Shown: positions 1 to 64,000 of the stretch, piece after piece
Layout of the letters: every line of letters starts with the position of its first letter
Numbering within the stretch: position 1 is the first letter of the stretch
Source of the DNA: Actinomycetes bacterium
GTDB taxonomy: Bacteria; Actinomycetota; Acidimicrobiia; Acidimicrobiales; RAAP-2
NCBI GenBank assembly: GCA_021846325.1
Contig: JAJZBX010000008.1
Coordinates: forward strand, 1 to 64,000
Direction of reading: 5' to 3'
DNA: 64,000 nt
Translations under genes and position numbers: made by a program
The notes under the pieces: generated by a model
Database searches by the model: none
What the model was told of the DNA's origin: nothing
What the model saw: the letters and a program-made list of their open reading frames with translations, nothing else

Positions 1-229
1 TGCAGCGGCCCATGCGATAGCCAAGGATGGCTCCGACCCCGGATCCCGAGATGATGCCGTTATCGCGAACGAGATAGTCGACGTAGTCCTGGGCGCTGTC
101 CCGGAATGCGTGCACTGCGTCGATCGTTACGGAGTCACGTGGCCACACCGCGTTGTAAATATCCAGCGACGTCAACTCGTCCAGCGAGTCCGCGCACGAA
201 GTGACTTCAAGCACCCGACAAGTATTCAT
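1..229 (-). CDS. GNAT-like acetyltransferase, N-terminal part only
   Basis: The reverse strand is open from an ATG at 227-229 to the window edge (76 codons, no stop). The segment contains an acidic stretch ending in YVDYLVRDNG followed by ISGSGVGAI, which fits the beta-strand/helix pattern near the start of GNAT-type N-acetyltransferases. The acetyl-CoA loop would lie outside the window, so the family call is tentative and the substrate unknown. There is no clear SD before the ATG. Confidence 0.45.
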   Translation of the reverse strand, partial: MNTCRVLEVTSCADSLDELTSLDIYNAVWPRDSVTIDAVHAFRDSAQDYVDYLVRDNGIISGSGVGAILGYRMGRC

Positions 230-425
230 CGGCGATCGGTGCGCGGCAAGTCGCCAAAGTGAGGAGTCAAGGCTGTGGTGATGGAGGCCCGACGCAACGG
301 AGTTGCACCACTTCACCGGCGGAGGGACTACTAGCCCAATTAGTTTTGGGTGCCCGATGCACTCATGATGCCACCCGCCACTGGCATCTCACCAACGATG
401 CCGGTCGGGTTCCAAGGCCGACGCG
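230..425. other. Gene-free stretch
   Basis: No convincing gene, hairpin or RNA gene is seen between the GNAT-like start and the end of the propeller remnant. Short open frames here have no SD and unremarkable composition. Confidence 0.4.
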
Positions 426-875
426 TCAGTGAGTCAAGTGTGGTTCAGTGCCGAGGGAGATTAGTTGTAGCTGCCCCGCGCCATAATCGCCGACGAGGAG
501 AAGGCTCCCGTCGCGCGACGAAGCGACCTCCCGCGGGAAGTAGTGGGCGGGAATTACTCCTTCTGAAGACGCTCGTGGAGATGGCTTCAGCGAGTAGGCG
601 ACGAGCTCGATGTTACCATCGCTTCCGCCGAACCTATTTGAGTTAACGACAGCCAGTACGTCTCTATTTCCGACGGCGGCGAGCCCGACGGGTGCCGGCC
701 CGACGCGCACCGTGATCGCCGGCTTTGGCTCGCCGCCAGTGAGAAGGTTCCTCGTTAGATATGCATTCACGGAATTTGATTCTCGATCGGCGACCCAGAC
801 AAGAGCACCATGGTTGGAGGTGATGACTGGAGGGCGGAGATCGAACCGCGTATTCGTCTCATGGCGTCGATTTAA
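426..875 (-). pseudogene. 3' remnant of a beta-propeller (YVTN/lactonase-like) gene
   Basis: The reverse strand is open from an in-frame stop at 876-878 to the stop at 426. The product shows propeller-blade phrases such as ALVWVADRESNSV, VGLAAVGNRDVLAVVNSN and VASSRDGSLLLVGDYGAGQLQLI, two to three blades ending normally at the C-terminus. A full propeller needs six or seven blades, and upstream there is no start codon before the stop except an internal GTG at 768-770. I read it as a gene whose 5' part was lost at a junction between 876 and the sigma gene at 1021. A short expressed protein from the internal GTG cannot be excluded. Confidence 0.55.
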
Positions 876-975
876 TCAGTCGATCTCACAACGTTGCCAT
901 GTTGGACAACTCAAGGGGCAGCCCGCCACTGTAAACATGAAGCTCGACTAAACGATTAGATCGTGAAATTCGTCT

Positions 976-981
976 TACTAT
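976..981 (+). promoter_or_regulatory. Candidate -10 box of the ECF sigma operon
   Basis: TACTAT lies 39 nt before the sigma start and fits the TANNNT pattern used elsewhere in the window. No convincing -35 is seen. A GGAG-type SD lies about 11 nt before the ATG. Confidence 0.3.
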
Positions 982-1020
982 CAGACATCTAGCGAAAAGC
1001 CGAACGGAGCATTCCGGCAA

Positions 1021-1509
1021 ATGGACTTTGACACCTACTACGCGGCGAGTTACGACCGCGTTCGTCGAGCCATGACTCTTACGTTCCACGATCACGAACT
1101 CGCTGAGGAGATCACTCAAGAGGCGTTCTTCCAAACACTACGAAAGTGGAAGAAGATTTCGCTGCTCGCCCACCCCGAAGGGTGGACGATGGTCGTGGCC
1201 CTGAACAAGGGACGCGACCTCCACCGCCGCCGTACCCGGCAAGAGGCCAAACAGTCACTCCTCGTTTTGCCGTCATCGAATCCATCAGGCGAGGCGCGCG
1301 TCGATGCTCGATTACGAGTCGCCGAACTGCTCGAGTGCCTCAGTGATCGCCAGCGTGAAGCGTTGCTCCTACGCTACGTCACTCAGCTGACAATCTCCGA
1401 GATTGCCAAGGCAATGGGATGTGCCGAAGGTACCGTCAAGGCCACTCTGCACGCCGCCATCGCCAAAGCGTCGCTCGTTGCGAAGGACACCACAAATGTC
1501 ATCGACTGA
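1021..1509 (+). CDS. ECF-type RNA polymerase sigma factor
   Basis: The 162-residue protein has the two-domain layout of extracytoplasmic-function sigma factors: region 2 (about residues 5-65; HDHELAEEITQEAFFQTLRKW) and region 4 (about 100-155; LSDRQREALLLRYVTQLTI then the helix-turn-helix ISEIAKAMGCAEGTVKATL). It would direct RNA polymerase to a small regulon. Its 3' end overlaps the next gene by 14 nt, so the two are translationally coupled, as sigma/anti-sigma pairs often are. The ECF subgroup cannot be assigned by eye. Confidence 0.9.
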   Translation: MDFDTYYAASYDRVRRAMTLTFHDHELAEEITQEAFFQTLRKWKKISLLAHPEGWTMVVALNKGRDLHRRRTRQEAKQSLLVLPSSNPSGEARVDARLRVAELLECLSDRQREALLLRYVTQLTISEIAKAMGCAEGTVKATLHAAIAKASLVAKDTTNVID

Positions 1510-3001
1510 CCAGATCCAAGATCTTTTCGACAGTGCCCTGTCAGCGCTGCCCTCCGGCGCGACCCCCTCGACTCAGTCGTTGTATCGCCGCCTTCGCCAG
1601 CGGCACATTCGAACTCGTCTTTCGACGATAGGCGTCAGCCTTGTCGCGATCGCGGTAGCGGCTACTTCAGTGTTCATCGGCGTGGCCTCTAATCCCGCCT
1701 ACGCCGTGACGCTCTACCCAAACACTTTCGGATCGGCCAGTGCGGCACAACTCATGGCAGATCAGAGCGTGATGACCGCGCGGCTTCACGCTGTGGGTTT
1801 CATGAATGCCGACGTCAAGGTCTCGAACGGAGGCCTGGTCGTCACCAACGGACCCAAGGGGCTGGCCAGCCCAACGTCGTTCCTCACCTCGTCGCCCGAG
1901 CTGCTAATCCGGTCCGTGATTTGCTACGCCGGGCGACAGAGTGGTCCGGTCTCGACCAGTCCATTGCCGACGACCTGCTCGAGCCCGCGGTATGCCGCAC
2001 CCACTGTCTCGGGGTCCGCGATACCGATCACCGAGCCAGACCCGGCCCTCGCGGCGTACGCGACGACAACCCCCGCACAGGATGCCAAGTTGCCCACCGC
2101 CACGGCCCTACTTCCGCTGCTGAACGCCGGTAACCGTGCCACCCGGCGCTACCTAGTCAGTCCGACGCTCGTCACGCTGTCGTCGAAGGTGGCTTCGGCC
2201 ACCGTGAGTCATGTACCTAGCTCCGGTGGATGGATTGTCGACGTTCATCTCAATGAGGCAGAGTCCCAAGAGTGGGACCACGTAGCTAAGCGATACTTCC
2301 ACCGTCAACTCGCCGTGGACTTAAAAGGTGTAATTGTCGAAGCACCCATCATTCAACCGGCCAACTCCACGTTCAGTTCCTTTGATGGTCAGATGCAATT
2401 GCTCGCGGTGACGGAGACTGATGCCTACGACCTGGCGGCCGCACTCACTTCGGGACCGCTCGCCGTGCCTCTCGTCGCCCGCTCGTCGGGTTCCAGGGCA
2501 TCCGAATCAATTTCTACGCCGACGTCCTCGCCGGTATGCCAAGCATCCGACATCACTCTGCAGGTTGGAGCAACCTACAAGGGCGGCAGTAGTTACCCAG
2601 CTGGAACTCTCCTCACTTCGCTGACCTTCACAAATCACGGACCTACTTGTCATCTGCCGTTGGGAGGGCCAGACGTCCGAGCCGTACGCGGGACTTACAA
2701 CGGTGGCGCCACCAGAGTCAGTCAGCTGTCAATACCTGTCCCCTCCACAAGCAAGAGACTGAAGTTCAACAGCGGCGCCCAACTCCCCGCTCTCGTTGAA
2801 GTGCGCGGCCTGCCGAGCGCAATGCTCAACTCCAAGACTTGCTCTCCCCACACGGCAGTTGGATTCGTCGTCGAAGGCTACGGCGAACCGCTCTCCACAT
2901 CTCACTATTTCGTACGGAGTCTTGCGAATGTCTGCTTCTATTCGAGCTCTGGCGGAATTGTTACAGATTTCGGCATTGTGTGGATAGGCGGCAGCTCATA
3001 G
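1496..3001 (+). CDS. Membrane-anchored protein with SecD-P1-like and DUF4232-like ectodomain, partner of the ECF sigma factor
   Basis: 501 residues from ATG 1496, preceded by AAGGA and overlapping the sigma gene. Residues 1-41 are cytoplasmic and basic at the end, 43-62 form one membrane helix, the rest is outside. Residues 70-145 follow the SecD P1 base pattern (MTARLHAVGF, then ELLIRSVI). Residues 235-326 resemble the P1 head (GWIVDVHLNE, VEAPIIQP, DAYDLAAALTSGPLAVPL). Residues 348-500 with paired cysteines (LTFTNHGPTCHLPLGG) look like DUF4232. No SecD multi-helix membrane part is present. The position suggests an anti-sigma or signal-sensing role, but no zinc anti-sigma motif is visible, so that role is inference. 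Confidence 0.75.
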   Translation: MSSTDQIQDLFDSALSALPSGATPSTQSLYRRLRQRHIRTRLSTIGVSLVAIAVAATSVFIGVASNPAYAVTLYPNTFGSASAAQLMADQSVMTARLHAVGFMNADVKVSNGGLVVTNGPKGLASPTSFLTSSPELLIRSVICYAGRQSGPVSTSPLPTTCSSPRYAAPTVSGSAIPITEPDPALAAYATTTPAQDAKLPTATALLPLLNAGNRATRRYLVSPTLVTLSSKVASATVSHVPSSGGWIVDVHLNEAESQEWDHVAKRYFHRQLAVDLKGVIVEAPIIQPANSTFSSFDGQMQLLAVTETDAYDLAAALTSGPLAVPLVARSSGSRASESISTPTSSPVCQASDITLQVGATYKGGSSYPAGTLLTSLTFTNHGPTCHLPLGGPDVRAVRGTYNGGATRVSQLSIPVPSTSKRLKFNSGAQLPALVEVRGLPSAMLNSKTCSPHTAVGFVVEGYGEPLSTSHYFVRSLANVCFYSSSGGIVTDFGIVWIGGSS

Positions 3002-3095
3002 GCATCCGTTCGCATTCGCTCGGGCTTGAAGACGTAGAGAACTGTTCATCACCGATCGACCCTGAGCGGTCGAACGACCCATGGCTCCTCGCCCG

Positions 3096-3135
3096 GGGCT
3101 GACCGGCGCGTAGCGCGCGGTCGGCCCAACGGGCC
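3096..3135. terminator. Overlapping GC-rich hairpins between the sigma operon and the excisionase gene
   Basis: Two arms at 3096-3110 and 3114-3127 pair over about 14 bp with one bulge and one wobble. The 3' arm can instead pair in a second hairpin, GGCCC-AAC-GGGCC, at 3123-3135. The two folds exclude each other. No T-tract follows, so classical intrinsic termination is not assured. A smaller repeat GGTCG-AA-CGACC lies at 3068-3079. Confidence 0.4.
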
Positions 3136-3278
3136 AAGTGTGTGATCCTCAGAATCCCCCGAGTTGAGTGCTGTCGGGAGGCATCTGCAGGGTCCTCACG
3201 AAACATTGTGTTCGAAAGAGGCCAGAAAACGTCCTACTCCTATGGGGGATGAATGTCTCATTCCTCGTGAGGAGAGAC

Positions 3279-3608
3279 ATGAGACTGCCCATCGAAACCG
3301 CCACCGTGAAGTTTGCGGCCGCTGGACCCGCTGAACCGGTCCTCGACTACGAGACCCGGACGCCGAAGTTGGACGAGAACGGCGTCGTGCCGATTGGTCA
3401 GATCAAATTTGACCGGGCCTTGACGATTAATGAGGCAGCGGACGTATTGGGGGTGAGTTACGCGACGGCCCGCCGTCTCTTGCTGGAGGGGAAGATCCCA
3501 CACCAACGGGTGTCACCGCGCCGAATCGTCGTGAGAGAGAGTGCGCTCATGACGTACCTCGAAGTGATCACCCGGAATATTTCTGAAGTCCAAGGTTTGT
3601 CAAACTGA
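3279..3608 (+). CDS. Excisionase-like helix-turn-helix protein of an integrative element
   Basis: 109 residues from ATG 3279, chosen because a strong SD (GAGGAG, 3268-3273) lies 5 nt before it. The C-terminal half is a MerR/excisionase-type DNA-binding fold (INEAADVLGVSYATARRLL, then GKIPHQRV and IVVRESALMTYLE). Residues 1-45 form a separate segment with the phrase YETRTPKLDENG that recalls small proteins of actinobacterial integrative elements (from memory, not checked). It lies just before the integrase, the usual xis-int order, and probably binds the att region to favour excision or represses its own operon. Confidence 0.75.
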   Translation: MRLPIETATVKFAAAGPAEPVLDYETRTPKLDENGVVPIGQIKFDRALTINEAADVLGVSYATARRLLLEGKIPHQRVSPRRIVVRESALMTYLEVITRNISEVQGLSN

Positions 3609-3670
3609 AGCGACGTTTGAGACGAACCGCACGACCGTTGGGAGCGGTACCAATTCGGGTGCCATTTAGT

Positions 3671-3688
3671 GAAGGAGAGGACGAGATC
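3671..3688 (+). promoter_or_regulatory. Strong Shine-Dalgarno facing an ATC codon in the integrase frame
   Basis: GAAGGAGAGG (3671-3680) is the best SD in this region and sits 5 nt before ATC at 3686, in the integrase frame. No ATG, GTG or TTG is near. Starting there gives ATRRQQSRSPGQGS, the kind of N-terminus usual in this integrase family, so ATC may be the real start. Confidence 0.45.
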
Positions 3689-4834
3689 GCCACTCGACGT
3701 CAGCAGTCTCGCTCGCCAGGACAGGGTTCGGTCATGAAGATCGACGGCCGCAAAGGCTGGCGCGGCCAGATCTCCCTGCCGGGCGGCAAGCGTTTAAGCA
3801 AGCAGTTCGCGACGAAGAAGGCGGCCGAAGAATGGGTTGTCGAGCAGCTGCAGCTCCTTCGTACCGGACGGCTCGCCACCAAGAAGTCCATGACGCTCGA
3901 CGAGTGGATGACGCGCTGGACCGAACTTCGTGTTCGCTCTTACTCCACCAAGGAGATCGAGCGCATTCACTACCAGCGATACTTCTCGACACTGTCCAAG
4001 GTCTCCATCGACAAGCTCACCCCGATGGTTCTGCGTCACTTCTTCGAGTCCCTGGAATCGAGGTTCAAGGTGGAGAATCCTCCTCATGGACGGCCCCATA
4101 CGGTTCGCCTCTGTCACTCGTTGATGCGCACGTCGCTCGGCGACGCGGTGGAGGCTGGCGTGCTTGGTGTGAATCTCATGCTGGCGGTCAAGCGTCCGAG
4201 GATCCCTAAGGCCGAACCGAAGTATCTAACGATCGAAGAAGTGAGGAGACTGGTGGACGCGGCGGATGCTTCTGGCGACGTTGGTGGTATCGCCGTTCAC
4301 CTGATGCTGCGCTTGGGACTTCGCCGAGGCGAGGCCCTCGGACTTTTGTGGAAGAACATCAACTTCTCGACCGGAGAGATCTCGGTCGAGCAGCAGCTGC
4401 AACGCATCGCCAATCCCGAGAATCCTGAGGTCACGCATTTGGGCCGAGTCGTGCTGAAGACTCAGGGCTCGGTTCGCACTCTCATCGCCGACCCGTCGCT
4501 TCTGGCCAAACTCGAGGGTCTTCGCGAACAGGCGTTCTCCGCCGCAGAACCGGACGACTTCGTGATCGCCCAGATCGACGGTTCGCCGATCGATCCATCG
4601 AACTACACGAAGTGGCTGTCCAAACTGGGTAGGTCGGTCGGTGTTCATGTTTCACCCCACCGACTGCGCCACACTGCGGCAACATTGATGCTCAACCAAT
4701 CGATACCGCTCTCGACGATCGGCGCGGTTCTGGGTCACACCGACGTGCGAACCACACTGATCTATGCCCGTGTGACAAGGGACACCAAGACGGCGGCGAT
4801 TAGCGCGCTGGGGGAGTTCCTCGACGCTCTCTAG
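3686..4834 (+). CDS. Tyrosine recombinase / phage-type integrase
   Basis: Site-specific recombinase that would insert and excise an element at the neighbouring tRNA-Ala. Order: N-terminal arm-binding part (GWRGQISLPGGKRLSKQF), SAM-like core-binding domain (MTLDEWMTRWTEL onward), catalytic domain with the first Arg in LGLRRGEALGL, HRLRHTAATLML for the His-x-x-Arg box, and LGHTDVRTTLIYARV carrying the Tyr nucleophile. All catalytic residues are present, so it looks intact. The start is uncertain: ATC 3686 has the good SD; TTG 3617 and GTG 3659 have none; ATG 3734 (MKIDGRKGW) is the shortest option. The gene points toward the 3' end of tRNA-Ala, 219 nt away. Confidence 0.9.
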   Translation: MATRRQQSRSPGQGSVMKIDGRKGWRGQISLPGGKRLSKQFATKKAAEEWVVEQLQLLRTGRLATKKSMTLDEWMTRWTELRVRSYSTKEIERIHYQRYFSTLSKVSIDKLTPMVLRHFFESLESRFKVENPPHGRPHTVRLCHSLMRTSLGDAVEAGVLGVNLMLAVKRPRIPKAEPKYLTIEEVRRLVDAADASGDVGGIAVHLMLRLGLRRGEALGLLWKNINFSTGEISVEQQLQRIANPENPEVTHLGRVVLKTQGSVRTLIADPSLLAKLEGLREQAFSAAEPDDFVIAQIDGSPIDPSNYTKWLSKLGRSVGVHVSPHRLRHTAATLMLNQSIPLSTIGAVLGHTDVRTTLIYARVTRDTKTAAISALGEFLDAL

Positions 4835-4982
4835 TACGCGGACATAGGGAAGATCCACAGTCAGGTGAGTCTTCATCACGACTGAAACTGCTGTCGAGCC
4901 TTTCAGCGTTTTCGAGATTGGGACTTGCGTGGCTGGGCGCGCTCGCTGAAACTTGCGACCACGATGTCGGCATCAAAATCCG

Positions 4983-5004
4983 AACTGCTAACAAACTGCT
5001 AACA
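4983..5004. repeat. Two abutting 11-bp direct repeats between integrase and tRNA-Ala
   Basis: AACTGCTAACA occurs at 4983-4993 and again at 4994-5004. The position, about 50 bp from the tRNA end, would suit arm-type integrase or excisionase sites next to the attachment core; this role is inferred from position only. The rest of 4835-5052 shows no gene. Confidence 0.5.
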
Positions 5005-5052
5005 CTCGCGTCCAGGATTCGCGTACCACCGAACGAAAACCCTTTGTCTGCT

Positions 5053-5128
5053 TGGTGGAGGTAAGGGGATTCGAACCCCTGACCTCTTGACTGCCAGTCA
5101 AGCGCTCTACCAACTGAGCTATACCCCC
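5053..5128 (-). tRNA. tRNA-Ala (anticodon GGC), with encoded CCA
   Basis: The reverse strand folds as a full cloverleaf: seven-base acceptor with a G3:U70 pair (the alanine identity element), D arm AGCTCAGTTGGTAGAGC, anticodon loop CTGGCAG (GGC), T arm GGTTCGAATCC, discriminator A at 5056. CCA follows at 5053-5055. The 3' end faces the integrase, as expected for an att site in a tRNA gene. A -10 box (TAGCAT on this strand, 5141-5146) lies 12 nt upstream. Confidence 0.95.
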
Positions 5129-5162
5129 AAAGGCCCCACGATGCTAGCAGTTCGGATGCTCT

Positions 5163-5852
5163 CTAGAAATCCAGGATGGCGTCGGCGCACTCGCCAGGGT
5201 GAGACAAGAACGGCGAATGATCGCTCGCGATGTCCACGACTGAGTCGCAGGAGGCGGCCATGAGCGTCTGCAGCGATGGGGAAATTGCTTGATCGCGGGT
5301 ACAGCGGATGTACCGGCGGGTTACTAGGCGGTCGGGCGAGGTCCGCCTGGATCGGAAACTAGCGATGGTCTGGCGTCCGAGTAGCCGAATTGCCGCCGCC
5401 GCAGTATCGCTCGAGCACTCTCCGTAGAGTGCGCTGGCGGCACGTTGTGGGTCGAGGCGCAGCCAGGGTCCGTCGACAACCATCGCGTCGTCGAGATCGG
5501 TGCGTGCCGATGCGAGCCGGGAAACCTCGGTGGTGCTCTGTCCGATGGTCGGGATGAGGGCCGCCAAGTAAACCAACGCGCACACGTTTTCGAGTCGTCC
5601 GGCGGCTTCGGTCACGACCGCACCACCGTAACTATGACCGACGAGTGTTACGGGACCGGCGAACTGCGCCACCGACACGACGGTGTCGACGTCGCTGTCA
5701 AGGTCGGCGGTTCCGTTGGCGGTGTCGTGCGAACTCGGCAGGTTCAGGGTTAACCACTGGATACCCCGTCGGTCGAATTCCTCGGTCAGTGCCGTCCACG
5801 CCCACGAACCGTGCCACGCGCCGTGAACGAGAACGAAGGTGGACGATGACAT
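5163..5852 (-). CDS. Alpha/beta hydrolase (esterase-like)
   Basis: 229 residues from ATG 5852, preceded by GAGG. The N-terminus TFVLVHGAWHGSWAW gives the oxyanion region, GHSYGGAVV the nucleophile elbow, and SDHSPFLSHP the catalytic His near the C-terminus. This pattern is that of the salicylate-esterase/RsbQ-like family of small lipolytic hydrolases; the substrate is unknown. It is divergent from leuS, with its -10 (TAGCGT, 5875-5880 reverse) 15 bp from the leuS -10. Confidence 0.85.
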   Translation of the reverse strand: MSSSTFVLVHGAWHGSWAWTALTEEFDRRGIQWLTLNLPSSHDTANGTADLDSDVDTVVSVAQFAGPVTLVGHSYGGAVVTEAAGRLENVCALVYLAALIPTIGQSTTEVSRLASARTDLDDAMVVDGPWLRLDPQRAASALYGECSSDTAAAAIRLLGRQTIASFRSRRTSPDRLVTRRYIRCTRDQAISPSLQTLMAASCDSVVDIASDHSPFLSHPGECADAILDF

Positions 5853-5894
5853 AGTTACCTCGGCTTTCACCACGACGCTACGCCGACCGTTCCC

Positions 5895-5900
5895 TAGAAT
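5895..5900 (+). promoter_or_regulatory. -10 box of leuS (leaderless)
   Basis: TAGAAT is followed by exactly 6 nt and then the leuS ATG, which puts transcription start at or next to the start codon. There is no SD before leuS. Confidence 0.65.
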
Positions 5901-5906
5901 GTCGGG

Positions 5907-8372
5907 ATGGTTCGCCCGTTCGACGTTCAAGCCATTGAGACCAAGTGGCAGGATCGATGGCTTCACGAGGGTACGTACGAAGTCGACAACGACGATCCGC
6001 GAGAGCGTTACTACGCCCTTTGCATGTACCCGTATCCATCGGGCGCGGCGCATCAGGGCCACATTCGCAACTACACCTTTGGCGATCTCATTGTGCGCTA
6101 CCAAACCATGAGGGGCAAGGCGGTGCTCTCCCCGTTTGGATTTGACTCCTTCGGACTACCGGCGGAGAACGCGGCCATCAAGGCGGGCAGCCATCCGCGG
6201 ATCTTCACCGAAGCTCGCATGGCCGAGTTGCGTCGATCAGTTGAGCGGCTCGGTGCCGTTTACGATTGGCGGCGTCTGGTCGTGAGTCACGACCCCGACT
6301 ACATCAAGTACTCCCAGACGATCTTTCTCGCCTTCCTCGAGGCGGGACTCGCCTACCGAGCCGAGGCGCCGGTTAACTGGTGTCCGGGGTGCGCGACCGT
6401 GCTCGCCAACGAACAGGTGCTCGCCGACGGCACCTGCGAGCGTTCTGGCGACCTGGTGCAGCGGCGAAATCTGGAGCAGTGGTTCTTCCGGATCACTGCG
6501 TACGCCGACGAGTTGCTGCATGATCTTGACGCGTTGGCGTGGCCCGAACGGGTCAAGGCGATGCAGCGAAACTGGATCGGACGTAGCGAGGGTGTGGAGT
6601 TCGACTTGACCTTCGCGCACGACGCCAATCGAGCGATTCGGGTGTTCACAACTCGACCGGACACTGGCTACGGCATCACCTACGCGGTGGTAGCCCCGGA
6701 GCACCCCTTGCTCGCCGCTCTCACCACCGACGCACAGCGCTCGGAGGTTGAGGCACTGGTCGAGCGAGCGACCTCGGCGAGCGAGATCGAACGCACCTCG
6801 TCCTCCGACAGCGGGCCTGGTCTGAGCAAGCGGGGCGCGTTCACCGGCAGTTACGTGGTCAACCCGTTCACTGGTGACCCCGTTCCGGTCTACGTTGCTG
6901 ATTACGTGCTCGGCAACTACGGCACCGGCGCCATCATGGCGGTGCCGGGGGAGGACGAACGGGACTTCGCCTTCGCTCGCACGTACCAGTTGCCGGTCGT
7001 GGCGACGGTGGAGCGCCCGCCCGGTTTCGGCGATGGGGCGTACGTTGGCGACGGTGCGCACATCAACTCGGGCTTTCTCGACGGGCTCGGCGTCGCCGAC
7101 GCGAAGAAGGCCGCGAGCGCCTTTCTCGTCGAACGCGCCCACGGTGTCGCGACGGTCAACTACCGGTTGCGCGACTGGTTGGTATCGCGCCAGCGATTCT
7201 GGGGCTGCCCGATTCCCATCGTCTACTGCGATCACTGCGGTATTGTCGCGGTCCCACTCGACGAGTTGCCCGTCCTCGCCCCCGACGACGTCATCATGGA
7301 AAGCTCGGGTCAGTCGCCACTCGCGACGCACGCCGCCTTCCGAGACACCACTTGCCCCCGTTGTGGCGAACCGGCCCGACGCGAGACCGACACGATGGAC
7401 ACCTTTACGGATTCGTCATGGTACTTTTTGCGCTACGCCGATCCCTTCACTGACGGTCGGCCGTTCGATCCCGAGCAGGTCGCGAAATGGATGCCCGTCG
7501 ATCAGTACATCGGCGGCATTGAGCACGCGATTCTCCACTTGCTCTACGCACGCTTCTACGTAAAGGCGCTCGTCGACATCGGATTGGCCGACGGCGTGAA
7601 CCGCGAACCCTTCGCCAGACTCTTTACCCAAGGGATGATTCGGCTCGACGGTTCCAAGATGTCCAAGTCCAAGGGCAATCTCATTTCGCCCGAGCGGTAT
7701 TTTGATCGGGTCGGGGCCGACGCACTGCGGGTCTTCCACCTCTTTGTCGGCCCGCCGGCCGACAACGTCGATTGGACCGATCAAACCGAGGACGTGATCG
7801 ACGGGTGCGCCCGATTCCTGGATCGCGTTCACCGACTGGCGACCGACGCGGCGCTCGTACATCGTCCCGACGATCCGAGTGTGGACGTGCCGCTGCGTAG
7901 AGTGGTGCACCACACGATCGATCGGGTGACTTCCGATATCGACCGATGGAGCTTCAACACCGCGGTCGCCGCGCTCATGGAGCTCTTGAACGCGACCGCC
8001 AAGTGGGCTCGAGAGTACGGCGTCGCCCGCGAGGTGCTGAACGAGGCGATCGATACCTTGTTGAAGTTGCTCGCCCCGATGGCGCCCCACCTCTCGGCCG
8101 AACTGTGGGAGATTCGTCACCCCGGCGAACCGTCGGTCCACGCGCAGCCGTGGCCGACGTCGGACCCGCACTTGACGACGGAGCAATTGGCGGTGATGGT
8201 GGTTCAAGTGAACGGTAAGGTTCGCGCTCGACTTGAGGTTTCGCCCACGATCGACGACGACGATGCACGCGATCTCGCCCTCGCCGATCCGACCATTCGC
8301 ACCTGGATCGGCGATGGTGAGCCGACCCGAGTTGTCGTGCGGGCGCCTCGTCTGGTCAACGTCATCGTCTGA
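5907..8372 (+). CDS. leuS: Leucyl-tRNA synthetase
   Basis: Class I synthetase that charges tRNA-Leu in the cytoplasm. 821 residues, typical bacterial length. The HIGH-type motif is in YPSGAAHQGHIRNY; the zinc-binding WCPGC and ANEQVLADGTCERSG follow; the CP1 editing domain contains TTRPDTGYGITY; GSKMSKSKGN is the KMSKS loop; the C-terminal anticodon-binding domain ends normally. Its stop overlaps the next start (ATGA). The start is supported by the leaderless -10 box 6 nt upstream. Confidence 0.98.
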   Translation: MVRPFDVQAIETKWQDRWLHEGTYEVDNDDPRERYYALCMYPYPSGAAHQGHIRNYTFGDLIVRYQTMRGKAVLSPFGFDSFGLPAENAAIKAGSHPRIFTEARMAELRRSVERLGAVYDWRRLVVSHDPDYIKYSQTIFLAFLEAGLAYRAEAPVNWCPGCATVLANEQVLADGTCERSGDLVQRRNLEQWFFRITAYADELLHDLDALAWPERVKAMQRNWIGRSEGVEFDLTFAHDANRAIRVFTTRPDTGYGITYAVVAPEHPLLAALTTDAQRSEVEALVERATSASEIERTSSSDSGPGLSKRGAFTGSYVVNPFTGDPVPVYVADYVLGNYGTGAIMAVPGEDERDFAFARTYQLPVVATVERPPGFGDGAYVGDGAHINSGFLDGLGVADAKKAASAFLVERAHGVATVNYRLRDWLVSRQRFWGCPIPIVYCDHCGIVAVPLDELPVLAPDDVIMESSGQSPLATHAAFRDTTCPRCGEPARRETDTMDTFTDSSWYFLRYADPFTDGRPFDPEQVAKWMPVDQYIGGIEHAILHLLYARFYVKALVDIGLADGVNREPFARLFTQGMIRLDGSKMSKSKGNLISPERYFDRVGADALRVFHLFVGPPADNVDWTDQTEDVIDGCARFLDRVHRLATDAALVHRPDDPSVDVPLRRVVHHTIDRVTSDIDRWSFNTAVAALMELLNATAKWAREYGVAREVLNEAIDTLLKLLAPMAPHLSAELWEIRHPGEPSVHAQPWPTSDPHLTTEQLAVMVVQVNGKVRARLEVSPTIDDDDARDLALADPTIRTWIGDGEPTRVVVRAPRLVNVIV

Positions 8373-8956
8373 TGGCTGCACGTTCCGCCTCGCGCACGTC
8401 CGTCGAGGTTCAACCACCCCAGTTCGATCGTCCCGAGGTCGAGATTCACGCATCGACGCGGCGGACCAAGACGGGAGCGGCGCACTGGTCGGGGAGTCGC
8501 GTCATCGTTCAGATTCCGGCACGACTGCGGGGGCGCGACCGTGACGCCTTCGTTGACGCACTGGTAGAACGCGTCGTTCGCCACCGTCCACAGAACGCCG
8601 CGGGCGACGCTGCGCTCGAGGAGCGATGTCGGACCCTCGCCACGATGTACACCGATGGCGTGACGCCGTCGTCAGTGCGCTGGGTCTCGAATCAGCGAGC
8701 GCGGTGGGCATCGTGTTCGCCGGCGACTCGTGAGATCAGGGTGTCGAGTCGCCTGCGCCAGTGCCCCGAGTGGGTGATTGACGCGGTGCTGGTTCACGAG
8801 TTGGCGCACCTGCACGAAGTCGATCACTCGGTGGCCTTTCACGAGATTGCTGATCGGTATCCACGCCAGCGCGACGCGTCGATCTTCCTCGAGGGCCTAG
8901 CGCTGGGCTTAGGACTCGCCGTGGAGACCGGCGACGTCGACCCGTCGATCGACTAG
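8372..8956 (+). CDS. YgjP/SprT-like zinc metalloprotease (DUF45)
   Basis: 194 residues, with the C-terminal pattern VSNQRARWASCS, then VIDAVLVHELAHLHEVDHSVAFH: an HExxH zinc site with a third His, as in the YgjP-like M48-related family. The N-terminal 60 residues match the short beta region before that domain. The biological substrate is not known for the family. It overlaps leuS by 1 nt and meets the PAC2 gene tail-to-tail with a 4-nt overlap. Confidence 0.88.
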   Translation: MAARSASRTSVEVQPPQFDRPEVEIHASTRRTKTGAAHWSGSRVIVQIPARLRGRDRDAFVDALVERVVRHRPQNAAGDAALEERCRTLATMYTDGVTPSSVRWVSNQRARWASCSPATREIRVSSRLRQCPEWVIDAVLVHELAHLHEVDHSVAFHEIADRYPRQRDASIFLEGLALGLGLAVETGDVDPSID

Positions 8957-9834
8957 TCAGCCTCACCACGCAAGAAACGTTCGAGCTCCGCCGCGAGCTC
9001 TTCGGCGCTCGGGAGGTCTTCGGCGGGTGCCCCCTCATCGGCGTCGACCGCCTCTTCGAGTTGCTTGACCATTGAGCGGTGATCGGGGTTGTTGGTGATC
9101 AGTTCATCAACGTGTTGGCGGGTCTCGTCGGCCGCCGCTCGTAGGTCGCCGGCGTCCAGGGTGAGTCCACTAATTCGCGCGACCCCGTCGATCAGGGCCG
9201 CGGCGGCTTGTGGGTACGACATGGACGCAACGTAGTGCGGGACTCGGGCCCACAGCGTCACCACATCCATGTCGACCTCGGCGAAGCCGAGTTCGAGTGC
9301 CGCCGAGATTCCCGCCGGCACCTCAATCTCGCCACTCATGGTGCCCACGACGGTCAGCAGATGCGCGCTCGCCGCCGGCGCGGTTCCGATCACTCGAACC
9401 GGCCTCGTGTGCGGGGTCGGCGCGGGAAAGGCGCCGAGCCCGACGGTGAGACGGACGTCGAAGCGCCCCGCGGCGTCGGCGGCCACGTCGACGAAATCGC
9501 TCCAGTGAAAGTCGGGTTCGGGCCCGACGAGGAAGAGCACGTCGGCGCCGTCGCGATCGTGGCCGTATCGCAACTGGATTTCGGGCCACGTCAACTCGGA
9601 GGTTACGCCGTCGATGATTCGCGCAACGGGTCGTCGGGCGCGTTGGTCGATGAAGTATTCGGTGTCGAAGGTGGCCAGGACGTCGGTCTCAATGGTCGAC
9701 AGGAGCGTGGACATGGCCGTCGCGGCGCCCAGCCCAGCGTCAATCCACCCCTCGAGGCCGATGACGAGCACCGGCTCATTGAGTGGTGGGTCAGCGAGGT
9801 AGATCACTCGGTCGTAGATTTCGTCGTCCATCAC
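8953..9834 (-). CDS. PAC2 family protein
   Basis: 293 residues with PAC2 features: PVLVIGLEGWIDAG near the N-terminus, a central GADVLFLVGPEPDFHW and VRVIGTAPA, and VTLWARVPHYVA in the last third. PAC2 is the fold of the proteasome assembly chaperone; in actinobacteria these proteins are widespread but of undefined role. The C-terminus (about 240-293) is acidic and helical. The start overlaps the stop of the phosphotransferase gene, so the two form an operon. ATG 9831 is an equal alternative start. Confidence 0.85.
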   Translation of the reverse strand: MMDDEIYDRVIYLADPPLNEPVLVIGLEGWIDAGLGAATAMSTLLSTIETDVLATFDTEYFIDQRARRPVARIIDGVTSELTWPEIQLRYGHDRDGADVLFLVGPEPDFHWSDFVDVAADAAGRFDVRLTVGLGAFPAPTPHTRPVRVIGTAPAASAHLLTVVGTMSGEIEVPAGISAALELGFAEVDMDVVTLWARVPHYVASMSYPQAAAALIDGVARISGLTLDAGDLRAAADETRQHVDELITNNPDHRSMVKQLEEAVDADEGAPAEDLPSAEELAAELERFLRGEAD

Positions 9835-10865
9835 GTCTCCAAAGTGCGGCTGGCTAGGTTGGCCAATGTAGTGATATGCGTCGGAAATTCAAGCACGCTG
9901 CCCTGGTCGCCCGCGGTGGCGCCGGCTCGGTAACGCGCGTACACGCCCTGCAGAATGCAGGCCAGCTTCCAGTAGCCGAAGGCCTGATAGAAATTGACGT
10001 CGCTGAGGTCGAGCGTCGAGTGGCGAGCGTACGCCTCGAGCACGTCGGCGCGCGTGGCGAAGCCGGGCGCCGTCGTCGGGGCCGCCCCGAGTAGGGCGGC
10101 CGTCTCGTCTTCGGGTTCGGCCCAGTAGACGAGCAGGATTCCCAGGTCGGCCAGGGGATCGCCCAGGGTGCAGATCTCCCAGTCCAGTATGGCCATCACG
10201 TTGCCTCGTGCATCGAGAACCGTGTTGTCGAGTCGGTAGTCGCCGTGGACCACCGTGGTGCCCTGCTGACGAGGTATAACGCCCGCGAGACGATCGCCGA
10301 TCGCTTCGATCACGCCGTGGTGATCGACCCCGTCGACGCGCGTTTGCTCGTACTGCGTGCGCCAGCGACGCAACTGTCGCTCGATGTAGCCATCGTGGCG
10401 CGCGAGGTTGGCGAGTCCCGCTCGGTTGACGTCGACGTCGTGCAAACCCGCCAAGGTCTGCGCGAGGTGCTCACCGATCACGGCACGAACCGATACGTCG
10501 AAGGAAGTCTCGGCTTGGGCGCGATCTCGCAAGATCGCACCCTCGACGAACTCCATGACGTAAAAGGGACGGTCGGTGACCATCTCGTCGGTGCAGAGTC
10601 CCAGTGGGCGCGCGACCGGGACGCCGAGCGGCGCGAGCGCCGCAATGATGGTGTGTTCACGAACCATGTCGTGCGCGGTCGGCAGCACGTGGCTCACCGG
10701 CGGTCGCCGCAGGGCGACCGACCGACCCGTCGAGTCGGTCACGCGGTAGGTGAGGTTGGAGCGACCCCCGGCGACGAGTTCGAATCGCAAGGGTGCGACG
10801 AGCCCGACGTAGCGTACCAGCCACGCGGTCACCGGTTCGACGGCGATGCCGGGAATCGTCTCCAT
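9831..10865 (-). CDS. Aminoglycoside-phosphotransferase-like (APH/ACAD10 type) kinase
   Basis: 344 residues with a protein-kinase-like fold: GGRSNLTYRV nucleotide loop, RRPPVSHVLPTAHDMVREH, catalytic VVHGDYRLDNTVLD and the metal-binding ILDWEICTLGDPLADLG. This is the ACAD10-like branch of APH enzymes, which act on small hydroxylated molecules; the substrate cannot be told. ATG 10865 was chosen; a GTG at 10904 would add 13 residues and overlap the trxA promoter on the other strand. Operonic with the PAC2 gene. Confidence 0.85.
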   Translation of the reverse strand: METIPGIAVEPVTAWLVRYVGLVAPLRFELVAGGRSNLTYRVTDSTGRSVALRRPPVSHVLPTAHDMVREHTIIAALAPLGVPVARPLGLCTDEMVTDRPFYVMEFVEGAILRDRAQAETSFDVSVRAVIGEHLAQTLAGLHDVDVNRAGLANLARHDGYIERQLRRWRTQYEQTRVDGVDHHGVIEAIGDRLAGVIPRQQGTTVVHGDYRLDNTVLDARGNVMAILDWEICTLGDPLADLGILLVYWAEPEDETAALLGAAPTTAPGFATRADVLEAYARHSTLDLSDVNFYQAFGYWKLACILQGVYARYRAGATAGDQGSVLEFPTHITTLANLASRTLET

Positions 10866-10915
10866 AGCCGGTGAGGATAACAGTGCTTCGCGGTGCCCCT
10901 GCACGGCACCCCCGG

Positions 10916-10921
10916 TACGAT
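10916..10921 (+). promoter_or_regulatory. -10 box of trxA (leaderless)
   Basis: TACGAT, then 6 nt, then GTG 10928. No SD is present. Confidence 0.6.
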
Positions 10922-10927
10922 GGATGC

Positions 10928-11251
10928 GTGAACAACGCCACGGACGCGACGTTTCGAACGAAGGTGCTGGAACGATCGGCCACGGTGCCCGTCATTGTCG
11001 ACCTGTGGGCGGCGTGGTGCGGTCCCTGTCGAGTGTTGACGCCCATCCTGGAGAAGGTGATCGCGCAGAGTGAGGGCTCGGTTGAGCTCGTCGCGGTCGA
11101 CGTCGACAAGAATCCTCGCACCGCTCAGGCGTTCGGGGTCCAATCGATCCCTTCGGTCTTCGCGTTCAGGGACGGACAGGTAGTCGACTCGTTCGTCGGG
11201 GCGCGCAGCGAGCGCGCCGTTCGCAAGTTCGTCGCCAATCTCCGTCGTTAG
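10928..11251 (+). CDS. trxA: Thioredoxin
   Basis: 107 residues with the redox motif WAAWCGPCR and the cis-proline region VQSIPSVFAF, full-length for a thioredoxin. It would reduce protein disulfides in the cytoplasm. GTG 10928 is fixed by the -10 box 6 nt before it. A second thioredoxin-like gene follows 42 nt later with its own promoter; the two share most of the first 100 residues, which points to a tandem duplication. Confidence 0.92.
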   Translation: MNNATDATFRTKVLERSATVPVIVDLWAAWCGPCRVLTPILEKVIAQSEGSVELVAVDVDKNPRTAQAFGVQSIPSVFAFRDGQVVDSFVGARSERAVRKFVANLRR

Positions 11252-11281
11252 CGCTCGGATCCACGCGAAATCGCCGCCCGG

Positions 11282-11287
11282 TAGAGT
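11282..11287 (+). promoter_or_regulatory. -10 box of the second thioredoxin-like gene (leaderless)
   Basis: TAGAGT, then 6 nt, then GTG 11294, the same arrangement as at trxA. Confidence 0.6.
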
Positions 11288-11293
11288 GAGAGC

Positions 11294-11998
11294 GTGACCG
11301 ACGTAACCGACGCCACGTTTAGCACTGCTGTCTTGGATCGGTCCAAGGCCGTGCCGGTGGTGGTCGATTTATGGGCGGCGTGGTGCGGTCCCTGCCGCAC
11401 GCTGACGCCAACGCTCGAGAAGGTCATCGGTGAGACAAATGGATTGGTCGAGTTGGTGAAAATCGATGTCGACGCCAATCCTCGCGTGGCCCAGGCCTTC
11501 TCCGTGCAGTCGATTCCTTCGGTTTTCGCTTTCAAAAGTGGTGAGGTGGTGGACTCGTTCGTTGGTGCCCTGCCCGAGCACGCGGTGCGCGAGTGGGTAG
11601 CGAAGCTCGTCCCCGGTGCATCGGCGCTCGAGCAACTGATCGCGGTGGGGGACGAGGCGTCGTTACGCCAGGCGCTCGAACTAGACCCGGTGAACGTTGT
11701 GGCCACCGCGGCGCTGGGGGAGTTGCTTAGCTCACAGCAACGTTTTGACGAGGCTGAGGCGATTCTGTCGCCCCTGGCGTCCTCGGTGGCGGTCAAGACG
11801 ATCTTGGCGCGGGTGCGTCTCGCGCGTGATGGCGTAAACCTGGACGGGGACCTCGACCTGACGCTCGAACACCTCCTTGAGCAGTCGGCCAGCAGTGCGC
11901 AGGCGCGCGAGAGCCTGCTGGTCTTTTTGGACGCCCTGGGACCGGACGATCCGCGCTACGTCACGTTCCGACGTCGCCTGGCGAGCCGACTGTACTAG
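11294..11998 (+). CDS. Thioredoxin-TPR protein, YbbN/CnoX type
   Basis: 234 residues. Residues 1-110 form a thioredoxin domain with an intact WCGPC and SIPSVFAF; residues 115-234 are helical TPR-like repeats (LEQLIAVGDEASLRQALELD, RFDEAEAILSPL). This is the layout of YbbN/CnoX, in which the TPR part binds unfolded proteins or chaperonin. E. coli CnoX lacks active thioredoxin cysteines; here both are present, so oxidoreductase activity is possible. It ends shortly before folP2. Confidence 0.85.
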   Translation: MTDVTDATFSTAVLDRSKAVPVVVDLWAAWCGPCRTLTPTLEKVIGETNGLVELVKIDVDANPRVAQAFSVQSIPSVFAFKSGEVVDSFVGALPEHAVREWVAKLVPGASALEQLIAVGDEASLRQALELDPVNVVATAALGELLSSQQRFDEAEAILSPLASSVAVKTILARVRLARDGVNLDGDLDLTLEHLLEQSASSAQARESLLVFLDALGPDDPRYVTFRRRLASRLY

Positions 11999-12039
11999 TA
12001 GTGCGTCGGTTTCGTCCCGCGCGGGCCATCGAGGTCGCG

Positions 12040-12858
12040 ATGGGTGCTCGCACGTACGACATCACGACGCGGGCGCTGGTGATGGGGGTGCTCAACCGAA
12101 CACCCGACTCGTTCTACGCGCCGGCCGCCACGTTTGCCCTCGACGCCCTGCTCGAGCGCGCCGACCGGCTCGTCGCCGAGGGCGCGGACCTACTCGACGT
12201 GGGTGGGGTGAAGGCGGGACCGGGCGACGAGGTGGGCGAGGCGGAGGAGCTCGAGCGAGTCGTGCCGGTGGTGTCCGAGCTGCGACGTCGCTTCGACATC
12301 CCCATCAGTGTCGACACGTGGCGGGCGTCGGTGGCCGCCGCGAGTTTCGACGAGGGGGCACAGGTGGGCAACGACATCAGCGGCTTCGCTGACCCTCAGT
12401 ACTTGCCAGTCGCCGCGAGGGCCGGTGCGACGGTGATCGCCACCCACATCCGACTGCGTCCCCGCGTCGCTGACCCGACGCCCTACTATGACGACGTCAC
12501 CCGAACCGTACGCGACTTTCTAGTTGACCGACGGCGACAGGCGATCGACGCCGGCATTGAAGAACGCCGCATCGTGCTGGACGCCGGACTCGACCTCGGC
12601 AAGACCGCAGCGCACTCGCTCCAACTCCTGCGAGACTCGGCCGAGCTGGCCGAACTGGGATCACCCCTGCTGCTCTCGGCGTCGAACAAGACATTCCTGG
12701 GTGATCTCTTTGACCTGCCGGTGAGCGACCGTCGCTCGCCGTCGCTGGCGGCGATGGCCGTTGGCATCGGTGCGGGGTGTCGCATCGTTCGAGTGCACGA
12801 CGTGGCGGGAAGCGTTCGCGTACGCGACGCGCTCGCCCGAGTACTGGAGGAGGCGTGA
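12040..12858 (+). CDS. Dihydropteroate-synthase homologue, FolP2 type
   Basis: TIM-barrel protein of the pterin-binding family. Start ATG 12040 has GAGG 5 nt before it; GTG 12001 would add 13 residues. The usual DHPS phrases are altered: VLNRTPDSFYAP in place of the NxTPDSFSDGG loop, and LLDVGGVKAGPGDEV in place of GGESTRPG. The same alterations mark mycobacterial FolP2, reported to lack DHPS activity. VGNDISGFADP, IATHIRLRP and the C-terminal GCRIVRVHDV remain. Either it makes dihydropteroate poorly or has another role; no other folP is in the window. Its stop overlaps holA. Confidence 0.85.
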   Translation: MGARTYDITTRALVMGVLNRTPDSFYAPAATFALDALLERADRLVAEGADLLDVGGVKAGPGDEVGEAEELERVVPVVSELRRRFDIPISVDTWRASVAAASFDEGAQVGNDISGFADPQYLPVAARAGATVIATHIRLRPRVADPTPYYDDVTRTVRDFLVDRRRQAIDAGIEERRIVLDAGLDLGKTAAHSLQLLRDSAELAELGSPLLLSASNKTFLGDLFDLPVSDRRSPSLAAMAVGIGAGCRIVRVHDVAGSVRVRDALARVLEEA

Positions 12859-13862
12859 CCGGCTCGTCGCTCGTCGTGGTGGGCACCGACGCGACCATGG
12901 TCTATGACGCGGTGCGCGTCGCCGTAGCCGGGGAGCTCAGGGAACTCGACGCGACCGCGGCCCTGGAAGATTTCACCGTGCGTGACGCCTCGACCGGTGA
13001 GTCACTCGCCGGCCGGCTCCTCGACGCTCTCTACACGCCGGCGTTGTTGGTCGCTCGTCGGGTTGTCGTTGTTCGTGACGCGCAGCACCTCACCGCGGAC
13101 GAGGTGAGCTCGGTCATCGCGTGGATGGGCGACCCGATTCCGTCGACCGTTCTGATACTCGCAGTGGTGGGTGCCAAATCGAACAAACTCGTGAGGGCCG
13201 CGCAGACGGTCATCGACGTGAATGTCTCCAGCAAGCCGGTGGATCGCGTCGCGTTCACGGTGGCGAAGTTCGTTGAACACGGCGTCGGCGTCGACGCCGC
13301 GCTCGCCAAGCGCGTCGTCGAGCGAATTGGCGATGACGTCGCCCGTGTCGACGCGCTGGCCAGGACGTTGCACGCCATCTACGGGACGGCGCCACTGACG
13401 TTCGCGCAGCTCGAGCCGTACCTGGGCGGTGCCGGTGACGTCCCCGAATGGGATCTGACCGATGCGCTGGACGCCGGCGAAGTCGTCGGGGCCATCACGG
13501 TCGCCCGACGGATGCTGGATTCACGCGGGCGCGCTGGCTTACAGGTCGTCAACATCCTGCAGCGGTACTACCTGCGATTGGCGCGCCTCGAGGGGGCGGG
13601 CGTGCGCGACGCCGACGAGGCGGCGACGCTCTTGGGCATGAATCGCTTTCCGGCGGGCAAGGCACTGGCCGCCGCGCGACGGCTCGGTGCCGCACGACTC
13701 GCCGAGGCCGTGCACCTGGTGACCCGGGCCGATCTCGATCTGAAGGGTGGCATCGACTACGGTTCGCGTGACGACGCCTCGGACGTGGACGTGACCGACC
13801 TCACCGTGATCGAGGTGCTGGTCGCGCGTCTGGCCCGCCTCAGCGCCAGCGCGCGACGTTAG
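12855..13862 (+). CDS. holA: DNA polymerase III delta subunit
   Basis: 335 residues from GTG 12855, which overlaps the folP2 stop and is preceded by GGAGG. It has the delta-subunit layout: N-terminal P-loop-like domain without a P-loop, TPALLVARRVVVVRDAQHL, VPEWDLTDALDAGEVVGAI in the middle, and the helical collar domain with LQVVNILQRYYLRLARLEGA. In the clamp loader it opens the beta clamp. Sequence identity in this family is always low, but the position next to rpsT supports the call. Confidence 0.9.
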   Translation: MTGSSLVVVGTDATMVYDAVRVAVAGELRELDATAALEDFTVRDASTGESLAGRLLDALYTPALLVARRVVVVRDAQHLTADEVSSVIAWMGDPIPSTVLILAVVGAKSNKLVRAAQTVIDVNVSSKPVDRVAFTVAKFVEHGVGVDAALAKRVVERIGDDVARVDALARTLHAIYGTAPLTFAQLEPYLGGAGDVPEWDLTDALDAGEVVGAITVARRMLDSRGRAGLQVVNILQRYYLRLARLEGAGVRDADEAATLLGMNRFPAGKALAAARRLGAARLAEAVHLVTRADLDLKGGIDYGSRDDASDVDVTDLTVIEVLVARLARLSASARR

Positions 13863-14125
13863 TTGGCGTCAGCGCGTAGACCGTTGAGGCGGCGCATCAG
13901 GCCGCTCTTCTTATTGGCGGCCTGATTCTTGTGAATGATGCCCTTGGTCGCCGCCATGTCGATGCGCTTGATCGCCGTGCGCAGGGCGACGGCTTCGTCG
14001 GGGGTACCGACGGCCGTCACGGCGGTCTTGACTCGGGTGCGCAACTCGGACTTGACGGCCCGGTTGCGCTCGCGCGCGACCTCGTTCTGCTTGTTGCGCT
14101 TGATCTGGCTCTTGATGTTGGCCAC
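13859..14125 (-). CDS. rpsT: 30S ribosomal protein S20
   Basis: 88 residues from GTG 14125, with GAGG 9 nt upstream. The sequence is the standard S20 pattern: ANIKSQIKRNKQNEVARERN, VKSELRTRVK, and the C-terminal KGIIHKNQAANKKSGLMRRL. It binds 16S rRNA early in small-subunit assembly. It meets holA tail-to-tail with a 4-nt overlap. The -10 box (TAGCCT on this strand, 14175-14180) gives a leader of about 45 nt, where S20 autoregulation could act. Confidence 0.97.
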   Translation of the reverse strand: MANIKSQIKRNKQNEVARERNRAVKSELRTRVKTAVTAVGTPDEAVALRTAIKRIDMAATKGIIHKNQAANKKSGLMRRLNGLRADAN

Positions 14126-14223
14126 GAAAACAACCTCGTTCGATAGCGGTGCCGTTGGTCCGGCGGGCTGAACAAGGCTAGCAGAACCACCACCGGCCAC
14201 GCTCACCCGCGCGCCACGCCGGG

Positions 14224-14229
14224 TAGCCT
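14224..14229 (+). promoter_or_regulatory. -10 box of lepA
   Basis: TAGCCT, then 9 nt, then GTG 14239, leaving at most a few bases of leader. It is divergent from the rpsT -10 box about 45 bp away. Confidence 0.5.
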
Positions 14230-14238
14230 TGCAACACC

Positions 14239-16044
14239 GTGAGCCCCTCGACCGAACCAGTTGATTCCCGTCGAATCCGGAACTTCTCAATCATCTCGCA
14301 CGTTGACCACGGCAAGTCCACGTTGTCCGACCGGATTCTCGAGATTACTGGTGCGGTAGATCCTCGCCTAATGCGCGCCCAGTACCTCGACTCGATGGAT
14401 ATTGAGCGTGAACGGGGCATCACGATCAAAGCGCAAAACGTCAGGGTGTTTTTCGATCAGCACGTACTCCAGCTCATCGACACGCCGGGTCACGTCGACT
14501 TTGGCTACGAGGTCTCGCGGTCCCTGGCGGCCTGCGAGGGGGCGATCCTGCTGGTCGACGCCAGCCAGGGTATTCAGGCCCAAACGCTGGCCAACTGCTA
14601 CCAGGCGATCGAGCACAATCTCGAAATTGTCGCGGTGTTGAACAAGATTGATCTGCCGGCGGCTGATCCCGAGCGGTGCAAGGATGAACTCGAACGGGTC
14701 CTCGGACTGCGCCGCGAGGAGATCCTCTCGATCTCGGCCAAGACTGGCGAGGGGGTCGAGGCGCTACTGCACGCGGTGATCGAACGCATTCCGGCCCCCG
14801 CGGGTGATCCGTCGGCGCCCCTGCGCGCGCTGGTTTTCGATTCCTACTACGACCAGTATCGAGGCGTCATCAGCTCGATACGAATCGTCGACGGAACCTT
14901 GCGTGAACACGTCAAGGTTCGCATGATGCAAGCGGCGGCCAATCACGAGATCGAGGAGATCGGCATCCGCACGCCCGATATGGTGCCGGTCGAACAACTC
15001 GGCCCCGGCGAGGTGGGCTACCTCGTCGCGGGGATCAAGGACGTTGGCGAAGCCCGATCGGGTGAAACCGTTACCGAGGCCGCTCGGCCGGCCCTCGTCG
15101 CCCTCGACGGGTATCGCGATCCCAAGCCCATGGTCTTTTGTGGCATCTACCCAATCGACGGCGACGACCTGCCCGATCTTCGCGATTCCCTCGACAAGCT
15201 CAAGCTCAATGACGCCTCGATTACGTTTGAACCCGAGTCGAGCCACGCCCTCGGGTTCGGCTTCCGGTGCGGCTTTCTCGGACTCTTGCACATGGAGATC
15301 GTTCGCGAGCGGCTCGAGCGCGAATTTAACCTCTCACTGATTGCGACCGCCCCGTCGGTCGTCTACCGCGCGTTTCTCACCGACGGCACCGAGGTCGACA
15401 TCGACAATCCGACCGATCTGCCTGACGCGAGCCGACTCGACCATATTGACGAGCCGATGCTCGATATCTCGATCCTCACCCCCGCGGAGTACTTGGGCAC
15501 CGTGATGGATCTCTGCCAGTCACGCCGTGCCGAGATGCAAAAGATGGACTATCTGTCGGCCGAACGCGTGGAACTGCGCTACTCGATACCGCTCGCCGAA
15601 GTCGTGATCGACTTCTTCGACGCACTGAAGAGTCGAACCAAGGGGTACGCGAGTCTCGATTACGAGCCCAGCGGCTACGTCACGTCGCCCCTGGTGCGCG
15701 TCGACCTGCTGATCAACCACGAACCCGTTGACGCCTTCTCCACCATTGTCCACAAGTCCAACGCCGACTTCTACGGACGTCGAATGGCCGAGCGCCTACG
15801 CGAGCTGATCCCGCGCCAGATGTTCGACGTGCCGATCCAGGCCGCGGTCGGGGGCCGCGTTATCGCCCGCGAAACGGTCAAGGCTCGTCGCAAGGACGTA
15901 CTCGCCAAGTGCTACGGCGGCGACATCACGCGCAAGCGTAAATTGCTCGAGAAGCAGAAAGAGGGTAAGAAGCGAATGAAGAACCTCGGGCGCGTCGAGG
16001 TGCCCCAGGAGGCCTTCGTCGCCGCGCTCAAGCTCGAGGACTAG
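14239..16044 (+). CDS. lepA: Elongation factor 4 (LepA), ribosomal GTPase
   Basis: 601 residues, standard length. G1 [15 protein letters not shown]3 [10 protein letters not shown]4 LNKIDLPAA; then EF-G-like domains II, III and V and the LepA-specific C-terminal domain with basic [19 protein letters not shown]. It binds the ribosome and acts on translocation or initiation efficiency. It stands alone between rpsT (divergent) and the CIRCE-hrcA unit. Confidence 0.98.
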
Positions 16045-16062
16045 CCAAACGGCGGTCGGTCG

Positions 16063-16089
16063 TTGGCACTCGGTAGAATTGAGTGCTAG
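16063..16089 (+). promoter_or_regulatory. CIRCE operator, HrcA binding site
   Basis: TTGGCACTC (16063-16071), 9-nt spacer, GAGTGCTAG (16081-16089): the CIRCE inverted repeat with its usual 9-bp arms and spacing. A -10 box (TAGAAT, 16074-16079) lies inside the spacer, so HrcA binding would block the promoter of hrcA itself. AGGAGG follows just before the hrcA ATG. Confidence 0.92.
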
Positions 16090-16101
16090 CAAGGAGGAGT
16101 C

Positions 16102-17148
16102 ATGGCTCGACGTCCGTTGAAAAAACCCGGCATCGTGGCGGACCTCGACGCGCGCAAGGCGACGATTCTCGAGGCCGTGGTGCGAGAACACATCGATACT
16201 GCCCAGCCCGTGGGCTCGTCGTCGGTCGCCTCCACCAGTGATCTCGCGATCTCGTCGGCCACGGTGCGCTCGGAGATGGTGACCCTCGAACGCGAGGGCT
16301 ACCTCGCCCAACCGCACACGTCGGCCGGGCGGATCCCGACCGACAAGGGCTACCGGTACTTCGTCGACCATCTTCAGGCTGGCGTCGTCGGCGTGGCCCA
16401 ACAGCAGCAGATCAAGGACTTCTTCGAAAACGTGCGCGGCGAAGTCGAAGACGTGCTCGCTCAGACGTCGACCCTGCTCAGTCAACTGACGAGCTACACC
16501 TCGGTGGTGGTTGGCGCCGGACACGCGATGAGCCCGATCCTCTCCACGCAGTTGGTCAACCTCGAGGCGCGACACCAACTGTTGGTAACCGTCTTCGCCG
16601 ACGGTTCGGTCGTCAAGCACAGCGTCACGACCAATTTCGACGCGAGTCACGTTGAGGTGGCCGAGGCGTCGCGCCAGTTGCACGCTCTCTTAATCGGAAC
16701 GACGCTCGACGCACGCGTCCAAGTCCCCTCGCGTAGCGACCACGTGGCCTCCCTGGTGCGCGACGCGGTGGCGACGCTGCACGCCCAGCAGCCCACGGTC
16801 GACGGTGAGCAGGTTTTCATTGGCGGATCGTCCAAGGTCGCCGAGTCATTCGATGGCGTCGAAACGGTGCGTAAGGTACTGGCGATTCTCGAACAGGAGT
16901 TGCTCGTCGTTTCCCTGGTTCAGGACATCCTCGACCAGGGGCTGTCGGTCGCGATCGGATCCGAGCACGGCTACGAGCCACTCTCGTCGTGCGCGGTGAT
17001 CGTCGCACCGGTAACCATCGATGGCCATCCCGCGGGCGCCGTCGGCCTGCTCGGCCCGACGCGGATGAAGTACGGCGAGGCGATGGCGGCCGCTCGCGCG
17101 GTGTCGGCCCACCTCGCACATCACTTCGGCGGTGACGAGCGTGCCTAG
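16102..17148 (+). CDS. hrcA: Heat-inducible transcription repressor HrcA
   Basis: 348 residues with the N-terminal winged helix ([59 protein letters not shown]) that is diagnostic for HrcA, and a C-terminal effector part ending in [17 protein letters not shown]. It represses heat-shock genes through CIRCE; the CIRCE site directly upstream means self-control. dnaJ overlaps its 3' end. groEL and dnaK lie elsewhere. Confidence 0.97.
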
Positions 17149-18238
17149 CACGGACCTCTACGAGATCCTCGGCGTCGAACGGTCCGCCTCACAAGAGGAC
17201 CTCAAGCGGGCCTATCGCCGCCTCGCCCGACAGCACCACCCCGATGCGAATCCCGATGATCCCGAAGCCGAGGCCCGGTTCAAGGACGTCTCCCAGGCCT
17301 ACGAGATCCTGTCGGATCCCGAGCGACGCGCCAACTATGACCGCTTCGGTGCGGATGTGGGTGGCGCCGGACCCGGCCCCTTCGGCGCTGGCTCGGTGCA
17401 GGATATCTTCGACATGTTCTTCGGCGGGATGGGTCACGCGCCGACCCGTCGGGGCCCCCAACCGGGCCCCGACGCCGAGGTCGCCGTTGAGATCACGCTG
17501 GACGACGCGGCCTTTGGCGCCACCAAGGAGATATCGGTCACGTTGCCCCAGCAGTGCGTGACCTGTCACGGCAGTGGCAGTGCGCCGGGCACCACACCGG
17601 TCAGCTGCGACGAGTGCGGCGGAACCGGCGAGGTACGCCGGGTGCGCAACTCGATTCTCGGTCAGATGGTGACCGCGGCCGCCTGCGCGCGTTGCGGCGG
17701 CTACGGCACCCGCATCGGGACACCGTGTGTCGACTGTCGCGGCGATGGTCGCACCCAGAGTACGACGACGTTGACGATCCAGATCCCGGCCGGCGTGGAG
17801 GATGGCTCCACGATGCGGTTGGCGGGTCGCGGGCCGGCGGGATCGCGCGGCGGTGCGAACGGTCGCCTCTTTGTCCACCTGCGCGTGTCGGCGGACGAAC
17901 GCTTTGAACGAGTGGGCGACGACCTGCACCACGAGGCCCACGTTGCCTTCACCCAGGCCGCACTGGGCGCGACGATCGAGGTACCCACGTTGCGAGAGAC
18001 CACCTCAATCGAGATCGCGCCGGGGACTGCGAATGGCACGGTGCATCGACTGCGCCACGAGGGGGTGGCCCACCTGCACGGTCGTGGTCGAGGTGATCTC
18101 TTCGTCCACGTCGTCGTTGACGTGCCGACTGATCTCGACGAAGCGTCGACGTCGTTGTTACGCGAGTTAGCCGAACATCGGGGGGAGAGCGTCACCCCGG
18201 CGCCCGCCAGCCTCTTTCGACGACGCGCGCGACGGTGA
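17132..18238 (+). CDS. dnaJ: Chaperone DnaJ (DnaJ2 type)
   Basis: J domain with HPD at residues 36-38, short glycine-rich part (73-105), and a zinc region with all four CxxCxGxG units between residues 142 and 206 ([32 protein letters not shown]), then the substrate-binding beta domains. It stimulates DnaK and holds unfolded proteins. It follows hrcA with a 17-nt overlap (GTG 17132; GTG 17141 also possible) and is thus under CIRCE control. The hrcA-linked copy in actinobacteria is usually called dnaJ2. Confidence 0.95.
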
Positions 18239-18969
18239 GTGACCCCGCGTTCTTGCGCCGCGTGGCGGCACTCGCGCAGTTTCGGGTAGTCGATCCGCGC
18301 CGGCCGGAACTGACGGGCGATGACGAACATCACCTGCGCGCCGTGTTGCGAGCGTCGTCGGGTGAAGAGGTGGTCGTCACCGACGGTCGCGGCGCGTGGG
18401 CCGTGGCGGCCGTCGCCGCGGCGGGACTGCACCCACTCACCGACGTGTTTCACGAGGCGCCACCGCGCGAACGTTCGCTGTACCTCGCACCGCTCAAGGG
18501 AGATCGCAGCGAATGGGCGATCGTCAAGGCAACTGAGCTGGGCGTGAGTACGATCGTGCCACTGCTCAGCCGTCGGGTCGTGGTGAAGTGCCGCGGTGAA
18601 GCGCGAACCAAACTGCTCGCGCGATGGCGGCGTCTCGCTCACGAGGCGAGCGCACAGTCGCGTCGCACGCATTACCCGACCATTGCCGATCCGCTGACCC
18701 CCGACCAAGTCCCCCGCGATGTCGCGGTGTGCGACTTTGGCGGGGATGGTTCGTGGGCCCACGTCGTGGGCGTCGCGATTGGTCCCGAGGGTGGCTGGGA
18801 GGCGGCGGAGTGGGGCGGCGAGCGCCGACGACTTTCCCTGGGACCGACGGTACTGCGCGCCGAGACGGCCGCCGTCGCCGCGGCGACCCTCATGGCGTTT
18901 CACGCCCCCGACTGGGGATACGCGCACGGGTCGGGCGCTTTGAGTAATGATGAAGTCAGCCATGACTGA
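18235..18969 (+). CDS. rsmE: 16S rRNA m3U1498 methyltransferase
   Basis: 244 residues, SPOUT-class. [15 protein letters not shown] in the N-terminal PUA-like part; [33 protein letters not shown] and [11 protein letters not shown] form the trefoil-knot SAM site. It methylates U1498 of 16S rRNA. The start overlaps the dnaJ stop (GTGA), the order dnaJ-rsmE being common in bacteria. Confidence 0.95.
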
Positions 18970-19306
18970 CTGCCTCTTCTGCCAGATTGTCTCGAAGGAG
19001 ATTCCGTCGACGGCGGTCGCCGAGTCCGACACGGCCTACGCCTTCTACGACATCGCCCCGCAGGCGCCCGTTCACGTGCTGGTGATCCCGAAGCGCCACA
19101 TCACCAGCGCCGACGAAGTGGCATCGGCCCACGGCGGCGTCGTGGATGACTTGGTGATGTTGGCCCAACGCGTCGTCGACCTCGAGGGCGTACGCGAGAG
19201 CGGCTACCGGCTCGTGATCAACGTGGGGCGCGACGCCCAGATGACCGTGGCCCACCTGCACGTCCACGTTCTGGGTGGCCGGCGATTGGAGTGGCCGCCC
19301 GGATGA
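18962..19306 (+). CDS. HIT family nucleotide hydrolase/transferase
   Basis: Start ATG 18962 gives [10 protein letters not shown], the standard HIT opening; ATG 18947/18950 are alternatives. CLFC may bind zinc, IPKRHI is the conserved strand, and HLHVHVLGG is the HIT catalytic triad, so it should cut or transfer AMP-type phosphoramidates. It overlaps rsmE and phoH. Confidence 0.93.
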   Translation: MTDCLFCQIVSKEIPSTAVAESDTAYAFYDIAPQAPVHVLVIPKRHITSADEVASAHGGVVDDLVMLAQRVVDLEGVRESGYRLVINVGRDAQMTVAHLHVHVLGGRRLEWPPG

Positions 19307-20268
19307 CCGTTGAGGAATCGGCCGGCGAGGCGATGACGGTGACGACATTCGTACGCAATACGAACCTGTTAGCGGGCTTGCTCGGACCGCGCGACGAGCA
19401 CTTGCGGGTGGTGGAGCGCTCCTTCCCGTCGTCGAAGATTGCCATTCGCGGCAACGAGATCAGCGTCTCGGGTCCCGACGCCGCCAAGATCCTTCGCCTC
19501 TTCGACGAACTCGTCCTGGTGCTCGAGAGTGGCCAGTCCCTCGACTCGACCAAGATCGAGCGCACCATTGACATGGTCGACGAAGACCTGCGGCCGAGCG
19601 AGGTCCTCGGTCACGAGGTGGTTCGAGCGGCCCGGGGCAAGCCCGTGCGTCCGTCAACCGCGGGCCAGAAGCGCTACACCGACGCGATCGACGCCTCGAC
19701 CATCACCTTCGGTATCGGTCCGGCCGGAACCGGCAAGAGCTATCTCGCCGTGGCCGCCGCCGTCCAGGCGCTCCACCGCCGCCAGGTTCAACGAATCGTG
19801 CTCACTCGTCCCGCCGTCGAGGCCGGCGAGCGGTTGGGCTTCTTGCCCGGCGATCTCATGGCCAAGGTCGATCCCTACCTGCGGCCGCTCTACGACGCCC
19901 TGTACGACATGGTGGGACCCGACGGTGCGCAACGCCTGATCGCCAACGGCACGATCGAGGTCGCCCCCCTGGCCTTCATGCGCGGACGCACCCTCAACGA
20001 TTCCTTCATCATCCTCGACGAGGCGCAGAACACGACGCCCGAGCAGATGAAAATGTTTCTGACGCGTATCGGCTTCAACGCCAAGGCAGTGGTCACCGGG
20101 GACGTCACCCAGGTCGATCTCAATGGCCGGATGAGCGGCCTGACGCACCTCGAGTCCATCCTCGGTGGCATCGACGGCATTTCATTCGTCCACCTCGGGG
20201 CCAAGGACGTGGTGCGCCACAAGATAGTGGCCGCGATCGTCGCCGCGTACGAACGGCGAGACCCGTGA
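19303..20268 (+). CDS. PhoH family ATPase
   Basis: About 321 residues. FGIGPAGTGKSYLAVA is Walker A, IILDEAQNTTPEQMK Walker B, with LTRPAVEAGERLGFLPGD between. The N-terminal 100 residues contain a KH-like fold (IAIRGNEISVSG), as in YbeZ. YbeZ/PhoH acts with YbeY in RNA processing and ribosome maturation; ybeY is the next gene with a 4-nt overlap. ATG 19303 overlaps the HIT stop. Confidence 0.95.
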   Translation: MTVEESAGEAMTVTTFVRNTNLLAGLLGPRDEHLRVVERSFPSSKIAIRGNEISVSGPDAAKILRLFDELVLVLESGQSLDSTKIERTIDMVDEDLRPSEVLGHEVVRAARGKPVRPSTAGQKRYTDAIDASTITFGIGPAGTGKSYLAVAAAVQALHRRQVQRIVLTRPAVEAGERLGFLPGDLMAKVDPYLRPLYDALYDMVGPDGAQRLIANGTIEVAPLAFMRGRTLNDSFIILDEAQNTTPEQMKMFLTRIGFNAKAVVTGDVTQVDLNGRMSGLTHLESILGGIDGISFVHLGAKDVVRHKIVAAIVAAYERRDP

Positions 20269-20771
20269 GCATCGACATCTACGCCGCGGACGAGCAGCAC
20301 GAGATCGCGATCGACCTCGAGCGCTGGGTGGCGCTCGCCAACGCCGCGCTGCTCGACGAAGGCGTCCGCGGACTCGCCGAGCTGTCGCTCATCTTCACTG
20401 ACGAGGCCGCCATCGCGGCGCTCAATCTCCAGTTCATGGGTAAGGCCGGACCCACGGACGTGCTGAGCTTTCCCATCGACGACGAGCCCGAACCCCGGGG
20501 TCGCGTTCCCGACGCCGGGGGGAGCGGCCCGGGTGACGCACCGCTGGACGAGATTCCCCAGTTGATCGGCGACGTCGTCATCTGTCCGGCCGTGGCCGCG
20601 CGCAACGCGCCGGACCACGACTGGGAGTTCGATGACGAGGTGGCGCTGCTCGTTGTCCACGGGGTCCTGCACCTGCTCGGGTGGGACCACGAAGTCGACG
20701 ATGAGGCCGAGCGGATGGAGTCTCGCGAGCGAGAACTCCTCGCTCGGTACCATCGTCCCGTCCGCCCGTGA
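20265..20771 (+). CDS. ybeY: Endoribonuclease YbeY
   Basis: 168 residues ending with the zinc site HGVLHLLGWDHE. GPTDVLSFPID is the other family mark. It works in 16S rRNA 3'-end maturation and quality control. An insert of about 20 Gly/Pro/Asp-rich residues (RGRVPDAGGSGPGDAP) lies between the two motifs. The start overlaps phoH. Confidence 0.95.
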   Translation: MSIDIYAADEQHEIAIDLERWVALANAALLDEGVRGLAELSLIFTDEAAIAALNLQFMGKAGPTDVLSFPIDDEPEPRGRVPDAGGSGPGDAPLDEIPQLIGDVVICPAVAARNAPDHDWEFDDEVALLVVHGVLHLLGWDHEVDDEAERMESRERELLARYHRPVRP

Positions 20772-22045
20772 TCGCCGCGACCTGGTCGGGTGGCGACACG
20801 GCGCTGTCGCTCAGCGTGCTCGTCCTGCTCATCTTGTCGGGCTTTTTCGCCCTCGCGGAGACGTCGCTGGTGCGCATGAACAAATCCCGGGCGCGATCAC
20901 TGCGTGACCAGGGTCGGCGCGGTGCGCGCGCCCTGGTGTCCCTGGCCGAGGCCCCCGAACAGTTTCTCAACCCGCTGCTGCTGCTCGTGCTGATCTGCCA
21001 ACTGGTCTCGGCGACGATGGTCGGCGTGCTCGCGGGCCACCTGTTCGGCGCCGCCGGCGTTTTCGTGGCCACGGTGGGCGAGGTGGTCGTCATCTTCGTC
21101 ATCTTCGAGGCGATTCCGAAGAACTTCGCGGTCCAGCACCCCGACGCCGTAGCGCTCTTCACCGCACCCGCGGTCGGACGACTGCTCCGATTCTGGCCCA
21201 TTCGGTGGATCTCGACGGTGCTGCTCGCCATCGCCAACGCCGTGATGCGACTGTTCGGCGCCCCGTCGTCGTCACCCAAGGTGACCGAGTCTGAGGTGCT
21301 GGCCATGGCGGACGTGGCCCACGAGGACGCCGCGATCGCTTCGGAGGAACGGGCCTTCATCCACTCGGTGATCGAATTTGGCGACACCATCGTGCGCGAG
21401 GTCATGGTTCCGCGACCCGACATGGTCGACGTTGAGGCCGCCGCGACGGTTCGCCAAGCGCTCGACATAGCCATCGACTCGGGCCGCTCGCGTTTGCCGG
21501 TGCTGGGCGACGGCGTCGATGACGTGGTCGGTATCGTGAACCTGCGTCACCTGGCGGCGCTCGTCGCGAACGGTCTCGGCGAGGAACGCGTGGCCGAGCA
21601 TATGGGCGAGGCCTACTTCGTGCCCGAAACGAAGCGGGTGGCGTCGTTGCTGACCGAGATTCGCCGCGCGCAGGTTCACCTCTTCGTCGTCGTCGACGAA
21701 TACGGTGGCACCGTCGGCCTGGTGACCCTCGAGGACGTGCTCGAAGAGCTCGTCGGCGAAATCGCCGACGAGTCCGACCCGCGCACGGTCCAGGCCGCGC
21801 GCCAGTCGATCGATCTCGGCATCACGCTGAGTGGGCGGATGAACATTGACGACGCCAACGTGGACTTCGACCTCGAGCTGCCCAAGGACGGCTGGGACAC
21901 CGTCGGCGGTCTCGTGCTCGACTTGGCCGGTGGCGTCCCGGACGAGGGGGAATCGTTTTCGACCGACCACTACCGACTGACCGTGGTCCGCATGGAAGGT
22001 CGCCGAATCGAAGAGGTGCGCGTCGATCCGCTGGAGCGCGAATGA
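20768..22045 (+). CDS. CNNM/CorC-type transporter (DUF21-CBS-CorC_HlyC)
   Basis: 425 residues: N-terminal DUF21 membrane domain with about four helices (LSVLVLLILSGFFALAETSLV and following), a CBS pair (about 210-330; VPRPDMVDVEAAATV, FVVVDEYGGTVGLVTLEDVLEELVGE), and a C-terminal CorC_HlyC FAD-like domain with DGWDTVGGLVLD. Members move Mg2+/Co2+ or sense adenine nucleotides; the old name is hemolysin-like. The order ybeY-this-era is very common. Confidence 0.92.
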   Translation: MIAATWSGGDTALSLSVLVLLILSGFFALAETSLVRMNKSRARSLRDQGRRGARALVSLAEAPEQFLNPLLLLVLICQLVSATMVGVLAGHLFGAAGVFVATVGEVVVIFVIFEAIPKNFAVQHPDAVALFTAPAVGRLLRFWPIRWISTVLLAIANAVMRLFGAPSSSPKVTESEVLAMADVAHEDAAIASEERAFIHSVIEFGDTIVREVMVPRPDMVDVEAAATVRQALDIAIDSGRSRLPVLGDGVDDVVGIVNLRHLAALVANGLGEERVAEHMGEAYFVPETKRVASLLTEIRRAQVHLFVVVDEYGGTVGLVTLEDVLEELVGEIADESDPRTVQAARQSIDLGITLSGRMNIDDANVDFDLELPKDGWDTVGGLVLDLAGGVPDEGESFSTDHYRLTVVRMEGRRIEEVRVDPLERE

Positions 22046-22944
22046 GTCGCGCCGGCTTCGCGACCATCCTGGGACGACCCAACGTCGGCAAGTCGACCCT
22101 CGTCAATCAGTTAGTGGGTGCGAAGGTCACGATCACCGCGTCGTCACCCAACACCACGCGACGCGCCGTGCGGGGCGTCGTTACCATCGGCGACGTTCAG
22201 GTCATCGTCGTCGATACCCCGGGACTGCACCGAGCGCGAACCTCACTCGGTAGCCGCCTGAACGACGCGGCCCGTCACGCCGCTGACGACGTCGACGTGG
22301 TGATTGCCCTGATCGAGGCCGGTGGGGCGATTGGCCCGGGTGATCGTGCGGTCATGGCGACCCTGCTCGAGGTTTCGCGCACGCACGGCCCCCAGCCCAT
22401 CGTCGTGGTCAACAAGGTAGACCGGTGCGCGCGAGAAACGGTCGCCGCACAGTTGATGAACGCGACGCTCGCCATCGAAGAGATCGGCCGTGAGCGTGGC
22501 GGCGAAACGGTGACGTCTCGGGTCGAGTACTTCGCGGTGTCGGCCAAGACCGGCGTGGGGGTCGATGCGCTTCGCGCGTTCGTCGCGGACCGGATGCCCG
22601 AGTCCCCCCTGCTCTTTGGCGTGGACGAAGTCTCTGACGTACCCGAGTCGGAGTGGATCGCGGAGCTCGTTCGTGAGCAGTTGGTGCGAAAGACTCGCCA
22701 GGAGCTGCCGCACTCGATCCACTGCCGGGTCACGGAGTTCGAGTGGCCGCACGTGACCGTCGAGATACTGGTCGAGCGCGAGAGTCAAAAGGGCATGGTG
22801 ATCGGGCACGGGGGACAACTACTCAAGGACGTCGGTATAGCCGCGCGGCGCCAACTGCCCGAGGGTCTCTACTTGGAGCTGCGCGTCGCGGTCGAACCCG
22901 GTTGGCAGCGACGCGACGACGCGCTCGACCGGTTCGGCTACTGA
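22042..22944 (+). CDS. era: GTPase Era
   Basis: 300 residues: G1 LGRPNVGKSTLVN, G2 Thr region TTRRAVRG, G3 DTPGLH, G4 VVNKVDR, SAKTG, then the C-terminal KH domain with GMVIGHGGQLLKDVGIAARRQL. It binds the 3' end of 16S rRNA in small-subunit assembly. It ends the operon that starts at CIRCE. Confidence 0.96.
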   Translation: MSRAGFATILGRPNVGKSTLVNQLVGAKVTITASSPNTTRRAVRGVVTIGDVQVIVVDTPGLHRARTSLGSRLNDAARHAADDVDVVIALIEAGGAIGPGDRAVMATLLEVSRTHGPQPIVVVNKVDRCARETVAAQLMNATLAIEEIGRERGGETVTSRVEYFAVSAKTGVGVDALRAFVADRMPESPLLFGVDEVSDVPESEWIAELVREQLVRKTRQELPHSIHCRVTEFEWPHVTVEILVERESQKGMVIGHGGQLLKDVGIAARRQLPEGLYLELRVAVEPGWQRRDDALDRFGY

Positions 22945-22987
22945 TCGCCCGGCGCGTCGCGTCGACCGCCCGATCGCTTCGCGCGAA

Positions 22988-23887
22988 CTACGGGCGCAGT
23001 CCAGTCGAGTGGTCTAGGGTCGATGCGACGGCACTGGCCCTCGTGGTCCGGATCCGTCGGGCCGTGAAACTCGCCGCGACGAGTGCGCCGACGGGGATCA
23101 GTGCTACCGCCAGGGGCATCGTCGTCAGACCGAGGTACTTCAGGCCGCTCATGACCACCATCGCGGTGATCAGCGGGCGCGCAACGGCACTGGCGCGCCT
23201 CGAGGAGATCAACGAGCCAGCGAGGGTAGCGGGGACCGCTCCGATCGTTACCGCCGCGGTGATGCTCAGTGACACGTGTCCAAAGACCAGCGCCCCAATG
23301 GACGCGCCCAGGGCGAGCGGCACCGACTGCGCGAGGTCGGTGCCGACCAGCCGGTCACTGGCCATCGAGGGATAGAGCAGCATCAGCGCCATCATCATGA
23401 GCGAGCCTGCACCGACCGAGGTGAGACCAACGAGGAAGCCACCGACGACGCCGGTGAGCACGGTCGCGGCGGTGGCGCCGCGAATGGGCCGCGCGGGGCC
23501 GGCCCGACCGGTGAGCAAGTGACGCGCCATCATCGCACCGCCCCCGATGACGAGCGCGGCGCCGAGCAGTCGCTGCGGGGCGACCTCGGCGGCGGCGGTA
23601 CCGAAGCGGTGCAGGACGTAGGTGCCCGCGAAGGCCGCCGGCACCGACCCCGCACAGAGTAAGGCGACGACTCGTTGGTCGACTCGGTGGCGACGCCAGT
23701 GCACCAGCGCTCCGACCGGTCGCATCAGCACGCTCGCCACCAGATCCGACGCGATGGCGGTCGTCGGCGCCACGCCAAAGAGCAGTACCAACATCGGCGT
23801 CATGAGTGCGCCACCGCCGGTCCCGGTAAGACCGACGAGCAGCCCAACGAGGGCCCCCGCGGCGACCAACGCGATATCGAGATGCAC
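22988..23887 (-). CDS. TauE/SafE family exporter
   Basis: 299 residues with two copies of the TauE unit: GLLVGLTGTGGGALMTPMLVL near the N-terminus and GFLVGLTSVGAGSLMMMALML in the middle, and eight or so membrane helices. The family exports sulfite, sulfoacetate or other small anions; the cargo is unknown. GTG 23887 has AAAGGA 6 nt before it. Its promoter carries a striking palindrome, so it is probably under repressor control. It is convergent with era. Confidence 0.88.
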   Translation of the reverse strand: MHLDIALVAAGALVGLLVGLTGTGGGALMTPMLVLLFGVAPTTAIASDLVASVLMRPVGALVHWRRHRVDQRVVALLCAGSVPAAFAGTYVLHRFGTAAAEVAPQRLLGAALVIGGGAMMARHLLTGRAGPARPIRGATAATVLTGVVGGFLVGLTSVGAGSLMMMALMLLYPSMASDRLVGTDLAQSVPLALGASIGALVFGHVSLSITAAVTIGAVPATLAGSLISSRRASAVARPLITAMVVMSGLKYLGLTTMPLAVALIPVGALVAASFTARRIRTTRASAVASTLDHSTGLRP

Positions 23888-23892
23888 GACCA

Positions 23893-23938
23893 GTCCTTTA
23901 ATCGATAATTACTAGTGAAATACTAGTCAACTATCGAT
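23893..23938 (-). promoter_or_regulatory. tauE promoter with nested palindromic operator
   Basis: Reading the reverse strand, TTGACT is followed by 17 nt and TATCGA, a good sigma-70-type promoter, then AAAGGA and the GTG. Between -35 and -10 lies ACTAGT-N5-ACTAGT (23911-23927), and outside it are two ATCGAT words (23901-23906 and 23933-23938) at about equal distance. This is AT-rich in a GC-rich genome and looks like a repressor site. It also covers the dinG stop codon. Confidence 0.65.
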
Positions 23939-25920
23939 CTGGGCTGATCAGCGTGGTCCTCGCCACGCAAGTCGCGCAAGAATGCGAGCACCGAGGCACG
24001 ATCGCGCGTGCGTCGCATCGGGGGAAGCCGACGAAACAGCTGGCTTCGGTAGGGGGCCTCGGCGAGGCGGGTGTCGAGCACGGCCACGACGCCGCGGTCC
24101 TCGGCGGAGCGGATGAGCCGTCCCACGCCTTGGGCGAGCAGCATGGCCGCTCGCGGCAGGTCAACGTCGAAAAAGGGTCGATCAGATCGCTGACGACGGG
24201 CCACGGCGAGTGGGTCGGTGGGTACCGCGAAGGGGAGCCGGTCGATCGTCACCAGGCTGAGCGAGTGGCCCGGCACGTCGATACCCTGCCAGAAGCTCGT
24301 CACGGCGAAGAGGCTCGCTTCGGCGTGGTCGCGAAAGTTCTCGATGATGCGCTGGCGCGAGAGCGTGCCCTGGACGAGTACGGGCGTCGTCAGGCGTGGC
24401 GACACGGCCGCGGCGACGCGGTCCATGACCGAGCGATTGGTAAAGAGCGCGAGCGTGCGTCCACCGGCGGCTTGGACCAGCTCGACGAGTTCGTCGGCAA
24501 TGCGCGCCTCGGCGTCGTCGTGGTTGCGGTGCGGGAACGCCGGTGGCACATAGAGCAGCGCGTGGTTCGCGTAATCAAACGGGCTGGGTACTCGTTCAAC
24601 GGGCACGTGGGGCAGGCCGAGCCACGAGGCGAGAGAGTCGGGGATAGTCGCGCTGGTGAGCACGCCAGTTACCTCGTTCCACAGCAGACTCTCGAGTCGG
24701 GCGCCGACCTCGATGAGGGCGAGTTCGAGGCGAACCTCTCGATCGCGCGACGTCAGGTAGAGCAGCTCGTCGGGACCGACCGTGCGGAGACGTTGGATGT
24801 CGTTGGCGAGGTGCACCGCCGGTCCGAGCGCGCGCTTGCGACGAAACTCGAACGTCGCGTCCAGGGCCGAAAGCGTGCGCACTGCGCCGACCACCATCGT
24901 CAGCACCTCACCGGTGCGCTCGAGGATGTTCTGGGTCGCTTCGTCGACGCCGGTGAGCTGCCCGTCACTCACCTGTCGTTGTAGCGACGCGCTCAGCCGA
25001 TCGGCGAGGCTGACCAGTTCGTTGGTCATGGCGCGATTGTTGGCGCCCAACAGCGGCCGAAGGGCCCCGGCGACGGTGCGCAACCGCGTCGGCGCCAGCG
25101 AGGTTCCGAGCAACTCGGCGAAGATGTCGAGCACCTCGTGGGCCTCGTCGAACACGACGATGTCGTGGTCGGGCAGCAGCATCGAGCCCGAGGCGAGGTG
25201 CGAGGCGTAGAAGTGACTGTTGGTGATCACGATCGAGCTCGCGGCCGCTCGATCGCGCGCGAGCTCGGCGAAGCAGGCGTTCCCCTGGGGACACTGAGCG
25301 CGTCCGAGGCACTCCTGCGGGGTGACGGTCACCGCTCGGCGAGTGCGTGGATCGAGGTCGAACGACAGTTCGTCGAGGTCGCCGGTCGTCGTCTCATTGG
25401 ACCAGCGAAGCACCCGGCGTATCTGGTTGACGACGCCGGCGGGTACCGCGGTGTCGTCGTCGAAGTGCAGTTGCGTCGCGCCCATGTCGTGGGCGCGATT
25501 TCGACAGAAGTAGTTCGATCGGCCCTTGAGCACGGCGACGCGCACGCCCGCCAACGCCGAGGCCACGGTCGGTGCGTCCTTGGACGCGAGTTGGTCTTGG
25601 AGGTTCTTGGTGGCCGTCGCGACGACGACCCGGCGTCCCGACATCGCGGCCGGGATGAGATACGCGAGCGACTTACCCACGCCCGTGCCGGCCTCGACGA
25701 TGAGGTGGCGGCGTCGACTCACGGCTTCGGCGACCAGTCGCACCATCGTTCGTTGCCCGGGACGCACCTCGCCACCGCCGGGCAGTGACGCGGCGATCTG
25801 GTCGAGCAGGGACAGCGCCCGATCGGCGTCGACGGTGACCAGGTCGGCGTCGAGTTCAATGCCCGGCGCCTCGTCGGGTTCGACGTACGGGTGCTCGTCG
25901 TCGGGGTCGAAAGATCGCAC
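23923..25920 (-). CDS. dinG: DinG/XPD-type ATP-dependent DNA helicase
   Basis: 665 residues from GTG 25920. VEAGTGVGKSLAYLIPA is Walker A, VVFDEAHEVL the DEAH box; between them cysteines in NYFCRNRA and ECLGRAQCPQGNACF fit the iron-sulfur cluster of the XPD family; the C-terminal half has SFWQGIDVPGHSL and GRLIRSAEDRGVVAVLD. It unwinds forked DNA or R-loops with 5'-3' polarity. The start is supported by TATGGT exactly 6 nt upstream. It is divergent from uppS. Confidence 0.93.
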   Translation of the reverse strand: MRSFDPDDEHPYVEPDEAPGIELDADLVTVDADRALSLLDQIAASLPGGGEVRPGQRTMVRLVAEAVSRRRHLIVEAGTGVGKSLAYLIPAAMSGRRVVVATATKNLQDQLASKDAPTVASALAGVRVAVLKGRSNYFCRNRAHDMGATQLHFDDDTAVPAGVVNQIRRVLRWSNETTTGDLDELSFDLDPRTRRAVTVTPQECLGRAQCPQGNACFAELARDRAAASSIVITNSHFYASHLASGSMLLPDHDIVVFDEAHEVLDIFAELLGTSLAPTRLRTVAGALRPLLGANNRAMTNELVSLADRLSASLQRQVSDGQLTGVDEATQNILERTGEVLTMVVGAVRTLSALDATFEFRRKRALGPAVHLANDIQRLRTVGPDELLYLTSRDREVRLELALIEVGARLESLLWNEVTGVLTSATIPDSLASWLGLPHVPVERVPSPFDYANHALLYVPPAFPHRNHDDAEARIADELVELVQAAGGRTLALFTNRSVMDRVAAAVSPRLTTPVLVQGTLSRQRIIENFRDHAEASLFAVTSFWQGIDVPGHSLSLVTIDRLPFAVPTDPLAVARRQRSDRPFFDVDLPRAAMLLAQGVGRLIRSAEDRGVVAVLDTRLAEAPYRSQLFRRLPPMRRTRDRASVLAFLRDLRGEDHADQPRSIVD

Positions 25921-25926
25921 CGTACG

Positions 25927-25932
25927 ACCATA
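25927..25932 (-). promoter_or_regulatory. -10 box of dinG (leaderless)
   Basis: On the reverse strand TATGGT, then 6 nt, then GTG at 25920. Confidence 0.55.
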
Positions 25933-25962
25933 GGTGGCCCCGGTGATTCGCGGTGGACGAAC

Positions 25963-25968
25963 TAGGTT
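25963..25968 (+). promoter_or_regulatory. -10 box of uppS (leaderless)
   Basis: TAGGTT, then 6 nt, then GTG 25975. It lies about 30 bp from the opposite-facing dinG -10 box. Confidence 0.6.
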
Positions 25969-25974
25969 TTGGGG

Positions 25975-26715
25975 GTGCCTGATCCGCGTCCCGACGCCGT
26001 TCCCGAGGGGCTGGATCGCGGCCGGATGCCGCGCCACGTTGCCGTCGTGATGGACGGGAACGGTCGGTGGGCGGCGCGGCGCGGCTTGGCGCGCACGGCC
26101 GGTCACGCCGCGGGCGAAGTGGCCCTGCTCGACACCACGTACGGCGCACTCGCCGCCGGCGTGGGCACCCTGACGGTGTACGCCTTTTCAACGGAGAACT
26201 GGCGCCGACCCGTCGACGAGGTGCGCTACCTCATGAACTTCAACAAGGGCCTGCTCGAACGGCGACAGTACGAACTGCATGACGTGGGGGTTCGGATCAC
26301 CTTCTCGGGCCGTCGCGACTGGCGGGTCCCCAAGCAGGTGTTGCGGCGAATGGACGACGCGAGCGCGCTCACCCGTCATAACACGGCGATGACGCTGAAC
26401 ATTGCGTTCAATTACGGCGGCCGGGCCGAGATCGTCGACGCCGTCGCACGGCTGGTGGCCGACGGCGTCTCGCCGCGCGCGGTGAGCGAGCGGACGATTC
26501 GGTCCCGGCTGTACCACCCCGAGATACCCGATCCCGATGTGGTCATACGCACGTCAGGCGAATTTCGAACCTCCAACTTCTTGCTGTGGGAGATGGCGTA
26601 CGCCGAGCTCGTCTTTACCGATGTGCTGTGGCCCGACTTTCGTCGCGAGGACCTCTACGCCGCGATTGCGGAGTACCAGCGGCGCGAGCGCCGCTTTGGC
26701 GGGGTCGACGAGTGA
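25975..26715 (+). CDS. uppS: Isoprenyl (undecaprenyl/decaprenyl) diphosphate synthase, cis-type
   Basis: 246 residues. HVAVVMDGNGRWAARRGL carries the catalytic Asp, then GHAAGE, VYAFSTENWRRP, and the C-terminal PDPDVVIRTSGEFRTSNFLLWE. It extends farnesyl or geranyl diphosphate with cis double bonds to make the lipid carrier for the cell wall. Chain length cannot be read. It begins an operon with a small membrane protein and recO. Confidence 0.95.
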   Translation: MPDPRPDAVPEGLDRGRMPRHVAVVMDGNGRWAARRGLARTAGHAAGEVALLDTTYGALAAGVGTLTVYAFSTENWRRPVDEVRYLMNFNKGLLERRQYELHDVGVRITFSGRRDWRVPKQVLRRMDDASALTRHNTAMTLNIAFNYGGRAEIVDAVARLVADGVSPRAVSERTIRSRLYHPEIPDPDVVIRTSGEFRTSNFLLWEMAYAELVFTDVLWPDFRREDLYAAIAEYQRRERRFGGVDE

Positions 26716-26939
26716 CGCTCGGCCGGGTGGTCGCCCTCGTCGGCGTGGTGGTCTACGCGTTCTTGTGGGTACTGGCGGCTAACGGCGTGTCGAACCTGGT
26801 CGCGCCGTTGGTGATTCCCGCCGTGCTCGTGTTCTTGATCTGGGCCGGCGTCGCCCTGGAGCGCTTCATCGGGATCACGCCGCATCGGCCGAAATTCCCC
26901 GAGCGGTCCGACCCCGACGAGCGCGAGGACGACTCGTGA
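26712..26939 (+). CDS. Small two-helix membrane protein, unknown function
   Basis: 75 residues from GTG 26712, which overlaps the uppS stop. Two hydrophobic segments (about residues 4-22 and 28-50) and a polar, acidic tail with FPERSDPDEREDD. The 4-nt overlaps on both sides (uppS, recO) show it is a translated part of the operon. No family is recognised. Confidence 0.75.
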   Translation: MTLGRVVALVGVVVYAFLWVLAANGVSNLVAPLVIPAVLVFLIWAGVALERFIGITPHRPKFPERSDPDEREDDS

Positions 26940-27673
26940 AGGAGCTCGCCGACGACGCCATTGTGCTGCGCACGTATCGCTCGGGGGAAGCGGACCGCGT
27001 GGCGGTGTTGTGGACGCGCGACCACGGCAAAGTACGCGTGCTGGCCAAGGGGGCGCGCAAGCCGACCAGCCGACTCGGCGGGGCGCTCGAGTCGCTAGCC
27101 CACGTGGGCGTTGACGTGATCGAGGGGCGCGGCGGGCGTTACATCGTTCGCCACGTCGTGCATCGAGATCGCTACACCACGCTGCGTGGCGACTACGACC
27201 GGCTCACCGCCGGGTACTCGGTGGTCGAGGCCGTCGACGCGATCCCGTCCGAAGACGTCGCCGACGCCAACATCTTCCACCTGCTCCGGCGAGTGCTGAC
27301 GACGCTCGATGACGAGTCGTATCACCCGGAATTGATTCCGGCATCCTTCTTTCTTCGCCTCCTCGCCCTGGACGGATCGGCCCCGGTGCTCGACGAGTGC
27401 GTCACCTGCGGACGCGCCGGGCCGCTCGTCGCCTTTGACGCCGTCGTGGGTGGGGTGCTCTGCGCGCAGTGCCGTTCGGGCCACGCCCTCTCGGGTGAGG
27501 GCCTCGTGCTGCTTCGTCGCATCGCCGGTGGCGATCTGGGGGCCGTGCTGCGCGAGTCCTCGCCGCCGGGTGCTGGCGAGGTGTCGGCCCTGGCGCACGG
27601 GGCGATCGAAGTGCACTTTGGGCGTCAACTGCGCGCGTCGCGCGTCGCACCATCGAGCGGGACCAGCCGCTAG
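26936..27673 (+). CDS. recO: DNA repair protein RecO
   Basis: 245 residues: N-terminal OB fold (ADDAIVLRTYRSGEADRVAVL, VLAKGARKPTSRLGG), helical middle, and a zinc site with CVTCG and CAQCRSG. It loads RecA with RecF/RecR on gapped DNA. The start GTG overlaps the preceding stop. The C-terminus is short but within the family range. Confidence 0.94.
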   Translation: MKELADDAIVLRTYRSGEADRVAVLWTRDHGKVRVLAKGARKPTSRLGGALESLAHVGVDVIEGRGGRYIVRHVVHRDRYTTLRGDYDRLTAGYSVVEAVDAIPSEDVADANIFHLLRRVLTTLDDESYHPELIPASFFLRLLALDGSAPVLDECVTCGRAGPLVAFDAVVGGVLCAQCRSGHALSGEGLVLLRRIAGGDLGAVLRESSPPGAGEVSALAHGAIEVHFGRQLRASRVAPSSGTSR

Positions 27674-27710
27674 CGTCGCAGCACACCCCGATCCTGAGGA
27701 GTTCGTGTCA

Positions 27711-29093
27711 GTGCCCAGTGTCTTGTGGTTTCGCCGAGACCTGCGACTCGCGGACCATCCAGCACTCGCCGCGTCGGGCCACGACGTCGTCGGGCTGTTC
27801 GTGATTGACCCGTCGCTCATTGGCGAGGTCGGGCCGTCGCGAGCCCAGTACCTCGCCGCCACGCTCGAGTCCCTCAACGCGTCCATCGGCGGCCGACTCG
27901 TGGTGCGAGTGGGGGACCCAGTCGCGATTGTTCCCCAAGTTGCGCGCGAGGCCGGCGCCGCAACGGTCTACGCGACGATGGAGTACACACCACGGGGCCG
28001 CGATCGCGACGATCGCGTCGCCAACAGGCTCAGCGCCGACGGACGCTCGTGGTGCGCGGTCGGATCGCCCTACGTGGTCGAGCCGGCCACCACCTACGGC
28101 GCGTCGGGTCAGCCCTACCGCGTGTTCAGCGGGTTTCGTCGAGCCTGGTTGTCGCGGTTGGGCGAGCCGCCGATCTCACTGGGCGAGGTGAACTGGGTCG
28201 CGCTGGACGGTGTCGGTGCTTCGGCGCTCGTCGCCGAGGCCGGCCGCCGTCGCCCGCACTTCTTTGGCGACCTGCCCGACGGCCCGTCGCTTCACCTGCC
28301 CGGGGCCGGTGAGCCCGCGGCCGCGGTCGCGCTGGAGCGCTTCGCGTCGCGGCTCGAGCGATACGACGTCGAGCGAGACCGGCCGGACCTTGATGCGACG
28401 AGCCGGCTCAGCGCGTTCTTGCGATTTGGCGTGTTGCATCCTCGTACGGTGCTCGCCCGGCTCGACGGTCCGAGTGCCGCAGCGGCGAAGTTGCGCGACG
28501 AGTTGTGTTGGCGCGAGTTCTACGCCGACGTGCTCGCGCACCATCCGTCGTCCGCGTGGCGCGCGTTTCGGCCGTCTATGGCGAGTGTGCGCGTTGATCG
28601 AGGTCCACGAGCCGAGGAACGCTTTCGCACCTGGGCCCGTGGCGAGACTGGGTTCCCCGTGGTAGACGCGGGAATGCGCCAACTGCTCGCGGAGGGCTGG
28701 ATGCACAATCGGGTGCGGATGAACACGGCGTCGTTCCTGGTTAAGCACCTCCACCTCGACTGGCGGTGGGGAGCGAAGTGGTTTCTCTGGCGCCTCGTCG
28801 ACGGCGACCTCGCCTCCAACCAACACGGCTGGCAGTGGGTGGCCGGTACCGGCACTGACGCCGCTCCCTTCTTTCGAATCTTCAACCCGACTCGTCAGGC
28901 GGAACGCTTCGATCCCCACGGCGACTACGTGCGCCGCTACGTCGCCGAGTTGGCCGACGTTGCGGTACCGCACTGCCTGCGCCCCGGTGCGGCGCCGATG
29001 AGCGGGTATCCTGCGCCGATGATCGATCTGGCGAACGAACGAACCGAGGCCCTGGCGCGTTACGCCGCCGCCGTGCACCCGAGCCCAACGTGA
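27711..29093 (+). CDS. phr: Deoxyribodipyrimidine photolyase (class I)
   Basis: 460 residues from GTG 27711, 10 nt after GAGGA; GTG 27705 is possible. SVLWFRRDLRLADHPAL opens the antenna domain; the FAD domain has SRLSAFLRFGVLHPRTV, ELCWREFYADVLAHHP, GFPVVDAGMRQLLAEGWMHN, and SNQHGWQWVAGTG. It repairs UV-made cyclobutane dimers with light. Antenna type cannot be told. It points to an organism exposed to sunlight. hemW overlaps its end by 4 nt. Confidence 0.94.
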   Translation: MPSVLWFRRDLRLADHPALAASGHDVVGLFVIDPSLIGEVGPSRAQYLAATLESLNASIGGRLVVRVGDPVAIVPQVAREAGAATVYATMEYTPRGRDRDDRVANRLSADGRSWCAVGSPYVVEPATTYGASGQPYRVFSGFRRAWLSRLGEPPISLGEVNWVALDGVGASALVAEAGRRRPHFFGDLPDGPSLHLPGAGEPAAAVALERFASRLERYDVERDRPDLDATSRLSAFLRFGVLHPRTVLARLDGPSAAAAKLRDELCWREFYADVLAHHPSSAWRAFRPSMASVRVDRGPRAEERFRTWARGETGFPVVDAGMRQLLAEGWMHNRVRMNTASFLVKHLHLDWRWGAKWFLWRLVDGDLASNQHGWQWVAGTGTDAAPFFRIFNPTRQAERFDPHGDYVRRYVAELADVAVPHCLRPGAAPMSGYPAPMIDLANERTEALARYAAAVHPSPT

Positions 29094-30181
29094 GCGACTT
29101 CGGCGTCTACGTGCACGTGCCGTTCTGTGCGCACCGCTGCGACTACTGTGCCTTCGCCACGTACGCCGATCGCGATGAGTTGATGGACGCGTACGTGGAC
29201 GCCGTGCGCACGGAGTTGTCGTGGCAGTCCGACGCGATGCCACCGGCGACGTCGGTGTTCTTTGGCGGTGGCACGCCGTCTCGACTCGCGCCCGAGCAGC
29301 TCATCAGTATTTTGGACGCGATTCCGCTGGCCGACGGTGCTGAGGTGACAGTCGAGTGCAACCCCGAAGACGCCTCGCTCGAACGACTGCTGGCCTATCG
29401 ACAGGGTGGCGTGAACCGGATGTCGTTCGGTATCCAGTCGACCCGACCCGCGGTGCTCGCCGATCTCGGGCGACGTCACGGCGTGATGGCTCATCGCGAG
29501 GTGGCCGCGGCCGTGACCGAGGCCGGTTTTACCACCTGGAACATGGACCTCATCATCGGCTCGCGCGCCGAGACGCTCCAGGACGTGGCGGCGACCCTCG
29601 ACGATCTACTGGGACTGGGGACGCCGCCACCGCATCTGAGTTGTTACGCGCTCACGCCCGAGCCGGCGACGCCTCTGGGGCGCGATCCGGCGCGACACCC
29701 CGACGAGGACGCAACGGCCGACGCCTACGACCTGGTGGGCGCCACGCTGGAGGCCGCGGGCTATCGCTGGGAGGAGATTTCGAACTGGGCGAGACCGGGC
29801 CACGAGTGTCGCCACAATCACCTCTACTGGGATCAGGGCGACTATCTCGGTGTGGGATCGGCCGCGCACTCCCACCGCGCGGGCCACCGGTGGTGGAACG
29901 TTCGCACGCCAGATCGCTACATTGCCCGGATTCGCGAGGGCCGTCGGGCGATGGGCGGCGAAGAGTTCCTCGACGAGTCGACGAGGCGATTCGAAGGCGC
30001 GTCGCTCGCGTTGCGAACGACGCGCGGCGTGCCCGTGGAGGCGTTCGAGTCACTCGAGGAGATTGCGCACCTCGTGCGCGTGCGCGACGGATGGGTGACC
30101 CTCGCGCCAGCGGGCCGACTGCTCGCGAACCAGGTGATCGTACGCCTCAATGGATCACGGGCCGGTAACCTAGATCAATGA
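29090..30181 (+). CDS. hemW: Heme chaperone HemW (radical SAM, HemN-like)
   Basis: 363 residues. The radical-SAM cluster is CAHRCDYCAFA; FFGGGTPSRL follows, with MSFGIQST and NMDLIIGSR in the barrel, and HNHLYWDQGDYLGVGSAAHS in the HemW-specific part. It lacks the N-terminal extension of true HemN, so it most likely hands heme to proteins rather than oxidising coproporphyrinogen. It overlaps phr and glyS. Confidence 0.92.
   Translation: MSDFGVYVHVPFCAHRCDYCAFATYADRDELMDAYVDAVRTELSWQSDAMPPATSVFFGGGTPSRLAPEQLISILDAIPLADGAEVTVECNPEDASLERLLAYRQGGVNRMSFGIQSTRPAVLADLGRRHGVMAHREVAAAVTEAGFTTWNMDLIIGSRAETLQDVAATLDDLLGLGTPPPHLSCYALTPEPATPLGRDPARHPDEDATADAYDLVGATLEAAGYRWEEISNWARPGHECRHNHLYWDQGDYLGVGSAAHSHRAGHRWWNVRTPDRYIARIREGRRAMGGEEFLDESTRRFEGASLALRTTRGVPVEAFESLEEIAHLVRVRDGWVTLAPAGRLLANQVIVRLNGSRAGNLDQ
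30166..30171 (+). promoter_or_regulatory. -10 box of glyS inside the end of hemW (leaderless)
   Basis: TAACCT, then 6 nt, then ATG 30178. It gives glyS its own start within the hemW 3' end. Confidence 0.55.
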
Positions 30182-31494
30182 CCCCCGAACCGGATACTGA
30201 TCTCCTGGACAAGGTGATAAATCTCGCCAAACGGCGAGGGTTCATCTTTGCGTCGGCCGAGATCTACGGGGGGTTCCGGTCCACCTACGACTACGGTCCG
30301 CTCGGGGTCAACATGCTGCGCAACGTCAAGCAGGCGTGGTGGCGCTCGATGGTGCAGTTGCGCGACGACGTCGTGGGTCTGGACGCCGCCATCCTCGGGC
30401 CGCCCGCGGTGTGGGCGGCGTCGGGGCACCTCGCGACGTTCACCGATCCGCTCGTGGACTGCCGACAGTGCCACGAGCGCTGGCGCGAGGACAAGATCGA
30501 CGGCGTCTGCCCGAACTGTGGTGGTACCGAGTTCACCGAGGCGCGGGCCTTCAACCTGATGTTCAAGACCCAGGCCGGGCCGGTGGAGGGCGAGGGGGCC
30601 ACGGCCTACCTGCGCCCCGAAACCGCCCAGGGGATGTTCACCAACTTCTTGAACGTGCTCACCACGAGTCGACGCCGGCCCCCCTTCGGCATCGCCCAAG
30701 TTGGCAAGTCATTTCGAAACGAGATCACGCCGCAGAACTTCGTCTTTCGAACGCGCGAGTTCGAACAGATGGAGATGGAGTTCTTCGTTGCGCCCGACGA
30801 AGCCGACACCTGGTACCGATACTGGATTCAGAACCGCTACGAGTGGTACGTGGACCTCGGGATTGGCGCGGATCGATTGCGCCTGCACGAACACGCGCAG
30901 CAAGATCTCTCGCACTACTCGCGCGGTACGACCGACATCGAGTTTCGCTATCCGTGGGGCTGGGATGAACTAGAGGGGGTGGCGAACCGCGGCGACTACG
31001 ATCTCACCCAGCACGCCCACGCCTCGGGCGCCGCGCTCGAGTACTTCGATGCCCAAGCCGGCGTGCGCTACACGCCCTACGTCATCGAACCGGCCGCCGG
31101 CGCGACCCGGGCCATGATGGCCTTCCTGCTGGCCGCGTACGCCGAGGACGAAGTTGAGGGTGACCAACGAACGGTGCTGCGACTCGACTGGCGCTTGTCG
31201 CCCTACCAGGTTGCGGTGCTCCCGCTCTCCAAGAAGCCCGAGCTCGAGGGTGTCTCGCGCGAGATCCTGAGTGCCCTGCGGCCGTGGTTCATGTGCGACT
31301 TCGACGTCACCCAGTCCATCGGTCGCCGCTACCGTCGCCAGGATGAGATTGGAACGCCGTACTGCGTGACCGTAGATTTCGCGAGCCTCGATGACCGGGC
31401 CGTGACGGTTCGTGACCGGGACACGACCTCCCAGGTGCGCGTGCCAATTGGCGAACTGGTCGAGGAGTTACGCCGGCGAATGAGTCCGACCTAG
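30178..31494 (+). CDS. glyS: Glycyl-tRNA synthetase, single-chain dimeric type
   Basis: 438 residues, the alpha2 class II form found in actinobacteria. KRRGFIFASAEIYGGFRSTYDYGPLG (positions about 13-38) opens the catalytic domain; a zinc ribbon CRQCHERW/CPNCGG is inserted; YLRPETAQGMF and QVGKSFRNEITPQNF are motif 2 parts; the anticodon domain ends in GTPYCVTVDF. It charges tRNA-Gly. Confidence 0.97.
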   Translation: MTPEPDTDLLDKVINLAKRRGFIFASAEIYGGFRSTYDYGPLGVNMLRNVKQAWWRSMVQLRDDVVGLDAAILGPPAVWAASGHLATFTDPLVDCRQCHERWREDKIDGVCPNCGGTEFTEARAFNLMFKTQAGPVEGEGATAYLRPETAQGMFTNFLNVLTTSRRRPPFGIAQVGKSFRNEITPQNFVFRTREFEQMEMEFFVAPDEADTWYRYWIQNRYEWYVDLGIGADRLRLHEHAQQDLSHYSRGTTDIEFRYPWGWDELEGVANRGDYDLTQHAHASGAALEYFDAQAGVRYTPYVIEPAAGATRAMMAFLLAAYAEDEVEGDQRTVLRLDWRLSPYQVAVLPLSKKPELEGVSREILSALRPWFMCDFDVTQSIGRRYRRQDEIGTPYCVTVDFASLDDRAVTVRDRDTTSQVRVPIGELVEELRRRMSPT

Positions 31495-31569
31495 CAGGTG
31501 GTTCGTCGTACGGATACGCCGGCCTTCCTACGTCGCCACTCGCGTCAATGCGCGGTGAGACGGCCGAAC

Positions 31570-32784
31570 TCAGCCTTCGTACTGCGGATTGGGCCTCGGC
31601 CTCGCCAGGGGGGCCGAGTGGCCAAACCTCTCGGTCAGAACGGTGATCACGAGGGTCGCGCCGAGCAGTCCACCCAGCCAGCAGTCCCCGCTCCACCCGT
31701 ACGCGGCGTAGAGCTGTCCCGAGACGTAACTGCCCAGTGAGGCGCCCAGAAAGCAACTCACCATGTAGGCGCTGTTGATGCGGCTGCGCGAGTCGGTCAC
31801 CATTGCGTAGATGACCGACTGGTTGGTCACGTGGATGCCCTGAACGCCGGCGTCAAGGACGATGATGCCGAGGCCCAGCCACCACAGCGTCTCGCCGCCC
31901 GCGGCGATGATGACGAAGGCGACTGCGACCAGGCCGGCCGAGACCACGGTCGACCAGTGCGCGAGCCGACGGTCGACCACGTGGCCGACGACGTTCGCCG
32001 CCACGACGCCCGCGACGCCGAAGAGCCCGAAGAGTCCGATGACGGCGTTCGAGTAGTGGAACGGACGGCCGGCGAGGTGGAACGACAGCGTGGTCCACAG
32101 CCCACTGAAGGTGGCGAACGCTACGGCGCCGTAGCCGGCGCGTCGGCGAAGGAGTGGCTCGGCGCGCAATAGCGAGAGTCCGCCGGTGGCCAGCGTGACG
32201 TAGCGCACGTGCGTGCGCCGGGGCTCGGTGGGCAAGAAGCGATAGAGGACCAGTCCGGTGACCCCGAGGACGATGGCCGCGATCCAGTAGACCGCTCGCC
32301 ACCCTGCGACCTGGGCGATCAGGCCGGCCGCGGTACGTGACAGCAGGATGCCGATGAGCAGACCAGACATGACCCGCGCGATCACCCGACCCCGTTGCGC
32401 CGGCTCAGCCAGGTCCGCGGCGAAGGGAACGATCGTCTGTGCGCCAACCGACGTAACGCCGATGAGCAACGTGAGCACCGCGAACCAGGCAAACGAGGTG
32501 AGCACCGACGCCGCGGCCATCGCGACGGCGGCGGCGAAGAAGACGCAGGTGAGCAGCGTTCGACGAGCGATGAGGTCACCGAGGGGGAGGATCAACGCGA
32601 GGCCGAGGGCGTACCCAGCCTGGACGAGGGTCATGAGCAGCGAAGCGCTCACGGTCGAGACGTGGAAGTCACTGCGTACCGAGTGCAGCAGTGCCTGGAG
32701 GTAGTAGAGATTGGCGACCATGACACCGGTGGCGATGGACATGAGCCTTACCATTCCGGGCGACAGGCGCTGACCGGTACTCAT
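31570..32784 (-). CDS. MFS transporter, unknown substrate
   Basis: 404 residues with 12 predicted membrane helices. The first half has ALILPLGDLIARRTLLT, a form of the MFS loop-2 motif, and the second half has similar helix spacing. Drug or metabolite export is likely; nothing indicates the cargo. It begins 28 nt after the thioesterase gene and probably shares its transcript. The 75 nt between glyS and this stop show nothing notable. Confidence 0.85.
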   Translation of the reverse strand: MSTGQRLSPGMVRLMSIATGVMVANLYYLQALLHSVRSDFHVSTVSASLLMTLVQAGYALGLALILPLGDLIARRTLLTCVFFAAAVAMAAASVLTSFAWFAVLTLLIGVTSVGAQTIVPFAADLAEPAQRGRVIARVMSGLLIGILLSRTAAGLIAQVAGWRAVYWIAAIVLGVTGLVLYRFLPTEPRRTHVRYVTLATGGLSLLRAEPLLRRRAGYGAVAFATFSGLWTTLSFHLAGRPFHYSNAVIGLFGLFGVAGVVAANVVGHVVDRRLAHWSTVVSAGLVAVAFVIIAAGGETLWWLGLGIIVLDAGVQGIHVTNQSVIYAMVTDSRSRINSAYMVSCFLGASLGSYVSGQLYAAYGWSGDCWLGGLLGATLVITVLTERFGHSAPLARPRPNPQYEG

Positions 32785-32811
32785 CTCACGTGGTCCCGAG
32801 TGCGCGGCGGC

Positions 32812-33240
32812 TCACGCCCGTTCGGCGTCGTGGGTCGAAGGCAGCGAGTACGTGACCTGGGCTTTGGCGACGAGCGCCGTCTGGCCACGCGAGAAGAGCT
32901 CCACCTCGACCACCGCGAGCTTTCGACCCAACTTGAGCACGCGCGCGCGCGCCATAATGTCGTGAAGCGCTGGCTTGCGCAAGAAGTCGATGTGCAGGCT
33001 GGTGGTCACCGCCAAGAGGACCGGACCGAGGTGCGACATGATCGCCATCCACGCCGCCGTGTCAGCGAGCATCATCATCGTCGGTCCCGAGAGCGTGCCG
33101 CCGGGACGCCCGTGCTGGTCGTCGATGGCTTGGCTCACTAGCACGTGTTCGGGGGTGACCTCTTCGACGACCGGCACGACGTTGCCGGGGAATGACTCGA
33201 CGAGAATCGCCTGCATTGCCTCGGCACTCAGTGCGGACAT
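32812..33240 (-). CDS. PaaI-like hotdog thioesterase
   Basis: 142 residues with the hotdog pattern GRPGGTLSGPTMMMLADTAAWMAI, then LAVTTSLHIDFLRKPA and LVAKAQVTYSLP. The family hydrolyses acyl-CoA thioesters. It sits 3 nt after the ABC permease stop, so it likely belongs to the exporter operon. Confidence 0.87.
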   Translation of the reverse strand: MSALSAEAMQAILVESFPGNVVPVVEEVTPEHVLVSQAIDDQHGRPGGTLSGPTMMMLADTAAWMAIMSHLGPVLLAVTTSLHIDFLRKPALHDIMARARVLKLGRKLAVVEVELFSRGQTALVAKAQVTYSLPSTHDAERA

Positions 33241-33243
33241 GAA

Positions 33244-34059
33244 CTACGCGGCCCGTCGATAGCGAGTCGTGGCGAGGGGCGCGAGGATCACCAGCGCGCC
33301 GAGTCCCCAGAGGAGCGTTAGCCACACGGCGTGACCCGTCGGTTCGCCGAGCATGAGCCCACGCACCGCGTCGGCGGCCTGGGACACCGGTTGATTTCGG
33401 GCGAAGGGCTGCAGCCAGCTCGGCATGGTCGAGACGGGAACAAAAATTGACGAGGCGAACGTCATCGGAAAGATGATCGGAAACGTCATAGCCTGTGCCG
33501 TCTCGGAGTTCGGTGCGGTCAGTCCGACGAAGGCGAAGCCCCACGAGAGGGCGAAGGCGAAGAACAGCATCAGCAGACTGGCGCCAATGTACGGTCCAAT
33601 ACCGCCTCCCGGTCGGAAACCGACTGCCACACCGACGACCGTGATGACCACGAGAACCAGCACGTTTCGCAACAGGTCGGCGATCGTGCGTCCACCCAGC
33701 ACCGCCATGCGCGCCATCGGCAGTGCTCGAAAGCGTTCGATCAGACCACGCTGGAGATCCTCGGCGAGTCCGATCGCCGTGCCAACCGCGCCGAAGATCG
33801 TCGTCTGGACGAGAATGCCGGGGATGAGGTAGTTGACGTACTGGCCGTTGGGAACCGGGATGGCGCCACCGAAGACGTAGCGGAACAACAGCACAAACAT
33901 CACCGGTTGGATGACCGCGAAGACGAGGGAAATGGGGATGCGCACCAACGTGAGAAGATTTCGTCGCGCGATGGTGAAGAGGTCGTTGACGACCCAGCGT
34001 AAGGAGCTCTTGGGTACCTGATGGGGCGTGGAGTCAGTAATCATCGTCGTCGAGGTCAC
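33244..34059 (-). CDS. ABC-2 type (DrrB-like) exporter permease
   Basis: 271 residues with six hydrophobic helices, the cytoplasmic N-terminal segment RRNLLTLVRIPISLVFAVIQ, and GGRTIADLLRNVLVLV in the middle, as in DrrB-type permeases of drug or lipid exporters. It overlaps the ATPase gene by 4 nt and forms a transporter with it. Confidence 0.9.
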   Translation of the reverse strand: MTSTTMITDSTPHQVPKSSLRWVVNDLFTIARRNLLTLVRIPISLVFAVIQPVMFVLLFRYVFGGAIPVPNGQYVNYLIPGILVQTTIFGAVGTAIGLAEDLQRGLIERFRALPMARMAVLGGRTIADLLRNVLVLVVITVVGVAVGFRPGGGIGPYIGASLLMLFFAFALSWGFAFVGLTAPNSETAQAMTFPIIFPMTFASSIFVPVSTMPSWLQPFARNQPVSQAADAVRGLMLGEPTGHAVWLTLLWGLGALVILAPLATTRYRRAA

Positions 34060-35030
34060 GCAGTTTCCGTCAGACTCACTTCAACGCCCCCAGTTCGGTG
34101 GCCAGTCAGGTTCAAGAACACGTCATCGAGGCTCGGTTCTCGCAGAACGAGTCCCGCGAGGGCGACGCCCGCCCCGTCGAGGCGGCGAAGGGCTTCGGCG
34201 GCTTTCGTTGGTCCGCCGTCGACGGTGAATTCAACCACGAGCCCCTCAACGATCGCCGGCTGGGCGCCGAGGTCACCGACCAGGTCGGCGCCGCGTCGGG
34301 CGTCACCCACCGTTTCGAACGTGAGCACCAGCACGGTGTTGCCCAGCCGCGTTTTGAGTTCTCGCGACGTTCCCTCGGCGATGATGCGTCCGTGATCGAG
34401 TACGACGAGCTGGCTCGCCAGCCGATCGGCCTCTTCGAGGTACTGCGTCGTGAGCAGCACGGTGGTGCCCGTTTCAACGAGCTGTTCAATGATTGCCCAC
34501 AGATCCTGTCGACTCTGCGGATCGAGCCCGGTTGTTGGCTCGTCGAGAAAAAGGAGGGGTGGATTCGCGACGAGTGCGGCGGCCAGGTCGAGACGCCGTC
34601 GCATGCCGCCAGAGTACGTTTTCACGTTGCGCGCTGACGCCTCGGCGAGATCGAACGTTTCGAGAAGTTCGTTGGCCCGGTTGCGGACGACGGAACGGCT
34701 TAAGTGATTGAGACGCCCGATCATGCGGAGATTCTCAAAGCCGGTGAGGTTTTCGTCGACCGTCGCGTACTGACCGGCCAGACCGATGCTGCGGCGAACG
34801 GCGTCGGGCTCGCGCACGACGTCAAAACCGTTGACGAGGGCCGAGCCGGTGCTCGGCGCGAGGATGGTCGAGAGAATTCGCACCATCGTGGTCTTGCCTG
34901 AACCATTGGGGCCCAAGAGGCCAAATACCTGCCCGCGCGGCACGCGCAGACTGACGTCGTCCAGGGCGCGCACGGCGCCTTTCTTGAACGTGCGAACGAT
35001 GTTGCGCGCTTCGACAGCGAAATCTGACAC
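34056..35030 (-). CDS. ABC transporter ATP-binding protein (DrrA-like)
   Basis: 324 residues. Walker A LLGPNGSGKTTMVRIL, Q-loop GLAGQYATVDENLTG, signature YSGGMRRRLDLAAAL, Walker B PLLFLDEPTTGLDPQSR, switch His LTTQY. The C-terminal 90 residues are the DrrA-type extension (DUF4162-like). GTG 35030 is preceded by TAGACT and 7 nt, a leaderless start. It drives export of a hydrophobic compound with the following permease. Confidence 0.92.
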   Translation of the reverse strand: MSDFAVEARNIVRTFKKGAVRALDDVSLRVPRGQVFGLLGPNGSGKTTMVRILSTILAPSTGSALVNGFDVVREPDAVRRSIGLAGQYATVDENLTGFENLRMIGRLNHLSRSVVRNRANELLETFDLAEASARNVKTYSGGMRRRLDLAAALVANPPLLFLDEPTTGLDPQSRQDLWAIIEQLVETGTTVLLTTQYLEEADRLASQLVVLDHGRIIAEGTSRELKTRLGNTVLVLTFETVGDARRGADLVGDLGAQPAIVEGLVVEFTVDGGPTKAAEALRRLDGAGVALAGLVLREPSLDDVFLNLTGHRTGGVEVSLTETA

Positions 35031-35037
35031 GGTCGGC

Positions 35038-35043
35038 AGTCTA
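35038..35043 (-). promoter_or_regulatory. -10 box of the ABC exporter operon (leaderless)
   Basis: On the reverse strand TAGACT, then 7 nt, then GTG 35030. It is divergent from the dnaG -10 box 44 bp away. Confidence 0.5.
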
Positions 35044-35086
35044 GGGGGGGTGTTCGTATCCTGACGAGGACCGTGAGCCCAGGCGG

Positions 35087-35092
35087 TACGGT
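35087..35092 (+). promoter_or_regulatory. -10 box of dnaG (leaderless)
   Basis: TACGGT, then 6 nt, then ATG 35099. Confidence 0.6.
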
Positions 35093-35098
35093 CTAGCC

Positions 35099-36904
35099 AT
35101 GGCGATCTCCGAGGGCGACATCGCGGCGATCCGGTCCGCCACCGACATCGTGGCCCTGATTACCGAGCAGGTGGCGCTCAAGAAGACCGGCCAACGATGG
35201 ACGGGGCTCTGTCCCTTTCACGCCGAGAAGACGCCGTCGTTTTCCGTGAACGCCGAAGAGGGTCGCTACTACTGTTTCGGTTGTCGGGCGGCGGGTGATC
35301 AGATTACGTGGGTGCGCGAAACGATGCACGTGGACTTCGTGGACGCCGTGCGGATACTGGCGGAGCGCGCCGGCCTCGAACTTCACGAGGATGCGAACAC
35401 GTCCAAGGAGCGTAAGGAGCGCCAGCGGCTCTTCGGCGCCATGGAGCAGGCCGTGGAGTGGTACCACCAACGCCTGCTCGAATCGCCCGACGCTCGCGCG
35501 GCGCGAGAGTACTTGCGCAGCCGCGGCATCGGGGGTGACGTGGCGCGTCGTTTTCGGCTCGGCTGGGCGCCTGATCAATGGGACGCGTTGACGTCGGCGC
35601 TGCGCCTGGACGAGCGCACGCTCGCGGGGACCGGACTGGGATTCGTCAACCAGCGGGGCCGTCGCCAAGACGCACTGCGGGGGCGGATCATTTTCCCCAT
35701 CTTTGATCCCTCGGGCAAGGCGATCGCCCTGGGCGGTCGCGTGCTGCCCGGTGCGACGAGGCGAGATGGCAGTCCGGAGGCGAAGTACAAGAACAGTCCC
35801 GAAACGCCGATCTACTCGAAGCGTCGCACACTTTACGGGCTCAACTGGGCCAAAGACGACGTGATCCGCACCGGTGAGATCATCGTGTGCGAAGGCTACA
35901 CGGACGTCATCGCGTTCTTTGGTGCCCTCATGCCTCGGGCCGTGGCAACCTGCGGAACGGCCCTGGGCGAGGAGCACTTTCGCGCGATGAAGAACTTCGC
36001 GAAACGGATCGTGTTGGCCTACGACGCGGACCAGGCCGGTCAGAGCGCGGCGGCGTCGGTCTATCAGTGGGAGCGACAGCACGACGTGGACGTCGCGGTT
36101 GCCCGCCTCCCGCGCGGCAGTGACCCGGCCGAACTGTCGCAGCGTGATCCCGATGCCCTGGGACGTGCGGTGGCGCACGCGGTGCCATTCCTCCAGTTCC
36201 GACTCGAGCGCGTGCTGGACGCGGCGAATCTGGCCACCCCCGAGGGCCGGGCTCGAGCCGGCGAACAGGCGAGTGCGGTCCTGGCCGAGCACCCCAGTGA
36301 ACTCGTGCGCGATCAGTACGTCATGCAGGTGGCCGACCGTCTGGGGCTGGACGCGTCAACCTTGCGCGTGTGGGTAGCCGAAAACGTCCGGGGCGAGCCA
36401 CACCGCGTCGCGGTCACGTCAGCGCGACCGAGGACCGCGGAGCTTCCGCGGCCCGGCATCGAGGCACTGCGTCTCTGCATTCATTTTCCAGGCGTTCGAT
36501 CGCGCTTTGCCGAGGCGTACTTCGCCAACGAGGTGCAGCGCGCCGCCTTCGCGGCCCTGGTGCGTGAGGAACCAGTGGCGGCGGCTATCACCCGGCTTGA
36601 GCAGGAAGGCTTTGATGACGCGGTGCGAGTGCTTGGCGAATTGGTCGTGGACGAACCGGGTGATGCCCCCGAAGACGCCGCCGTGGACGCCGTCGTCGCG
36701 CAGCTGCTTCGTCACGCGTCACAGTACGCGTTGCGAGAGGTCGAACGTGAAATGCGCGATGGGCGCGTGTCGCCCGACGTTGCCGCGAGCGTGATTCGCG
36801 ACGTGAAAGAGCGTCTGCTGTTGCTGGGTACCGACGACGCCAAACTGGCTGAGGCGAACCTGCGCGAGTGGCTTGCCGGTCGACTGGCGGATCAGCGGTC
36901 GTGA
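35099..36904 (+). CDS. dnaG: DNA primase
   Basis: 601 residues. The N-terminal CHC2-type zinc finger is CPFHAEKTPSF...YYCFGC; the catalytic core has RGRIIFPIFDPSG, the Toprim parts CEGYTDVIAFF and LAYDADQAGQSAA; the last 150 residues form the helicase-binding domain. It makes RNA primers at the replication fork. The next gene starts in its stop codon. Confidence 0.96.
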   Translation: MAISEGDIAAIRSATDIVALITEQVALKKTGQRWTGLCPFHAEKTPSFSVNAEEGRYYCFGCRAAGDQITWVRETMHVDFVDAVRILAERAGLELHEDANTSKERKERQRLFGAMEQAVEWYHQRLLESPDARAAREYLRSRGIGGDVARRFRLGWAPDQWDALTSALRLDERTLAGTGLGFVNQRGRRQDALRGRIIFPIFDPSGKAIALGGRVLPGATRRDGSPEAKYKNSPETPIYSKRRTLYGLNWAKDDVIRTGEIIVCEGYTDVIAFFGALMPRAVATCGTALGEEHFRAMKNFAKRIVLAYDADQAGQSAAASVYQWERQHDVDVAVARLPRGSDPAELSQRDPDALGRAVAHAVPFLQFRLERVLDAANLATPEGRARAGEQASAVLAEHPSELVRDQYVMQVADRLGLDASTLRVWVAENVRGEPHRVAVTSARPRTAELPRPGIEALRLCIHFPGVRSRFAEAYFANEVQRAAFAALVREEPVAAAITRLEQEGFDDAVRVLGELVVDEPGDAPEDAAVDAVVAQLLRHASQYALREVEREMRDGRVSPDVAASVIRDVKERLLLLGTDDAKLAEANLREWLAGRLADQRS

Positions 36905-37737
36905 CCGAGGGTCGGCGCGTCGTCGGTGGTCTGTCGATGACCCAACCGCTCGGGATCGACGACGAACGACGACTGTACCCGGTAATTATTCGCGGACGCG
37001 AAGCCGAGGCGGCGTTGGCCACGATGACCGATCCGACCCAGCGACGCCGACTGCGGCGACTTCGTCACGCGGGCCAGGACGCCGAGTCCACGCTGCTGCG
37101 CGCAACCTGTGGCTTGGTTCGCGCCCGGGTCGTGGAACGGGGGTACCGCTTCGGCAATGAGGACCTCGAGGCGGCGGGGGTGGAGGGACTGGTCAACGCG
37201 CTGCGACGTTTCGACCCGGCGCGAGGGGTGCGCTTCGCGACCTACGCCAACTATTGGATCACCAAACTGGTCAACCAGTCAGTACGTCAGCAAGCCGGAC
37301 TGAGCGACCGCGAGATGCGCCTGGTCGTGCAACTGCAGCGCTGGGAACGACAGATTGCCCCGCGTCGGCCTTCACGCCGAGACGTGGCCCAGCACCTGGG
37401 CGTGTCACTGGCTCGGGCCGACGAGATCGCCCAGATGAGTCGCGATCTCGCCACTCGCCGGTTTCACCCCTCGTCGCTTTCGGGGTCCGAGGACACCGGT
37501 GAGCAGTTGGTAGCCGCGGAGGCGCCATCGTGGGTGATCGACGCGCTCAAGCGAGCCTGCGGTGAAAACTTCGACGATTTTTGGCAGGCCACGTTTCGCA
37601 CGACCTCGCTGGACGAGCTCGCCCGGCGACGCGGCATCACCCGTCAGGCCATGGCCAAGCGACTCGAGCGAAGCCGGCGTGCGGTTCGCGAGAGTACCGA
37701 CGCACAACGGCTGCAGGCGTGGCTCGACCTCCAGTGA
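36901..37737 (+). CDS. Short divergent sigma-70 family factor at the rpoD position
   Basis: 278 residues from GTG 36901, in the stop of dnaG. Region 2 covers about 62-133 (LLRATCGLVRARVVERGYRF, DLEAAGVEGLVNALRRFD, RFATYANYWITKLVNQSVRQQ); a region-3-like part at 154-185 (RRPSRRDVAQHLGVSLARADEIA); a region-4 helix-turn-helix at 236-262 (SLDELARRRGITRQAMAKRL). Regions 1.1 and 1.2 are absent and the usual region 4 sequence is strongly changed. dnaG-rpoD is a common pair, but this is too short and diverged for a primary sigma factor; I infer an alternative one. Confidence 0.85.
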   Translation: MTEGRRVVGGLSMTQPLGIDDERRLYPVIIRGREAEAALATMTDPTQRRRLRRLRHAGQDAESTLLRATCGLVRARVVERGYRFGNEDLEAAGVEGLVNALRRFDPARGVRFATYANYWITKLVNQSVRQQAGLSDREMRLVVQLQRWERQIAPRRPSRRDVAQHLGVSLARADEIAQMSRDLATRRFHPSSLSGSEDTGEQLVAAEAPSWVIDALKRACGENFDDFWQATFRTTSLDELARRRGITRQAMAKRLERSRRAVRESTDAQRLQAWLDLQ

Positions 37738-37779
37738 CCAAACGCCCCGGTGCTAGGGTTGCGGTGCCCTCGGGTGCGG

Positions 37780-37852
37780 TCCCAGATAGCTCAATTGGCA
37801 GAGCAAGCGACTGTTAATCGCTAGGTTGCAGGTTCGAGTCCTGCTCTGGGAG
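37780..37852 (+). tRNA. tRNA-Asn (anticodon GTT)
   Basis: Seven-base acceptor TCCCAGA pairs with TCTGGGA; D arm AGCTCAATTGGCAGAGC; anticodon loop CTGTTAA; T arm GCAGGTTCGAGTCCTGC; discriminator G at 37852. CCA is not encoded. A -10-like TAGGGT lies at 37754-37759. Confidence 0.96.
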
Positions 37853-37953
37853 CTCGTCGTCGGCGTCGTTGGCGTTCGCGGTTCCCGAGTGCTCGACCGC
37901 GGAGCCGGGCCGGTGCCATCGTGCGTACGCGACGTTGAAAGGCTGAGAAAACC

Positions 37954-39027
37954 GTGATCGGGGGAATCGTGTCGCAGGACCGGCGTGCCGACGAGCGGCT
38001 GGACCCTCGTCTTCGCAGACTGCTACTCGCGATGCCGGCACCAGAGGCAGTCGAGGTGCGCGATCGCGACGAGCTCATTCGTGAGGCCGCGTCCCCGTCG
38101 GGTTTGGAACGAGAGCGACTCTTTCGCGAAGTTCTCGATGCCTGTGATACCGAGGAAGTGGCTCCGTCGAGTGGACTTCGCTTCGACGACGTGGCCATCG
38201 AGTCGCAGCCCGACGGCAACGTGATTCGCCTTCAGATCGTGCGTCCAGATTCGAACGACACGGTGGCGGCGGTGTACTACATCCACGGTGGCGGCATGGC
38301 CAACCTGTCGAGTTACTACGGCAACTATCGGGCGTGGGCTCGCATCGTCGCGGGGTACGGCGTGGCCGTGGCACTCGTCGAGTTTCGCAACGCCGTCAGT
38401 CCCGGTGCCGTCGCCGACGTGGCCCCGTATCCCGCTGGACTCAACGACTGCCTCTCGGGGCTTCTCTGGCTGCGTGCGAATGCTGATCGCTTCGATATCG
38501 ACCCACTGCGTATCGTGATCGCCGGTGAGAGCGGCGGCGGTAATCTCGTGCTCGCGTCGGGCATGGCGCTCAAACGCCGTGGCGAGCTGTCGGTCACCAG
38601 TGGCCTCTACGCGCTCTGCCCGTATATCGCGGGGCGGTGGCCCGACCCGCGCTACCCATCGTCGGTGATGAACAACGGCATCTTTTTGAACCTGCACGGG
38701 AACGCCGGCGCCATCAGTTACGGCGTGGAGGCATTCGATGCCGGTGATCCGTTGGCGTGGCCGGGATTCGCGACGGTTGCTGACGTCGCCGAGCTGCCAC
38801 CGACGGTCATCAGCGTGAACGAGTGCGATCCTCTTCGTGACGAGGGTGTCGCCTTTTATCGACTACTGCTTCGAGCTGGGGTTGCGGCGCGCGGGCGCGA
38901 AGTACTGGGCACGATGCACGCCACCGAACTCGCCATTGTCGCGTGTCCCGACATTACGCACGACACCGCTCGCGATCTCGCGGCGTTCGCACAGTCCTCA
39001 GCGGGCCGCCGTACGACGTCGGGGTAA
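37954..39027 (+). CDS. Alpha/beta hydrolase of the hormone-sensitive lipase family
   Basis: 357 residues. YYIHGGGMANLSSYYG is the oxyanion motif, IAGESGGGNLVLA the nucleophile elbow, ECDPLRDEGVAFY carries the Asp and GTMHATE the His. This is the acetyl-esterase/HSL group; natural substrate unknown. A GTG at 37969 with GGGG upstream is an alternative start. It stands between two tRNA genes with no operon partner. Confidence 0.87.
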   Translation: MIGGIVSQDRRADERLDPRLRRLLLAMPAPEAVEVRDRDELIREAASPSGLERERLFREVLDACDTEEVAPSSGLRFDDVAIESQPDGNVIRLQIVRPDSNDTVAAVYYIHGGGMANLSSYYGNYRAWARIVAGYGVAVALVEFRNAVSPGAVADVAPYPAGLNDCLSGLLWLRANADRFDIDPLRIVIAGESGGGNLVLASGMALKRRGELSVTSGLYALCPYIAGRWPDPRYPSSVMNNGIFLNLHGNAGAISYGVEAFDAGDPLAWPGFATVADVAELPPTVISVNECDPLRDEGVAFYRLLLRAGVAARGREVLGTMHATELAIVACPDITHDTARDLAAFAQSSAGRRTTSG

Positions 39028-39143
39028 TCAGGGCGAACGCGAGGCGGGTCGATCCACGCACCGCCACCACTGCTTCACCGTTGGGTCCACCGGCCGGTAA
39101 GTTGGTGTTCGGCAAGTGCTGCACGTGCACCCGCCACCCGTGC

Positions 39144-39216
39144 AGGGCCGTAGCTCAGTGGTTAGAGCAGGGGACTCATAATCCCTCGGTCGTGGGTTCG
39201 ATCCCCACCGGCCCTA
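39144..39216 (+). tRNA. tRNA-Met (elongator type, anticodon CAT)
   Basis: Acceptor AGGGCCG pairs with CGGCCCT; D arm AGCTCAGTGGTTAGAGC; anticodon loop CTCATAA; T arm GTGGGTTCGATCCCCAC; discriminator A. The pattern GGACTCATAATCC is typical of elongator Met rather than initiator. A CAT anticodon modified to read AUA (Ile2) is less likely but not excluded. CCA is not encoded. Confidence 0.9.
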
Positions 39217-39255
39217 CCCAATTAGTTCAGTTACAAATGCGGGGCCGTGAAGGTT

Positions 39256-39555
39256 CTAGAGCCCTTCGATGATGTCGCGCAATATCGCTGTGTAGTCGCT
39301 AAGGGCTTTGCGCCCACTCTTTGTAATCACAACCTGAGTGCGCGACGACGCACCATTTCCAGTCTTAATTGTTCGGATGTAGTCAGCGTCGTCAAGTTTG
39401 CGCAAATGAGTGATGAGATTTCCTGCGCTCAACCCGATCATGTCTTGGAGGCGCCTAAATGAGAGTGTGTCGTCGACCGGGAGCGCCGCGAGGGTGGCCA
39501 TAATGCGTAGCCTCGCCGATGCGTGAATCAGCGGATCGATCTCCCCGACGCTCAT
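39256..39555 (-). CDS. Winged-helix transcription regulator
   Basis: 99 residues from ATG 39555, with AGGAA upstream. The pattern HASARLRIMATLAALPVDDTL, SFRRLQDMIGLSAGNLITHLRKLDDADYI, then SRTQVVITKSGRKALSDY is that of the MarR/ArsR-like winged-helix family often encoded with a membrane protein. It lies 10 nt after that membrane protein gene and presumably binds the palindromes in front of the pair. Confidence 0.87.
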   Translation of the reverse strand: MSVGEIDPLIHASARLRIMATLAALPVDDTLSFRRLQDMIGLSAGNLITHLRKLDDADYIRTIKTGNGASSRTQVVITKSGRKALSDYTAILRDIIEGL

Positions 39556-39565
39556 GGCCGAATTC

Positions 39566-40222
39566 CTATGAGCGACGTTGGACGACTCGAACAGCCGCGA
39601 AACTCGTGAGTACGACGGCAAGACCAATGCCACTGACCAACCACGCCGTGACGGGTCCGCTGAAAGCACCAACGAGACCAATCGTGATTACGACGATCCC
39701 AATACCGATTAAGGGAAATTGCTCTCGAATTACCCCGATGGTCAAGAAGACCGTCCCGGCGAACAGCCACGGCACCGATGCAGGGTAAACGCCATAGACG
39801 ATGGCGTGGCTAGCTCCAGCGTGGTAAAGCGCGCCCTGAAAGATTGAGTACGCAAGAATGACGGCGACCAGGCCGGATCGATATTTGCGCTGGCGCACTG
39901 ACGCACCTCTCACGCCGCTGCTAGCACGTCCGACCACCACCGATACTGCGAGGATCCAAGCCAATATGCCTCCGTACAGCACGGCCAAGGCTCCGCCGCT
40001 TGGACCAACGTAGGGGTGTTGTCCTCGCACTGACGTCCAGGCTGCGCCAAATGCCAGTAGGAATATCATGGCTCCAATAAAGAGTAGATAAGGCGGCCAA
40101 GCGTCGAATTGTCGCGAGGCACGTTCGGTGGTCTCTGTAAGCAACGACACCGCAATTCTCGTATCAATCGGCCCATCTTCCCCATCGAGTGTGGTGTTCG
40201 GATGGTTGATCTCTTGCCCCAT
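39566..40222 (-). CDS. Membrane protein, unknown function, partner of the winged-helix regulator
   Basis: 218 residues from ATG 40222, preceded by GGAG. About 45 polar residues, then six or so hydrophobic helices (LLFIGAMIFLLAFGAAW, GGALAVLYGGILAWILAVSVVVG, ALYHAGASHAIVYGVYPASVPWLFA and later ones). Pairs of a winged-helix regulator and a multi-helix protein of this size are common in actinobacteria, often for stress or antibiotic response; the role here is open. Lower GC than the flanks. Confidence 0.7.
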   Translation of the reverse strand: MGQEINHPNTTLDGEDGPIDTRIAVSLLTETTERASRQFDAWPPYLLFIGAMIFLLAFGAAWTSVRGQHPYVGPSGGALAVLYGGILAWILAVSVVVGRASSGVRGASVRQRKYRSGLVAVILAYSIFQGALYHAGASHAIVYGVYPASVPWLFAGTVFLTIGVIREQFPLIGIGIVVITIGLVGAFSGPVTAWLVSGIGLAVVLTSFAAVRVVQRRS

Positions 40223-40237
40223 CTCCTTCTCCTTTAT

Positions 40238-40277
40238 ACTTTGCAGTACAAAGTTATACTACTTTGCTGTGCAAAGT
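40238..40277 (-). promoter_or_regulatory. Promoter with two 17-bp palindromic operators
   Basis: ACTTTGCAGTACAAAGT (40238-40254) and ACTTTGCTGTGCAAAGT (40261-40277) share ACTTTGC-N-GT-N-CAAAGT, centres 23 bp apart. On the reverse strand TTGACT, 16 nt, TATAAC forms a good promoter; one palindrome fills the spacer and the other follows the -10 box. The winged-helix protein of the same operon is the natural candidate to bind, giving autoregulation. Confidence 0.75.
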
Positions 40278-40496
40278 CAAGGCGAATTCTTCATCCTTTG
40301 GCGAACGAGAAGCTGCGTCGACGCGATACCGACGTCAATGTGAGCTCTAGAGTGCGCCGGGAAATCCCGCGTTTCATCCCAGACACTCATCCGTTGGGGT
40401 ATCCATCTGAGCGGAGTAGGAGGTGGGTATCCACAAGATATTGGGTGAGTGTGGGTGACGTGTCGAACTGCCCCGAGCCCCGCCGGGGCCTGCGGG
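40278..40496. other. Gene-free stretch with one GC hairpin
   Basis: No gene is supported. GCCCCG (40470-40475) and CGGGGC (40484-40489) can form a short hairpin with an 8-nt loop, just before the -10 box of the next gene. No T-tract follows. Confidence 0.4.
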
Positions 40497-40502
40497 TACC
40501 AT
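40497..40502 (+). promoter_or_regulatory. -10 box of the small exported protein gene (leaderless)
   Basis: TACCAT, then 7 nt, then ATG 40510; no SD. Confidence 0.5.
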
Positions 40503-40509
40503 CATCTGA

Positions 40510-40902
40510 ATGCGCCGCACCATCATCGCCATCGTCCTGGCCCTGGTGGTCGCGGGAACAACTTGGGCGCTGTGGCCGGCCAAGAGGTGGCCCGGTGCCT
40601 TCTGTGTCCCGGTGGTGAAGGTGGTGGGAGTCGACGCGAACGCAATCGTCATCAGCTTCAGCCGCCATCCAAGTCCCGTGCTAACGGCCGCCCAGATTGA
40701 TCTGGTGGCCACACTTCGCGCTGATGTACGACGCGCCGCGATCAACGCTCCCACGTCGCAGTTGCGGACCGAACTAATCCGCTACCTCTCCGAGCTCAAC
40801 GGAAAGTTGACGAACCTCACCGTGTCCGATGCCTACAGCCGCTTCGACGAAGGAGCGCGCACTCAGCTCAGGGCGTGCGGGCTCCGGCCTGCCGGGCGCT
40901 GA
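40510..40902 (+). CDS. Small exported or membrane-anchored protein, unknown function
   Basis: 130 residues. The first 22 (RRTIIAIVLALVVAGTTWAL) form a signal peptide or anchor, followed by a mixed alpha/beta part with one Cys after the helix (GAFCVPVV) and one near the end (RACGLRPAG), perhaps a disulfide. No family is recognised. The leaderless -10 box supports expression. Confidence 0.6.
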   Translation: MRRTIIAIVLALVVAGTTWALWPAKRWPGAFCVPVVKVVGVDANAIVISFSRHPSPVLTAAQIDLVATLRADVRRAAINAPTSQLRTELIRYLSELNGKLTNLTVSDAYSRFDEGARTQLRACGLRPAGR

Positions 40903-41217
40903 GACATCACCCAGTCAGGTGTGAGAGCTGTCGAAACCTTTGACACCACAAGGCCTCTGACCGGGACTACTCCGGCGAAGTGGATACCCCAGCTCATCCG
41001 ACACCACCGGACTCATCGGACACCACCGCACATGATGGCTAGAGAAATTCGAACCCATCCTGCGTCGGACCACGCCGACGATTTGCCCCCACCTCAACCA
41101 ACTGAACCCACCTGGCTCAGCCCGGCTGGGGTCTGCTTGGACTTCAGTTGATGCCGTGACTTACTCCCATCTCGGTCGTTGATTTGTTTCAAGAAAAGTT
41201 TTCGTTTTGACGATGGG
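40903..41217. other. Gene-free stretch with a two-copy 19-bp repeat
   Basis: Two neighbouring 19-bp copies with two differences lie at 40994-41012 and 41013-41031 (shared core GACACCACCG). No convincing gene, tRNA or terminator is seen in this interval. It may hold the upstream control region of the tetR-type gene. Confidence 0.4.
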
Positions 41218-41234
41218 ACGAATAGAATCTTCGT
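41218..41234 (+). promoter_or_regulatory. TetR gene promoter with inverted repeat over the -10 box
   Basis: ACGAA (41218-41222), 7 nt, TTCGT (41230-41234) encloses TAGAAT (41223-41228) and ends directly before the ATG at 41235. The -10-to-ATG distance is 6 nt. This arrangement suits autorepression by the TetR-type product. Confidence 0.6.
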
Positions 41235-41864
41235 ATGGCAAAACAGAGCCGCTCGATTCCCGTTATGCGAGCGGTCGTTGACGAGGTGGCTGCTCGGTTG
41301 TGGGCGGTTGACGAGTCGCTGATTCGCATCCCCGACATTTGCGACGCCACGGGCGTCAACTACGGCTCGGTGTACCACCATTTTGGTTCACGCGAGCACG
41401 TTATCGACGCGGCTTACGACCAGATGTTCAGTGACCTGGTCCAGCGCGACATCGATGACCTGGCGCTGGCGAGCCGTGAGTCGCTGGATATGGGGGAGTT
41501 TTTGGAGCGATTGCGTCCGCTCATCGCGATGCTTTCGGCCGGTCCAGATCGCCAGCGCGGTCGGGCGATGCGAGCCCGAATCGTCGCGGCAGCGCTGACT
41601 CGACCCGAACTCACGCGGTTGATCGGCGCGACGGAGTCGCGCCTGACGGCCGAGTTGAGCCTCGTCGTCACGGTTGGACAGGATCGCGGCTTCTTGCGCA
41701 AAGACGTGTCGGCTCGATCGCTCGCAGTGTTACTGCAGGCGATCATCTTCGGGCGCATCCTCGACGACGTGACGGACTCGCCGATCGAGCAGGGCGATTG
41801 GGATTTCACGATTGCCACGCTGTTCATGTCGCTCGTGAGCAACTCTGAGGCCCTCGACCGCTGA
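41235..41864 (+). CDS. TetR family transcription regulator
   Basis: 209 residues. The N-terminal DNA-binding domain has RIPDICDATGVNYGSVYHHFGSRE (about residues 32-55), the TetR helix-turn-helix, and the rest is an all-helical ligand domain. The ligand and targets are not known; neighbours are a small exported protein and an MFS transporter, which could be targets. Confidence 0.9.
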   Translation: MAKQSRSIPVMRAVVDEVAARLWAVDESLIRIPDICDATGVNYGSVYHHFGSREHVIDAAYDQMFSDLVQRDIDDLALASRESLDMGEFLERLRPLIAMLSAGPDRQRGRAMRARIVAAALTRPELTRLIGATESRLTAELSLVVTVGQDRGFLRKDVSARSLAVLLQAIIFGRILDDVTDSPIEQGDWDFTIATLFMSLVSNSEALDR

Positions 41865-41882
41865 GCAGCGTGTCAAACTGAG

Positions 41883-42242
41883 GTGGTGTTGGTCAGTCGA
41901 CTGGTGGGTGTAGCCGCGGTGGTGGCCGGGTTGGGCTGGTCCGCGGGCCACGCGACGGCGACCGAGAGTGGCGCGCCGCTGGCCGCGAACTGCAGTGCGT
42001 TGGCGCTCACCGCATCGTTGACCAATCTGGCCGCTTCGCATCCCGTGGCCGCCTTCGGCTGTGATGGTCCGTGGGCCTATCTGTGGGCCACCGTCTCGGT
42101 GGGGCCCAATCAGATTGGCGTGACCGAACTCATGCACTACGACGCCGTGCGAGCGACGTGGCTCGCCGCCTCTCGAGCGACATACTGCAAACCCGGTGCG
42201 CTACCCGCCGCGATCTACCGAGGCGCGTGCTTCTCCAACTGA
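41883..42242 (+). CDS. Small secreted protein with four cysteines, unknown function
   Basis: 119 residues from GTG 41883 (GTG 41886 equal). A signal peptide (about 1-27) ends near GHATATES. The mature part has four Cys (ANCSALAL, AFGCDGPWAYLW, TYCKPGALP, RGACFSN), spaced for two disulfides. No family is recognised. It follows the TetR gene by 18 nt. Confidence 0.6.
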   Translation: MVLVSRLVGVAAVVAGLGWSAGHATATESGAPLAANCSALALTASLTNLAASHPVAAFGCDGPWAYLWATVSVGPNQIGVTELMHYDAVRATWLAASRATYCKPGALPAAIYRGACFSN

Positions 42243-42282
42243 GTGAGGGTCGCGCGGTGACCATCACCTACGCTACGTAGTC

Positions 42283-43578
42283 GTGCGTCGCGGACTCGGC
42301 TCGTTGGCGTGGGCGTCCACCCAGGATCTCTTTGACCAGACGACGGCCTTCGGACGGTTGGCCCTGGTGCACGTCGCCATGATGGCCGGTGACACGTTCG
42401 TGACGGTCTCGCTCGCTGGATCGCTCTTTTTCTCGGTCTCACCGACCGAGGCCAAGGGCAAGGTCCTCGCGTACCTGCTGATTACCATCGCTCCCTTCGC
42501 CGTCGTCTCGCCACTGCTGGGACCGCTGATTGACCGTTCGCCCAACGGTCGGCGCGTTCTCGTCGCACTCTCGGCGGGGGCCCGAGCCTTGTTGTGCTGG
42601 ACGATGAGTCAGCACCTCAACTCCCTCTGGCTTTATCCCGAGGCGTTCCTCGTCCTCATCTCCTCCAAGTTGTACGTCGTGACCAGAGGAACCCTGGTGC
42701 CCGAGATGGCCCGTACGGATCAGTTCAGCGAGCACAGTTCGACGGTCGGCAACGCGGGCTGGCCCCGGGGGGACGTCGGTGAGACCGCCGGCTTCGCCGG
42801 CTTCAACGCGCAGTTGACCCTGCTCGGCACTGTCGCGGGACTGCTCGCCGGCACGATCGCGGCCGGGATGCTCAAGGGTATTGGTGCACCCTCGGTACTG
42901 GTGGCGGCGTCGATCGTCTACATCGGTGCGACGATCGCGAGCACGCGACTGCAGCGACCGGCGAAGATCGTGCGCGACGAGTTCGTCCAGATGACCCAGG
43001 CGGAGCGAGATCGTCACGCCCTGAACCCGTTCGGCGACGCCGAGGTGGCCCGGGGCCTCGGTGCCGCGTCGGTTGTGCGATTCACGGTCGGGTTCGCGAC
43101 CTTCCTACTCGCCTTCGGACTGCGCCGAGTCCACGCCGGACTCGGTTGGTTCGCCCTGGCGCTCGCCCTGAGCGGCGTTGGGGCGCTGGTCGGACTCGGT
43201 CTCGTTACCCGCGCGCGTAACGCGCTTCGCGAGTCAACCCTGCTGGCGTGGGCGCTGCTCGCGACGTCAATCGGCGCCGCGTTCGCGGGCCAGTACCCCA
43301 ACCTCGCCGTTCAGGCGACCTTCGCGGGTTGGTTGGGGCTCTGTGCGGCGGTGGCGCAGCCGAGCTTCGACGCCATTACCCAGCGTCACGTCCCCCCCGG
43401 CGCACAGGGCCGCACCTTCGCCCGCTTCGCGGTGCGCCAGCAGCTGGCCTGGGTGATTGGCGCGGTAATCCCGGTCGCTATCTCACTCTCATTTTCGCTT
43501 GGTGACCTCTTCCTGGCCCTGCTCGCCATGGTCGCCGCCGTGGTGTACGCCATCGCGCGTCGAAGGACTCGACCCTGA
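42283..43578 (+). CDS. MFS transporter, unknown substrate
   Basis: 431 residues, about 12 membrane helices; LLGPLIDRSPNGRRVLV is an MFS loop-2 motif. A long polar loop (about 115-165) follows helix 4. GTG 42283 has TACGCT 8 nt upstream (42269-42274) and no SD. The substrate is unknown; the TetR-type protein nearby could control it. Confidence 0.85.
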   Translation: MRRGLGSLAWASTQDLFDQTTAFGRLALVHVAMMAGDTFVTVSLAGSLFFSVSPTEAKGKVLAYLLITIAPFAVVSPLLGPLIDRSPNGRRVLVALSAGARALLCWTMSQHLNSLWLYPEAFLVLISSKLYVVTRGTLVPEMARTDQFSEHSSTVGNAGWPRGDVGETAGFAGFNAQLTLLGTVAGLLAGTIAAGMLKGIGAPSVLVAASIVYIGATIASTRLQRPAKIVRDEFVQMTQAERDRHALNPFGDAEVARGLGAASVVRFTVGFATFLLAFGLRRVHAGLGWFALALALSGVGALVGLGLVTRARNALRESTLLAWALLATSIGAAFAGQYPNLAVQATFAGWLGLCAAVAQPSFDAITQRHVPPGAQGRTFARFAVRQQLAWVIGAVIPVAISLSFSLGDLFLALLAMVAAVVYAIARRRTRP

Positions 43579-43605
43579 CCGCCGTGCGCTGTGCTGTACT
43601 TGGTC

Positions 43606-44904
43606 ATGGAAATACGAGAGGTCGCGGGTAGGGGATCGTTGGTTGACGGGCGTTCCCACGTCGTCATCGTGGGTGGCGGCTTTGCCGGCGTCGCCGTGGC
43701 GCGGGGTCTGGCCAACAGCGAGGTTCGCGTGACCATTGTCGACCAGCACAATTTCCACACGTTTTTGCCGTTGCTCTACCAGGTGGCGACGGCCGGGCTC
43801 GAACCGGCGGACGTCGCGTACCCGATTCGCACGATCTTCGGTCACGCCCCCAACGTCGGGTTCCGCCACGGCCGTGTGCGGCGAGTCGAGCACGGCGCCA
43901 ACGTGGTCGTGCTCGACGACGGCTCGAGACTCGCCTACGACCACCTCGTCGTTGCGACCGGGGCGACGGCGGCGTTCTTTGCCATCCCGGGTGCGTCGCA
44001 GTACGCCATGCCGCTCTACTCGCTCGCTGACGCACGCCGATTGCGCAACAAGCTCCTGCTCGCCCTCGAGGGGGCTGACGCGCGGGCCGATCTCGATCCC
44101 CAAGCGCTGACCTTCGTCGTCGTGGGCGGGGGACCGACCGGGGTCGAGACGGCGGGTGCGCTGTCCGAGTTGATCAGCATTTCGCTGCGTCGCGACGGTC
44201 TGCGATTGGAGCCGTCACTCGTGCGGGTGGTGCTCGTGGACTTGGCCGACCGGCTTCTGACGGCGTTCCCCGAATCAGCGAGCCGCTACGCCGCGAAGGA
44301 GCTGCGCTCCCTAGGGGTCGAAGTCGAGTTCGGCCGGTCAGTCGTCGAAGTCGAAGAGCGAGCCATTCGCTTCGCCGACGGCGAGCGCCTGGAGACGGCA
44401 GCGGTCATCTGGGCCGCGGGCGTGACGGCGAAGGGTACGCTCGCCCACGAGTTGTCCGTCGTGGCCGGACCGGGTGGACGAGCCCAGGTCGGTCGGGACC
44501 TGCGCTGTGTGAACTGCGACAACATCTGGGCCGTTGGTGACGCGGCGGCCGTACCGCTTTCCGATGACGAGATCTGCCCGCAGTTGGCGCCGGTCGCTAT
44601 CCAGTCGGGACGCCACTGCGCCGACCAGATTCTCCACGCCGTCCGTGCTGAACCTCTGGAACCGTTCGTATATCGCAATAAGGGCATCATGGCGACGATC
44701 GGGCGGCGGGCGGCCGTGGCCAAACTGCCGCGCGGCGGCGTGATCCGCGGCACCCTGGGCTGGCTGGCCTGGTTGGGTCTGCACCTCTTCTACCTGGTCG
44801 GATTTCGCAACCGGTTGCGAGTCATGATCAATTGGACGTGGCGCTACTTCGACTGGCCGTCGGGTCCGCGCCTGATCGTCGCGGACGCCGAGACCGCCGA
44901 GTAG
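43606..44904 (+). CDS. ndh: Type II NADH dehydrogenase (NDH-2)
   Basis: 432 residues from ATG 43606. FAD-binding VVIVGGGFAGVAVARGL; NADH-binding FVVVGGGPTGVETAGAL; NIWAVGDAAAVP near the FAD ring; QSGRHCADQI helix; a C-terminal amphipathic/hydrophobic part (LGWLAWLGLHLFYLVGFRNR) that binds the membrane. It passes electrons from NADH to quinone without pumping protons. Confidence 0.92.
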   Translation: MEIREVAGRGSLVDGRSHVVIVGGGFAGVAVARGLANSEVRVTIVDQHNFHTFLPLLYQVATAGLEPADVAYPIRTIFGHAPNVGFRHGRVRRVEHGANVVVLDDGSRLAYDHLVVATGATAAFFAIPGASQYAMPLYSLADARRLRNKLLLALEGADARADLDPQALTFVVVGGGPTGVETAGALSELISISLRRDGLRLEPSLVRVVLVDLADRLLTAFPESASRYAAKELRSLGVEVEFGRSVVEVEERAIRFADGERLETAAVIWAAGVTAKGTLAHELSVVAGPGGRAQVGRDLRCVNCDNIWAVGDAAAVPLSDDEICPQLAPVAIQSGRHCADQILHAVRAEPLEPFVYRNKGIMATIGRRAAVAKLPRGGVIRGTLGWLAWLGLHLFYLVGFRNRLRVMINWTWRYFDWPSGPRLIVADAETAE

Positions 44905-44905
44905 A

Positions 44906-46696
44906 TCACCCGAGTCGACGCGCCAGATCGTCGACCTCGTCGGCCAGGGCTTTGGGCAGTCGGTCGCCGAATTGGGCGAAGTGACTGCGGATGAGGGGGA
45001 CTTCGGCCCGCCACTCGTCCACGTCGACCCTCAGCAGTTCCTCGAGATCACCGGGTGATACCGCCAGTCCCTCAACGTTCAAGGCGTGGGGCGCTGGCAC
45101 GAACCCGATTGGGGTCTCCTTGGCGTCGCCGCGACCGGCCGTTCGCTCAAAGACCCACTCGAGCACCCGACTGTTTTCGCCGTACCCGGGCCACAGCCAC
45201 CGTCCGTCGTCAGCCTTGCGGAACCAGTTCACGTAGAAAATCTTGGGCAGTGATGCTTCGTCGAAGTGCTCGGCGAAGCTGAGCCAGTGGCCAAAGTAGT
45301 CCGCCATGTTGTAGCCACAAAACGGCAACATGGCGAAGGGGTCGCGACGCAGATTACCCACGGCGCCCGTCGCGGCGGCGGTGGTCTCTGAGGCCATGAT
45401 CGAGCCGAGAAAGACGCCGTGGTTCCACCCGCGTGACTGAAAGACGAGCGGCACGACGCCGGCCCGGCGTCCACCAAAGAGCACGGCGTCGATCGGCACG
45501 CCGGCGGGGTCCTGCCACTCGGGAGCAATCGCCGGGTCCTGCGCCGCGGGCGCGGTGAATCGAGAGTTGGGGTGGGCCGCCGGTGTGCCAAGCGACGCGT
45601 TCCAGGGCTGTCCGCGCCAGTCGGTCAGGTCGGCTGGCGGCTCACCCATGCCCTCCCACCAGACGTCGCCGTCGGCGGTGATCGCGGTGTTGGTGAAAAT
45701 GGTATTGGCCTGTACCGAGTACATGGCGTTGGGATTGGTGTCGTAGTTCGTGCCCGGCGCCACCCCGAAGAAGCCGGCCTCGGGATTGATGGCGTAGAGC
45801 CGTCCGTCCGGGCCAGGCTTCATCCAGCAGATGTCGTCGCCGATGGTCTCAACTTTCCAGCCGGGCAACGTTGGCACGAGCATCGCCAAGTTGGTCTTAC
45901 CGCACGCGCTGGGGAAGGCACCCGAGACGTACCGGACTTCGCCGGCGGGGTTGGTCAATTTCAAGATGAGCATGTGCTCGGCCAGCCAACCGTCGTCTCG
46001 GGCCATGACCGAGGCGATGCGCAGGGCGAAGCACTTCTTGCCCAACAAGGCGTTGCCGCCGTATCCGGATCCGTACGAGATGATTTCGTGGGTTTCGGGA
46101 AAGTGGACGATGTACTTGTTCTGCGCGTCGCAGGGCCACGGCACGTCGGCGCGGCCATCGACGAGTGGCATGCCTACCGAGTGCAGGCAGGGCACGAAGG
46201 TTCCCTCGTCGCCGAGCACGTCGAGGGCACCAGCACCCATGCGGGTCATGATGCGCATCGATACCGCGACGTAGGCCGAATCAGTGATCTCGACGCCGAT
46301 GTGAGCGATCCGAGAGCCGAGTGGCCCCATGGAGAACGGCACGACGTACATCGTGCGCCCCTTCATCGAACCCGCGAACAATGAATGAAGCGTGGCGCGC
46401 ATCTCGTCGGGGTCACGCCAGTTGTTGGTGGGACCGGCGTCCGCTTCGAATCGTGAACAGATAAAGGTGCGGTCCTCAACGCGTGCGACGTCGCCGGGAT
46501 CTGACGCGGCGTAGTAGCTATGGGGCCGTTTGGCGTCGGCGAGTCGGGTAAACGTGCCGTTGTCCACGAGGGTCTGACACAAGTCGTCATACTCTTGCGC
46601 TGAGCCATCGCACCAGTGGATACGATCAGGTGTCGTGAGCGCCGCGACCTCGTCAACCCAGTCGATGAGTCGCTGGTTCTTGGTGGGGTGTAACAC
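44906..46696 (-). CDS. pckG: Phosphoenolpyruvate carboxykinase (GTP)
   Basis: 596 residues from GTG 46696, with GGAGGG 6 nt before it. The GTP-type signature [13 protein letters not shown] is present, with [18 protein letters not shown], metal-site region IGDDICWMK, and [14 protein letters not shown]. It converts oxaloacetate to PEP in gluconeogenesis. The GTP form is typical of actinobacteria. It is divergent from thiL. Confidence 0.97.
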
Positions 46697-46761
46697 GTGA
46701 AGCCCTCCGTGATCTTCGCGTTGTCCCTCGACAACGTCATGGTCCAGTCGTCGTGCGTGCG

Positions 46762-47706
46762 ATGAACGACCCACCCGCCCCACCTACGGGACCCGTCCGA
46801 CGCGAAGACGACATCTTGGAGCGTATCGCCGCCATCGTCGGTCGGCGAACAATCCCTGACGGGGAGGTGCACGTCGGCGACGACGCCGCCGTTCTTCGCC
46901 CGTTCGTGGGGGAGTTGGTGCTCAGTACTGACGCGGCCGTTGGGGGCGTGCACCTGGACCCCGCGCTGTTCCCGCTGGAGGATTTGGGCTTTAAAGCCGT
47001 CGCGGCGGCGGTGTCGGACCTCGCCGCGATGGGTGCGCGACCTCGCGCGACGGTCGTGGCGGTCATCGCGCCGCCGGGCACTGACCTGGACGCGCTGCAC
47101 CGGGGAATGGCCGACGCCGCGGCCGCGACGTCGTGCCCGATTGTGGGTGGCGATTTGAGCGTTGGGGCCGACGTGGTTGTCGCGGTCACCGTGTTGGGCG
47201 AGTGTCCCGGTCGAGGTGCCGTGTTGCGCCGCGGGGCCCGCGATGGCGATGAACTCCTGATCACGGGTCCCCTCGGGCGCGCCGCGGCCGGCCTGCGCCG
47301 TCGGCGGGCCGGTGCGAGCCTGGACGATCCGTTGGTGGTGGCCCATCGTCGCCCGTGGCCCCGGCTGGCAGAAGGTCTTGCGGCCCGTGGTGCGGGGGTG
47401 CACGCGATGATGGACGTGAGCGACGGCCTGGCGCTCGATCTGCATCGGCTCGCTGACGCCAGCCGCGTGGGCTTCGTCCTCGATGCGGTGCCGGTCGCCG
47501 ACGGCGCCACCCTCGATGAGGCGCTGGCCGGTGGCGAGGACTACGAACTGCTCATTGCGACCGACGACCCGGCTCGGCTACGGCGCCAGTTCACGGACCG
47601 TGGGCTAGCCGAGCCGATAACGCTCGGTCGCGTTACGGCCGAGCCCGCCGTTCGCACACTCGGGGGCCAGCCGCTGGAACGTCGCGGGTGGCAACACCAC
47701 TGGTGA
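46762..47706 (+). CDS. thiL: Thiamine-monophosphate kinase
   Basis: 314 residues from ATG 46762 (GTG 46753 also possible). [61 protein letters not shown] and [10 protein letters not shown] follow the ThiL order. It phosphorylates thiamine phosphate to the diphosphate cofactor. The usual DxxVEGVHF is slightly altered (DAAVGGVHL). It is convergent with rpmB. Confidence 0.95.
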
Positions 47707-47916
47707 TCAGGCGTTCGTGATCCGCCGAGTTGGCTTGGTCACCTTGCCCGCGCGCAGGCAGCCGGTGCAAACATTGAGTCGCGTCGGCGAGCCGCCCACC
47801 AGCGCGCGAACCCGCTGAATGTTCGGATTCCAGCGCCGCTTGGTGCGCCGGTGCGAGTGGGATACGTTCATGCCAAAGGACGGCTTCTTGCCGCAGATCT
47901 CGCAGACGGACGCCAT
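47707..47916 (-). CDS. rpmB: 50S ribosomal protein L28
   Basis: 69 residues: [45 protein letters not shown]. The four-Cys zinc form is retained, so it is the zinc-bound variant. AAGGAG precedes ATG 47916. Its promoter overlaps that of the divergent FakA-like gene. Confidence 0.97.
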
Positions 47917-47977
47917 GGTGAACTTTCTCCTTACGCGGTCGCGACGCTCAAGGCCGCGGGTGCAAACCGAGGAGCCA

Positions 47978-47986
47978 TTGTAGCAT
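47978..47986. promoter_or_regulatory. Overlapping divergent -10 boxes of rpmB and the FakA-like gene
   Basis: TAGCAT (47981-47986, plus strand) lies 8 nt before ATG 47995. On the reverse strand TACAAT (47978-47983) would serve rpmB with a leader of about 55 nt. The two hexamers share three base pairs, so polymerase cannot hold both at once. Confidence 0.5.
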
Positions 47987-47994
47987 CGCTAGCG

Positions 47995-49623
47995 ATGACC
48001 TCCCGTACCAAGCTGTCGGCGGCGGACCTACGGGCCGCGATGACGACGTTCGCGGGCTTACTGCGGTCCCACAAGGACGTCATCAACCGATTGAACGTGT
48101 TTCCGGTGCCCGACGGCGATACCGGTACCAATATGACGCTGACGGTCGAGTCGGTGGTGGCGGCCTTTGCTCCCCTCGACGACGACGCGACGATGGACGA
48201 GGTCTGCACCGCGATCGCTCGCGGCTCGCTCATGGGCGCACGAGGCAACTCCGGGGTGATCCTGTCCCAATTACTACGCGGCCTCGTGGAGAAGTTCAAG
48301 TCGGTCGCCTCGATAACCCCCGCGCTGCTGGCCGAGTCATTGAGCCACGCGGATGTGCTCGCTCGCCAAGCCGTGGTTCGGCCGGTGGAGGGGACGATTC
48401 TCTCGGTCGCTCGGGCGGCGGCCCAGGGTGCCAACGCCGCGACCGCGTCGCTGTCCAACCTGGTGCGCAGTGCCCGCGATCGGGCGCACGAGGCGCTCGC
48501 GCACACGCCCGACCAACTGCCGGTCCTGCGGCTGGCGGGCGTCGTTGATTCGGGGGGCTCGGGCCTGGTTTTGCTCTTCGACGCCCTCTGTCACGTCGTG
48601 AGCAATGATCCATTACCCGATCCGCCCACCCTTGACTCCATCGAGGTGCACGCGTCGGGCGCACGAGAAGCGCTCGAGGTCCCGTCGCCTCGTTACGAAG
48701 TCATGTATCTACTGGACGCCGACGACGCGAAGATGCACGCCTTTCGCGACGTGTGGAGCGGCATCGGCGACTCGATCGTCATCGTCGGTGGCGACGGCCT
48801 CTACAACTGCCACATCCACACTGACGAAATTGGCGCCGCCGTCGAGGCCGCCCTCGACGCCGGGCGACCCCGCGAGATTCGCGTCACCGATCTCGCGGGG
48901 CAAGTGTTAGAAGAACGCTGGGTGCGTGACGCCGCCGTCGAGGCGGTCGAGTCCGATGAGCCGGCCCCGCCGACGTCGATCGTCGCCGTGGTGGCCGGTG
49001 ATGGCGTTGGTCGAATCTTTAAGTCCCTCGGCGTGCGGGTCCTAGTCCCCGGGGGCCAGTCGATGAATCCCTCCACCGCCGATCTGGTGGCGGCGGTCGA
49101 AGCGACGGGCTCGACTGAGGTTGTGCTACTGCCGAACAATTCGAATATCGTGCCCGTCGCCAATCAGGTAAATGACCTGGTCACCCAGGAGGTGACGGTC
49201 GCAGCAACCAACTCCATCGTCGAGGGGTTCGCGGCCCTGCTGGCCTATGACCCCAACGCCACGGCCGCGCACAACGCCACTGCGATGTCCGAGGCGGCTC
49301 GCCAGGTGGTTGCCGGTGAGGTCACGCGCGCGGTTCGTGATACCACGACCGACGCCGGTCCGGTGAAACGCGGCGACTGGATCGGCCTGAATGCTGACGG
49401 CGTCGTCTCGGTCGCCGAGTCCCTCGGCACCGCCTGCAACGGGCTGCTGGAGGCCATCATCACCGCGCAGCACGAGCTGCTGACCGTGATTGAGGGCGAG
49501 GGTTCGGACGCCGTCACGACGCGCCAGGTCACGGCGTTTGTCGCCGAACTCTTCCCGTCCGTGGGCGTCGAGGTTCACCACGGCGGCCAACCCCTGTACC
49601 CCTACCTCTTCGGCGTCGAGTGA
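47995..49623 (+). CDS. DAK/FakA-like (YloV) kinase
   Basis: 542 residues. The DhaL-type N-terminal domain has NVFPVPDGDTGTNMTLT and ARGNSGVILSQLLRG; the middle part and C-terminal DegV-like domain have VIVGGDGLYNCHIHTDE, and LPNNSNIVPVANQV. This is the fatty-acid kinase A (FakA/YloV) layout, which phosphorylates fatty acids bound to FakB. It sits directly before recG, as in many Gram-positives. plsX, a user of acyl phosphate, is 5 kb downstream. Confidence 0.9.
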   Translation: MTSRTKLSAADLRAAMTTFAGLLRSHKDVINRLNVFPVPDGDTGTNMTLTVESVVAAFAPLDDDATMDEVCTAIARGSLMGARGNSGVILSQLLRGLVEKFKSVASITPALLAESLSHADVLARQAVVRPVEGTILSVARAAAQGANAATASLSNLVRSARDRAHEALAHTPDQLPVLRLAGVVDSGGSGLVLLFDALCHVVSNDPLPDPPTLDSIEVHASGAREALEVPSPRYEVMYLLDADDAKMHAFRDVWSGIGDSIVIVGGDGLYNCHIHTDEIGAAVEAALDAGRPREIRVTDLAGQVLEERWVRDAAVEAVESDEPAPPTSIVAVVAGDGVGRIFKSLGVRVLVPGGQSMNPSTADLVAAVEATGSTEVVLLPNNSNIVPVANQVNDLVTQEVTVAATNSIVEGFAALLAYDPNATAAHNATAMSEAARQVVAGEVTRAVRDTTTDAGPVKRGDWIGLNADGVVSVAESLGTACNGLLEAIITAQHELLTVIEGEGSDAVTTRQVTAFVAELFPSVGVEVHHGGQPLYPYLFGVE

Positions 49624-51818
49624 GCGAGCTGGCGCCGCGTCGGCTGCGCCAGCTCGGCGAGTTGAGCGTCGATCAGTTGCGTCACGTTGGCCAACGCCGA
49701 GTGGCGGCGCTGCGTGAGCTCGACGTCGAATCGATTCTCGACCTCTTGGGGTACTACCCTCGCCGGTACGTAGATCGAACGCGTCGGGTGGATGTCTCAG
49801 AGCTCACCATTGGCGACGAGGCCGCGGTCTACGGGACGGTGGCGACGGTGCGCGCGCGCCGCACGCGCCAGGGCCGATCGATGGTCGAGGCGACCATCGA
49901 GGACGGGGCCGAATCGCTCGACGTCGTGTTCTTCAATCAGGCGTGGCGATCGCGCCAGTTGGTCGTTGGCGCCCAGGTTCTCCTGTACGGACGAGTTGTT
50001 GAGTATCGCGGTCGGCGACAACTCACGAACCCGGTGGTCGACGTCGTCGTTGGCGCGAGCGCTGATGAACGCGACGCCGGTCGGGTGGGGCGGATCGTCC
50101 CGATCTATCCAGCCCTGGGCAAGGCGGGGCTGACCAGCTGGGAGATGGGTGGCTTTGTCGAGGAGTCGCTGCGCCGCGCCGGACCGCTGCTCGACCCGAT
50201 GCCCGACTGGGTGCTCGCTGAGAACGACCTGGTGAGCCGGACGCAGGCCTACCGGGCAATCCACCGGCCAGCGGCGCTCGAGGATGCCGAACGCGCTCGC
50301 CGGCGGCTGGCGTTCGATGAGTTGGTCCGCCTGCAACTGCTCCTCGCCCTGCGCCGTCGACGGCTCGAACGTGAGTCATCGGGTCTCGTGCAACGGGCCG
50401 ATGTGCGAGACCTCGACGTGGGTCCCGGCGAGGTCGGCGGCTCGTTGCTTCGCCAATTCCTCGCCGGTCATCGGTTTCAACTGACCGGCGCGCAGCGCCG
50501 CGTCCTCGGTGACATCCTGGCCGACATGGCGTCGCCCGTGCCGATGCACCGACTCCTGCAGGGTGACGTCGGTAGCGGTAAGACGGTGGTCGCCCTCGCG
50601 GCCATGATGATCACCGTCGACCATCACCGTCAGGCCGCCCTCATGGCGCCGACCGAGGTGCTGGCCGAGCAGCACCTGGCGTCGATACGCGCCGACCTGG
50701 CGGGACTGCGCGTCGCGGACGAGGCGGTCCTGGGGGGCTCGCGACCGCTGAACGTTCAACTGCTCAGCGGCCGACTTCGCGTCGCCCAACGGCGATCAGT
50801 TCTCGAACAGGTCGCTCGTGGTGAGGTCGACGTGGTGGTGGGCACGCACGCCCTGCTGAGTGAGGACGTGACCTTTCGCGAGCTCGGCCTGGCGGTGGTG
50901 GACGAGCAGCACCGCTTCGGCGTCGAGCAGCGCGCGCTGCTGCGCGCCAAGGGTGCCCAGTGGTCCCAACTCGGTGCCGAGCCCGATCTCCTGGTCATGA
51001 CGGCAACCCCCATACCGCGAACGGCGGCCATGGTGTTATTCGGCGACCTCGAACACTCCGTGCTCGATGAGTTGCCTCCGGGTCGCGTTCCGGTGACGAC
51101 CGCGTGGGCCCAGACGGCTGCCGACGAGGCTCGTAGCTGGCAGCGCGTGCGTGACGAGGTCGCCCTCGGCCATCGCGCGTACGTCATCTGCCCGCTCGTC
51201 GAGGAGTCCGAACGCGTGGCGGCCGCCGGCGCGGTCGAGGAACACGCGCGCCTGTCGGCGGGCGCGCTCGAGGGTCTGCGGGTTGGACTGGTGCACGGTC
51301 AGATGGCCAGTGCCGCCAAGGAGGCGGTGATGCAGGCCTTTCGAACCGGTGAGCTCGACGTGCTCGTCGCCACCGTCGTGATCGAGGTCGGCGTTGACGT
51401 CGCGGACGCGACGGTGATCGTCATTGAGGACGCGTGGCGTTTCGGACTCGCCCAACTGCACCAGTTGCGTGGCCGCGTCGGTCGATCGGACCTGGTCAGC
51501 TTCTGTTACGTCTTCGGTGCGCCACCCGCCGATGACGGCCGCCAGCGACTCGAGGCGTTCGTGGCGTGCGACGACGGCTTCGCACTCGCCGAGATCGATC
51601 TGGCGTTGCGCGGCGAGGGAACCATTCTCGGCGTCCGTCAGCGCGGCCGCAGCGACCTGCGCTTGGCCTCCTTGACGCGCGACGCCGACGTGCTGGCCAT
51701 GGCCCACCACGTCGCTGGACGACTCGTTGAAGCAGATCTGCGTGATCAGGCGGCGCTGGTCGACGAGTTGCGCCTCTTCGTAGGCGACGAGGAGGCGGCG
51801 TACCTGTTCAAGTCCTGA
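49620..51818 (+). CDS. recG: ATP-dependent DNA helicase RecG
   Basis: 732 residues: N-terminal wedge/OB domain (about 1-200, DLLGYYPRRYVDR, GTVATVRARRT), Walker A LQGDVGSGKTVVAL, Walker B VVDEQHRFGV, then MTATPIPRT, QLHQLRGRVGRSD and the final VDELRLFVGDEEA. It remodels stalled forks and Holliday junctions. GTG 49620 overlaps the FakA-like stop. Confidence 0.96.
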   Translation: MSELAPRRLRQLGELSVDQLRHVGQRRVAALRELDVESILDLLGYYPRRYVDRTRRVDVSELTIGDEAAVYGTVATVRARRTRQGRSMVEATIEDGAESLDVVFFNQAWRSRQLVVGAQVLLYGRVVEYRGRRQLTNPVVDVVVGASADERDAGRVGRIVPIYPALGKAGLTSWEMGGFVEESLRRAGPLLDPMPDWVLAENDLVSRTQAYRAIHRPAALEDAERARRRLAFDELVRLQLLLALRRRRLERESSGLVQRADVRDLDVGPGEVGGSLLRQFLAGHRFQLTGAQRRVLGDILADMASPVPMHRLLQGDVGSGKTVVALAAMMITVDHHRQAALMAPTEVLAEQHLASIRADLAGLRVADEAVLGGSRPLNVQLLSGRLRVAQRRSVLEQVARGEVDVVVGTHALLSEDVTFRELGLAVVDEQHRFGVEQRALLRAKGAQWSQLGAEPDLLVMTATPIPRTAAMVLFGDLEHSVLDELPPGRVPVTTAWAQTAADEARSWQRVRDEVALGHRAYVICPLVEESERVAAAGAVEEHARLSAGALEGLRVGLVHGQMASAAKEAVMQAFRTGELDVLVATVVIEVGVDVADATVIVIEDAWRFGLAQLHQLRGRVGRSDLVSFCYVFGAPPADDGRQRLEAFVACDDGFALAEIDLALRGEGTILGVRQRGRSDLRLASLTRDADVLAMAHHVAGRLVEADLRDQAALVDELRLFVGDEEAAYLFKS

Positions 51819-51825
51819 CAGCACC

Positions 51826-51831
51826 TAGCCT
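51826..51831 (+). promoter_or_regulatory. -10 box of rsmD (leaderless)
   Basis: TAGCCT, then 6 nt, then GTG 51838. Confidence 0.55.
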
Positions 51832-51837
51832 GAGGAC

Positions 51838-52365
51838 GTGCGAGTAATCGGTGGCGTGGCTCGGGGTCGACCGCTCAAGGCAAAACTGCCATCGACGGTT
51901 CGACCGACCACCGACTACGCCCGCGAGGCCATCTTCTCGATGCTCGAGAGCCGAGGGGGTTTGCGCGGTCTGGTGGTCGCCGACCTCTACTGCGGGTCCG
52001 GTGCGATGGGCATTGAGGCGATGTCTCGCGGCGCCGACGAGGTCTACTTCGTTGACGTTGACGCCGCGTGTCTGAGCGCGGCGCGCGCCAATTTTGAGTC
52101 GCTGAAGCTGGCCGGTCGCGCGCACTTCGTGCGCGCGACGCTACCGGGCTGGTTGCCGCCAACGGCGGTTGATCTGGTGGTGGCCGACCCGCCGTACGGC
52201 CCGTTTAGTGCCGAATCGCTTTTGCGCGGCCTCGTGGCGCGCCGGGCGGTGATCGAAAATGACCGGTACGCCGAGGCGCCCGACGGATGGTCGGTCACCA
52301 AAACAAAGCGCTACGGCACTACGCTCGTAACGATGCTGGAACGAGTTGAGGACGAGGCCGCGTGA
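51838..52365 (+). CDS. rsmD: 16S rRNA m2G966 methyltransferase
   Basis: 175 residues: VIGGVARGRPLKAK, RPTTDYAREAIFSMLES, VADLYCGSGAMGIEAMSRGA (SAM loop) and VVADPPYGPF (catalytic DPPY). It methylates G966 of 16S rRNA. coaD overlaps its stop, a very common pairing. Confidence 0.95.
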   Translation: MRVIGGVARGRPLKAKLPSTVRPTTDYAREAIFSMLESRGGLRGLVVADLYCGSGAMGIEAMSRGADEVYFVDVDAACLSAARANFESLKLAGRAHFVRATLPGWLPPTAVDLVVADPPYGPFSAESLLRGLVARRAVIENDRYAEAPDGWSVTKTKRYGTTLVTMLERVEDEAA

Positions 52366-52856
52366 CGGTCGGTCTCATTCCGGGCTCGTTTGACCCGTTT
52401 CACAATGGGCACCTGGAGGTCGTCGAGCGCGCGGCGCACATCTTCGACGAAATCGTGGTCGCCGCGATCCGCAATCCCCAGAAGTCTGAGCCCCTGTTCG
52501 ACCTCGACGAACGCCGTGAGATGATTAGCGAAAGTTGTGCCCATATCAAGTCGGTGCGTATCGTCTCGATCGCCACACTCTTGGTCAACGTGGCGCGCGA
52601 CGTCGAAGCGACGGCGATTGTCAAGGGACTTCGCGCCGTCTCGGACTTCGAGAGCGAACTCCAGATGGCCCAGATGAACCGATCGTTGTCGGGCGTCGAG
52701 ACGCTCTTCATTCCCACGAGTTCTAACCACTCCTTCATCGCGTCGAGGTTATTGCGCGAGGTCGCGCGTTACGGGGGCAACGTTGACGCGTTCGTGCCAG
52801 CCCCCGTGGCCGCTCGCCTGCGCCGCAAGATGGGAGACCGTAATGACGTCCTTTGA
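52362..52856 (+). CDS. coaD: Phosphopantetheine adenylyltransferase
   Basis: 164 residues. IPGSFDPFHNGHLEVVERA holds the HxGH site, IVKGLRAVSDFESELQMAQ the substrate part, and TSSNHSFIASRLLREVA the late nucleotide site. It makes dephospho-CoA. The start GTG overlaps rsmD. Confidence 0.97.
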   Translation: MTVGLIPGSFDPFHNGHLEVVERAAHIFDEIVVAAIRNPQKSEPLFDLDERREMISESCAHIKSVRIVSIATLLVNVARDVEATAIVKGLRAVSDFESELQMAQMNRSLSGVETLFIPTSSNHSFIASRLLREVARYGGNVDAFVPAPVAARLRRKMGDRNDVL

Positions 52857-53481
52857 CGGCTACGACGACCCCGAGGAGTTCCGCGACGACTCCGGGCGCC
52901 ACGCCCGTCGCGACATCGAGGCGAGCCTGCGCGATCTCATTGACCTCGTTGGCACGGCGAAGCAGATGCCCCTGTCCAATTCGGCGCTCATTCCCCGCGA
53001 AGAGGTGCTCGGCCTGCTCGAGCAGGCGCTGCACGACCTGCCCGAAGAGATTCGCGAGGCGCGCTGGGCGCTTCGCGATCGCGAAGAGTTGATGGCGGCC
53101 GAGGTCCACAAGGCCCAACAGCTCATGGACCAGGTGCGCGCTGAAGCGGCTCGGCTGGTCGACAAGACCGAGATCGTTCGCCAGTCGAGGCTGAAGGCCG
53201 ACCAGATTATCGCCGACGCCCAGACCAAGGCCCGCCAGATGATCAACCAGTCCGAGGATTTCATCGATGGCAAATTGGGCAACTTCGAGATCGTGCTCGA
53301 GCGACTCTTAAAGACCGCGCGATCGGGCCGTGAGCGCCTGAACGCCCAGGGGCTGCCGACGTCGCTGCTCGAGGGTCGACCGAGCGAGAACGACTTTCTC
53401 GACGCCGAGCCGGTAACGCACGCGACGCGCGACGAGTCACCGGCGACCGATTCGTCCTTCTTCGACCAGGACGCCCTCTAG
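52843..53481 (+). CDS. Coiled-coil protein of unknown function
   Basis: 212 residues from ATG 52843, with GGGAG upstream and a 14-nt overlap with coaD. Residues about 55-165 are a long charged helix (ALRDREELMAAEVHKAQQ, RLVDKTEIVRQSRLKADQII) like the stalk of ATP synthase b or DivIVA-type coiled coils. The ends are disordered and acidic. A similar gene is often found between coaD and yceD in actinobacteria. A role in envelope growth is only a guess. Confidence 0.8.
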   Translation: MTSFDGYDDPEEFRDDSGRHARRDIEASLRDLIDLVGTAKQMPLSNSALIPREEVLGLLEQALHDLPEEIREARWALRDREELMAAEVHKAQQLMDQVRAEAARLVDKTEIVRQSRLKADQIIADAQTKARQMINQSEDFIDGKLGNFEIVLERLLKTARSGRERLNAQGLPTSLLEGRPSENDFLDAEPVTHATRDESPATDSSFFDQDAL

Positions 53482-53485
53482 GTCC

Positions 53486-54037
53486 GTGGCGTCGCCGTAC
53501 CTGGTCTCGATTGCGCAGCTGGTGCGCGACAGCCCGTCGACACTCGACCTGGCGTTCGAAGCGCCCTTCGATGAGCCGCGTGAATTCACGCCTCGGGGCC
53601 CCGCCGAGACCGACGTCGATCCCGACGCCCTGGTCAGGGTCGTACTTCGCCTGGAGAGCTTTCCCGGGGGGCTTCGGGCGCGCGGAACGCTGCGGGTGCC
53701 GTGGCGCGGGGTCTGCCGACGCTGTTCCAAGGTGGTCGACGGCGAAGCGGTGGCCAACGTCAGTGAGCGGTTCGTCGCGCGGCGAGGACCCGAGGACGAC
53801 TTGGCCTACGTCTACGAGCCCGACGAAGTTGACCTCGCGCCACTGGTCCACGACGCCATTTTCCTCGAACTACCCCTCGCGCCACTGTGTCGCGGCGACT
53901 GCCAGGGGCTGTGTCCCTACTGCGGTATCGATCGAAACGAGGCGACGTGCGACTGTCGCCCGCCGTCGGACCTGCGCTGGGCTACACTTGACGGACTTCG
54001 AATCGCGGACGAATCCGACGAATCGAACGCCGAGTGA
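53486..54037 (+). CDS. YceD/DUF177 family protein
   Basis: 183 residues. RGTLRVPWRGVCRRCSKVV and the C-terminal LPLAPLCRGDCQGLCPYCG give four to six Cys that likely bind zinc. DUF177 proteins are almost always encoded before rpmF, as here, and have been linked to 23S rRNA processing. A -10-like TACACT (53983-53988) in its end may give rpmF extra transcription. Confidence 0.9.
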   Translation: MASPYLVSIAQLVRDSPSTLDLAFEAPFDEPREFTPRGPAETDVDPDALVRVVLRLESFPGGLRARGTLRVPWRGVCRRCSKVVDGEAVANVSERFVARRGPEDDLAYVYEPDEVDLAPLVHDAIFLELPLAPLCRGDCQGLCPYCGIDRNEATCDCRPPSDLRWATLDGLRIADESDESNAE

Positions 54038-54070
54038 CGACTCGGTAGCCCGAATTGAAAGAGAAGAGCA

Positions 54071-54250
54071 ATGGCAGTCCCAAAGCGCAAAACCAGTAAG
54101 GCCCGTACGCGGAGCCGCCGGGCCGCTAACTGGCGTCTGGAGCGTCCCGCCCGCAGCGTGTGTCCGCAGTGCGCGACCGCGAAGCTGCCCCACGTGGTCT
54201 GTCCCAACTGTGGTTGGTACAAGGGTCGAGTCGCCGTCGAGGTCAACTGA
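54071..54250 (+). CDS. rpmF: 50S ribosomal protein L32
   Basis: 59 residues: MAVPKRKTSKARTRSRRAAN opens the protein, and CPQCATAKLPHVVCPNCGWY holds the four zinc Cys. AAAGAGAAGAGCA provides the SD. Too short and too deep in other frames to be noted by length alone, but the match to L32 is clear. Confidence 0.97.
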   Translation: MAVPKRKTSKARTRSRRAANWRLERPARSVCPQCATAKLPHVVCPNCGWYKGRVAVEVN

Positions 54251-54251
54251 G

Positions 54252-55232
54252 TTGACGCTGCCCGTCGCCCTTGACGCGATGGGTGGCGACTTCGCACCGG
54301 CCGAGATCGTGACCGGTGGTCGCCGCGCCGTTGACGAGTTGGGCATTGCGGTAACCCTCGTCGGGGTCGCGGACCTCATCGGCGACGCCATGGGTCTCGA
54401 CGTGGTCGCGTGCAGCCAGGTGATCGCGATGGACGATGACCCCGCCGCCAGCGTCAGAACGAAGAAGGACTCGTCGCTCGTGCGCGCGGCCGAACTGGTG
54501 CGCGATGGACGCGCCAGCGCAATGGTTTCGGCGGGCAACACCGGTGCGACCATGGCGGCCGCGCTGCTGCGTATGGGGCGATTGCCCGGCGTGATTCGCC
54601 CCTGTATCGCCATCCCGATTCCGAACCCGGGTACGCACCCGACGATACTGGTCGACGCGGGCGCCAACGCCGAGTGCTCGGCCGACATGCTGGTGCAGTT
54701 CGCGACGATGGGGGCGACCTTTGCCAGTGCGCACTACGGCGTCGAAAGACCCTCGGTCGGACTGTTGTCTATCGGCGAGGAAGCCTCCAAAGGTACGCCA
54801 CTGGTCAAGGAAACCCACGAACGCCTGGCCGCGTCGGGTCTGCGATTCGTGGGCAACGTCGAGGGACGCGACTTGATTCCGTCGCCGGTCGACGTTGTCG
54901 TGACTGACGGTTTCACCGGCAACGTCGCGCTCAAGACCCTCGAGGGCGCGCTGCGCTTCGTCTTTTCGACGGTGCTGGCCGCCGTGGGCACCAATGACGT
55001 CACCCGGTCGGCCGGCGACGCGCTGTTCCCGCATCTGTTGCCCACCGTTGGGTCCCTGACGCCGGAGAATCAGGGCGGTGCGATGCTGCTCGGGCTCGAC
55101 GGGATCTGCGTCATCAGTCACGGCTCTTCGAACGCCACGGCCGTCATGAACGCGGTGCGCGTGGCGGCCGAGATGGACCGGGCGAACGTGGTGGATCGAC
55201 TGCGTTCGGCCATTAGACCTGATAAAGGCTGA
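54252..55232 (+). CDS. plsX: Phosphate acyltransferase PlsX
   Basis: 326 residues from TTG 54252, 1 nt after the rpmF stop and 8 nt after GAGG. LPVALDAMGGDFAPAEIVTGG is the family opening; MVSAGNTGATMAAAL, LVDAGANAECSADMLVQF and VVTDGFTGNVALKTLEG follow. It makes acyl phosphate from acyl-ACP, the first step of phospholipid synthesis. acpP follows. Confidence 0.95.
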   Translation: MTLPVALDAMGGDFAPAEIVTGGRRAVDELGIAVTLVGVADLIGDAMGLDVVACSQVIAMDDDPAASVRTKKDSSLVRAAELVRDGRASAMVSAGNTGATMAAALLRMGRLPGVIRPCIAIPIPNPGTHPTILVDAGANAECSADMLVQFATMGATFASAHYGVERPSVGLLSIGEEASKGTPLVKETHERLAASGLRFVGNVEGRDLIPSPVDVVVTDGFTGNVALKTLEGALRFVFSTVLAAVGTNDVTRSAGDALFPHLLPTVGSLTPENQGGAMLLGLDGICVISHGSSNATAVMNAVRVAAEMDRANVVDRLRSAIRPDKG

Positions 55233-55291
55233 GTATTACTCATTGAGGGTGTCGGGATCGGTAGTCTTGGCGGCGAGGCAAAGGAGACGTC

Positions 55292-55579
55292 ATGACGGGG
55301 GACGGCGCACCGCCACCATTGGACCGCGCGGCGATCGCGGAGCTCGTCCAGCGTGAACTGGCCGAGATCCTTGAGAAACAGCCGGCCGACATCGCCCTGG
55401 ACGCCACGTTTGAAGAACTGGGCGCCGACTCCCTGGCCCTGATCGAGTTGGTCGAAGCCCTGGAGGAGCACTTGGCGAACGCGGTGGCGGGGTTTCACAT
55501 TGACGATGCGGATCTCGAGGGCCTGAGGTCGGTGCACGACGCCGTCGAGTACGTGTCGTCGAAATTGCAAGTGTCCTAG
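55292..55579 (+). CDS. acpP: Acyl carrier protein
   Basis: 95 residues with LGADSLALIELV carrying the phosphopantetheine Ser. The N-terminus is about 15 residues longer than usual (GDGAPPPLDRAAIAE). AAAGGAG lies before ATG 55292, and a -10 box TAGTCT at 55262-55267. It may be the main ACP or a special one; the plsX-acpP-rnc order favours the main one. Confidence 0.9.
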   Translation: MTGDGAPPPLDRAAIAELVQRELAEILEKQPADIALDATFEELGADSLALIELVEALEEHLANAVAGFHIDDADLEGLRSVHDAVEYVSSKLQVS

Positions 55580-55591
55580 GGGTCTGGCCTC

Positions 55592-56272
55592 GTGCCCCGG
55601 TCGCTGGACGCGCTGGCGCAGCGACTCGGACTGCGGGTTGACAGTGCCGCCCTGCTCGTGGCGATCACGCACTCCAGCTACGCCGCCGAGCACGACTGTT
55701 CGTCCAACGAGCGCCTCGAGTTTCTGGGCGACGCCGTCGTCGACCTCGCGATCGCCGATCTCATCGTCACCGGCTATCCAACGCTCGACGAGGGTTCGGG
55801 GTCGCTGGTTCGCTCGCGAGTGGTCAACGAAGAAGCACTCGCCGAGGCGGCGACGAAGCTTGACCTGGCGTCGTTTTTGCGCGTCGGACGAGGTGAGCTT
55901 AAGTCGCGCGGGCTCGAGCGGCCGTCGATGCTGGCCGACGCCTTCGAAGCGGTGGTCGCGGCGCTTTACCTGGAGCGCGGCTTTGAGCGAGCGCGCGACT
56001 TCGTGCGCGAGGTCCTCGGCGATGACGTCGCTCGAGCGGCGCGCCACCCCGACGAGGTCGACCCCAAGACCCGATTGCGCCAGTGGGCCGAAGCGTGCGG
56101 ACTGGGCGCGCCGACCTACGAGCTGCGCGCCTCGGGACCGGCGCACGCGACCGTGTACGAGGCCGTCGTGTCCCTCGGCGGCGTCGTTCGCGGCGTCGGT
56201 CAAGGTCGTTCCAAGAAGAGTGCTGAGTCCGAGGCCGCTCGCGCGGCGTGGGAGGTTCGCGACGATGCCTGA
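55592..56272 (+). CDS. rnc: Ribonuclease III
   Basis: 226 residues. NERLEFLGDAVVDLAIAD is the signature, MLADAFEAVVAALYLERGF the second catalytic helix, and the last 70 residues form the double-stranded RNA-binding domain. It cuts rRNA precursors and other duplexes. It overlaps mutM by 8 nt. Confidence 0.96.
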   Translation: MPRSLDALAQRLGLRVDSAALLVAITHSSYAAEHDCSSNERLEFLGDAVVDLAIADLIVTGYPTLDEGSGSLVRSRVVNEEALAEAATKLDLASFLRVGRGELKSRGLERPSMLADAFEAVVAALYLERGFERARDFVREVLGDDVARAARHPDEVDPKTRLRQWAEACGLGAPTYELRASGPAHATVYEAVVSLGGVVRGVGQGRSKKSAESEAARAAWEVRDDA

Positions 56273-57167
56273 GCTGCCCGAGGTGGAGACGGTGCGCGCG
56301 TCGCTCGCGCGTGACCTGGTTGGCAAGAAGATCAAAGCGGCGGCGGTCACCAACGGGCGCGTCGTACGGCGCCACAAGTCGGCCAAGGACTTTCGGGCGC
56401 TCATCGAGGGCCGTACGGTGAAATCGGCGGAACGGCTTGGTAAGTACCTGGTCTTCGCGCTCGACGACGCCAGTCACCTCGTGGTCCACCTGGGAATGTC
56501 GGGACAGTTACTGCGGGCCAAGGGCCCCAAGGATCCCAAGGTCAAGCACACCCACGTCGTCTTCACGCTCAGTCCCGCCGGGGAACTGCGTTACGTCGAT
56601 CCGCGGACGTTTGGCGAGCTGTTCGTCTCGACGCCCCCCGTGGACGGCGTCGTGGTCGAGGTTTCGAAATTTGCGCGTCTGGCGATTGGCGGCGACGCGA
56701 TGTCGATCCGACGTCGCGTTCCCGAACTCGCGCACCTCGGCATCGACCCGCTCGAGGATCAGATCGGCTGGGATCGCTTCGCCGCGATCATGCGCAGCCG
56801 CACGACGGCGCTGAAGGCGGTGCTCACCGATCAGGAGATCATCGCCGGCGTCGGCAACATCTACGCCGACGAGATCCTGTTCGCGGCGGGTCTTCGCTTC
56901 GACCGCGCGGCGGATTCGCTCTCGACGATCGAGATCCGTCGGCTGCACCGGTGCATGACCGAGGTACTCAGCGAAGCGGTCAAGTACGGCGGTTCGACCC
57001 TGGCCGACGAACAGTTCGTGGACCCCGACGGCAAGCCGGGCACCTATCAGGAGTACCACCAGGTCTACAACCGCGAAGGGCTGGCCTGTTTTCAGTGCCG
57101 CCGTCTCATCGAGCGTCTCGTGGTGCGGGGCCGTTCAACGTACTTCTGTCCAAACTGTCAGGCGTAG
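56265..57167 (+). CDS. mutM: Formamidopyrimidine-DNA glycosylase
   Basis: 300 residues. PELPEVETVRASLAR has the catalytic Pro and Glu; LGKYLVFAL carries the conserved Lys; GVGNIYADEILFAAG the helix-two-turn-helix; FQCRRLIERLVVRGRSTYFC the zinc finger (positions about 275-295). It removes 8-oxoguanine. The rnc-mutM-smc order is the usual one. Confidence 0.96.
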   Translation: MPELPEVETVRASLARDLVGKKIKAAAVTNGRVVRRHKSAKDFRALIEGRTVKSAERLGKYLVFALDDASHLVVHLGMSGQLLRAKGPKDPKVKHTHVVFTLSPAGELRYVDPRTFGELFVSTPPVDGVVVEVSKFARLAIGGDAMSIRRRVPELAHLGIDPLEDQIGWDRFAAIMRSRTTALKAVLTDQEIIAGVGNIYADEILFAAGLRFDRAADSLSTIEIRRLHRCMTEVLSEAVKYGGSTLADEQFVDPDGKPGTYQEYHQVYNREGLACFQCRRLIERLVVRGRSTYFCPNCQA

Positions 57168-57193
57168 GGCCGGGCCACGGTCACGAAGGTTGC

Positions 57194-57199
57194 TAGCGT
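57194..57199 (+). promoter_or_regulatory. -10 box of smc (leaderless)
   Basis: TAGCGT, then 6 nt, then GTG 57206. Confidence 0.55.
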
Positions 57200-57205
57200 C
57201 TACCC

Positions 57206-60200
57206 GTGTTTCTGAAGCGACTGACGATGAAGGGCTTCAAGTCCTTCGCGGACAACACCGTGCTCGAGTTCGAGCCGGGCGTCACGGCCGTCGTGGGCCC
57301 GAACGGGTCGGGCAAGTCCAACGTCGTCGACGCGGTCACCTGGGTGCTCGGCGCCCAGAGCACGCGAGCGTTGCGCAGCGCGAAGATGGACGACGTCATC
57401 TTCGCCGGCACGACGAATCGGGCGGCGCTGGGCCGCGCGGAGGTGTCGCTCACGCTCGACAACGCATCGGGACGTTTGGCGATCGACGGCGCCGAGGTCA
57501 CCATCTCGCGCACGCTGTTTCGTACGGGTGACTCGGAGTACGCGATTAACGGCACCGTCTGCCGACTGCTCGACGTTCAAGAATTGCTCGCCGACTCCGG
57601 GGTCGGACGTCAGCAGCACATGATCATTGGACAGGGCCAGCTGGATTCAATTCTGAACGCCAACTCGGAGAATCGACGCGCCGTCATCGAGGAGGCCGCC
57701 GGGGTACTGAAGCATCGGCGTCGCAAGGAACGCGCCGAGCGTCGCCTGGCGCAGACCCAGGAAAACCTGGAGCGCCTGGGCGACTTGGTGCGCGAGGTGC
57801 GTCGTCAGATGCGTCCGCTCGAGCGCCAGGCCGTGTCCGCACGTAACTACGCCGACGTCGATCGCGAACTGCGCGCGGCGCGCGCGGCGTGGTTCGCCCA
57901 GCGCCTCAGCGCGTACGACTCGCGCCATCACGACATCGAACGGGCGCTCGCGCGCGCGGGTGCCGACGAGGACCAGTTGCGCCGCGAGCTGGTCGCCCTC
58001 GACGCGCAGGCCGCAGCCGCGGCGGCCGAAATGACGAACCGTCGCGAGGAGTCCTTGGCTTCGACGCTGGGGGGTCTCCAGGCGCTGGCCGAGCGGGCTC
58101 GTGGTACGGCCTCGGTGATCCGCGAACGCGAGCGAGCCTTGCGGGTGGCGCTGGACGCCTCGGCCGACGAAAACGTCATCGCCACCCTCGAGGCCGACGC
58201 ATCGCGCCTCGATCTCGACCTGGCCTCGCTCGCGGACGACGAATCGTCGCTGCGCCCACAGCGCGAGTCGCTGCTCGCCCAACGCGAGCGCATCGCCGAG
58301 CGCATCGCCGCGATCGGGGTCGAACTCGGCGAAGGTGCGCACGAGACCGACGAGGCAGTGCTGAGTGCCGCGCGCGAGCGCGTCGATCTGCTCGAGCGCA
58401 CGATCGCGAACGTGCACGAACGGCGCCGTCGCGCCCACGAACGACGGGCCGAGGCCGAACGCGCGGCCGAGACGGCGCGGCGCGCCGTTGATGAGACGTT
58501 GCACGCGCTGGCCACCGATGCGCGCGTGGCCGACGCGCACCGCGCCCTGGCCGACGCCCAAGCCCTCGTCGACGCGGCCGAGTCGGCGCGCCGTGACGCC
58601 GACGACCGGTTGCGTGAGCACGCCGACGCGGCGGCGCGTACCCAGGCCCGCGCCGAGGCCCTCGCGCGGGCGCTCGACGAGCTGTCCGGCGCCGGGGGCC
58701 GCGAGTTGCTGAGCGATCTCGATGGCGTGCTCGGTTCCTTCCTCGACCTGATCGAGGTCGATGCCGGTGCCGAGCGGGCGGTCGAGTCCGCCGCTGGTGC
58801 GTCGGTGGGTGCCGTGGTCGTCGACGGACGTCGTTCGGCGCGCGCGGCGCTGGAGGTGCTGCGCGACGCGGGCGGGGCGGGACTCGTGCTCGCGGTCGGC
58901 GAAGCCGGCGCGGAGATTCCCAAGACCCCCGACGACTGTCGCGCCGTGCGCGACCTGGTCCGCGCTCGCCGCGGCGCCCCCTCACACGTCGATCGCGTAC
59001 TCGACGCCCTCTTCGCCAGGGCCTTTCTCGCTGAGAGTTGGGACGTTGCGATTGATGGGGCGGTCGCGCGACCGGACCTCGTCTTCGTGACCCGTGACGG
59101 TGACCGTTTCGCCGCGTCGGGCTGGCGCGTCGCGTCGGGACGGGCGGTCGTGACGCGGGCCGCGGTCGACGTGGCCGTGGCCGCCGCCGCGACCGCGGCG
59201 GCCGCGATTGAACCGCAACGCGATCGCGTCCAGGGCGCCACGGAGGCGCTCGAGTCGGCTCGACGGACACTGACCGAAGCGGTGGCGCGGGTCGGTGCGG
59301 CCGAAGCCTTCGTGGCCAAGCTGACCAACGACGTCGAACGGGGCCGCGAACGCCTTGGCGAGTACGACGTGGCCATCGAGTCATTGGGCGGCGAGGCAAC
59401 GTCGCTCGACGACGAGTGGTCGCGCCTCGACGCCGAACGACGCGCCGAAGCATCCCGTGTGCCCGAACTCGAGCAGTCGCTGCGCGAGATGGCCGAGCGC
59501 CGGGCCGCCGCGAGCCGGCTGCGCACTGAGCTCGACGCTGAACGTCGTGACTTGGACGCCTCGGCCGAGGCCATGGCTCGTCGCGAGGCGGAACTCGGTG
59601 AGCGCCGACGCCTGATGGCCGCGAGGAAGGCCGAGATCGAGCGACGCCTGTCCGGTCACGCCGACGAGCGTCAACGCGCCGCCTCGCGGCGCGAACTCCT
59701 CGAATTTGACCTCGCGGCGCTCGCGCGGCTGGCCGCGTTGGTGTCGCGCGCGTCGAGCGACGTCGCGCTCGCCCAAGAGGCCATGGGCTCGACCTATCGC
59801 GCGCAGATTGAAGCATCGCGAGCCAGCGGCGAGCGCCTCGAGATCATTCGACTGACTCGTCGCGACGCCGATGATCGTCTCACCGCGATGCTCGAGGCAC
59901 GTCGCCACCTCGAGGTTGAGCAGGCCGAAGTCGCGGTTAAACGCGCGAGCCTGCACGAGTCGATCCGCCGTGACCTCGGCGTCGAGCCCCACCAGCTCAC
60001 GATCGAGACTGTCGAGCACGACGACGCGACCCTTGCCCAGCGCGTTGCGGAACTCGAAGCACGAATGTCCTCACTGGGGCCGATCAACCCACTGGCGCTC
60101 GAGGAACTCAGTGCCCTCGAAGAGGGCTACCAGGATCTAGACGCCCAGGTGTCAGACGTTCGTGGCGCGCGCCGAGAACTCCAGGAGGTACTGCGCGCGC

Positions 60201-60682
60201 TCGATGACGAGATCATGGCGACGTTTTCCGAAGCGGTCGCCGACGTGAACGAGCATTTCGCCAATCTCATCGGGATGCTGTTCCCGGGCGGTCAGGGTCG
60301 ACTGCTGCTCACCAACCCCGACGATCCCCTGAACACCGGGGTGGAGATTGAAGTGCGGCCGATGGGTCGAAACGTCAGGCGCATCTCACTGCTTTCGGGC
60401 GGCGAGCGGTCCATGGCGGCGCTGGCCTTTCTCTTCGCGGTCTTTCGCTCCAGGCCGTCACCCTTCTACATGATGGACGAGGTCGAGGCCGCCCTCGACG
60501 ACGTCAACCTGCAACGGTTTTTGAGTCTGGTGGACGAATTTCGAGACGAGGCGCAGTTGTTGATTGTCACCCACCAAAAGCGCACCATGGAGGCCGCCGA
60601 TGCCCTCTACGGCGTGACGCTGGTGCCGGGGGCGTCGTCCAAAGTGGTCAGCCAGCGCGTGCGCCGTGAGGTCGCGTCGTGA
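57206..60682 (+). CDS. smc: Chromosome segregation protein SMC
   Basis: 1158 residues. Walker A AVVGPNGSGKSNVVDAVTWV near the N-terminus; two very long Ala/Arg/Glu-rich coiled coils (about 165-490 and 660-970); hinge in the middle (about 500-650, LDGVLGSFLDLIEVDAGAE, AGGAGLVLAV); C-terminal signature LLSGGERSMAALAFLFA and Walker B MMDEVEAALDDVN. It compacts and aligns sister chromosomes. The coiled-coil part gives the long antisense frames seen here. ftsY overlaps its end. Confidence 0.97.
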   Translation: MFLKRLTMKGFKSFADNTVLEFEPGVTAVVGPNGSGKSNVVDAVTWVLGAQSTRALRSAKMDDVIFAGTTNRAALGRAEVSLTLDNASGRLAIDGAEVTISRTLFRTGDSEYAINGTVCRLLDVQELLADSGVGRQQHMIIGQGQLDSILNANSENRRAVIEEAAGVLKHRRRKERAERRLAQTQENLERLGDLVREVRRQMRPLERQAVSARNYADVDRELRAARAAWFAQRLSAYDSRHHDIERALARAGADEDQLRRELVALDAQAAAAAAEMTNRREESLASTLGGLQALAERARGTASVIRERERALRVALDASADENVIATLEADASRLDLDLASLADDESSLRPQRESLLAQRERIAERIAAIGVELGEGAHETDEAVLSAARERVDLLERTIANVHERRRRAHERRAEAERAAETARRAVDETLHALATDARVADAHRALADAQALVDAAESARRDADDRLREHADAAARTQARAEALARALDELSGAGGRELLSDLDGVLGSFLDLIEVDAGAERAVESAAGASVGAVVVDGRRSARAALEVLRDAGGAGLVLAVGEAGAEIPKTPDDCRAVRDLVRARRGAPSHVDRVLDALFARAFLAESWDVAIDGAVARPDLVFVTRDGDRFAASGWRVASGRAVVTRAAVDVAVAAAATAAAAIEPQRDRVQGATEALESARRTLTEAVARVGAAEAFVAKLTNDVERGRERLGEYDVAIESLGGEATSLDDEWSRLDAERRAEASRVPELEQSLREMAERRAAASRLRTELDAERRDLDASAEAMARREAELGERRRLMAARKAEIERRLSGHADERQRAASRRELLEFDLAALARLAALVSRASSDVALAQEAMGSTYRAQIEASRASGERLEIIRLTRRDADDRLTAMLEARRHLEVEQAEVAVKRASLHESIRRDLGVEPHQLTIETVEHDDATLAQRVAELEARMSSLGPINPLALEELSALEEGYQDLDAQVSDVRGARRELQEVLRALDDEIMATFSEAVADVNEHFANLIGMLFPGGQGRLLLTNPDDPLNTGVEIEVRPMGRNVRRISLLSGGERSMAALAFLFAVFRSRPSPFYMMDEVEAALDDVNLQRFLSLVDEFRDEAQLLIVTHQKRTMEAADALYGVTLVPGASSKVVSQRVRREVAS

Positions 60683-61725
60683 TCGTCGCCATCGCCATTG
60701 TCGCGGCACTGCTCGTCGTTGGCATCGTCGCGCTCGTGATCGCGCGCCGGCGTCGCGCGAGGTCCCTGGCGCCAGCGTCAGATCAGCCGCCCCTTCCACA
60801 GGTCCTAGTCACAGAGGTTGTCGAACGTCCGACCCTCGACGAGGCACCGTCCTTGGGAACCCGGATCGGCGCCACGCGAGGCGTTTTTGAGCGCATTCGC
60901 TCAATGTCGGCCACCGGCGCGCTGGGGGTTGACGAGCTGGCGATCGTCGAAGAGGTGCTACTGCGCAGCGACGTCGGCGTTGCGACGACCGCCTCGATCC
61001 TCGACGGTCTGCGTCGCGATGGTGCCGGCGACGGCGTCGCGCCGACGCTACGTCGCGCCCTGCGCGCCTGCCTGGTCGATGAGCGAAGCGTGCGTGATCG
61101 CGCCGAGCCCGGACGAGTCGCGGTGTGGCTCTTCGTCGGGGTGAACGGTGTTGGCAAGACCACGACGATTGGCAAGTTGGCGCACCGCGAGATCGCCGCC
61201 GGTCGCTCGGTCGTGCTCGCCGCGGGTGACACCTTTCGCGCCGCGGCGGCCGAGCAGCTCGGTCAATGGGCGGAGCGCTCGGGGGCCGAACTGGTTCGCG
61301 TGGGTGAAGGTGCCGACCCCGGTGCGGTGATCCACGACGCCATTGGACGCGCCGCCGCCCGCGGCGCCGACCTCGTGCTCGCCGACACCGCCGGTCGCCG
61401 CTCGAACAGCACGAACCTGCTCGAGGAACTGGCCAAGGTTCGCCGCGTCGCTGACCGGGGACCCGGCCAGGTGGTTGAGACCTTTATGGTGCTCGACGCG
61501 ACGACCGGCCAGAATGCGCTGTCCCAGGCCCGAGAGTTCCTGGCCGCGGCGGCCGTATCGGGCATTGTGCTGACCAAGCTTGACGGCACCGCGCGGGGCG
61601 GGATCGTCGTCGCGATCGAGCGCGAGCTGGGGATACCGGTGAAGTTCGTGGGGGTGGGCGAGGGCGTGGCCGACTTGATTCCCTTTGATCCCGACGAGTT
61701 CGTCGATTCGCTCATTCGCGCCTGA
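60679..61725 (+). CDS. ftsY: Signal recognition particle receptor FtsY
   Basis: 348 residues. Unusually for FtsY, the N-terminus is a clear membrane helix (VAIAIVAALLVVGIVALVIA, residues 3-22) in place of the long acidic domain, a form common in actinobacteria. The NG domain has GVNGVGKTTTIGKLAH, AAGDTFRAAAAEQL, LADTAGR, and LTKLDGTARGG. It docks SRP-ribosome complexes at the membrane with Ffh. Confidence 0.96.
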   Translation: MIVAIAIVAALLVVGIVALVIARRRRARSLAPASDQPPLPQVLVTEVVERPTLDEAPSLGTRIGATRGVFERIRSMSATGALGVDELAIVEEVLLRSDVGVATTASILDGLRRDGAGDGVAPTLRRALRACLVDERSVRDRAEPGRVAVWLFVGVNGVGKTTTIGKLAHREIAAGRSVVLAAGDTFRAAAAEQLGQWAERSGAELVRVGEGADPGAVIHDAIGRAAARGADLVLADTAGRRSNSTNLLEELAKVRRVADRGPGQVVETFMVLDATTGQNALSQAREFLAAAAVSGIVLTKLDGTARGGIVVAIERELGIPVKFVGVGEGVADLIPFDPDEFVDSLIRA

Positions 61726-61728
61726 CGG

Positions 61729-61734
61729 TAACGT
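61729..61734 (+). promoter_or_regulatory. -10 box of ffh (leaderless)
   Basis: TAACGT, then 7 nt, then ATG 61742. Confidence 0.5.
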
Positions 61735-61741
61735 TCAGTCC

Positions 61742-63199
61742 ATGTTCGACACACTCGCGGACCGTTTCGAGCGACTCAGCGCGTCGCTTCGGTCTCGCGG
61801 GCGCCTGAGTGACGCTGATCTCGACGGTGCGCTCGCCGACGTGCGAAGTGCGTTGCTCGAGGCCGACGTCGAACTGACGGTCGTGCGGGCCTTTCTTGAC
61901 GCACTGCGCGTTCGATTGGCGGGTCAGGCGCTCAACCAGAGCCTGACGCCCGGCCAGCAGGTGATCAAGGCCGTCCACGAGCAGTTGATTGAGGTCCTCG
62001 GGGGATCAGCGCTCAAGGTCACCTACGCGTCACGTCCGCCGACGGTCATCGTGCTGGCGGGCCTCCAGGGGGCGGGTAAAACGACGGCGGCGGCGAAGCT
62101 GGCGCTCTGGTTCAAGCAACAGGGTCGTCAGCCCTACCTCGTGGCGGCCGACCTCCAGCGGCCGGCGGCGGTCCAACAGCTGCGCGTACTGGGCAGCCAG
62201 GCGGGCGTCGACGTCTTTAGTGACGCCTCGACGCCGGTTGACGTGGCCCGCCGGGGCGTCGCTGAGGCGGCCCGCATTGGTCGCGACGTCGTGATCATCG
62301 ACACCGCGGGGCGACTCACCGTGGACCGTGAGCTCATGGACGAGGTTCGAGCGATCAGTGACGCCACCTCACCGCACTACACCTTCTTGGTGATTGACGC
62401 CGCGACCGGCCAGGACGCCGTCGTGACGGCTCGCTCGTTCCACGATACGTTGGCGTTGTCCGGCATCGTCGTGAGCAAGTTGGACTACGACGCTCGCGGT
62501 GGCGCGGTGCTCTCGGCGCGCGGCGTGGTCGGTTGCCCAGTCGTCTTCGCGTCGACCGGTGAAAAATTGGGTGATTTCGACCTGTTCCACCCCGACCGAA
62601 TGGCCTCACGAATTCTGGGCATGGGTGACGCACTCTCGCTCATTGAGCAGGCCGAACGCACAATGGACGCCGACGTGGTCGCGGCGTCGGCCGGCCGGCT
62701 CATGGACGGCAGTTTCACCCTGGACGACTTCCTCGCCCAACTCAATCAAGTGCGAAAGATGGGTTCGCTCGGCGGACTGATGCGACTCATGCCGGGCGTG
62801 ACCAAGGAGATGCGCTCGGCCGCGTCCAACGTGGACGATCGCGAGCTGAACAAGATCGAGGCCATCATTCGGTCCATGACGGCGCGCGAACGTCGCGAGC
62901 CGGCGATCATCGATGGCTCGCGACGTTCGCGAATCGCCAGGGGTTCGGGCACCACGGTCAATGCGGTGAATCAGTTGCTCAAGCAATTTGGCGAGATGCG
63001 CAAGATGATGCGCCAGATGGGCGGCGCCAATCCAACGATGCCGCCTCAGATGGGCAAGTTCGCCGCGCTCGCCGCGCGCCGCGGCGCGGACTCGCTGCCG
63101 GCCGGGTTCGAGGCGCTGGGGGCGGGCATGCGCGCGGCGCCGGCGCCCAAGGGCAAGAAGAAAAAGGGCGGTCGAGTTACCCCACCCAAACAGCGCTAA
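61742..63199 (+). CDS. ffh: Signal recognition particle protein Ffh
   Basis: 485 residues. The NG domain has LAGLQGAGKTTAAAKLA, DLQRPAAVQQL, IDTAGR and VSKLDYDARGG; the M domain is Met-rich (MGSLGGLMRLMPGVTKEM, MRKMMRQMGGANPTMPPQM) and binds 4.5S RNA and signal peptides. The basic tail ends in KKKKGGRV. It works with FtsY, encoded just before. Confidence 0.97.
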   Translation: MFDTLADRFERLSASLRSRGRLSDADLDGALADVRSALLEADVELTVVRAFLDALRVRLAGQALNQSLTPGQQVIKAVHEQLIEVLGGSALKVTYASRPPTVIVLAGLQGAGKTTAAAKLALWFKQQGRQPYLVAADLQRPAAVQQLRVLGSQAGVDVFSDASTPVDVARRGVAEAARIGRDVVIIDTAGRLTVDRELMDEVRAISDATSPHYTFLVIDAATGQDAVVTARSFHDTLALSGIVVSKLDYDARGGAVLSARGVVGCPVVFASTGEKLGDFDLFHPDRMASRILGMGDALSLIEQAERTMDADVVAASAGRLMDGSFTLDDFLAQLNQVRKMGSLGGLMRLMPGVTKEMRSAASNVDDRELNKIEAIIRSMTARERREPAIIDGSRRSRIARGSGTTVNAVNQLLKQFGEMRKMMRQMGGANPTMPPQMGKFAALAARRGADSLPAGFEALGAGMRAAPAPKGKKKKGGRVTPPKQR

Positions 63200-63202
63200 A
63201 CT
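63197..63202 (+). promoter_or_regulatory. Candidate -10 box of rpsP
   Basis: TAAACT starts on the ffh stop codon and would give a leader of about 50 nt with GGAGGA before the rpsP GTG. Confidence 0.35.
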
Positions 63203-63259
63203 GGTGCGCTCGGGTATATCACCCGGTCCCGGTCGGGACAGGTCTGGAGGACGTTCGTC

Positions 63260-63547
63260 GTGGCAGTGAAATTACGTTTGGTGCGGATGGGGAAGAAGAA
63301 GCAGCCCACCTACCGCGTCGTCGCGACCGATAGTCGCCGAGCCCGTTCGGGTGCCTACCTCGAGATCGTGGGGACGTATCAGCCGCGTGGGTTATCGGAG
63401 GCCAACGCTGACACCGTCATCACGATTGACAACGACAAGGCCGTCCACTGGCTGCGCCACGGGGCCCAGCCCACCGAGCGGGTAGCGAAGTTGCTGCGCG
63501 CGAGTGGGGCGATGGAGGCATTTGAGGCGTCCAAGGCGGCCCAGTGA
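63260..63547 (+). CDS. rpsP: 30S ribosomal protein S16
   Basis: 95 residues. AVKLRLVRMGKKKQPTYRVV and RSGAYLEIVGTYQPR are the S16 marks, with VHWLRHGAQPTERVAKLL near the end. GGAGGA lies before GTG 63260. The order ffh-rpsP-khpA-rimM is highly conserved. Confidence 0.97.
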   Translation: MAVKLRLVRMGKKKQPTYRVVATDSRRARSGAYLEIVGTYQPRGLSEANADTVITIDNDKAVHWLRHGAQPTERVAKLLRASGAMEAFEASKAAQ

Positions 63548-63891
63548 GCGACCGACACGACGACTACGTCGATGGCGATATCAATACGATTGACGAGGCG
63601 GACCAGTTCAGCGAGCGAAGTCGAGTGGACGTCGACGACCCGGCGGATCGAGCGGTGACCGCCACGGCGGTGCTGCACTACATCGCGTCGTCGCTGGCCG
63701 ACGATCCCGCAGCGGTGTCCATCGAGGTCTCGGAGCGACACGACAAGGTCGTGCTCGCACTCAGCGTCAGCGCGGACGACATGGGCCGTATCATTGGTCG
63801 GCGTGGCCGCACCGCGCAGGCCATTCGCGCGCTCGTGAGTGCGGCCGGTGCGCGTGACGGTGTCACGACGTCGGTGGACATCGTCGACTGA
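63544..63891 (+). CDS. khpA: KH-domain RNA-binding protein KhpA
   Basis: 115 residues. The last 75 form a single KH domain with DDMGRIIGRRGRTAQAIRALV. About 38 acidic residues precede it (DDYVDGDINTIDEADQF), absent from the usual 75-80-residue KhpA. It binds RNA, often with KhpB, and affects cell growth and sRNA use. It overlaps rpsP by 4 nt. Confidence 0.92.
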   Translation: MSDRHDDYVDGDINTIDEADQFSERSRVDVDDPADRAVTATAVLHYIASSLADDPAAVSIEVSERHDKVVLALSVSADDMGRIIGRRGRTAQAIRALVSAAGARDGVTTSVDIVD

Positions 63892-63892
63892 C

Positions 63893-64000
63893 GTGTCCGG
63901 CGAGCGCACGCTCGAGGTCGGACGGATCATTAAGGCGCACGGCCTTCGGGGTCAGGTCATTATCGACCTGTGGACCGACCGGCTGGAACGGCTGGCGCCG
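63893..64000 (+). CDS. rimM: Ribosome maturation factor RimM, N-terminal part only
   Basis: 36 codons from GTG 63893, 1 nt after the khpA stop, to the window edge. LEVGRIIKAHGLRGQVII and WTDRLERL are the start of the RimM barrel domain. It assists 30S head assembly by binding S19. The rest is outside the window. Confidence 0.9.
   Translation, partial: MSGERTLEVGRIIKAHGLRGQVIIDLWTDRLERLAP

Follow-up and report, generated by a model that had tools for sequence, protein, structure and literature searches.

An ECF sigma factor paired with a one-helix membrane protein that carries a SecD P1-homologous ectodomain

Bacteria use ECF systems as a main signalling route, and to our knowledge the signals sensed by most of their membrane partners are unknown. 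The locus described here raises the question of what a domain of SecD, a subunit of the SecDF translocase, is doing on the outer side of a membrane protein encoded together with an ECF sigma factor. It lies in a stretch of 64,000 nucleotides from an uncultured bacterium of the order Acidimicrobiales, referred to as the window; all its features are on the forward strand.

The first gene of the pair (1021..1509) encodes an ECF sigma factor of 162 aa with regions 2 and 4. It matches Sigma70_r4_2 (E 1.5e-14) and Sigma70_r2 (E 1.4e-05) in Pfam and passes the ECF superfamily model TIGR02937 (66.7 bits, cut-off 42.9), without reaching the SigE-fam_strep subfamily model TIGR02983 (102.7 bits, cut-off 141.55). 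We call this sigma factor type A. As the sequence-only reading had stated, with correct coordinates, its gene overlaps that of a one-helix membrane protein. The overlap is 14 nt, the second gene (1496..3001, with the ATG at 1496 and the stop at 3001) encodes 501 aa, and the single transmembrane helix, assigned by hydropathy, comprises residues 45-63 (1628..1684). It is preceded by a cytoplasmic tail (residues 1-44, 1496..1627) and followed by a SecD P1-homologous ectodomain with base and head (residues 66-329, 1691..2482) and a C-terminal four-cysteine domain (residues 348-501, 2537..2998). The genes that directly follow the pair (window 3279-4834) encode an HTH protein of the excisionase type (TIGR01764, E 6.5e-10) and a tyrosine integrase (PF00589, E 4.2e-26), so that the pair may lie at the border of an integrative element.

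The only Pfam match of the membrane protein is to the SecDF P1 head (PF22599, residues 215-324, 2138-2467; E 5.7e-11, 42.7 bits, cut-off 27). The SecD model TIGR01129 aligns over residues 59-329, covering base and head (E 4.4e-10), and its alignment ends where the channel helices would start. In a profile-profile comparison of nine P1 segments with ten SecDs, one from the window genome and nine from outside its family, the match again spanned base and head (P1 columns 6-263 against SecD 44-269), with a probability of 98.9 and an E-value of 2.9e-17. Judged by these matches, which are far above chance, homology to SecD P1 extends over residues 59-329 and takes in both base and head, but no channel helices. 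The base-and-head pattern previously recognized by eye is thus borne out by HMM-HMM comparison.

Structural evidence is weaker. As a single sequence, the membrane protein found no PDB chain at E <= 1, and the nine-sequence P1 profile retrieved 4 of 177,635 PDB sequences at E <= 10, all of them SecD or SecDF (best 3aqo, E 0.001). AlphaFold2 models built on shallow alignments had a mean pLDDT of 37.9 for ten orthologs, three of them represented only by P1-bearing parts or by proteins ending after P1, and of 40.8 for nine P1 segments; a search of viral contigs for relatives to deepen the alignment found none. With the P1-segment model as query, Foldseek placed SecDF chains at PDB ranks 1-9 and a holo-translocon chain at rank 10. 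SecDF thus heads the list, but at poor pLDDT, with a TM-score of about 0.26 and without a PDB match at E <= 0.001. We regard this result as weak and not independent of sequence and, since both predictions are poor, rest the P1 fold assignment on sequence.

Although it contains a SecD domain, the membrane protein is not a SecD. It fails TIGR01129 as a full-length equivalog (39.3 bits, cut-off 244.4) and has one hydrophobic helix instead of a channel, whose absence had already been noted. The GLDLxGG motif, invariant in the ten SecDs aligned, is missing, by eye, from the corresponding stretch before P1, and the gene is not in a secD operon context. The genome has a separate, true SecD of 500 aa, which scores above the SecD cut-off and is encoded on another contig with a YajC-like ORF (named by eye) upstream; besides the membrane protein itself, it is the best own-genome match (33% over residues 70-331).

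Within the genus, 10 of 99 genomes encode the membrane protein (E <= 1e-40), each with an ECF gene directly upstream. Nine of these loci carry the type-A sigma, the eight others being 73-88% identical to that of the window, and the tenth (G092) carries an unrelated ECF sigma, 27% identical to it. A sample of 395 genomes of the class yielded matches at E <= 1e-31 only in the own genome and in G090. Nine loci were found in a pattern-based scan of the genome collection, all in Acidimicrobiaceae or Acidimicrobiales draft genomes, several of which have names that refer to bog, fen or palsa samples. Among the 13 loci compared, no neighbouring gene family is common to more than two, and the unit is thus a two-gene cassette.

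Outside the genus, we considered six detached P1-head proteins, short frames chosen from search listings (one covering 172 genomes at E <= 1e-38), a procedure that weaker relatives would escape. One of the six is ECF-linked and five have no ECF gene in the visible stretch, which for one of the proteins (L047) is a 4.6-kb contig. In another genus, at L200, an ECF gene (Sigma70_r2 1.1e-12, r4_2 1.1e-13) ends 2 nt before a gene whose one-helix product has a tail of its own in addition to a P1 head (PF22599, E 1.9e-11), and this is a separate ECF and P1-head pair. The proposed linkage of the P1 protein with ECF genes stands for all ten genus loci and for L200, but is not seen, within the visible stretches, for five of the six detached homologues outside the genus; one of the refuting conditions set in the sequence-only reading, homologues without ECF linkage, is thereby partly fulfilled.

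Further insight comes from natural exchanges of parts between cassettes, which the sequence-only reading had not foreseen, as it had not foreseen the origin near the SecDs of the own family and the promoter, both discussed below. The sigma and upstream block of G092 belong to a second type (type B), as does most of its cytoplasmic tail, the first 50 residues of which are identical to the type-B tail of L124 at 36 of 50 positions. The G092 tail is not altogether different from that of the window protein, with identity at 15 of 41 aligned positions (score 31). The ectodomain (residues 66-331) is 78% identical to that of the window protein (206/265). By eye, the stretch beside the helix looks type A, which places the junction inside the tail.

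A different exchange is seen in G111, G147 and G162:C91, where a type-A sigma (67-72% identity) and an A tail (21-28 of 44 residues) are combined with a BNR-like ectodomain. Two of these ectodomains (L121 and L123; L122 is 93% identical to L121) were scanned with Pfam and gave matches of BNR type with E-values as low as 9.6e-06, none of which reaches its cut-off. They have no clear likeness to the window ectodomain; in one of three comparisons, L121 scored 4.5, with a shuffle mean of -31 and a largest shuffle of 36.5. G162 has a second copy of the type-A sigma and hence two type-A pairs in one genome (L123 and L137), one with P1 and one with the BNR-like part, both behind an exact upstream site; cross-regulation between them is possible.

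The C-terminal part varies as well. In G129 and G090, tail, helix and P1 are kept, and in place of the cysteine domain there are about 440 residues of a different cysteine-bearing repeat; apart from P1, Pfam matches nothing in these proteins. Those of G148 and G101 stop after P1, and G101 encodes a stand-alone cysteine-domain protein just upstream of the sigma. The P1 partners at L041:622-2958 and L042:6286-8622 run on into a cysteine-bearing repeat of about 440 residues (SCxSxxxCxAxG) without Pfam match, possibly a propeller.

For type B, we inspected 13 of 15 further loci (at least 59% identity), three of which are near-duplicates of one another; two fragments at contig edges and more distant loci were left out, as were eight places that resemble the type-A sigma at 31-38%. 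These thirteen ECF cassettes (L124-L136) have one tail type and varied ectodomains. Two of the 13 partners (L129, L136) have a cysteine-domain-like ectodomain, which scored 21.0 and 12.7 bits against the domain profile, compared to at most 8.9 bits in 400 shuffles, and in which Pfam detected no DUF4232. The three type-B partners scanned with Pfam (L124, L129, L136) gave no convincing match.

Taken over all 26 pairs inspected, not all of them independent, the tail type matches the sigma type without exception (A 12/12, B 14/14), while ectodomains are common to both sigma types. We consider this the strongest evidence that the tail, a putative sigma-binding region, faces the sigma and that the outer part is an exchangeable module. 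By these comparisons, sigma and tail behave as a fixed core and the outer part as an exchangeable cartridge, and P1, as such an outside module, is placed as expected of a sensor. That a P1 ectodomain forms the outer part of a sigma pair, as first suggested from the window alone, is supported by homology, linkage and swaps; binding and control of the sigma, as well as the signal, are inferred. The swaps also amount to ready-made chimaeras that mark functional borders, with upstream site, sigma and tail as one unit and the ectodomain as another.

How could such a tail act? It is arginine-rich, has no Pfam family match at E <= 1 over residues 1-44 and contains two predicted helices (residues 3-16 and 26-35), taken from the low-confidence model with a mean pLDDT of 37.9. 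Class I anti-sigma features, namely a recognized family and a cytoplasmic domain of about 100 aa, are not met by its 44 residues. In its one helix and a cytoplasmic tail shorter than 50 aa, the protein resembles class II (CnrY-type) pairs, and in the CnrY system, too, the genes are adjacent and overlap. According to PMC7406223, the mean ASDI length is 101 aa, domains shorter than 50 aa are set apart as possible class II, and CnrY consists of two helices, which embrace the sigma (PMC4598750). CnrY is associated with a separate sensor, CnrX (PMC4598750), whereas the outer part of the window protein is fused to it and is a SecD P1 domain.

We therefore think it probable, though well short of certain, that the locus is an autoregulated two-gene ECF cassette in which the membrane protein is an anti-sigma of the CnrY kind, with a short tail and with a SecD P1 domain that has been reused as its sensor. 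The 44-residue tail, most likely a short two-helix anti-sigma region that would work like class II CnrY given its length, would hold the sigma at the membrane. P1, having come from a SecD of the own or a near family with base and head kept and the channel lost, would bind a ligand, which may be of the same class as the substrates of SecD P1, a peptide or an unfolded protein. Ligand binding would then lead to a conformational change or cleavage that frees the sigma, and the freed sigma would transcribe its own operon. That the membrane protein is an anti-sigma has not been demonstrated, and the ligand and the release step are likewise inferred.

The last step of this proposal concerns a site upstream of the pair. 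An ECF-type promoter-like sequence, TAAACGA-N15-CGTCTTA, lies at 949..977, 43 nt before the sigma start codon. Its AAC...CGTC core has what we take to be a known layout of ECF promoters. The site is found at the same place before each of the 12 type-A sigma genes, among them the three whose partners are BNR-like, and is conserved within mostly unlike upstream DNA; one of these sites (L066) has a single mismatch (TAAACGG). The copy at 949..977 is the only exact one in the window and in its genome. Every exact copy in ten further type-A genomes precedes a type-A sigma gene, with one copy for each pair (twice in G162), and the G101 site has one mismatch; other one-mismatch sites are at G111:C10, G147:C20 and G162:C165. 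All genomes in this search are incomplete drafts. With up to three mismatches, the own genome has 60 sites compared to 49 in the control, which is no clear enrichment and reveals no regulon beyond the own operon. In G092, where the sigma is of the other type, no sequence comes closer to the type-A site than two mismatches; this genome carries the conserved type-B upstream block, which is promoter-like without its promoter role having been shown. Because the site is conserved before type-A sigmas and exact copies occur nowhere else, we predict that the type-A cassette is autoregulated from 949..977 and predict no other target; actual use of the site is inferred.

The same observation can be read differently. 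Since the only exact site in each genome precedes such an operon, the membrane protein is itself a predicted target, and it could mainly be the output of the cassette, a surface protein whose P1 and cysteine domains act outside by holding or binding polypeptides, without controlling the sigma. The substrate-binding pocket of the SecD P1 head (PMC11470409) would suit such a role. The tail, however, is needless for an effector acting outside, yet it follows the sigma type through all changes of ectodomain, and for this reason we hold the output role to be unlikely.

The partner could also be a positive co-factor, which brings the sigma to the membrane or activates it there, and not an anti-sigma; the sequence does not fix the sign of control, and the tail matches no Pfam family. 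Characterized one-helix ECF partners are mostly anti-sigmas. Further, anti-sigmas are often co-encoded with their ECF (PMC7406223), and the length of the tail fits class II; inhibition, although inferred, is thus preferred, and activation appears quite improbable.

Both genes are under purifying selection, with dN/dS values of 0.18-0.23 for P1 (five orthologs) and 0.11-0.16 for the sigma (four orthologs). On its dN/dS, which also supports the annotation of the P1 ectodomain, a decayed SecD remnant was rejected. A decayed or passive SecD fragment hitchhiking beside an ECF gene, as the patchy distribution and the integrase gene next door might suggest, is hardly credible given this constraint, the pair staying together without a shared neighbourhood, the separate case in another genus and the retention of P1 through changes of tail and C-terminal part.

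In a tree of P1 heads (77 rows), all 16 detached domains fall inside the branch of their own family's SecDs (support 100/99), in two places. The first holds the ten genus cassettes (100/100) together with L046, which is a secreted form found in another genus (98/98); the nesting of this group among the SecDs has moderate support (80-93 bootstrap). The second is a set from genera g15 and g21 (94/89) that includes L200. The tree does not include ten SecD hits below 60 bits, the duplicate locus L036 or identical segments. Sampling of the other families of the class is thin; since L187, the only SecD known from another family of the same class, is their sole representative, a near family remains possible as the source.

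In AU tests, a single origin of all detached P1 domains (16 rows) was rejected (p 0.005), whereas one of the 11 ECF-linked rows alone was not (p 0.123). The tests thus support more than one detachment, with a single origin of the ECF-linked forms remaining possible. Within the second set, the P1 protein of L199 is divergent from a short GntR regulator (Pfam GntR, E 1.2e-14) and that of L047 from a partial GntR gene, 87% identical to that of L199; L198 and L201 have no such regulator in view. As an intact GntR gene is missing next to the tree row L142 (= L198), two of the three rows labelled GntR are truly GntR-linked. At L047:3561-4649 and L199:5026-6260, the short GntR regulator is divergent from a one-helix protein with a LLFKEARQRRRRRW-type tail and a P1 head, which makes up a second kind of two-gene arrangement, and at L062:1-647 a GntR ORF 61% identical to that of L199 lies beside a similar tail.

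What P1 might sense can only be approached through its relatives. The SecD P1 head has a substrate-binding pocket (PMC11470409), so that a peptide or an unfolded protein may reasonably be guessed as the signal, although no result shows this; the reuse of a substrate-binding domain of known biophysics at least renders the ligand hypothesis testable. The ectodomain of the anti-sigma RsiV is unrelated to that of the window protein. Functionally there is a parallel, RsiV being an anti-sigma that binds lysozyme (PMC4183432) and thus having a protein-binding outer part. VemP monitors SecDF function and involves the SecD P1 head, but is a translation-arrest peptide and not a sigma pair (PMC11470409). 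Judged by titles, none of the papers matched in a literature search that did not cover the large ECF classification papers is on a SecD-like P1 domain in a sigma factor pair. The swapping of the outer part among relatives suggests an exchangeable sensor, and proteins on the outer side of the membrane may be what it reports on. It is a tentative and rather doubtful extension of this view that the sensor reports secretion status: P1 would sample secretory or misfolded polypeptides outside, the sigma-binding tail would turn export load into transcription, and the arrangement would have arisen more than once in the own family, with cartridge-like exchange between sigma cores.

The C-terminal domain had been described as a DUF4232-like cysteine domain. 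Its four cysteines are present, whereas the likeness to DUF4232 is weak: residues 348-501 match PF14016 at E 0.058 and 14.0 bits, under the cut-off of 27. Relatives of the domain occur as stand-alone proteins (blastp E 1e-13 to 1e-32), among them L048:4209-4793 in the own genome (C47), L043:6272-6892 and L044:1843-2472, and a profile of type-A sigmas detected no ECF gene in the available stretches around these three. The cysteines and an N-x-G motif of the domain are conserved in an alignment of 12 rows.
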